From assembly GCA_025449805.1 (NCBI GenBank), contig JANWIR010000030.1:1-34610 (forward strand): a stretch of 34,610 nucleotides of DNA, in the 5' to 3' direction. Position 1 is the first letter of the stretch. Each line of letters starts with the position of its first letter. The notes under the pieces are model-generated. The model did not search any database, had not been told where the DNA came from, and was given only the letters and a program-made list of their open reading frames with translations. A program made the translations under genes and the position numbers. This stretch comes from Acidimicrobiales bacterium (GTDB lineage: Bacteria > Actinomycetota > Acidimicrobiia > Acidimicrobiales > RAAP-2). Below are positions 1 to 34,610 of the stretch, one piece after another.

Positions 1-1
1 C

Positions 2-385
2 TACCTCGTCATGGCGCGCGAGATTCAGCGTCACCCCGTGCGCGGCACGGTGGCCCACGTGGACTTCCAGGTCGTCGACCCCAACAAGCCGGTCGTCGCC
101 GAAGTGCCGCTGCACGTCATTGGTGACGCGGTTGAAGTGCGGCACGCCGACTGGGAAGTTGACCAGCAGATGTTCAGCCTGGAGATCCGCACGCGTCCCG
201 ACCGCATTCCGAACTTCATCAACGTTGACATCTCGGAGCTCAAGGCCGGTCACACGATTCGCGTGAGCGACCTCGTGCTGCCCGACGGTGTTGTCGCGGC
301 GGCTGAACCGTCGGTCGCGGTCGTGGCGACGCACGCCGGTCGTGCCGCCAAGGCCACCGCTGGCCCCGACGCCGCCACCGCCTAA
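2..385 (+). CDS. rplY: 50S ribosomal protein L25/CTC-type, 5' truncated by the window edge
   Basis: Open frame runs through base 2 (YLVMAREIQRHPVRGTVAHVDFQVV...). The REIQRHPVRG..HVDFQ core is L25/CTC-like. Located directly before pth. Confidence 0.9.
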   Translation, partial: YLVMAREIQRHPVRGTVAHVDFQVVDPNKPVVAEVPLHVIGDAVEVRHADWEVDQQMFSLEIRTRPDRIPNFINVDISELKAGHTIRVSDLVLPDGVVAAAEPSVAVVATHAGRAAKATAGPDAATA

Positions 386-390
386 CTTCC

Positions 391-1002
391 GTGGCGCTTC
401 GACGCGCCCTGGAGGAACGTCGCGGTACGCCGAGCACGTGGCTCGTGGTGGGACTGGCGAACCCCGGCACGCAGTACGAAGGCTCGCGCCATAACGTCGG
501 CGGCGACGCGGTACGCCTCGTCGCCGAGCGACGCCACGTCACCTTGCGTCTCGAGAAGCGTCAACGCGCGTGGAGTGCGACCGTGGCGACGCCGTCGGGT
601 CCGGCCACGTTGGCCGTACCCACCACCTTCATGAATGAATCGGGCGCGGCCCTACCGGGTCTGCTGCGCCGTTGCTCACTCGACGACCTCACGCACCTCG
701 TTATCGTGCACGACGAACTCGATCTCGAACCCGGTCGGCGACAGCTGCGACTCGGGGGCGGGCTCGCCGGCCACAACGGTCTGCGCTCCATCGCCTCGAC
801 GTTGTCGACGCAAGAGTTCGCGCGTCTGCGCGTCGGTATCGGTAAGCCCCCCACTAAAGAGCAGGGGGCCGACTACGTGTTCGGACGCCTCCGCGGCGCG
901 CGCCGCGCCGCGCTGCGCGCCGACGTGGAGGCCGCCGCCGACGCAATTGAGACGCTCCTCGAGGAGGGTTTCGAGGAGGCCCGGCAACGAGTGAACGCGT
1001 GA
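391..1002 (+). CDS. pth: peptidyl-tRNA hydrolase
   Basis: LVVGLANPGTQYEGSRHNVG, FMNESG, HDELDLEPG, GGLAGHNGLRS, RLRVGIGKP are Pth signatures. GTG start. Confidence 0.96.
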   Translation: MALRRALEERRGTPSTWLVVGLANPGTQYEGSRHNVGGDAVRLVAERRHVTLRLEKRQRAWSATVATPSGPATLAVPTTFMNESGAALPGLLRRCSLDDLTHLVIVHDELDLEPGRRQLRLGGGLAGHNGLRSIASTLSTQEFARLRVGIGKPPTKEQGADYVFGRLRGARRAALRADVEAAADAIETLLEEGFEEARQRVNA

Positions 1003-4000
1003 GCGAGATCGACGCCCTCGGACGCGTCTTGGACGCGGTGGCGCCGAGTCTGCGCGCCAACGTCGCCGCGGACGGTTTCGTGGCGAGCAACTTCGCGACG
1101 CCCGTCACCGTGGCCGCCCTGGCGTTGGAGCGCCCACTCAGCGTCGTCGTGGTGGCGACGTCGGCCGACGCCGAACTCACCCGTGAGGCGTTGGCCGCCT
1201 GGCTCGGCGCGACGGCCGTCGAGCTGTGGCCGGGCTGGGACACCCACCCGCTCGAGCGCGTCAGTCCCGACGTTGAGGTCATGAGCCAACGAGCCCTCGT
1301 GCGGTGGCGTCTGCGCAATGGTGACGCCCCCCGCGTGGTCGTGGCCTCGGCGCGCGCCGCGGCCCAGTTACTGGCGCCGGATTGGCTCGAGCCGTTCGTC
1401 GTCGCGCGCGGTGATGAACGTGAGCGCGATCAACTTCTGGAGAACCTCGTGGCGCGGGGCTATCGCCGCGAACACCTGGTCGAGCACCGCGGTGAGTTCG
1501 CGGTGCGCGGTGGCATTGTCGACCTGTGGCCGGCGCAGCGCGACGAGCCGGTGCGTCTCGACTTCTTCGGTGACGAGATTGAACGCCTGACGGTCTTTGA
1601 TATCGCGAGTCAGCGTTCGACGCGCGACCTCGACGAGGTCGTGGTGGCCCCCGCGCGTGAGTGGATTCCCTCGGCGGCGACGCGCGAACGCGCTCGGGAC
1701 TGGCGTGAGCGCGAGGCGTGGGGTGCGGCCAGTTTTGATCGACTCGCGAACGGCGAACTCTTCGACGGCATGGAGGGGTGGATGAGCCTCTTCGTCGACG
1801 AGCGTCGAACGTTGCTCGACGAGGTCGTCGCGAGCGTCATCGTGGTCGAACCGTCGCGAGTGCGCGCGCGACTCGATGATCTCCTCGACGAGGAGCGTGA
1901 ACTCGCCGGCGCGGTCGCCGCCACCTGGCAGGCGAGCGCGTCGGTGCCTTTGTTGCACCGGACCTACGACGAGGTCTTCACCGACGTCGACGTCGCGCTC
2001 GAAAGCGCGAGCGGGGGCTCGCTCGCGCTCACCTCGCCGCCGCCGGTGCAGGGCGACGCGTCGCGCATTGCCGCCCTCGTGCGGTCCTGGTCGCGGACTC
2101 GGCGCGGCGTGGTGCTGAGTGCGAACGCGGCGTCGGTCGAACGCGTCGCGGCGCAGTTGCGCGCCGAGGGTCTCGAGGTCACGACCGATCCCGCGCGGGT
2201 GCTCGACGTGCGCGTGAGCGTGGTCGAGAGCTCCTTACCGCTCGGCTTTGCCCTCGACGACCCCGAGATCGTGGTCTGGAGCGAGGCGGACCTCAGCGGA
2301 CGTCGTCACGTGCCGCGCGCGGTGCGCGCGCGCTCGCGCAACGTTGACGGCTTCTTCGACGACCTCGCGGTGGGCAGCTACGTCGTGCACCGCCAACACG
2401 GCGTGGCGCGCTTCTCGGGCACCACCACGCGCGCCATCAACGTCGTGACGCGTGACTACCTCATCGTGGAGTTCAAGGACGGGCGCAGTTACTGGCCGAC
2501 CGAGCAGATCGACGCACTCACGCCCTACGCCGGGGGAGACGCGCCCGCCCTCTCGCGCATGGGCGGGGCCGAGTGGCAGCGCACGCGCGCCAAGGCGCGC
2601 GCGGCGGCCTTCTTAGTCGCCCAGGAGTTGGTCGATCTCTACCGACTGCGCAGCGTCGCGACGGGCTACGCCTTTAGTCCCGACAACGACTGGCAGCGTG
2701 AGATGGAAGAGCAGTTCCCCTTCACGCTGACCGCCGATCAGGCCCAAGCCATCGCCGACGTGAAGAGTGACATGGAGTCGCCGCGCCCCATGGACCGACT
2801 GGTCTGCGCCGACGTGGGCTTTGGCAAGACCGAGATTGCGCTGCGCGCCGTGTTTAAGGCTTTCCAAGACCACAAGCAGGCCGCCGTCTTGGTGCCAACC
2901 ACGCTGCTCGCGAGCCAACACACCGCCACCTTGAGTGAGCGTTTCGCGAGTTTCCCCGTCAAGGTGGCGATGCTCAGTCGCTTCGTCGACGAGGCCGAAA
3001 CGGCCGCCACCATCAAGGGTCTCGCCGAAGGGACGATCGACGTCGTGGTGGGGACGCACCGCTTGCTCTCGGAGTCCGTCGTCTTTAAGGATTTGGGCCT
3101 TTTGGTGGTGGACGAAGAGCAGCGCTTCGGCGTAAATCACAAAGAGGCGATTAAGGCGCGCTCGGTCGGGGTGGACGTGTTGACCTTGAGCGCCAGTCCG
3201 ATCCCGCGAACCCTCGAGATGGCCTTCGCCGGGATTCGTGACCTCTCGATGGTGACGACTCCGCCGGCCGATCGCCGGCCCATCCTCACGCACGTGGGTG
3301 AGTACCGCGAGGCCGCGGTCGTCGAGGCGATTCGCCGCGAACTCCTGCGCGAGGGTCAGGTCTTTTTCGTACACAACCGGGTATCGGACATTGACCAGGT
3401 CGCGCGTCGCCTGACCCAGTTAGTGCCCGACGCGCGCGTGGCCATCGCGCACGGTCAGATGGACGAGGGCACGCTCGAACGCGTGATGATTGATTTTTGG
3501 GAGCGACGATTCGACGTACTGGTCTGCACGACGATCGTGGAGTCGGGCATCGACCTGCCCTCGGTCAACACCTTGATCGTCGACCGCGCCGAGCGACTGG
3601 GTCTTGGTCAGATGCACCAACTGCGCGGTCGTGTCGGGCGCAGTGGTCAACGCGCCTACGCCTACCTCTTTCACAACGCCGATCAAGTGCTCTCCGAGAC
3701 GGCCTACGAACGCCTGCGCACGATTGGCGACAACACGGCGCTGGGCAGTGGCTTCAAGATCGCGATGCGCGACCTCGAGATTCGCGGGGCGGGCAACTTA
3801 CTCGGGCACGATCAATCGGGACCGGTCGCCGCGGTCGGCTACGACCTCTACGTGCAACTGGTCGCCGAGGCGGTCGCCGAAGCGAAGGGCCAACTACCCG
3901 AAGAGTTAGTGGCGGTCACCCTTGACGTGCCGGGTGAAGCGCACCTGCCCACGACCTACGTCGAGGCCGACGACGCGCGCCTGGAGGCCTATCGCCGCCT

Positions 4001-4385
4001 GGCGGGCGTGCGCACGATGGACGAGTTGGCGGACCTGGCCGACGAATGGGTCGACCGCTACGGCGAATTGCCGGCGCCCGCGCAGGGACTGCTCGACCTG
4101 GCGGCGCTGCGCGTGACGTGTCTCGAACTGGGGGTCACCTCGATCGTGGTCCAGCCAGCGCGCGTGGGTGTGCGCTCGACGCCGGTCGTAAAGATTGGCC
4201 CGTTGACCTTGAGCCTCAGTCAACAGACGCGCCTGCGACGACTGCACGGCTCACGGGCCTACGACGAGGACACGCGCGAACTGCGCCTCGAGCGACGCGC
4301 GACGGAGGTTACGCCGCGGGCCCTGCACGATCTGTTAGTGGACGTCAGTGCGAACGCGACGACGTCGAATGTCTCGGTAGGCTGA
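999..4385 (+). CDS. mfd: transcription-repair coupling factor (DEAD/DEAH helicase)
   Basis: 1128 aa; DRLVCADVGFGKTEIALRAVFKA, DEEQRFGVNHKE, LSASPIPRTLEMA, RGRVGRSGQRAYAYL, GAGNLLGHDQSG. GTGA overlap with the pth stop. Confidence 0.98.
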   Translation: MSEIDALGRVLDAVAPSLRANVAADGFVASNFATPVTVAALALERPLSVVVVATSADAELTREALAAWLGATAVELWPGWDTHPLERVSPDVEVMSQRALVRWRLRNGDAPRVVVASARAAAQLLAPDWLEPFVVARGDERERDQLLENLVARGYRREHLVEHRGEFAVRGGIVDLWPAQRDEPVRLDFFGDEIERLTVFDIASQRSTRDLDEVVVAPAREWIPSAATRERARDWREREAWGAASFDRLANGELFDGMEGWMSLFVDERRTLLDEVVASVIVVEPSRVRARLDDLLDEERELAGAVAATWQASASVPLLHRTYDEVFTDVDVALESASGGSLALTSPPPVQGDASRIAALVRSWSRTRRGVVLSANAASVERVAAQLRAEGLEVTTDPARVLDVRVSVVESSLPLGFALDDPEIVVWSEADLSGRRHVPRAVRARSRNVDGFFDDLAVGSYVVHRQHGVARFSGTTTRAINVVTRDYLIVEFKDGRSYWPTEQIDALTPYAGGDAPALSRMGGAEWQRTRAKARAAAFLVAQELVDLYRLRSVATGYAFSPDNDWQREMEEQFPFTLTADQAQAIADVKSDMESPRPMDRLVCADVGFGKTEIALRAVFKAFQDHKQAAVLVPTTLLASQHTATLSERFASFPVKVAMLSRFVDEAETAATIKGLAEGTIDVVVGTHRLLSESVVFKDLGLLVVDEEQRFGVNHKEAIKARSVGVDVLTLSASPIPRTLEMAFAGIRDLSMVTTPPADRRPILTHVGEYREAAVVEAIRRELLREGQVFFVHNRVSDIDQVARRLTQLVPDARVAIAHGQMDEGTLERVMIDFWERRFDVLVCTTIVESGIDLPSVNTLIVDRAERLGLGQMHQLRGRVGRSGQRAYAYLFHNADQVLSETAYERLRTIGDNTALGSGFKIAMRDLEIRGAGNLLGHDQSGPVAAVGYDLYVQLVAEAVAEAKGQLPEELVAVTLDVPGEAHLPTTYVEADDARLEAYRRLAGVRTMDELADLADEWVDRYGELPAPAQGLLDLAALRVTCLELGVTSIVVQPARVGVRSTPVVKIGPLTLSLSQQTRLRRLHGSRAYDEDTRELRLERRATEVTPRALHDLLVDVSANATTSNVSVG

Positions 4386-4389
4386 ACGG

Positions 4390-5475
4390 GTGCGCCGACT
4401 CGTCGTTCTTCTGGTCGTGGCGCTGGTGGGCGTCACGTTCTACGGCGTGAGCGGACGCGCCGGCGGGCTGCGCGTCAATGGCGCGACCGTCTCGGGATCC
4501 ACGATGCGCGCGGAACTGAACGCCATTGCCCAGAGTTCGACCCTCCAGTGCTACTTGAGTGCGCTCAACAACGTGTCCGAATCGCCCGGGGCCGGCGGCG
4601 CCACGTTGAGCGCCGCGGCCGTCGCCGCGTGGAGTGACGCGCGGATTCAGGGACTGACGATCGCCCACTACGTCACGACGACCTTGCACCACACGCCGAG
4701 CGCCACCGAACTGCGCACGGCGCGACTCTCGTTGGAGGGCGAGTTGACCCAACAGGTCAGCGCGCACGCCCTGACCTGTCCGGGCACCGCCGCGCAGGCG
4801 CTCGACGCCATGACGCCCGAGATGCGCCACAGTGAACTGGTGGACTGGGCCGCGTCGCTCTACTTAGAGGCGAAGTTGAATAGCACGCTGCCGCTGACGA
4901 CGCCCGCTCTCCAGAGTTATTTCCTCGCGCACCCGTCGAACTACGACACCCTGTGCGTCTCCATTGCGGTCGTGGCACCGGCGTCGGTCGCTACTTTCGA
5001 GGCCGCGGCGCAGGGCGGCGCCTCGGTGGCCACGCTCGCGCACTCGTTCTCCCTCGACGCGGCCTCGGCCAAGCACGGCGGCGCCTACGGCTGCTTCTCA
5101 CCGCTGAGCAGCTCGTACGCGGCGATTCGCGGTGACGTCGCCGGTGAGGGACTGAACCGCTTCGCCGCGGCGCCCCAGTACGTGAACCTCGGGGGCACGA
5201 CGTACGCCCTGTTCGTCGCCGTGACCAAGCGCTCGCCGACGCCCTTCAACCTGGCCGAACCACTGGTGCTCGTTGACGTGCGCAGCCAGAACGCCTCGAG
5301 CGCGAACACCCTGGAAAAGTCGCTCGAGTACCGCGCGTCGGTCTACGTGGACCCGGCCCTCGGGCGTTGGGGACTCGACACGACGGGCCCGCGGGTCTTC
5401 ACGCCCGCGCTGCCCTCGAGCGCTACGGTCTTGAGCCCGGCGTTGCTGCAGAACAACCCGGCGACCTATCACTAA
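4390..5475 (+). CDS. secreted or membrane-anchored SurA/parvulin-like peptidyl-prolyl isomerase (degenerate)
   Basis: N-terminal hydrophobic signal/anchor. GGASVATLAHSFSLDAASAKHGGAYGCF resembles the parvulin A..S.D..SA..GG.LG.F pattern, followed by VDPALGRWG, which resembles the SurA-like C-terminal V(N/D)PR(Y/F)G.W. Sits between mfd and mazG. Confidence 0.65.
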   Translation: MRRLVVLLVVALVGVTFYGVSGRAGGLRVNGATVSGSTMRAELNAIAQSSTLQCYLSALNNVSESPGAGGATLSAAAVAAWSDARIQGLTIAHYVTTTLHHTPSATELRTARLSLEGELTQQVSAHALTCPGTAAQALDAMTPEMRHSELVDWAASLYLEAKLNSTLPLTTPALQSYFLAHPSNYDTLCVSIAVVAPASVATFEAAAQGGASVATLAHSFSLDAASAKHGGAYGCFSPLSSSYAAIRGDVAGEGLNRFAAAPQYVNLGGTTYALFVAVTKRSPTPFNLAEPLVLVDVRSQNASSANTLEKSLEYRASVYVDPALGRWGLDTTGPRVFTPALPSSATVLSPALLQNNPATYH

Positions 5476-5476
5476 G

Positions 5477-8636
<3,160 letters not shown>

Positions 8637-8646
<10 letters not shown>

Positions 8647-9125
8647 CCTTTCGCGACGCGACGCACGAGCAGTGCGCGGAGGTCGCGCGACTCTTGGGTC
8701 GGGCGCCGGCCGGACGTTTCGCCGTCGTCGTGCGACGCCCGAGCGGTGAGGCGGTGGTGATTGAGAACGAACCGCACCTGCTCGACGGCACCCCGATGCC
8801 CACGTTGTACTGGCTCGTCGACCCCACACTGCACGACGCGGTGAGCCGCCTCGAGAGTGAGGCGGGCGTGCATCGCTACGAAGCAATGGTGGACGACGAG
8901 ATCCTCGCGGCGACGCACGCGCGCTACGCCGCGCGGCGCGCGGCGCGCGTGGTACGAACCGATCTCGTCCAGCCCGCCGGCGGCGTGGGCGGGACGCGCG
9001 TGGGTATCAAGTGTCTGCACGCGCACCTCGCGAACTTTCTGGTGCACGGGGACGATCCGGTGGGCGAGATCGTCAGTCACCTCGTTGACGTCGCCGACCT
9101 CGTCGTGATCGATCCGCGTGACTAG
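8637..9125 (+). CDS. DUF501 domain-containing protein
   Basis: LLGRAPAGRFAVVVR...PTLYWLVDPTLHDAVSRLES.AGVHR...GGVGGTRVGIKCLHAHLANFLVHGDDPVGEIV is the DUF501 pattern. Sits between a DivIC-like gene and ppx. TTG start (8637 or 8643). Confidence 0.88.
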
Positions 9126-10053
9126 GACCGTCGCCGCCCTCGACTGTGGCTCAAACTCGACGCGACTGTTTATCGCCGACAGTGCGGGCGTGGCCCGCAC
9201 GCGCCGAACCCACATCACCCGGTTAAGCGCCGGGGTCGACGAACACGCGACACTCCGCGACGACGCTATGGAGCGCACCTTTGCGGTGTTGCGCGAGTAT
9301 CGACGGGCTATGGACGCCGAAGAGGTCGACCAGGGACTGCTGGTCGCGACGTCGGCGGTCCGCGACGCGCGCAACGGCCAGGACTTCCTCGCGCGCGCGG
9401 GCGAGATCGTGGGCGTCCAGGCGCGAATCTTGAGCGGCAACGAAGAGGCGACGTTCTCCTACGACGGCGCCACCGCCGACCTGGTCCCGAGCGAGCGACC
9501 GACAATGATCGTCGACATTGGCGGGGGATCGACCGAGTTGGCGGTCATGATCGACGGCGAGCTGCGGTCGTTTTCGATGCAACTGGGCTGCGTGCGCGTG
9601 ACCGAGCGAGCGCTCGGCGCCGGGGTCGTGTCCCCCGAGCGGCGCGCCGCCGCCGAAATAATGATTCAGCGTGAACTGGAGCGGGCCTTCGCGAGCGAAC
9701 CACGCTTCGGTGACGTCGTGGGCGCGGTGCGTCTGGTGGGACTCGCCGGCACGGTCGCCACGCTGGTCGCCCTCGAACGCGCCGTCGCAACCTACGACCG
9801 CGCGGCCCTGCACCACCAGACGCTCACTCGACGTCAGGTCGTGCACTGGCGCGATCGCCTCAGCGCCGAAACGCCCGAGGTTCGCTTGGCGCACTCCGGT
9901 ATGACCGAGGGTCGCGAGGACGTGCTCGCGGCGGGGCTCTTCGTCCTCAGCGCCGTGATGGAGCGCTTCGGGGTCGATGACGTGCTCAGCAGCGAGAGCG
10001 ACATTCTCGACGGCATGGCCGCCTCGATGCTCACGCTAAGTTCCCCCGGGTGA
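9118..10053 (+). CDS. exopolyphosphatase / guanosine-pentaphosphatase (Ppx/GppA) family
   Basis: VAALDCGSNSTRLFIAD, VATSAVRDARNG, LSGNEEATFSYDGA, MIVDIGGGSTELAV, VGLAGTVATLVALE. GTG start overlapping the DUF501 gene. Confidence 0.93.
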   Translation: MTRTVAALDCGSNSTRLFIADSAGVARTRRTHITRLSAGVDEHATLRDDAMERTFAVLREYRRAMDAEEVDQGLLVATSAVRDARNGQDFLARAGEIVGVQARILSGNEEATFSYDGATADLVPSERPTMIVDIGGGSTELAVMIDGELRSFSMQLGCVRVTERALGAGVVSPERRAAAEIMIQRELERAFASEPRFGDVVGAVRLVGLAGTVATLVALERAVATYDRAALHHQTLTRRQVVHWRDRLSAETPEVRLAHSGMTEGREDVLAAGLFVLSAVMERFGVDDVLSSESDILDGMAASMLTLSSPG

Positions 10054-10087
10054 GCATCTGTCACGATGGAGTGGTGAGGAGTCGTTC

Positions 10088-10711
10088 ATGAGCGCGCGCG
10101 CGGTCTATTCACCCGTCACGCTGCACGGGCGGCGCGTGATACTGCGCCCGTTGGGTGAGTACGACTACGAGGGTTGGCACGACGTGCGGGTTCGCTGTCG
10201 CGACTGGCTGGTGAAGTGGGAGCCGCGTTCGGCGCACTCCTCGCACCTACCCGAGGACCAGCGCAGCTTCGTGGGTCGTTGCGCGCTGCGCGAACGTGAG
10301 CGCCAACTCGGCACCGGTTACGGATTCGGCATCTTCGTCGACCAGCGTTTCGTGGGGGAGATCACGCTGTCGTCCATCCAACGGGGCCCGCTGCAGTCGG
10401 CCTTTATTGGCTACTGGATTGACGAAGCCTTCGCCGGGCGGGGTCTCATGCCCGAATCGGTGATCACCCTGCTTCAGTACGCCTTTGAGTCGTTGCGACT
10501 GCACCGCATTGAGATCAACATCATCCCGCGCAACGCGTCCTCGCGACGCGTCGTCGAAAAGCTCGGTATCCGTTTCGAGGGCATAGCCGAGCGCTACCTC
10601 GAGATCGACGGCGCCTGGGAAGATCACGCGCGCTACGCCATCACCGCCGAGGAGTGGGCCGACCGCGCGCCGGAACTCGTCACCCACTGGCTGTTGCCGC
10701 TCGACGCCTAA
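10088..10711 (+). CDS. GNAT family N-acetyltransferase (RimJ/RimL type)
   Basis: RRVILRPLGEYDYEGW...FVGEITLSSIQRGPLQSAFIGYWIDEAFAGRGLMPESV...LHRIEINIIPRNASSRRVVEKLGIRFEGIAERYLEIDGAWEDHARYAIT. GAGGAG RBS upstream. Confidence 0.93.
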   Translation: MSARAVYSPVTLHGRRVILRPLGEYDYEGWHDVRVRCRDWLVKWEPRSAHSSHLPEDQRSFVGRCALRERERQLGTGYGFGIFVDQRFVGEITLSSIQRGPLQSAFIGYWIDEAFAGRGLMPESVITLLQYAFESLRLHRIEINIIPRNASSRRVVEKLGIRFEGIAERYLEIDGAWEDHARYAITAEEWADRAPELVTHWLLPLDA

Positions 10712-10718
10712 GCGTCGA
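10701..10718. terminator. 7-bp perfect hairpin TCGACGC-CTAA-GCGTCGA between convergent genes, possible bidirectional terminator
   Basis: Perfect inverted repeat with a 4-nt loop; the loop includes the TAA stop of the acetyltransferase. No U-tract. Confidence 0.5.
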
Positions 10719-10726
10719 CGTGACCT

Positions 10727-11656
10727 TTACAACGCTTCGTAGGCGCGCCCGCGAAGTTCGGTAATGGTGGCGGTGCGCAGTGTCGCTCCGAGCGACTGCG
10801 CGACTTCGAGCGCGCCGAGTGCCCCCTGCCGTGAGAAGACGACGAGCGCGTCTCGTGGCCCTCGCGCGAGCACCGGTCCGTGGAGTCGCGCGCTCGCGAC
10901 GGCTCGTCGAACCTCGTCGACGTCGACCTCGGCCGGCAGGGTCACGACGGGGTTCTCGTAGCGCGTCGTACGAAGTTGTCGCATATCGCGCAGCATCTGG
11001 CGCGAGTCGCGCCCCACGCGCACCGACGAGCCTTCAACGTCGTCCCACGTCACGAGTTGGGGTTCGACGCGCAGCCCCAAGCGGTCCGCGAGGTAGAGAA
11101 TCTCGAGATCGAAGGCGAAGCCCTCCACCAGCGAGATCAACGCGAGGAGGCGGGCGCTGGCGAGTCGAAATCCCTTGAAGCCACACTGGGTGTCGCGCAG
11201 GGTCGTGCCCGTGTAGTGACGGGCGAGTCGATTAAAGAGAGCGCCCGCGTAGGTGCGCAGCCGCTGGTCGTAGAGGATATGGCCGTCAATGGCGCGCGTG
11301 CCCGGCGCTACGTCGACGCGTTCGAGGGCCGACACGAGTTGCGCGGCGTGGTGGGGGTGAATCGCCATATCCGCGTCGGCGGTGATCACGGCGTCACCGG
11401 TCGCGAGCGACAGCCCGAGACGAAGCGCCGCTCCCTTACCGAGATTCGTGTCGTGGCGCACGACGCGAAGACCCGCGAGGTGGCCGTAAACGAGGTGCGC
11501 CTGGCGCAGCGTGTCGTCGCTCGAGCCGTCGTCGATGATGATGATCTCGACCTCGTGGGCGCCGAGTTGATCGAGTGTCGGCGCGAGACGCGAGAAGCCC
11601 TCGGCGAGACGCGGCCCTTCGTTGTACGCCGGGATAACGAGGGTGAGGGCGGGCAC
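10727..11656 (-). CDS. family 2 glycosyltransferase (dolichyl-phosphate sugar transferase-like) with extra C-terminal domain
   Basis: LTLVIPAYNEGPRL, IIIIDDGSSDDTL, NLGKGAALRLGLSLATGD, ITADADMAIHP, DTQCGFKGFR, FAFDLEILYLADR. GTG at 11656 is preferred over the ORF-track start. Confidence 0.9.
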   Translation of the reverse strand: MPALTLVIPAYNEGPRLAEGFSRLAPTLDQLGAHEVEIIIIDDGSSDDTLRQAHLVYGHLAGLRVVRHDTNLGKGAALRLGLSLATGDAVITADADMAIHPHHAAQLVSALERVDVAPGTRAIDGHILYDQRLRTYAGALFNRLARHYTGTTLRDTQCGFKGFRLASARLLALISLVEGFAFDLEILYLADRLGLRVEPQLVTWDDVEGSSVRVGRDSRQMLRDMRQLRTTRYENPVVTLPAEVDVDEVRRAVASARLHGPVLARGPRDALVVFSRQGALGALEVAQSLGATLRTATITELRGRAYEAL

Positions 11657-11663
11657 GTGACGC

Positions 11664-12833
11664 TTAGGGACGTGCCGCGCCGATGAGACCCGAGGTAAAG
11701 AGCGGGGCCAGAGACACACTGGTGCCCGAATGCGCGGCGGCGATGGTGGTGTTGACGCCCCACGGTCCACTGCCGACGTACATGACCTCGTGGTCGACCG
11801 CGTGGTCACCGTCGAGGTTGTAATAGAACAGCAGGTCGCCGGGCTGTAACTGCGTGAGTGGTACGTGGTGCATGGCCGGCCACTGGGTCTCGGTGGTGCG
11901 CGGAATCGCGATGCCGGCCTTCGCCCAGGCCCACTGGGTCAGACCCGAACAGTCAAAGCCCACGCCCGGCGTCTCGCCGCCCCACACGTAGGGCACGCCG
12001 ATTTGGCTCTTCGCGAACGCAACGGCGGCTAAACCCTGTTTGGAGCCGGCGATTTCGGCGATGGCGGGCACGGTGATGGCCGACTGGATGGCCGAGATGA
12101 CCTGGTTGGCGGCGCTCTGGCCACCAACGACCGAAGCCGCGTTGATGGCCTGGGTCTCACCGGCCTGGTTGTGCGCCCGTGCGGCGGCGACGCCGGCCGC
12201 GATCTCGTAGGTGATGATCTCGCCCTTGAGACGAGTAGTGACCTTCTCTAACGTGGCGCGCGTTTGGTTGGAGCGTTGGATGTTTTCCGCGAGCAGAAAC
12301 TGCATGGCCGCGGTCTGGTGCTGCTTTTGGAGGCGCTGCGCGGCGAGTTGCGCGACGGTGTGCTCGAGCGACTTCTTCTGGGCGACGTACGTATCACGCA
12401 GTTGATTCAAGTCACCCACCACCTGTTGCTCGTAGACGTTGCGCGCGTCGGCGTTGGTGACCTTTTGGCGAAACAGCGAGAGAATCTGCGCGTCGGCGGC
12501 GCCGAGGACGTACGCGCGCACGACCGCCACGACCAACTGCTGCGACGTGGCGGCGATCGAGGTCCGCTTGGAGGCTTCTTGACTCTGGAGTCGTTGAATG
12601 TTGGCTTCGATGACGGCCAGCTTCGCCTTGTCGGCGTCGTACTGGTTCGCCGCAATTTCACTGGCCTTCTCTTGCTGGGAGAGCTCGAGCGAGAGCGTGG
12701 CGATCTGGCCCTGGGTCTGTTGGATCGACTGGGCCTGCGCCACCAGGGGGGTCGCCAAGGCCGCCACGAGGGTCGCGGCGAGAACTACGAGGGGGGTCGT
12801 TCGTGTCGTGCCCCGACGACGCACGCGAAACAT
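11664..12833 (-). CDS. secreted NlpC/P60 family peptidoglycan endopeptidase with N-terminal coiled coil
   Basis: Signal peptide, long coiled coil, then KSQIGVPYVWGGETPGVGFDCSGLTQWAWAKAGIAIPRTTETQW...LQPGDLLFYYNLDGDHAVDHEVMYVG. Cys in DCSG with downstream His (DHEVMYVG). Confidence 0.95.
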   Translation of the reverse strand: MFRVRRRGTTRTTPLVVLAATLVAALATPLVAQAQSIQQTQGQIATLSLELSQQEKASEIAANQYDADKAKLAVIEANIQRLQSQEASKRTSIAATSQQLVVAVVRAYVLGAADAQILSLFRQKVTNADARNVYEQQVVGDLNQLRDTYVAQKKSLEHTVAQLAAQRLQKQHQTAAMQFLLAENIQRSNQTRATLEKVTTRLKGEIITYEIAAGVAAARAHNQAGETQAINAASVVGGQSAANQVISAIQSAITVPAIAEIAGSKQGLAAVAFAKSQIGVPYVWGGETPGVGFDCSGLTQWAWAKAGIAIPRTTETQWPAMHHVPLTQLQPGDLLFYYNLDGDHAVDHEVMYVGSGPWGVNTTIAAAHSGTSVSLAPLFTSGLIGAARP

Positions 12834-12839
12834 AGAACC

Positions 12840-12845
12840 AGGCTA
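12840..12845 (-). promoter_or_regulatory. TAGCCT -10 box, 6 nt before the ATG of the NlpC/P60 gene
   Basis: On the minus strand: TAGCCT-ggttct-ATG. Confidence 0.5.
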
Positions 12846-12872
12846 GTTGGGCTTGCCGCGAAATTCGGGTCG

Positions 12873-12901
12873 TTGGACGAAACGAGCCGGTGCGTTAGCG
12901 T
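12873..12901 (+). promoter_or_regulatory. candidate tRNA promoter: TTGGAC -17 nt- TAGCGT
   Basis: TTGGAC 12873-12878, 17-nt spacer, TAGCGT 12896-12901, with the tRNA 5' end at 12919. Confidence 0.5.
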
Positions 12902-12918
12902 TACGGGGTCGCGACCGT

Positions 12919-12992
12919 GGGGGCGTAGCCCAATTGGCAGAGGCAGGGCGCTTAAACCGCCTCCAGTGAGGGTTCGAGTCCCTTCGCCCCTA
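12919..12992 (+). tRNA. tRNA with anticodon UAA (tRNA-Leu), short variable loop, CCA not encoded
   Basis: Acceptor GGGGGCG/CGCCCCT; D-arm GCC-CAATTGGCAGA-GGC; anticodon arm GGGCG-CTTAAAC-CGCCT (TAA); variable CCAGT (5 nt); T-arm GAGGG-TTCGAGT-CCCTT; discriminator A. Confidence 0.93.
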
Positions 12993-12995
12993 CGC

Positions 12996-13011
12996 GTCGA
13001 GGGTGTTCGAC
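12996..13011 (+). terminator. 5-bp hairpin GTCGA-GGGTGT-TCGAC followed by an AT-rich run, just 3' of the tRNA
   Basis: Perfect 5-bp inverted repeat 4 nt after the tRNA 3' end, followed by AATATTTAG. Confidence 0.3.
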
Positions 13012-13020
13012 AATATTTAG

Positions 13021-13026
13021 TAGCGT
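13021..13026 (+). promoter_or_regulatory. TAGCGT -10 box, 6 nt before the GTG at 13033
   Basis: TAGCGT-tgtccc-GTG. Confidence 0.45.
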
Positions 13027-13032
13027 TGTCCC

Positions 13033-13830
13033 GTGGCTAAAAGCGCTTCGGGTAAATGGGTCAGTCGCGTCGGTGCGTCCGGCGGTGGCAAGTCGTATCA
13101 ACGGCGACGTCCGTCCAACTTCATCGGCGCGATCACGTTGATCGTCGTGCTGGGTCTCTTGACCACGATTTACTCGCGCTACGAGTATCAACACCCCGCG
13201 GTGACGACGACCGCGCCCCAGGTCGCGCCGGCGATTGGCACCACCTGGTACGCCGCGCTGTCGCTGCAGGCCTGCGGCGAACGTCTGCCGTTCTTGAACG
13301 CCGACCCGAACTTCAAGGGTGGCTTCAAGGTCCGGGCCGCCAACGTCCTTCAGATCAGTCCCACCTCGCCCGCTGACGCGGGCAACAACGCCACGCTCAA
13401 GCAGTTCGCCGCGGAGTTCCCCGGACTCGTGTTGACCTCTAGCAAGTTGGCGGTGCCGACCGCGACCGGTCTCGTGAATCCCAAGACGACCTACGCGAAC
13501 GGGCAGACCTGTCCTACGGGCTCTAAGTACGCCGGTCAGAAGGGTTCCGTTGTCTACGCCTACTGGCGCTCCTTCGGACAAAAGACGCCGACTCTCACGA
13601 CGGACCCCGCGTCGATCAAGTTCTCGCAGTACCTGCGCGTGTCGATGGCCTTTGAGCCCAAGGGCGTCACGCCCCTCGCGCCGTTGCAGGTCAGCGTGAA
13701 CGACATGGTGGCCGCGACGCAGGCGACCACGACGACGACCGCGCCGGTTGCCACGACGACCGTTCCCGCTACGACGAGTACGACTGCCCCCAATGCGGGA
13801 TCGACCACCACCACCACGTCGAAGGGCTGA
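13033..13830 (+). CDS. single-pass membrane-anchored protein of unknown function with Thr-rich C-terminal tail
   Basis: Basic N-terminus, one TM (FIGAITLIVVLGLLTTIYS), extracytoplasmic domain, then ATQATTTTTAPVATTTVPATTSTTAPNAGSTTTTTSKG. Confidence 0.8.
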   Translation: MAKSASGKWVSRVGASGGGKSYQRRRPSNFIGAITLIVVLGLLTTIYSRYEYQHPAVTTTAPQVAPAIGTTWYAALSLQACGERLPFLNADPNFKGGFKVRAANVLQISPTSPADAGNNATLKQFAAEFPGLVLTSSKLAVPTATGLVNPKTTYANGQTCPTGSKYAGQKGSVVYAYWRSFGQKTPTLTTDPASIKFSQYLRVSMAFEPKGVTPLAPLQVSVNDMVAATQATTTTTAPVATTTVPATTSTTAPNAGSTTTTTSKG

Positions 13831-13832
13831 GC

Positions 13833-14858
13833 TTGCAGTCGATCATCTTGGTCGGCGGTAAGGGAACGCGGCTTCGACCGCTCACGTACGAAACACCCAA
13901 GCAGATGCTGCCCCTGGTGGGCGCGCCGATGATCGAGTCCGTGATGTCGACCCTCGCGGTTCACGGTGTCACCGACGCGGTGCTGTCGCTCGGTTATCTG
14001 CCCGACCGCTTTACCGCGGCCTACCCGAGCAACGTGATTGCGGGTGTTCGCGTCACGTACGCGGTGGAGCCCGAACCACTCGACACCGCCGGCGCGATTC
14101 GCTTCGCCGCGCAGTTCGCGGGCATCGACGAGACCTTCGTGGTCGTGAACGGCGACGTCCTCAGTGACCTCGATCTCACGGCCCTCGTCGCGTTTCACCG
14201 ACACCGCGGCGCCGAAGCGACCATTGCGCTCACGCCCGTCGATGATCCGTCGGGTTTTGGAGTGGTCGCGACCGACGCGCAGGGACGCGTGAGCGCGTTC
14301 ATCGAAAAGCCGCCCGCGGGCGAGGCGCCGAGCAACCTCATCAACGCCGGCGTGTACGTCTTTGAGTCCTCGGTCCTACCTCTCATCGACCCCTCACGGC
14401 CGGTCAGCGTGGAGCGCGAGATCTTTCCCGCGCTGGTCGCGCGCGGCACACTGTTCGCGAACGCCGTCGACGCCTACTGGATTGACACCGGCACGCCACA
14501 GACTTACCTTCGCGCCAACGTTGACGTCTTGCGCGGACGTCGTTCCCAGCGCGACTTCCCCGGCGTGCTCGACGGGTCGTGGTGCCACCCGAGCGCGACG
14601 ATCGACCCGACGGCGAAGGTCACCAACAGCGTCGTCGACGCGAACTGCGTCGTCGGCGCGCACGTGGTGCTGGAAGACGCCGTGCTACTGCCCCGAGCGA
14701 TCGTGCAAAGTGAGTGCGTGATTCGTGGTTCCATCATCGGCCCCGAGGCCGTTATTGGTACCGGTTCCGAGCTCGGCCCCACGTGCGTCGTCGGTGCGCA
14801 CGAGTACGTTGCACCCGCGTCGCAGTTGAGTGGTGACGTGCGCCTGGGCGGCGTCTAG
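13833..14858 (+). CDS. sugar-1-phosphate nucleotidyltransferase (mannose-1-phosphate guanylyltransferase-like) with C-terminal left-handed beta-helix
   Basis: SIILVGGKGTRLRPLTYETPKQMLPLVGAPMIE; VVNGDVLSDLDL; FIEKP; hexapeptide-type repeats C-terminally (ATIDPTAKVTNSVVDANCVVGAHVVLEDAVLL). TTG start likely. Confidence 0.92.
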   Translation: MQSIILVGGKGTRLRPLTYETPKQMLPLVGAPMIESVMSTLAVHGVTDAVLSLGYLPDRFTAAYPSNVIAGVRVTYAVEPEPLDTAGAIRFAAQFAGIDETFVVVNGDVLSDLDLTALVAFHRHRGAEATIALTPVDDPSGFGVVATDAQGRVSAFIEKPPAGEAPSNLINAGVYVFESSVLPLIDPSRPVSVEREIFPALVARGTLFANAVDAYWIDTGTPQTYLRANVDVLRGRRSQRDFPGVLDGSWCHPSATIDPTAKVTNSVVDANCVVGAHVVLEDAVLLPRAIVQSECVIRGSIIGPEAVIGTGSELGPTCVVGAHEYVAPASQLSGDVRLGGV

Positions 14859-14903
14859 CGCGCGGTTCCTCGACGGGTCGCTCTCGCGACGTTGACGCGC
14901 TAG
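14855..14903. terminator. nested inverted repeats between convergent genes (CTAGCGCG...CGCGCTAG, inner GTCGC-TCTC-GCGAC)
   Basis: Outer 8-bp arms 14855-14862 / 14896-14903; inner 5-bp arms 14877-14881 / 14886-14890. The TAG stops of both convergent genes lie in the outer arms. Confidence 0.45.
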
Positions 14904-15610
14904 CGAAAGAGGTCGCCCTGGGGCGCGCGCACGACGCTTTGGGCCACGGAACCTTCACCGAAGAACGACGCGTCCAGTCCGCGCAGCAGCGCAAAGGGCG
15001 TACCGGCGGCCTTGTGCAGTACCAAGTGGGCGGCGCCGGCAATTTCGTCGGCGACGGCAATCTCGGTCGCTTCCAGGAGCCGACCGTTCGCGTCGACGGT
15101 GCCGCGCAGATCGAGAATGGGCTGCAGCCCCGCGACACCTATTGCCACGTCGGTCACGCCGTTGCGCCAGGCGCGACCGAAGGTGTCGGTGATGACGACC
15201 GCGAGCGAAACGCCGAGTCGGTGTCGCAGCGACGCGCGCAGACCCCGCGCCGAAAGGTCGGGGTCGTCGGGCAACAGCACCGCCGTGCCGTCGTCGGTGT
15301 TCGACAGATCGACGCCCGCGTTGGCGTTCACGAAGCCGTGACGCGTCTCGGTGATGAACAGCGTTCCCCGACGGCGAAGCACCCGAACGGCCTCGCCTTC
15401 GATGAGGCGGCGCTTGTCGTCGTCGGTGCCGTCAAAGGCGACCACGCGCCCCTCGGATTTCGAGACGACCTTGGAGGTCACGACGAGTAGGTCGCCGTCG
15501 TCGGCGGTCAGCGAAGCGTGCTCGAGCGCTCGGACGACCAGATCGGCGAGGTCGTCGCCGGGGCGGACCTCGCCCTCGTGGGCGAGGGCGCGAATGATGA
15601 GCTCACTCAC
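14900..15610 (-). CDS. cofE: coenzyme F420-0:L-glutamate ligase (single domain)
   Basis: LLVVTSKVVSKSEGRVV, ETRHGFVNANAGVDLSN, LLPDDPDLSARGLRASL, VVITDTFGRAWRNGVTDVAIGVAGL. Confidence 0.95.
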   Translation of the reverse strand: MSELIIRALAHEGEVRPGDDLADLVVRALEHASLTADDGDLLVVTSKVVSKSEGRVVAFDGTDDDKRRLIEGEAVRVLRRRGTLFITETRHGFVNANAGVDLSNTDDGTAVLLPDDPDLSARGLRASLRHRLGVSLAVVITDTFGRAWRNGVTDVAIGVAGLQPILDLRGTVDANGRLLEATEIAVADEIAGAAHLVLHKAAGTPFALLRGLDASFFGEGSVAQSVVRAPQGDLFR

Positions 15611-16521
15611 GACAACACCGCCTGGGCGAGTCGACGCGCGTCGGCCTCGTGCGTCATGATCGTCGTCGTGACGATGACGCGGTGTCCGCGCGCGCGCAGG
15701 GTCTCGGCGTGTTCGTCGTCGCGCTCATCGATGATCCAGGTGCCCACGAGGTCGCCGTAAAAGTCGGCGACGCCCAGGCACGACACCGCGAAACCGAGTT
15801 CGCCGAGCAGTCGATCCGCCGGCCCCTTGAGGGCGGCGCCCGCGATGATGGGCGAGACCGCGACGACGTCGTCGCGACGCGCGCGTACGAGTGCGCGCGC
15901 GTCGCCAATCTGGAAAATCGGGTCGATGGAGATGAGTGGATTCGACGGCGCGATGACGATCCGCGCACTCGCGCTCATCGCCTCGCGTGCCTCGGGCGTG
16001 AGGCGCGCGTCGGTTGCGCCCTCGACGCGTAGCGATTGCACGACGACGTCGTGGTGGTGTTGGACGAAGTACTCCTGAAAGCTCAAGGTCCCGATGGGCG
16101 TGTCGAAGACTGTCGCGACCGGATCGTTGGTCACGGGTAACAACGTCACGTTCACCCCAAAGCGAGCTGACAGCTCGGCCGTGACGTCAGTTTTCGTGGC
16201 GCCTTCGCGCAGTCGCTGCGTGCGATAGAGGTGGGTGGCGAGGTCGCGGTCGCCGAGGGAAAACCACGAGGCGCCACCGAGTGCCGTGAGTTCACTCATG
16301 ACACGCCACGTTTCACCGGCGAGTCCCCAACCCGTGACGTCGTTGTTGAGTCCGGCCAGGGTGTAGTTAATCGTGTCGAGGTCGGGACAGATCATGAGGC
16401 CGTGTAGCTCCAGGTCGTCGCCCACGTTGACGACGGCGCGCAGTTGCGAGGGGTCGACGATGAGGCTGAGGGCTCGGAGTAGTCGCGCGGCCCCAACGCC
16501 GCCACTCAGGACACAGATCAC
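15607..16521 (-). CDS. cofD: 2-phospho-L-lactate transferase (F420 biosynthesis)
   Basis: VICVLSGGVGAARLLRAL, VVNVGDDLELHGLMICPDLDTINYTLAG, GWGLAGETWRVM, FSLGDRDLATHLYRT, IAPSNPLISIDPI. GTG 16521 preceded by TAGTGT+7 nt; an alternative ATG lies at 16551. Confidence 0.95.
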   Translation of the reverse strand: MICVLSGGVGAARLLRALSLIVDPSQLRAVVNVGDDLELHGLMICPDLDTINYTLAGLNNDVTGWGLAGETWRVMSELTALGGASWFSLGDRDLATHLYRTQRLREGATKTDVTAELSARFGVNVTLLPVTNDPVATVFDTPIGTLSFQEYFVQHHHDVVVQSLRVEGATDARLTPEAREAMSASARIVIAPSNPLISIDPIFQIGDARALVRARRDDVVAVSPIIAGAALKGPADRLLGELGFAVSCLGVADFYGDLVGTWIIDERDDEHAETLRARGHRVIVTTTIMTHEADARRLAQAVLS

Positions 16522-16528
16522 TCTCGAA

Positions 16529-16534
16529 ACACTA
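16529..16534 (-). promoter_or_regulatory. TAGTGT -10 box, 7 nt before GTG of cofD
   Basis: Minus strand: TAGTGT-ttcgaga-GTG ATC TGT GTC CTG AGT GGC GGC. Confidence 0.4.
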
Positions 16535-16559
16535 GGTGGCGTCACTATCATCGAGTGCT

Positions 16560-17366
16560 GTGAGCGCGGCCCTCCTTGACCAGTGGCCCGGCGCGTCAAG
16601 TTGCGTCGTTGTGAAACTACGTGACGGCGCGGTCGTTCGCGTCCACGACGAGGGCGATCTCGAGGTGGTGCGCCCGTGGGCCTCGGTGACGAAGATGGCC
16701 GTCGCGTTGGCGGTGGGCGTCGAGGTGGACTGGGATCTGCACGCCTACGACGAAGTCGTCGGGCCGAACGGCGCGACGCTCGCGCACCTGCTGTCACACT
16801 CGAGCGGCCTAGGCTTCGAGGAGGGTGAGCGGGTCCGTGACGTCGGTGAACGGCGCGTCTACTCCAACGTCGGCATTGACCGGGCGGTCGAAGCCATCGT
16901 CGGCGCGGCGAGCCCCGCCCAGTGGCTCAAGAGTCGGGTCTTTGACGCGCTGGGGATGCACTCGAGTGCGTTGCGGGGACGCCCCTGCGCCGACGGGTTC
17001 GGCTCCACGGCCGACCTCGCCCTCCTCGCGCGGGCCTGGCTGCGCGGTGACGGGGTGTCGGACGCGACGCGCGAACGGATCGTGACGCCGTACCTGCCGG
17101 CGTTGGCGGGCATCGTGCCGGGCTTTGGTCGCTTCAGTCCCTGCCCCTGGGGACTCGGCCCGGAAGTGCGCGGCACGAAGCGTCACTGGATGGGGGACTG
17201 GCCCGAAGCGAGTTTCGGCCACTTTGGTCAGAGTGGGGCGCTACTCCTGGTGAATCTCGACGAGGGGATCGCGGTCGTGGCGACCACCGAGGTCCCGTTT
17301 GGCCCGTGGGCCGTCGAACTCTGGCCGACCTGGACGAGCCGCGTTCGCGAGCTCGCGTTGTCGTGA
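16560..17366 (+). CDS. beta-lactamase/transpeptidase-fold serine hydrolase, apparently cytoplasmic
   Basis: SVTK (SxxK) in RPWASVTKMAVALAVG, HLLSHSSGLGF, YSN (RRVYSNVGIDRAVEAI), GHFGQSG. No signal peptide. Start ambiguous (GTG 16536 or 16560). Confidence 0.85.
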   Translation: MSAALLDQWPGASSCVVVKLRDGAVVRVHDEGDLEVVRPWASVTKMAVALAVGVEVDWDLHAYDEVVGPNGATLAHLLSHSSGLGFEEGERVRDVGERRVYSNVGIDRAVEAIVGAASPAQWLKSRVFDALGMHSSALRGRPCADGFGSTADLALLARAWLRGDGVSDATRERIVTPYLPALAGIVPGFGRFSPCPWGLGPEVRGTKRHWMGDWPEASFGHFGQSGALLLVNLDEGIAVVATTEVPFGPWAVELWPTWTSRVRELALS

Positions 17367-18370
17367 GTGACGAGACGGCCTTTCGCGTCGCGCTCGATCT
17401 CGATGGATCACTCGAGTCACTGGGTAACTCCATGACCGACCTCGCGACCGCGCTGGAGGCAACCGGGCGCTGTCGCCTCGTACGTTTTCAGAGCGAGAGT
17501 CGTCCCGACCCGGGAAGTGCCCGACTACTCCTGCGGCCCCTGTGGACCCCGTGGTGGCGGTACGGGCGCGGCCCCGCCGTTGATCGTTTTCTTCCGCCGG
17601 TCGACGTCATTCACGTGGCCGGACTGGCCACCCCACCGACCAACGCGGTGCCGCTCGTGATCTCGGTCGACGATCTGCGACCGCTACGCGGTGAGACCAA
17701 GCGCTTCGTGCGGATTAGCCAACTACGTCGCGCGGTGAATGCCGGCGCGGTACTCGTCGCCTCGACGCGTCGCGCGAGTCACGAGGTCCAAGAGGTCCTC
17801 GGCGTCGACGCGAGTCGACTCGCGGTCGTGCCGCCCGCGGTACCCACGGTGGCGCCCGTGCTCGACGGTGGCGACGTGGTCGTGAACGTCACGGGTCTCG
17901 TTGAACCGCTGTTGAACCTCTTGCCGGGATTAGTGCGTTTCGCGCAAGCGCGCGAGGCCCGAGTCGTGGTGATCGCTAGTGCGAGCTTGATTCAACGTGT
18001 CAAGAGCCTGGGGTTGAACGTGACGACGCGCACGCGCCGGGAGGCGCGCGACGCGCTGCGTGAAGCGAGGGTCGTGCTGCACCTGTCCGACGGCGCGCGA
18101 TTTCCCTCCTTCGCGATCGCCGCGCTCTCGGCCGGCGTGCCAACCCTCGCGCGCGCGACGTCCATCAATCGTGAGCTTTTGAGTGGGGCCGCCGTCTTGA
18201 TTGACGACGACGGCGAGGTCCACGACGTCCTAGAGGACCTTTGGAGTAACGAACCGCGCCGCGCCCTGTTAACGGCGGCCGGTCAAGACCGGGCGGGTGA
18301 CTTCGCGCCGGCCGTCGCCGCGAGGGAGTACCTGGCGCTGTACCGCGAGGTGGCGCGGAGCTCTCGTTAA
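17363..18370 (+). CDS. GT4-like glycosyltransferase
   Basis: DLDGSLESLGNSMTDLATALEATG, DVIHVAGL, ARVVLHLSDGARFPSFAIAALSAGVPTLARATSINRELLSGAAVLIDDDG. GTGA overlap with the preceding gene. Confidence 0.75.
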   Translation: MSDETAFRVALDLDGSLESLGNSMTDLATALEATGRCRLVRFQSESRPDPGSARLLLRPLWTPWWRYGRGPAVDRFLPPVDVIHVAGLATPPTNAVPLVISVDDLRPLRGETKRFVRISQLRRAVNAGAVLVASTRRASHEVQEVLGVDASRLAVVPPAVPTVAPVLDGGDVVVNVTGLVEPLLNLLPGLVRFAQAREARVVVIASASLIQRVKSLGLNVTTRTRREARDALREARVVLHLSDGARFPSFAIAALSAGVPTLARATSINRELLSGAAVLIDDDGEVHDVLEDLWSNEPRRALLTAAGQDRAGDFAPAVAAREYLALYREVARSSR

Positions 18371-20907
18371 GCGATCGGAACGTTCGCGTGCGTCGTCAGG
18401 TCGTTACTCGACGAGCCCACGTCGAGGCGGTAGACGCCGGGAACGACCTGGGCGACGCCTCCGGGGTAGATCGTGAGCAGCGCGCGCGGTATGACGAAGG
18501 CCACCTGACGACTCGCGTGGGGCGCTACAGCGACGCGCACGAATGCCTTGAGCTGTTCGGGTGGTTCGCCCGTTGACGGCGGGTAGTGCAGGTAGACCTC
18601 AACGACGTCAATCCCCGCGCGCGACCCGGTGTTCGTGACCGTGACGTGGCCCACGAGCCGTGAGGGTTGACTCACTACCTCGAGACGCGAGGTCGCGAAG
18701 GTGGTGTAGCTCAGACCAAAACCGAAAGGGAAGAGGGGGGCGACACCGTGACGTTGGTACCACCGGTAACCCACGTCGAGCGAGGCACCGAACTGGACGA
18801 CGCCATTGATCCCCGGGTAGGCGGCGGGCGTAGCGGTCGCGGAACGCGCCAGTGATTGAGGAAAGGTCAGCGGGAGTCGACCACTGGGATTAACGGCGCC
18901 GCTCAAGACGGCGGCGATAGCGGGCCCGTCGGACTGACCCGGATACCAGGCTTCGAGTACGGCCGCCACCCGGTGTAGCCACGGCATGGCGACGGCTCCA
19001 CCGGTGTTGAGTACCACGATGGTCCGAGGGTTGACGCGGGCTACGGCGGTGATGAGGGCGTTTTGATCGCCGGGGAGGAGCAAACTCGGCAGGTCCGCGC
19101 CTTCGCCGGTGTACGAGCTCGCGAAGATGATGGCGGTGCGTGCGTGGCGCGCCGCGTCAACGGCGGCGGCCAGTCGCGCACTGACGTTGAGAATGCCGAG
19201 GCGTGGTGGCTGATGACTACGGATGGCGAACCAGTTGACGGCGATGTCGTAACGGTGTCGACCGCGAAGGCGTAGTGACGTCGAGATGATGTTGCGCGCG
19301 TGAATTCCCGGCGAGGACAACAGCGGCTGACCATTCAGCGTTACCCACGTGTCACCGTATTGCTGGACCGCAATTTCGTACGTGCCACCACGTTGGGTTT
19401 CGAGTGGGACCGTTTCGTGATTCCAACCGGGGCCGCTTAAGGGCGCCGTGGCGGTGGCGACTTGGGGTGTCACGAAGGGACTCGATTCGATGTCGAGGTC
19501 GGCAACGCCCGGCTCACTGGTCGTCGGGACCACCTCGCCATTCAAAAACGGCTTGCCCCGTTGATAACTCAGATCGCTCAACACATTGAGGTTCGAGGCG
19601 TTGGTTGAACCGCGCTCGTAGTGCACGTGGGACGTGCCAAAGAGTGCGCGTAGTGCCGCGAGGGGGGTTTCGAGCGAAGCGGGCAGTACGGCCGAACTAC
19701 CACCACCGGCGACAATCGGATTGAACTGCGCGTCGAGTCCCATGACGGCGAACGGACCGGCCGACGACGTAAGGGGGAGAAGGTGGTGCGTATTCTTCAA
19801 GAGCACGATGGACTCTTGGGCCATCTGACGGGCGAGTGCGACGTCCGCCGCCGACGTGACCGGGCGATAGGGCGTGAACGTTCGCGGTTGCGCGACGAGA
19901 TGGAAGCGGAACATTTCGGTCAGGACGTCGCGGACGGCGTGGTCCAGGGTTGGCAACGACACGCGCCCCCGTCGCACGAGGCGCGCCAGACCCTGGGCCG
20001 AGGTTGGCTTGAGGAGATCGATTCCCGCGCGCAGACTCGCGGGGACGTTGAAGACGGCGTGCAGGTCGGAGCGAATAATCCCGTCGAATCCCCACTGGCG
20101 TAGTTCGCGGACGAGTGCCGCGTCGGCGCAGGTGTTCACGCCATTGATGAAACCGTAGGCGCACATAATTGCGGCGGGATGTCCCTGCTGGACCGCTTGG
20201 CGAAACGCCGCGAGGTAGAGCTCGTCGAGTGCTCGACCTCCCACCCGTTGCCGCAAGAACAGTCGAGCCGTCTCTTGGGTGTAGGCACCGAAATGTTTGA
20301 GGACGGCCATGACGGCCTGGGACTGAATGCCCCGTATCTCGGCGGCGCCGAGGGACCCCGCGAGAAACGGATCTTCGCCAAAGGTTTCGAAGACTCGCCC
20401 GCTCAGGGGTACGCGCGCGATATTGAGTTCCGGCGCCTGAATGGCGTCGAGACCTTTGGCGTGCGTCTCGGCACCGAGGGCGCGTCCGAAGCGTGCGGCC
20501 AGACTCGAATCAAACGTCGCCGCCAGGGCGATCGCCGCCGGCCACTGCGTCACGCCAGGAAGACCGTTGGCTAATCCGACGGGGCCGTCGGACATCGTGA
20601 GTGCCGGCAGACACAATCGGGGCACGCCAACGTTCGTATTCCCGAGGGGAGCGTGCGTGTTCAGCACGACGAATTGGGCCTTTTCTTGAAGACTCATTGC
20701 GCCGAGGACTTCGCGGGCGAGTTGATCGGGCGAACGATGGGTGAGCTGCCACGTACTCATCCAGGGGCAACGCGCCTTGGTAGTGGTCACGACGGGCTGG
20801 GGGCGAGGGCTGGCCGACGAAGGAGTCGCGACGGTGATGGCGGTCGCGATCGTCAGGCTCAGCGTGAGAACGCTCACGCCCAAGAGCCATCGCGCACGAA
20901 CGGACAT
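18367..20907 (-). CDS. secreted glycoside hydrolase family 3 (beta-glucosidase-like) with an inserted domain and a fibronectin-III-like C-terminus
   Basis: Signal peptide; LTMSDGPVGLANG, AVLKHFGAY, WGFDGIIRSDLHAV (candidate nucleophile Asp), VLNTGGAVAMPWLHRVAAVLEAWYPGQSDGPAIAAVLSGAVNPSGRLPLTFP, PLFPFGFGLSYTTF, and a beta-rich insert GGTYEIAVQQYGDTWVTLNGQPLL (possibly PA14-like). Confidence 0.95.
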   Translation of the reverse strand: MSVRARWLLGVSVLTLSLTIATAITVATPSSASPRPQPVVTTTKARCPWMSTWQLTHRSPDQLAREVLGAMSLQEKAQFVVLNTHAPLGNTNVGVPRLCLPALTMSDGPVGLANGLPGVTQWPAAIALAATFDSSLAARFGRALGAETHAKGLDAIQAPELNIARVPLSGRVFETFGEDPFLAGSLGAAEIRGIQSQAVMAVLKHFGAYTQETARLFLRQRVGGRALDELYLAAFRQAVQQGHPAAIMCAYGFINGVNTCADAALVRELRQWGFDGIIRSDLHAVFNVPASLRAGIDLLKPTSAQGLARLVRRGRVSLPTLDHAVRDVLTEMFRFHLVAQPRTFTPYRPVTSAADVALARQMAQESIVLLKNTHHLLPLTSSAGPFAVMGLDAQFNPIVAGGGSSAVLPASLETPLAALRALFGTSHVHYERGSTNASNLNVLSDLSYQRGKPFLNGEVVPTTSEPGVADLDIESSPFVTPQVATATAPLSGPGWNHETVPLETQRGGTYEIAVQQYGDTWVTLNGQPLLSSPGIHARNIISTSLRLRGRHRYDIAVNWFAIRSHQPPRLGILNVSARLAAAVDAARHARTAIIFASSYTGEGADLPSLLLPGDQNALITAVARVNPRTIVVLNTGGAVAMPWLHRVAAVLEAWYPGQSDGPAIAAVLSGAVNPSGRLPLTFPQSLARSATATPAAYPGINGVVQFGASLDVGYRWYQRHGVAPLFPFGFGLSYTTFATSRLEVVSQPSRLVGHVTVTNTGSRAGIDVVEVYLHYPPSTGEPPEQLKAFVRVAVAPHASRQVAFVIPRALLTIYPGGVAQVVPGVYRLDVGSSSNDLTTHANVPIA

Positions 20908-21075
20908 CAATCTCTTCGTCCTTCAGCTTCAGTCGGCGACGGTGAACGCCGAAGAACTTAGACCAGTAATGAAAGGGCACAATTGGGGCGCACTAAAGAT
21001 CGCCTAAGAATCCTCGTCGCGAGCGCTCAACGTCGGTCACTCTCGAGGTCCGTGCTCTACCATGGCCCCCGATAC

Positions 21076-22824
21076 GTGAAGGCAGTGGGGGGTGGCGTGG
21101 ACGAAAGGTTTGCACCCGACGCTCGTCACGCCCTGTGGACGCTGGTCTGGTTCGCGGTCATGGCCGTCGGCATCAACTCGTGGTCGTCGTGGTCGCAGTG
21201 GGAGGGCTACGCGATCGCCGCGCCGCTCGTGACGCTCATTGGTGCGGGGGGCATCGTCGCCGTGTGGGTCGTGCCGACACGTTGGCGCGCGCGCCTCGAA
21301 CACGTCGCCATGGCGGTGGCGCTGGTCACGGTCATCGTGGCGTACGCGCCGTCCATGTTGGCGCAGCGCTTCTTTAATACTGACGCGGCCGCCTTTAATC
21401 AACGAGCCGTGGTGTTGCTCGCGCACGGCCACGACCCCTACCGCGCCGTCTTTCACGCGGCGAACTTGGCGCTGTCGAACGCTCCGAACTATTGGACGTA
21501 CCTACTCAACGGCGGTCACGTGGATCAGTTCTCGTATCCCGCCGGAGCGTTCGTCCTGCAGTTACCGCTGCAACTTTTGGGCGTCACTCACCTCGCGACC
21601 AATTGGCTCGACCTCGCGGCGTGGTTGGCCGCCTCGCTGTTGTTGTATCGCCTAGCACCGCCTTCGGTCAATTGGCTCGCGCCACTGCTGCTCTTGACGT
21701 CCGTGTTCACGTTCTCCTTCGCCCACGGCGGGACCGACGCGCTCTTCGTTCCCTTCCTGCTCATGGCCGCGTATCACTGGGATGACTTTGTGCGTCCGTC
21801 CGCGATGAGGTGGAGTCGTTGGCTCTCGCCAGTGGCACTCGGTATCGCGTGCTCCATCAAGCAGACGCCGTGGTTCGCCGTTCCTTTCTTTGTGCTCGGT
21901 ATCGCGCACGAGGCCCGTCTCGAAGGTGTCGTCGTCGCGCGCAGTGTCGTGCGCTACCTCGGGTGGGTCGCGCTCCCCTTTACGATCGTGAATCTGCCGT
22001 TCGCGCTCTGGTCGCCGGGGGCGTGGTGGCGTGGCGTGACGCTGCCCCTTCGTGAACCACTCACTCCCGATGGTCAAGGACTGGTGACGTTAGTCATGCA
22101 CGGGGTGGTCTCGACGTTGCACCCCGCCCAACTGCAGCTCGGCGCGGCGCTCGCGGTCGTGACACTTCTCATCGTCGTGTGGCGTTGGTATCCAGCGATG
22201 AAGCACGCGTGGCTTTTCGCGTTACCACTCGTGTTGTACTTGCCGAGTCGCAGTCTGTCGAGTTATCTGGTGGACTTCATCCCGGCCGCGTTCATCGCGA
22301 GTCTCACGACGCGACCGGTGGTCAATCCACGGCCGAGGGATCCTCGAAGTGCGTGGCTGATGCTCGGCGTCGCCGTTACATCGTTCGGCCTCATTGTCAA
22401 CTCCTTCCTCGGATCTCCGTTGAGCGTTCGCGTGGATCACGTGAAGGTGACGCGCGTTGGACTGCGCTTTACGAAGTTGGAAGTAACGCTCGTGAACCAC
22501 ACCAGCGCGCCGATTCGCCCCCACGTCATGGTCGTGGTGGGGTCGTCGCACCCAGTGGGCTTCTGGGACTTCGTCGGCAACCCGGGTGGGGTCGTGCTGG
22601 CGCCCGGGATGACGGAGCGCGTGTGGCTTCGCGCGCCGGCCAACGCGTACACCCCCGCGCGTCACGAAAATTGGCTGGTCGAAGTGACGAGTGCGTCGCC
22701 CGCGTTTTTGGTCACGTCGCCGGCGCGTCAGTGGCGACGGGGTCCCACGCACTCGTTAAGTGAGGAACGCGCGCTGGCGAGCGCGTCAACCGAGCCGACC
22801 ACGGGCGAGCACGTGAGAGGCTAG
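21076..22824 (+). CDS. polytopic membrane glycosyltransferase-like protein (GT-C/DUF2029-like) with soluble C-terminal domain
   Basis: Many TM segments; FFNTDAAAFNQRAVVLLAHGHDPYR, SIKQTPWFAVPF. Start codon uncertain (GTG 21076 likely). Confidence 0.7.
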   Translation: MKAVGGGVDERFAPDARHALWTLVWFAVMAVGINSWSSWSQWEGYAIAAPLVTLIGAGGIVAVWVVPTRWRARLEHVAMAVALVTVIVAYAPSMLAQRFFNTDAAAFNQRAVVLLAHGHDPYRAVFHAANLALSNAPNYWTYLLNGGHVDQFSYPAGAFVLQLPLQLLGVTHLATNWLDLAAWLAASLLLYRLAPPSVNWLAPLLLLTSVFTFSFAHGGTDALFVPFLLMAAYHWDDFVRPSAMRWSRWLSPVALGIACSIKQTPWFAVPFFVLGIAHEARLEGVVVARSVVRYLGWVALPFTIVNLPFALWSPGAWWRGVTLPLREPLTPDGQGLVTLVMHGVVSTLHPAQLQLGAALAVVTLLIVVWRWYPAMKHAWLFALPLVLYLPSRSLSSYLVDFIPAAFIASLTTRPVVNPRPRDPRSAWLMLGVAVTSFGLIVNSFLGSPLSVRVDHVKVTRVGLRFTKLEVTLVNHTSAPIRPHVMVVVGSSHPVGFWDFVGNPGGVVLAPGMTERVWLRAPANAYTPARHENWLVEVTSASPAFLVTSPARQWRRGPTHSLSEERALASASTEPTTGEHVRG

Positions 22825-22828
22825 ACCC

Positions 22829-23884
22829 GTGCCCGTCGTCGCCGTCACCGTGGATCAACTCTGGCGGCCCCAACCCGGGGGCATCGCAACCTACGCGCGC
22901 GGACTACTGCGAGGACTGCGCCAACTCGACTCGCCCTGGCGCGCGCTCGCGCTCGCACCGCGCGGTGGCGATACGTACGGTCTCGACGTGCCGGTTCGCC
23001 ACGCGCCACTTGGTGTGCGGGGCGTTACCCAACTGTGGTCGCGGTGGCCACTGGGTGTGGGGCCGGGCGTCGACGCCGTCCACGCCACGTCGCTCGCGGG
23101 ACCCTTTCGCGGAGCGCCCCGCCACGCGGTCGCGCTGCACGACCTGTTGTGGCGCGACGAACCCTCAGCGTCGACACCCGCGGGCATTCGATTCCATGAG
23201 CGGCGACTGCGTCGCGTCCTCGAACGTGACGACCTGCGCCTCGTGCTCACCTCACCACCGTTGGTCGATCGACTCCGGGCCGAGGGCGTCGACGCGGCGC
23301 GACTGTTCCAGGTCCAGATGGGCGTCGACGACGACGTGGAACCTGCCGAGTCGGGTGAGGTGCGCGCGCTGTTGGCGCGTCACGGAGTGCACGGCCCCTA
23401 CGTGCTCTACGCCGGCACGCGCGAACCACGAAAGAATCTCGCGCGACTGGTGAAGGCGCACCAAGCGGCGCTCGCGCTCGCGCCCGATCTCGGCCCGCTG
23501 GTACTCGTGGGACCGGCCGGCTGGGGGGAGGAGTCTCTCGACGCGGCGATTGTGCTCGGGTCTCAGACACGCGCGTTGTTCAAGGGTCTGGTACGCGAGG
23601 CGGGCATCTTCGCCTACGTACCGCTCCGCGAAGGTTGGGGACTGCCGGCCGTGGAGGCGCTCGCCCTCGGGACGCGTGTCGTCGTGAGTTCTACGACGCC
23701 GAGTGGGTGGGGTAATAACGAGGTCGTCGCCGTCGATCCCTTGGACGAAGCGTCAATCACCCAGGGCCTCCTCGACGCCCTCGAGCAAGGTGACGATGAC
23801 GCCGCGCGACGTCAACGTCGCCAGAGTGTGGCGACCTTGACGTGGCGCGCCTGCGCGCAGGCTCACCTGGCGGCCTGGTCGTGA
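22829..23884 (+). CDS. family 4 glycosyltransferase
   Basis: PQPGGIATYARGLLRGL, VDAVHATSLAGPF, YVLYAGTREPRKNLARLVKAH, PLREGWGLPAVEALALGTRVVVS. Confidence 0.93.
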   Translation: MPVVAVTVDQLWRPQPGGIATYARGLLRGLRQLDSPWRALALAPRGGDTYGLDVPVRHAPLGVRGVTQLWSRWPLGVGPGVDAVHATSLAGPFRGAPRHAVALHDLLWRDEPSASTPAGIRFHERRLRRVLERDDLRLVLTSPPLVDRLRAEGVDAARLFQVQMGVDDDVEPAESGEVRALLARHGVHGPYVLYAGTREPRKNLARLVKAHQAALALAPDLGPLVLVGPAGWGEESLDAAIVLGSQTRALFKGLVREAGIFAYVPLREGWGLPAVEALALGTRVVVSSTTPSGWGNNEVVAVDPLDEASITQGLLDALEQGDDDAARRQRRQSVATLTWRACAQAHLAAWS

Positions 23885-24999
23885 AGGTCGCGCTGGACGT
23901 TTCGGCGGTGCCCCCGCGCATCGCCGGGGCCGGACGTTACATCGCCGAGGTCGCGATTCGCCTGACGCCGCTCAACGTTGAGGCGACGTTAGTCACGCGT
24001 CGCGACGACGTCGATCGCTGGCGCGCGCGCGCGCCGGGGGCGACCCTGGCCCCCCTAGTACCGGCCAGTCGCGTGGGACGTCTTTTCTACGAGGCCTCGC
24101 GTTTGGGCTCGTCGTCGGTCGCGCGTCACACGGACGTGTGGCACGCGCCGCACTACACCATGCCGCGTCGAGCGAACACGCCCGTCGTGGTGACGATTCA
24201 CGACCTCACGTTCTTTACGAATCCCGAGTGGCACGAGCGCGCCAAGGTGCTCTTCTTCCAGCGCGCGATTCGCTACTCCGTCGCGCACGCGACCGAGTTG
24301 ATCTGCGTGAGTGCGTACACGAAACGCCAACTCGAGGCCGTACTCGCGCCGTCGGTGCCGGTGACCGTCGCGCCGCTTGGCGTTGACCACGCGCGCTTTC
24401 ATCCGCGTGATGATCACGACGACGCAACGTTGGCCGGCGCCGGGCTCGCCACGACGGCGCCGTTTGTCTTATTCGTCGGCACGCTGGAACCGCGCAAGGG
24501 TCTCGACGTGTTGCTGCAGGCCTTCACGGAACTCGCCCGCGACCACGCGGACCTCGAGCTGTGGATCGTCGGTCAGACCGGTTGGTCGGTGGGACCGATC
24601 AGTGAACAGTTGCGTACGCACCCCTTCGCGCACCGAGTGCGACGACTCGGCTTCGTCGACGAGGCCGTGCTGCCGGCGCTCTTTCGACGGGCGCGGGTGG
24701 TCGCGTACCCCTCGCGCGGGGAGGGATTCGGACTTCCCGTACTCGAGGCGATGGCCTGCGGCGCGTCGGTGGTGACCTCGAGTGACACCGTGATGGCCGA
24801 GGTGGCCGGTGACGCGGCGATGTTGTGCGCCGCCGGGAACGCTGACGCCCTGGCGAGTGCGCTTGAGCGCGTCCTCAACGACGACCGCGACGTCACCGTC
24901 GCCCGCCAGCGAGCGGCGACGTCGCGGGCGCAGAACTACACGTGGGAGGCGATGATGGACAAGCACCTGGAGGTCTACGAACGGGTGCGTCGAGCGTGA
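23881..24999 (+). CDS. family 4 glycosyltransferase
   Basis: AGAGRYIAEVAIRL, DVWHAPHYTMP, VVTIHDLTFF, FVLFVGTLEPRKGLDVLLQAF, YPSRGEGFGLPVLEAMACGASVVTS. GTGA overlap. Confidence 0.96.
   Translation: MKVALDVSAVPPRIAGAGRYIAEVAIRLTPLNVEATLVTRRDDVDRWRARAPGATLAPLVPASRVGRLFYEASRLGSSSVARHTDVWHAPHYTMPRRANTPVVVTIHDLTFFTNPEWHERAKVLFFQRAIRYSVAHATELICVSAYTKRQLEAVLAPSVPVTVAPLGVDHARFHPRDDHDDATLAGAGLATTAPFVLFVGTLEPRKGLDVLLQAFTELARDHADLELWIVGQTGWSVGPISEQLRTHPFAHRVRRLGFVDEAVLPALFRRARVVAYPSRGEGFGLPVLEAMACGASVVTSSDTVMAEVAGDAAMLCAAGNADALASALERVLNDDRDVTVARQRAATSRAQNYTWEAMMDKHLEVYERVRRA
24020..24035. repeat. 16-bp alternating GC palindrome GGCGCGCGCGCGCGCC
   Basis: Read directly; lies within the GT4 coding sequence. 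Confidence 0.85.
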
Positions 25000-25892
25000 C
25001 GCGCGTCCTCATAACGGGCGCCCAGGGCTTCGTGGGTCGTCACCTTGACGCGCACCTCCAGGCGCGCGGCGACCTGGTCGTTGGCGTGGACCGCGAGTGC
25101 GACGTGACCGACGAGGAGAGCGTTCGTCGGGTCCTGCACGAGGTCACGCCCGACGTGATCTTTCACCTCGCCGCGTTGACCCACGTGGGGGAGTCGTGGG
25201 ATCAAGCGGCGGAGTTCACGCGCGTCAACGTCGTGGGCACGCAACGACTCTTGAACGCGGCGCGCGCCGTCGTGCCCGAGGCGACGACGATCATGGTCAG
25301 TACCTCGGAGGTCTACGGCGTCGTTCGTGAGGACGATCTGCCCTTGGAGGAGACCTTTCGCGTCGCGCCCCTGAGCCCCTACGCCACGAGCAAAGTTGAG
25401 GCCGAACACGTGGCCCGCGACGCGTGGCGCCACCACAATCAGCGCGTCATTATCGCCCGGCCGTTCAATCACGTGGGGCCGGGTCAGTCGACCAACTTCT
25501 TCGTCCCCGCTCTCGCGTCGCGTCTGCTCCACGCGCGTCGCGAGGGTCGCGACCACGTGATGGTGGGCGACCTATCAACCCGCCGTGACGTGAGCGACGT
25601 GCGCGACGTCGTACGCGCGTACGCGCTGCTCGCGGAGTACGGCGCGCCCGGCGAGGTGTACCACGTGGCGTCGGGTCGCGACGTCGCGATGAGCACCCTG
25701 GCCGCGATGCTCGTCGAGCTGGTGGCGCCCGGCACGCGTCTCGAGCGTGACGAGTCACTGGTGCGTCCCGCCGAAGTCCCCGTTTCTCGCGGGAGCGCGG
25801 CGAAGATTTTTGCGACGACCGGATGGCGCGGGGAGATTGATCTCGCCCAGAGTCTGCGCGACGTCGTAGCCTCCCTCGAAATACCTGATTAA
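24996..25892 (+). CDS. NAD(P)-dependent short-chain epimerase/dehydratase, GDP-6-deoxy-D-mannose reductase (RMD)-like
   Basis: VLITGAQGFVGRHL, HLAALTHVGESW, STSEVYG, SPYATSKVEAEHVA, RPFNHVGPGQSTNFFVPALASRL, RRDVSDVRDVVRAY. GTGA overlap with the preceding GT. Confidence 0.9.
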   Translation: MTRVLITGAQGFVGRHLDAHLQARGDLVVGVDRECDVTDEESVRRVLHEVTPDVIFHLAALTHVGESWDQAAEFTRVNVVGTQRLLNAARAVVPEATTIMVSTSEVYGVVREDDLPLEETFRVAPLSPYATSKVEAEHVARDAWRHHNQRVIIARPFNHVGPGQSTNFFVPALASRLLHARREGRDHVMVGDLSTRRDVSDVRDVVRAYALLAEYGAPGEVYHVASGRDVAMSTLAAMLVELVAPGTRLERDESLVRPAEVPVSRGSAAKIFATTGWRGEIDLAQSLRDVVASLEIPD

Positions 25893-25912
25893 GTTGATAT
25901 TTACGTGAGACA

Positions 25913-25926
25913 ACGGGCCGGCCCGT
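25913..25926. promoter_or_regulatory. 14-bp perfect palindrome ACGGGCCGGCCCGT in the 86-bp intergenic gap
   Basis: Perfect self-complementarity; 21 nt after the RMD-like stop, about 36 nt before TAGCCT (25963-25968). Confidence 0.5.
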
Positions 25927-25978
25927 CGCGGAAACTGTCCCGAACGCGAGCCCGTCGCCCACTAGCCTTGTTGGACTG

Positions 25979-28900
25979 ATGGACACTCGTGCCCCGGCCG
26001 TTGTGGCCGTCGTCGTAACAACCGGCCCCGGTCCTGGACTCGAGGCCACCGTCGCCTCGCTGGTTGCCCAGGACTACGGCGAGTTGAGCGTACTCGTCGT
26101 GGCCAACGGCGAGAGCGACACCGTCGCGGCCCGCGTGGCCGCGGTCGCGCCCCAGGTTTTCGTGCGGATTCTCGAGGAGAATCGAGGCTTTGCGGTCGCC
26201 TGTAACGAGGCGGTACGCATGGTCGACGGCGCGGCCTTTTTCCTCTTTTGCCACGACGACGTCCGCCTTGATCCCAACGCGGTCTCGCTCATGGTGGAGA
26301 CGGCCTACCGCACGAACGCCGGAATCGTGACGCCCAAAGTCGTCGCGTACGACGACCCCATGATCTTGGTGCACGTCGGCCAAACCTCCGACCGATTCGG
26401 CGTCGTGCGCGAGCGCGTTGAATTGGGTGAAATCGACCACGGTCAACAGGACCTCGAACGTGACGTCTTCGTCGCGCCCGGCGGCGTCACCTTGGTGCGC
26501 ACGGATCTCTTTACGACGCTGCGCGGCTTTGACCCCCTGATCCCCGTGCTGGGCGAGGACCTCGACCTGTGCTGGCGGGCGCAACTCGCCGGCGCGCGCG
26601 TCGTCGTCGCGCCGTTAGCCCGGGTGGCCCACCGCGAAACCATCGCCGCGAACGAACGGGCCGTCACGGCGGTGGGAACGCGTCGCGCGAGCCGCCAAGA
26701 TCTTCAGCGTCGCCACCAGTTATTCGTCGTGGCAACGGGCTGGAATCGACGAAATACCGCCGCGACGCTCGGGTTGCTGGCGTTGCTCGATGGCGCCGAG
26801 CTGGCGCTGTCGCTCGTGGGGCGCGACCTCGACCGCGCCGGAGCAATCGTGGGATCGTGGCGGTGGGTTTTCAAACATCGCCGTCGGATCGTCGAGCGAC
26901 GTCGCGAAATTCACGCGCTGCGCGTGCTCGACGACGGCGATCTGCGACGGCTTCAGGTCGCGGGCGCCAGTCGACTCAAGCAGTTCTTTATCACGCTGGT
27001 ACGCGAAGGCTACGACCACGCCCGCGGGATTCTGCCCACCGAGCCACACCAGCCCGACGCGGTCGTCGACGACGAAACCAGCGGGGTAGGTTTCGCCGCG
27101 GCGTTCTCCGAGGTCGAAGAGTTCGACGAAATCCCCCGCAGCGAGACCTTGGCCTGGCGTCGTCGACCGTCGCGTTTCATGACGTCGTTTCGCTCACAGG
27201 CGCTCGTCGTCGTGCTGGCCGCACTCGGGTGGCTGATTGGCGCGCGCAACCTCGTCGCCATGCCGTTACCCCTCGTGGGCCGACTGGCGCCGCTCGATTC
27301 GTGGTGGTCGACGTGGCGTCACTTCTTCGCGTCGTGGTCGCCGAACGGGGTGGGTACCGGTACGCCGGGCATGCCCGGCTACGGCGTGCTGGCCTTCGCG
27401 GGCACGTTCGTGTTTGGCCGCATGGGGGTCCTGCCCCGCCTCGCGTTGATCTTCGCCGTCCCCCTGGGCGCCTGGGCGATGGCCAAGTTGCTCAAGGGGC
27501 GGGTCTCGAATCGCGCACGAGTGCTGGCCGCGATCGCCTACGCGGCCCTGCCGGTCGGACTGAACGCGATTGCGCAGGGACGCGTCGACACGTTGGTGGT
27601 GGTCGCCGGACTGCCCTTCGTCGTTCGCCGACTCTTTGAGTTGCTCGACGTACCCGGGTTTCGTGCGCGCCCCTACGACGATCCGTTGCCCTTTGGTCAC
27701 CTGGGCTGGCGTACGACGCTGGCTGGTCAACGCATGGTGCTGATCATGATCGTGGCGATGATGAGCGCGATGGCGCCCGCCACATTGGTACTGGTGGGGC
27801 TGGTGGTCGGGGGCGTGGCGATCGCTCGATGGTTCGAACCCGACGAGGATCGTCACCCCCAAGGTTCGCTACGACTCGTCGGTGCCATTTGTTTCAACGT
27901 CGCGGTCTTTTTGCTGCCCATGAGCGTCGACGTCGTGCTGGCTGGACGTCGCGCGCCGTCGATCTTCGGTCTGTCGCGCGGTCCGTGGTCAACCCCATCG
28001 TTCAGCCAACTCGCGCGGGGCGTGGACGGATCCTTTGGCGTGTCATGGTGGGGCTGGCTCTTACCCATCAGCGCAGTGGCCACGCTGTTCCTCGCCCGTG
28101 GCGTGCGTCGCACCCTCGCCACCAAGGTCGCGACGATCGCCACCTTGACGTTGGTCCTCGCCACGCTCGTCGCGCACCACTGGCTCGGAAACTTCGCCCC
28201 CGAACTCGACGTCCTACTCGCGCTCTACGCCACGATGATCGCGGTACTGGTGGGCGTGGGGGTGAGCGCCCTCGAGAACGACCTGCGTGACGTCGGCTTT
28301 GGCTGGCGTCAACTAACCGCGGTGGTGGGACTCGTTTCCATGCTGCTCGCGGCACTGCCCTTCGCGGTCGATATGGCCAGTGGTCGCTTTGACCTGCCCA
28401 CGACGAGCGTGGCCTCGTCACTCGCGACGCCCGGAGCGAACGCGCCCGGCGGGTACCGCGTCCTGTGGCTCGGTGACCCGTCAATCCTCCCGCTCCCGGG
28501 CTGGAGCGTCGCGCCAGGGCTCGAGGCCGCCACGTCGATGAACGGACTGCCCGGAGGCGCGACCCTCTTCTCGCCGCCGGATTCGGGTACCTCGGACGTC
28601 ATTCTTCAGGCGTTACAGACCGCGATAGCCGGACGCACTGTCCGACTAGGCGCGCTGCTCGCCGCGGCGGGCATTTCGACGATCGTGGTCATGAACGCCG
28701 GCGCCCCCGAGCTGCCGGGTGTGCAACAGGTGCCGCTGCGCGACGCCCCCCAGAGTCTGGTGACAGCCCTCACGAATCAAAGTGACCTCGCCCTCGAGTT
28801 GCAGACCGCCTCGGTCGAGGTCTTTACCAACTCGTTGTTCCACGGCATCGTGGCGTCGACCCAGCCCGGGTCAACGACGTTGACGCCACTCTTTAGCGCG

Positions 28901-29218
28901 GCGAGCTTTCGTGGCGTCGTGGCCCCGGGCGCCACCGTGGTCGCGGGGCTCGCGCCGGCCGGCGCCTTCGCTTTGGACGTCAACGCGCACGCCACGCCAC
29001 GCACGACGTACGGCTCGTGGACCCCCTACTACCAGGTGCCGAGTTCGCCAACGGCGGCCACGGGCGAGATCGTGCTGCGCCAATTCCCCTTCAACGGACT
29101 CCTCGCGCTGTTCACGTTGAGTATGTGGAGTGTGGTGTGGCTCGGCTTTGGCGTGGTGCACCGTTTGGAGTGGCTCTTTACCGGGCGTCGCCCACGCCGT
29201 CGACGGGTCAGCGAATGA
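25979..29218 (+). CDS. bifunctional-looking GT2 glycosyltransferase fused to a large polytopic membrane region and extracytoplasmic C-terminus
   Basis: N-term GT2: LVAQDYGELSVLVVANGESDTVAARV, NRGFAVACNEAVRM, FLFCHDDVRLDPNAV, GFDPLIPVLGEDLDLCWRAQLAG. From about aa 400 many TM segments; 1079 aa in total. Confidence 0.88.
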   Translation: MDTRAPAVVAVVVTTGPGPGLEATVASLVAQDYGELSVLVVANGESDTVAARVAAVAPQVFVRILEENRGFAVACNEAVRMVDGAAFFLFCHDDVRLDPNAVSLMVETAYRTNAGIVTPKVVAYDDPMILVHVGQTSDRFGVVRERVELGEIDHGQQDLERDVFVAPGGVTLVRTDLFTTLRGFDPLIPVLGEDLDLCWRAQLAGARVVVAPLARVAHRETIAANERAVTAVGTRRASRQDLQRRHQLFVVATGWNRRNTAATLGLLALLDGAELALSLVGRDLDRAGAIVGSWRWVFKHRRRIVERRREIHALRVLDDGDLRRLQVAGASRLKQFFITLVREGYDHARGILPTEPHQPDAVVDDETSGVGFAAAFSEVEEFDEIPRSETLAWRRRPSRFMTSFRSQALVVVLAALGWLIGARNLVAMPLPLVGRLAPLDSWWSTWRHFFASWSPNGVGTGTPGMPGYGVLAFAGTFVFGRMGVLPRLALIFAVPLGAWAMAKLLKGRVSNRARVLAAIAYAALPVGLNAIAQGRVDTLVVVAGLPFVVRRLFELLDVPGFRARPYDDPLPFGHLGWRTTLAGQRMVLIMIVAMMSAMAPATLVLVGLVVGGVAIARWFEPDEDRHPQGSLRLVGAICFNVAVFLLPMSVDVVLAGRRAPSIFGLSRGPWSTPSFSQLARGVDGSFGVSWWGWLLPISAVATLFLARGVRRTLATKVATIATLTLVLATLVAHHWLGNFAPELDVLLALYATMIAVLVGVGVSALENDLRDVGFGWRQLTAVVGLVSMLLAALPFAVDMASGRFDLPTTSVASSLATPGANAPGGYRVLWLGDPSILPLPGWSVAPGLEAATSMNGLPGGATLFSPPDSGTSDVILQALQTAIAGRTVRLGALLAAAGISTIVVMNAGAPELPGVQQVPLRDAPQSLVTALTNQSDLALELQTASVEVFTNSLFHGIVASTQPGSTTLTPLFSAASFRGVVAPGATVVAGLAPAGAFALDVNAHATPRTTYGSWTPYYQVPSSPTAATGEIVLRQFPFNGLLALFTLSMWSVVWLGFGVVHRLEWLFTGRRPRRRRVSE

Positions 29219-30573
29219 GACGTCGACCGATTCCCCTCGTGGTCGTGCTCGCCGCGTTACTGACGGGCACTGCCGTGGCCTCGTCACTCGCGCACTCGAC
29301 GAATCCCACCTTCGTGGTTGCGGGATCGAACGCCGAGTCCACCGCGCTGTACTGCGCGGGACTCACCGACGCCAAGGGCGCCGCCCCGGGGCACGTCGCG
29401 TTCGAAAACACCTCGGACCAGAGTCGCTCGCTGGCCGTTCGCGTGTCGAGTGACGCCAACACGTCGTGGTCGGGCTCGATCGTGCTCGCCGGGCACGCGC
29501 GCACGCTCCTCTCGCCGAGCACTTTGGTGAAGGGTCATAACTTTGGCGTCGCCGCCCAGATCAGCGGCACGGGCGTCATAGGGGAAATCGTCACGAACGA
29601 TCGCCGCGCGACGTTACCGTGCCTCGGGGCGGGTCAACAGTCGTGGTACGCCACGGGCTTTGACACCCGCGTGGGGTCGGCGGCGCAGTTAAACATCTTG
29701 AACCCCACCGCGACGCCCGCGGTCTTTAGCGTTTCGACCTACGCGAGCACGGGCTTCGCCGCACCGGCGCCCTTTCAAGGGCTCAGCGTCGCGCCCCACG
29801 GTGAGGTCACCGTGAACCTGGGCGATCAGATCGTCAACACGGCCAACATTGGGGTGCGGGTCAACGTGCTGCGCGGCGCCCTCGCCATCACCGGCGTCGA
29901 GGCCACGAACGGCACGACCTCACTCGTGTCGGGCAGCCCCGCACCCACGACGACGACCTGGTTCTCGAGCGTGACGACCGTGAACCACGCCACCGCCCAA
30001 GTTCTTCTCGCCAATCCGCACGACTCCTCGACGTCGGTCACGGTCAAGGTCGCGCTCGCGCACTTTTCCGTCGCGCCGCAGACGCTGCAGTTGGCGCCCT
30101 TCGCGACGGGCGTCGTCACGATCACCCCGAATCCGGCGATCGCGCCCGACGCCTACGCCATGTTGAACGTCTCGTCGAGTCAAGGGGTCGTCGCGGACCT
30201 CGCGGTGGGTGATGGTGCCTACCAGCAGTTGAGTGCGCCCGAGGTGCCCGTGCGAAGCTTCACGGTTGAGGACTTCAACGGCCGCGGTTTCGACGCGACG
30301 AGAGTGACGAATACGGGCGACCGACCGGCCAAACTTTTGGTCACCTGGATTCGTCTCGCCGCGACGTCGAGTGGATCGAGTTCGTCGCCATCGGTGACGA
30401 CCACCCTGGCGCCCGGCGCGACGCTGTCGCTTTCGACGTTGTTTCCCACGCCACTGGCGTGGAACGACGGTCGACTGGTCGTCTCGACGAAGCGCGCCGT
30501 GTTGGTGGCGGGACTGACCCTCCCGACCAAGCCGGCCGGCGCCCTCGTGGTCGAGCCGTTAGACGGCCGGTAA
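29215..30573 (+). CDS. secreted DUF5719-like protein
   Basis: Signal peptide (PLVVVLAALLTGTAVASSLA), AESTALYCAGL..., beta-strand-rich repeats, located directly after the giant GT2-membrane protein. ATG 29215 overlaps the upstream stop. Confidence 0.7.
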   Translation: MRRRPIPLVVVLAALLTGTAVASSLAHSTNPTFVVAGSNAESTALYCAGLTDAKGAAPGHVAFENTSDQSRSLAVRVSSDANTSWSGSIVLAGHARTLLSPSTLVKGHNFGVAAQISGTGVIGEIVTNDRRATLPCLGAGQQSWYATGFDTRVGSAAQLNILNPTATPAVFSVSTYASTGFAAPAPFQGLSVAPHGEVTVNLGDQIVNTANIGVRVNVLRGALAITGVEATNGTTSLVSGSPAPTTTTWFSSVTTVNHATAQVLLANPHDSSTSVTVKVALAHFSVAPQTLQLAPFATGVVTITPNPAIAPDAYAMLNVSSSQGVVADLAVGDGAYQQLSAPEVPVRSFTVEDFNGRGFDATRVTNTGDRPAKLLVTWIRLAATSSGSSSSPSVTTTLAPGATLSLSTLFPTPLAWNDGRLVVSTKRAVLVAGLTLPTKPAGALVVEPLDGR

Positions 30574-32571
30574 AGTCGGCGGCTGCCAGCTCGGCGTCGG
30601 TGTCGACGCCGCCGGAGCGACCGCGACGGGCTCGCTCGGCACTTTGGGTGACGCGGACTTCGTGACGCCCGACAGAGAACTAACCGTTTTGGTGCCGGCC
30701 GGGTGCACTGGTTCTCCGTGCGCCTCGTCGATGAGACGCGCGGCGAGTTCGCCGTCGATGGTCTCGTGCTCGAGCAGAGCGCGCGTCAGCGCCTCGAGTC
30801 CCCGACGGTGCAGCGTGAGCACCTCAATGGCACGGGACTCTTGTTCGCGCAAGATCCGCTCCACCTCGTCGTCGATGATCTTGGAGGTTGAGTCGGAGTA
30901 GTCACGGGTGTGCATGAGATCCTCACCCAAGAAGACCTGGTTGTTCGAGCCCCAGGCCATCGGGCCAATCTCCTTGCTCATACCCCACTCGCGCACCATG
31001 CGACGCGCGAGGTCGGTGTTGCGCTGAAGGTCGTCGGCGGCGCCGGTCGAGAGGTCGCCGTAGACGAGCAGCTCGGCGACGCGTCCACCCATGCGCATAC
31101 ACAGTGAGTCCTCGAGGTGCTGGCGGCTCATGATGTGGCGGTCCTCTTCGGGCAGCGTCATCGTGACCCCGAGCGCCATGCCGCGGGGGATAATCGTGAT
31201 CTTGTGGAGGGGGTCGGACTTTTCGAGCACGTAGGCCAGCAACGCGTGACCACTTTCGTGGAAGGCAATGCGCTCGCGCTCGTCGTCTTGGAGGACCATC
31301 GTGTCGCGCTCTTGACCCATGATCACGCGGTCGCGCGCGCTCTCGAAGTCCTCCATCGACACGGTCGTGGAGTGGCGACGTACCGCGTGCAACGCCGCCT
31401 CGTTGACCAGGTTCGCCAGGTCCGCTCCGCTCATGCCGGGCGTACCACGCGCCACCATCGACAGGTCGACGCTCGCGTCGAGCGGTTTAGCCTTGGCGTG
31501 CACCTGCAAGATCGGTAGGCGCTCTTCGAGGTCCGGCAGGGGTACGACGATCTGGCGGTCGAAGCGGCCCGGACGCAGCAACGCCGGGTCCAGCACGTCG
31601 GGGCGGTTGGTCGCGGCCATGACCACGACGCCTTCGGTCGGGTCGAAGCCGTCCATCTCGCTGAGCATCTGATTCAACGTCTGCTCGCGCTCGTCGTGGC
31701 CACCGCCGAGTCCGGCACCGCGCTTGCGGCCAATGGAGTCGATCTCGTCGATGAAGACGATCGCCGGCGCCTGCTTGCGGGCCGTCGCGAAGAGGTCGCG
31801 CACGCGGCTCGCGCCGACGCCAACGAACATCTCCATGAAGTCCGAGCCGGACACCGAGAAGAAGGGAACGCCCGCTTCACCGGCCACGGCGCGCGCCAGC
31901 ATGGTCTTACCGGTGCCGGGCGGGCCAACGAGCAAGATGCCCTTAGGAATCGTCGCACCAATGGCCTGGTAGCGCAGAGGATTCTTCAAGAACTCGACGA
32001 CCTCGCTGATCTCTTGCTTGACGCCGAAGTAGCCCGCCACGTCGGCGAAGGTGGTCTTCGGGCGATCCTCGCTGAACTGCTTGGCCTTAGAGCGCCCGAC
32101 CGACATCATGCCGTTCATTTGGCCGCGCGCCTGGCGACTCGCGAACATCATGAAGCCGCCAAAGATCGCGATCCAAATCACGTAGGGCAACAGTGTGGAG
32201 GCGAGGTTGGATCCGCCGGCGAAGGTGACCGTGGCGTTGCCGCTTTGGAGCGTCGAGATCTCGGTGGTGAGCGCCGGGGACGGACCATTCGAGGTGTAGT
32301 TCGTCCCGTTGAGGAGTTGGCCCGAGACGGCGCCCGTTGAGGTGTTGATCGCCGCGGTCAAGACCTGGTGGGACTCGGCGTCTTTGATCAGGGTCGAGTA
32401 GGAGATCGTCTTGACGTTCTTGGACGAGAACAGCGACGGGATGACCAAAATGCCCAACACGAAGGCGATGATCGCGATGGTGAGGACGCGACGGCGCGTC
32501 TCGGGGGCGAGAGGGCCGTTTCCGGGCATGAATTTGCGAAAGCCGCTGGGCTCGTTGGGGTTAGTACTCAC
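30559..32571 (-). CDS. ftsH: ATP-dependent zinc metalloprotease FtsH
   Basis: [95 protein letters not shown] zinc motif, two N-terminal TMs. GTG start at 32571. Confidence 0.99.
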
Positions 32572-32577
32572 CTCACC

Positions 32578-32583
32578 AATCTA
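32578..32583 (-). promoter_or_regulatory. TAGATT -10 box, 6 nt before the GTG of ftsH
   Basis: Minus strand: TAGATT-ggtgag-GTG AGT ACT AAC. Confidence 0.45.
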
Positions 32584-32619
32584 GGGGTCGTCGAACCGGC
32601 TGGTACCCCGCCTGTGCAA

Positions 32620-32631
32620 AACTCGCGAGTT
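32620..32631. promoter_or_regulatory. 12-bp perfect palindrome AACTCGCGAGTT in the ftsH/CPBP divergent promoter region
   Basis: Ends 2 nt before a TAGCGT box at 32634-32639. Confidence 0.5.
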
Positions 32632-32633
32632 GT

Positions 32634-32639
32634 TAGCGT
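32634..32639 (+). promoter_or_regulatory. TAGCGT -10 box, 8 nt before the GTG of the CPBP gene
   Basis: TAGCGT-acgtcgtt-GTG. Confidence 0.45.
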
Positions 32640-32647
32640 ACGTCGTT

Positions 32648-33397
32648 GTGAGTAGCGAGCCGGAAAACCTGCGGACACGGCCTCGACTGATCGCAATTCT
32701 GCTCGCCAGTTTTATTGGATTCTTAGCGGGCCAACTCATCGCGTCGCTGCTCGAGAGCCTCGGCGCGATGCTCGCGCACTTTCCGGGCGGCGTGAGCGCA
32801 CTCGTCGCGCTGCCGGTACCGCCCTGGTGGGCGAACGTCTTGGGTCTCGTGGGACTGTGGATCGGCTTTGGGGGCGCGATTGCCTTCGCCTACGGACCCG
32901 GCGGACTGCGGCCCTTCGCGAACCAGTGGCGTCTTCGCCCGTCCGACGCGGGGTACCTCGTGCTCGGGCCCCTCCTCCAAGTCGCGGTCGACCTGGCCTA
33001 CCGACCCTTTCATCTGCGACACCTCGACCAACCGGTTAAGCACCTCTTTAACGCGTCGCGTGGCGTGACGTTCGTGGTCCTGGCCGTGCTGACCACCGTG
33101 GTGGCACCCTTCGTGGAGGAGTGGTTCTTTCGCGGCGTCATCTACCGAGCTCTCGCCGAGGGTCTCGAGGTGCGCTCGTCGCGCGTTGCCCACGGCGTCG
33201 GCGTCGTCGGCAGCGCCGCGCTCTTCGCCGGCGCGCACGGCGAGCCGGCGCAGTTCGCCGGTCTCTTCGTGCTCGGGGTCGTGCTCGCGACCTTGGTGTG
33301 GCGCACCCGACGTTTGACGCCGAGCGTCTTGACGCACGTGTCGTTTAACGCTGCGGCACTGGTCGCGGTCGTCGCCCAACGAGTGGGGCACGGGTGA
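32648..33397 (+). CDS. CPBP family intramembrane glutamic endopeptidase (CAAX protease/Abi-like)
   Basis: Polytopic; APFVEEWFFRGVIYRAL (EExxxR), FAGAHGEPAQFAGLFVLGVVLATLVWRTRRLTPSVLTHVSFNA. Confidence 0.93.
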   Translation: MSSEPENLRTRPRLIAILLASFIGFLAGQLIASLLESLGAMLAHFPGGVSALVALPVPPWWANVLGLVGLWIGFGGAIAFAYGPGGLRPFANQWRLRPSDAGYLVLGPLLQVAVDLAYRPFHLRHLDQPVKHLFNASRGVTFVVLAVLTTVVAPFVEEWFFRGVIYRALAEGLEVRSSRVAHGVGVVGSAALFAGAHGEPAQFAGLFVLGVVLATLVWRTRRLTPSVLTHVSFNAAALVAVVAQRVGHG

Positions 33398-34610
33398 ACT
33401 GGCGCCGACGTCTCTCGAGTGAGGGTCTCCTCGACGTGCTCTTACTGAGCGCGATCGCCTACGTGGTCCTCTGGTCGCTGCACCCGAGTCTGGTCTTTTC
33501 CTCGACTCTGCTGACCGGTGGCGACACCGGCTCGCACGTGGCGTTGGCGCACTACCTCTTCACGCAGCACACGGTGTTGAACTGGACACCGTGGTACCCG
33601 GGTTGGTTCGCCGGCATGCCCGCCTACACCTACTACTTCGTCTTACCGGACCTGTTGGCCGCGTGGGCGAGTCACCTGATTGGTTTTGCCGTGGCCTTTA
33701 AGCTCACGACGATTCTCGGCTCGCTGTTGATGCCCGTGACGGCCTACGCCCTCGGACGACTCTTTCGCGCGCCCCGTCCGGTGCCCCTGGCGCTGGCCTT
33801 TTCGACCCTGCCGTTCTTGTTCGACGCCTCGTTCACGATTGACGGGGGCAACCTCTTTTCGTCAATGGCGGGGGAGTACGCGTTCTCGTTGTCGCTCACC
33901 TTGTCGATGCTCACGATTGGTCTCTTCGCGCGCGGGCTGCGCACCAGTCGCGGCTACTGGAAGGCGGCGCTGGCACTTAGTGCCACGTTGGCCGCGCACG
34001 TTCTGCCCTGGTTTTTCGCGATCGTCGCCGTCGTGGTGATGGTGGCCTTTGAACTCGCCCAGCGCCGGGGCCTCGGCGATCCGCGTACCGACGACGTGGT
34101 CCGGGGGGACTACGCGCGCCCCCTGCGCTTCGCCCTCGGCGCGGGACTGCTGTCGGGCGCGCTGTCGGCGTGGTGGCTGTTGCCCTTCGTCAGCGAACAG
34201 TCCTTGACGAACTCGATGGGGTACGTCAACGACAACGTCTCTTCGCTGCACGCGGTCTTTACGGTGCTCGGCTGGTTCAACACTGCGGGTGGGGCGGCCG
34301 GGGACCGCTGGGTGATCGCGCTCGCCGCCCTCGCCGCGTTCGCGGCCTTCGTCGTGCGTGATCGCCTCGGCATGGTGCTCGCGACGTTGGCCTCGTTCTC
34401 ACTTCTCGCCTTCGTGCTTGATCCCCAGAGCGTCATCTGGAATGAACGACTCGTGCCGTTTTGGTTCCTCACCATCCACCTGCTCGCGGGCTGGCTGGTG
34501 GGCTACCTCGCCTGGCGCGTCGTGCAACGTCGTCCTTCGCGCCGGACTGTCGCGAGTGACGTGGCGACGGGGGACGTCACGGCGAGTGACGAGGCCGAGC
34601 ACGCGACGCC
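33394..34610 (+). CDS. large polytopic membrane protein (GT-C/6-pyruvoyl-tetrahydropterin-synthase-related membrane domain type), 3' truncated
   Basis: Open frame from GTG 33394 (GTGA overlap with CPBP stop) to the window end: VNWRRRLSSEGLLDVLLLSAIAYVVLWSLHPSL...LLTGGDTGSHVALAHYLF...WTPWYPGWFAGMPAYTYYFVLPDLLAAW... Absent from the ORF track because no stop is reached. Confidence 0.8.
   Translation, partial: MNWRRRLSSEGLLDVLLLSAIAYVVLWSLHPSLVFSSTLLTGGDTGSHVALAHYLFTQHTVLNWTPWYPGWFAGMPAYTYYFVLPDLLAAWASHLIGFAVAFKLTTILGSLLMPVTAYALGRLFRAPRPVPLALAFSTLPFLFDASFTIDGGNLFSSMAGEYAFSLSLTLSMLTIGLFARGLRTSRGYWKAALALSATLAAHVLPWFFAIVAVVVMVAFELAQRRGLGDPRTDDVVRGDYARPLRFALGAGLLSGALSAWWLLPFVSEQSLTNSMGYVNDNVSSLHAVFTVLGWFNTAGGAAGDRWVIALAALAAFAAFVVRDRLGMVLATLASFSLLAFVLDPQSVIWNERLVPFWFLTIHLLAGWLVGYLAWRVVQRRPSRRTVASDVATGDVTASDEAEHAT

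What the first reader, a model, noticed from the sequence alone, without database searches (positions are those of the whole stretch)
12919..12992. UAA-anticodon tRNA with a leucine-type D-arm but a class I (5-nt) variable loop
All stems pair by hand-folding. The 3-bp D-stem with 11-nt loop (GCC-CAATTGGCAGA-GGC) matches bacterial tRNA-Leu D-arms (e.g. E. coli GTG-GAATCGGTAGA-CAC), and the discriminator is A73 as LeuRS needs. The variable region is only CCAGT, whereas canonical bacterial tRNA-Leu is class II with a long variable arm (e.g. bldA). The molecule is about 74 nt. This bears on how LeuRS recognises it and how UUA codons are read. I cannot tell from sequence whether this is lineage-wide in some Actinobacteria, so novelty is uncertain.
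Basis: partly seen in the sequence, partly recalled or inferred. Interest (0 to 1): 0.68.

Follow-up and report, generated by a model that had tools for sequence, protein, structure and literature searches.

The report
Short-armed leucine tRNA, phylum-wide
The gene is a genuine leucine tRNA for the codon UUA that lacks the long extra arm textbooks assign to bacterial leucine tRNAs; it is not a local oddity but the normal form in much of the phylum Actinomycetota, and by published gene length and wording apparently in the tuberculosis bacterium too.

Summary
In detail: window 12919-12992 (+) is a tRNA with anticodon UAA, a leucine-type D-arm, A73 and a 5-nt variable loop. It is no artefact. The same short-armed tRNA-Leu(UAA) is at the same locus in the window's genus. 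It occurs in 29 of 118 sampled genomes of its order (52 others have the long-armed form, none both) and in at least 59 of 297 genomes sampled across the phylum, e.g. Mycobacterium, Nocardia, Arthrobacter. The stems covary. Near-complete relatives have the other leucine tRNAs in the long form, no long UAA tRNA and one LeuRS. UUA codons align with leucine as often as CUC or CUG. So LeuRS very probably charges it, using the D/T elbow and A73, and it is the sole UUA reader. The form is already in public annotation: M. tuberculosis leuX (UAA) and leuV (CAA) are listed as 74 bp (PMC9336784). I found no paper presenting short-armed bacterial tRNA-Leu as a lineage trait; a 2023 review says long arms are universal outside animal mitochondria (PMC9976931). 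This locus is a new member of an annotated but little-discussed kind.

The parts
12919..12992 (+). tRNA-Leu(UAA), class I (short variable loop), positions 1-73; CCA not encoded
   Evidence: ARAGORN, Rfam RF00005 52.6 bits, homologues with covariation
12928..12944 (+). D-arm: 3-bp stem GCC/GGC, 11-nt loop CAATTGGCAGA with A14, A15, G18, G19, A20a (leucine-type)
   Evidence: ARAGORN structure; identity elements as listed in PMC9976931
12953..12955 (+). anticodon TAA in loop CTTAAAC (A37)
12963..12967 (+). variable loop CCAGT (5 nt); last base U48 can form the A15-U48 pair
   Evidence: A15-U48 in 126 of 129 distinct class I homologues
12992..12992 (+). discriminator A73
   Evidence: A in 128 of 129 homologues
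12873..12901 (+). promoter-like TTGGAC-17-TAGCGT just upstream of the tRNA
   Evidence: read by eye; similar -10-like element at a similar place in L165 (TTGACG-16-TAGCGT), L148, L073, L129. The consensus scan did not report it, so inferred only
11664..12833 (-). divergent NlpC/P60 gene upstream, conserved neighbour
   Evidence: PF00877 E 3.2e-19; synteny in relatives
13033..13830 (+). downstream conserved gene of unknown family, followed by a nucleotidyl transferase gene at 13833-14858
   Evidence: PF00483 for 13833-14858; both conserved next to the tRNA in L148, L165, L129, L186, L188, L189

Best explanation
It is a functional, housekeeping tRNA-Leu that reads UUA (and perhaps UUG by wobble), and it is the only UAA-anticodon tRNA of its lineage. 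A single ordinary LeuRS charges it through A73, the Leu-type D-loop (A14, A15, G18G19, A20a), the A15-U48 pair and the T-loop, elements that do not need the long arm. Shown: the gene and its structure, conservation and covariation, mutually exclusive distribution with the class II form, one LeuRS per genome, UUA codons standing for leucine. Inferred: transcription, charging by LeuRS, and loss or replacement of the long arm from a class II ancestor.
For: Structure. Conservation and covariation: 129 distinct homologues, V-loop 5 nt in 121 and 6 nt in 8, A15-U48 126/129, A73 128/129; pairs. Sole decoder: in G074, G110 (same genus, 97% complete), G022 and the single-contig 100% complete G334, class II Leu CAA, CAG, GAG, UAG occur once each and the only UAA tRNA is class I; 12 further genomes show no class II UAA with a relaxed pattern. 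One LeuRS in each of 12 genomes. UUA = Leu: 44/68 (65%) of the genome's aligned TTA codons face Leu, versus 53% for CTC and for CTG; in IMCC26103, whose UAA tRNAs are class I, 363/622 TTA face Leu and TTA is the commonest Leu codon (tRNAs). E. coli LeuRS does not need the long arm: variants lacking it remain active (review PMC9976931). M. tuberculosis Leu-CAA, listed at 74 bp, is an in vitro MiaA substrate (PMC9336784). Conserved synteny.
Against: No charging or expression data for this organism. The window's own assembly is only 76% complete and lacks LeuRS, so copy number and LeuRS rest on relatives. The unmodified minimum-energy fold is not the cloverleaf. The promoter is only inferred.
Confidence: 0.93

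Rival explanations
1. The gene is a tRNA pseudogene or a phage/mobile-element leftover, with a normal class II UAA tRNA elsewhere.
For: Class I tRNA-Leu genes occur in phages and in large tRNA arrays; the assembly is incomplete.
Against: Lone chromosomal gene with synteny conserved over the genus and beyond; near-complete relatives have no class II UAA gene; strong covariation.
Confidence: 0.02
2. The tRNA has a UAA anticodon but carries another amino acid (recoding of UUA or mistranslation).
For: Outside the V-arm, its mean identity to class I tRNA-Lys (0.597) is close to that to class II tRNA-Leu (0.605).
Against: TTA codons align with Leu as often as other Leu codons do; all Leu identity elements are conserved.
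Confidence: 0.02
3. Origin variant (compatible with the function above): the class I form is not a shrunken tRNA-Leu but a class I tRNA (Lys/Asn-like) recruited to leucine by a D-arm insertion and anticodon change, then swapped into leucine loci.
For: D-arm and position 9 resemble class I tRNA-Asn/Cys/Lys (D region identity to Asn 0.71, to class II Leu 0.65); acceptor stems differ from class II UAA genes at orthologous loci.
Against: U48 plus T-arm is closest to class II Leu (0.76). At orthologous loci class I and II alternate: L050 shares both flanking genes with class II loci, and Gly-Cys-Leu(UAA) operons carry class I (L327) or class II (L333) in one order.
Confidence: 0.35

Closest known systems
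M. tuberculosis leuX (Leu UAA, 74 bp) and leuV (Leu CAA, 74 bp), PMC9336784 Table 1
   Same: Same anticodon family and length; mycobacterial relatives in the data (L141/L215 UAA, L221 CAA) are class I with the same D-arm architecture and CAGT-type V-loop. A 2024 paper says tRNA-Leu-2, 3 and 5 of M. tuberculosis have long variable loops, implying that the other two do not (PMC11541572).
   Different: In the mycobacterial genome examined both UUR tRNAs are class I; in the window's genome CAA is class II. The M. tuberculosis sequence itself was not read here.
Class II tRNA-Leu(UAA): E. coli leuZ and the order's own class II genes (Streptomyces bldA, from memory)
   Same: Anticodon, 3-bp D-stem with 10-11-nt loop, A14, A15, G18G19, A20a, U48, A73
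   Different: Long variable arm (82-86 nt molecules in class II relatives, 87 nt for leuZ) against a 5-nt loop here; A9 instead of G9; C13-A22 instead of G13-A22
Cluster-encoded tRNA-Leu(TAG) with short variable loop in Mycobacterium mucogenicum/phocaicum (PMC6582537)
   Same: A short-variable-loop bacterial tRNA-Leu noted in print
   Different: UAG anticodon, extra copy in a horizontally acquired cluster beside a normal long-loop gene; here it is the sole UAA tRNA
Animal mitochondrial tRNA-Leu
   Same: Lacks the long arm, per the review PMC9976931
   Different: Organellar, reduced tRNAs; no sign of common descent of the trait

Membership tests
tRNA (RF00005) | Score above gathering threshold, full cloverleaf | tested here: met
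   52.6 bits vs 29, model 1-71 complete; covariation
Bacterial tRNA-Leu | Discriminator A73 | tested here: met
   A at 12992; 128/129 homologues
Bacterial tRNA-Leu | A15-U48, G18G19, A20a elbow elements | tested here: met
   Present here; A15-U48 126/129. G18G19/A20a partly required by the search pattern, so not independent in the survey
Bacterial tRNA-Leu | Reads leucine codons | tested here: met
   TTA positions face Leu 65% (n=68), CTC/CTG 53%
Bacterial tRNA-Leu | Aminoacylated by LeuRS | not testable with these tools
   Needs biochemistry; one LeuRS per genome in relatives
Class II tRNA | Variable arm of 10 nt or more | tested here: not met
   5 nt, CCAGT
Actinomycetota short-armed tRNA-Leu(UUR), M. 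tuberculosis leuX type | UUR anticodon, 3-bp D-stem with 10-11-nt loop, V-loop 5-6 nt usually ending in T, A73 | tested here: met
Actinomycetota short-armed tRNA-Leu(UUR), M. tuberculosis leuX type | Sole UAA tRNA of the genome | tested here: inconclusive
   Only UAA tRNA found in the 76% complete own genome; met in near-complete relatives

The most novel reading that the evidence does not exclude
Bacteria hold an old, widespread second kind of tRNA-Leu, class I in shape, which replaces the class II form at orthologous loci and moves between UAA, CAA and UAG anticodons, so 'tRNA-Leu is class II in all bacteria' is wrong for much of a major phylum; LeuRS tolerates both shapes in one cell.
Probability: 0.6. 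Interest if true: 0.62.

Novelty: new member of a known kind. Interest (0 to 1): 0.45.

Why it matters
Two natural leucine tRNA shapes served by one LeuRS in the same cell make the role of the long variable arm testable without engineering; in mycobacteria both UUR tRNAs appear to lack it. A 2023 review still treats the long arm as universal outside animal mitochondria, so identity rules and annotation filters based on class II shape would mis-handle a normal tRNA of Actinomycetota. UUA is a rare codon in the high-GC members, so this tRNA also bears on bldA-type regulation.

Tried and rejected
LeuRS in the own genome: not assembled, so relatives were used. Single-sequence fold: does not give the cloverleaf. 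Promoter scan: no consensus hit; the promoter claim stays an inference. Terminator-like site 12996-13011: near chance (1 found, 0.4 expected). Origin by similarity: inconclusive between class II Leu and Lys/Asn. Literature: ten full-text searches found no paper describing class I bacterial tRNA-Leu as a lineage trait; the open-licence library misses most subscription papers, and a paper on the Anabaena tRNA operon is not held. M. tuberculosis tRNA-seq paper PMC10531406: main text has no Leu detail. Rejected: pseudogene, phage leftover, non-leucine identity (see rivals).

Full report
Observation. ARAGORN and Rfam independently find a tRNA at 12919-12992 on the + strand with anticodon TAA. The 3' CCA is not encoded. 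The unmodified single-strand minimum-energy fold prefers another pairing in the D/anticodon region, so the cloverleaf was tested comparatively.

The genome. The window is contig C30 of a 1.36-Mb, 76% complete assembly. The nearest named hits with the same neighbouring genes are an Acidimicrobiaceae MAG and other actinobacterial bins (L148, L165, L073, L129). Its other leucine tRNAs, CAA, CAG and GAG, are ordinary class II genes. UAG was not found, but near-complete relatives have it, so its absence is probably assembly loss. LeuRS is also not assembled.

Distribution. A pattern fitting both short and long forms was run over 118 genomes of the same order. Counting the printed matches by hand, 29 genomes have the class I form (39-nt match), 52 have the class II form (46-62 nt), none has both, and 37 give no match; no family shows a mixture. 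The class I form spans 17 families. Across the phylum the strict class I pattern hits 60 of 297 genomes, one of which (G203) looks like a chance match. The patterns are strict, so these are lower bounds.

Conservation. Among 129 distinct class I sequences the variable loop is 5 nt in 121 and 6 nt in 8, A73 is present in 128, A14 in 128, A15-U48 in 126; these positions were not required by the search pattern. On 23 diverse sequences 99.1% of cells pair and 16 of 20 pairs have changes on both sides, with 127 compensatory cells against 30.7 in shuffles and 22-35 in slid controls.

Sole reader of UUA. With a covariance model of class II tRNA-Leu, the same-genus genomes G074 and G110, the same-family G022 and the complete single-contig G334 each gave class II CAA, CAG, GAG and UAG and a class I UAA, with no class II UAA. 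A relaxed pattern in 12 more class I genomes found no class II UAA. Each of 12 genomes, with class I or class II UAA, has one LeuRS (the two G039 rows are one open frame).

UUA means leucine. ORFs from 553 kb of this genome were aligned with ORFs from 800 kb of IMCC26103. The genome's TTA codons face Leu in 44 of 68 cases (65%); CTC and CTG face Leu in 53%. IMCC26103 TTA codons face Leu in 363 of 622 (58%). UUA is rare in this genome (2.8 per thousand in the compared genes) but the commonest Leu codon in IMCC26103 (23.5), whose two UAA tRNAs are both class I. So the short form supports both rare and heavy use.

Mechanism. In E. coli the leucine determinants are A73, A15-U48, G18G19 and A20a, and variants lacking the long arm remain active (review PMC9976931). 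All these elements are here. The best explanation is therefore an ordinary LeuRS reading the elbow and A73, with the long arm dispensable. Charging itself was not tested.

Genomic setting. The gene lies between a divergent NlpC/P60 gene and a conserved gene followed by a nucleotidyl transferase, and this order is kept in relatives. A TTGGAC-17-TAGCGT element lies upstream, with similar elements in L165, L148, L073 and L129, but the consensus scan did not call it.

Origin. In the same order L050 (class I) shares both flanking genes with class II loci such as L042, L043 and L052. In a Rokubacterium order the Gly(GCC)-Cys(GCA)-Leu(UAA) operon, the same gene order as E. coli glyW-cysT-leuZ, carries class I in L327, L334 and L335 and class II in L333. 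So the shape changes at orthologous loci. Whether by shrinkage or by recruitment of a class I tRNA is open.

Wider family. Class I tRNA-Leu also exists with CAA (Mycolicibacter L221, IMCC26103 L222, and L223-L226 in this order) and UAG anticodons (L227, L228), in phages and in tRNA arrays of a cyanobacterium, a Chloroflexaceae MAG and a planctomycete MAG.

What is known. M. tuberculosis leuX (UAA) and leuV (CAA) are tabulated as 74 bp (PMC9336784), and a 2024 paper names only tRNA-Leu-2, 3 and 5 as long-looped (PMC11541572). A short-loop tRNA-Leu(TAG) was noted as an exception in one mycobacterial cluster (PMC6582537). The 2023 identity review says Leu tRNAs have long arms everywhere except animal mitochondria. 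So the fact is in public annotation, and I found no statement of it as a phylum trait, within an open-licence library only. This gene is a new member of that kind. The interest lies in the neglected pattern rather than in this locus.

Noticed in passing
L221, L222, L223-L226, L227, L228: Class I tRNA-Leu genes with CAA or UAG anticodons, some in genomes whose UAA tRNA is class II, suggesting anticodon switching within a short-armed Leu lineage.
   Followed up: partly
L327, L334, L335 versus L333: Gly-Cys-Leu(UAA) tRNA operon (as in E. coli glyW-cysT-leuZ) with class I or class II Leu in members of one Rokubacterium order.
   Followed up: partly
L115:1815-4535, L100:56-4411, L168:663-3957: Large tRNA arrays; in L115 (Cylindrospermum) all five leucine tRNAs are only 74-78 nt long.
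   Followed up: no
phage records H1-H25: Lactobacillus, Streptomyces, Gordonia and Synechococcus phages match the class I tRNA-Leu(CAA) over 82-100% of its length, many annotated tRNA-Leu; Mycobacterium phages match its 3' part at 96%, as expected of an attP.
   Followed up: no
window 13010-13035: TTTAGTAGCGTTG followed a few bases later by the GTG start of the downstream gene, conserved in L165, L186, L188 and L148: looks like a promoter for a leaderless transcript.
   Followed up: no
L216 (IMCC26103): The second UAA class I gene of IMCC26103 has an acceptor stem GCCCCCG/TCGGGGC with a C-C mismatch; it may be a decaying duplicate.
   Followed up: no
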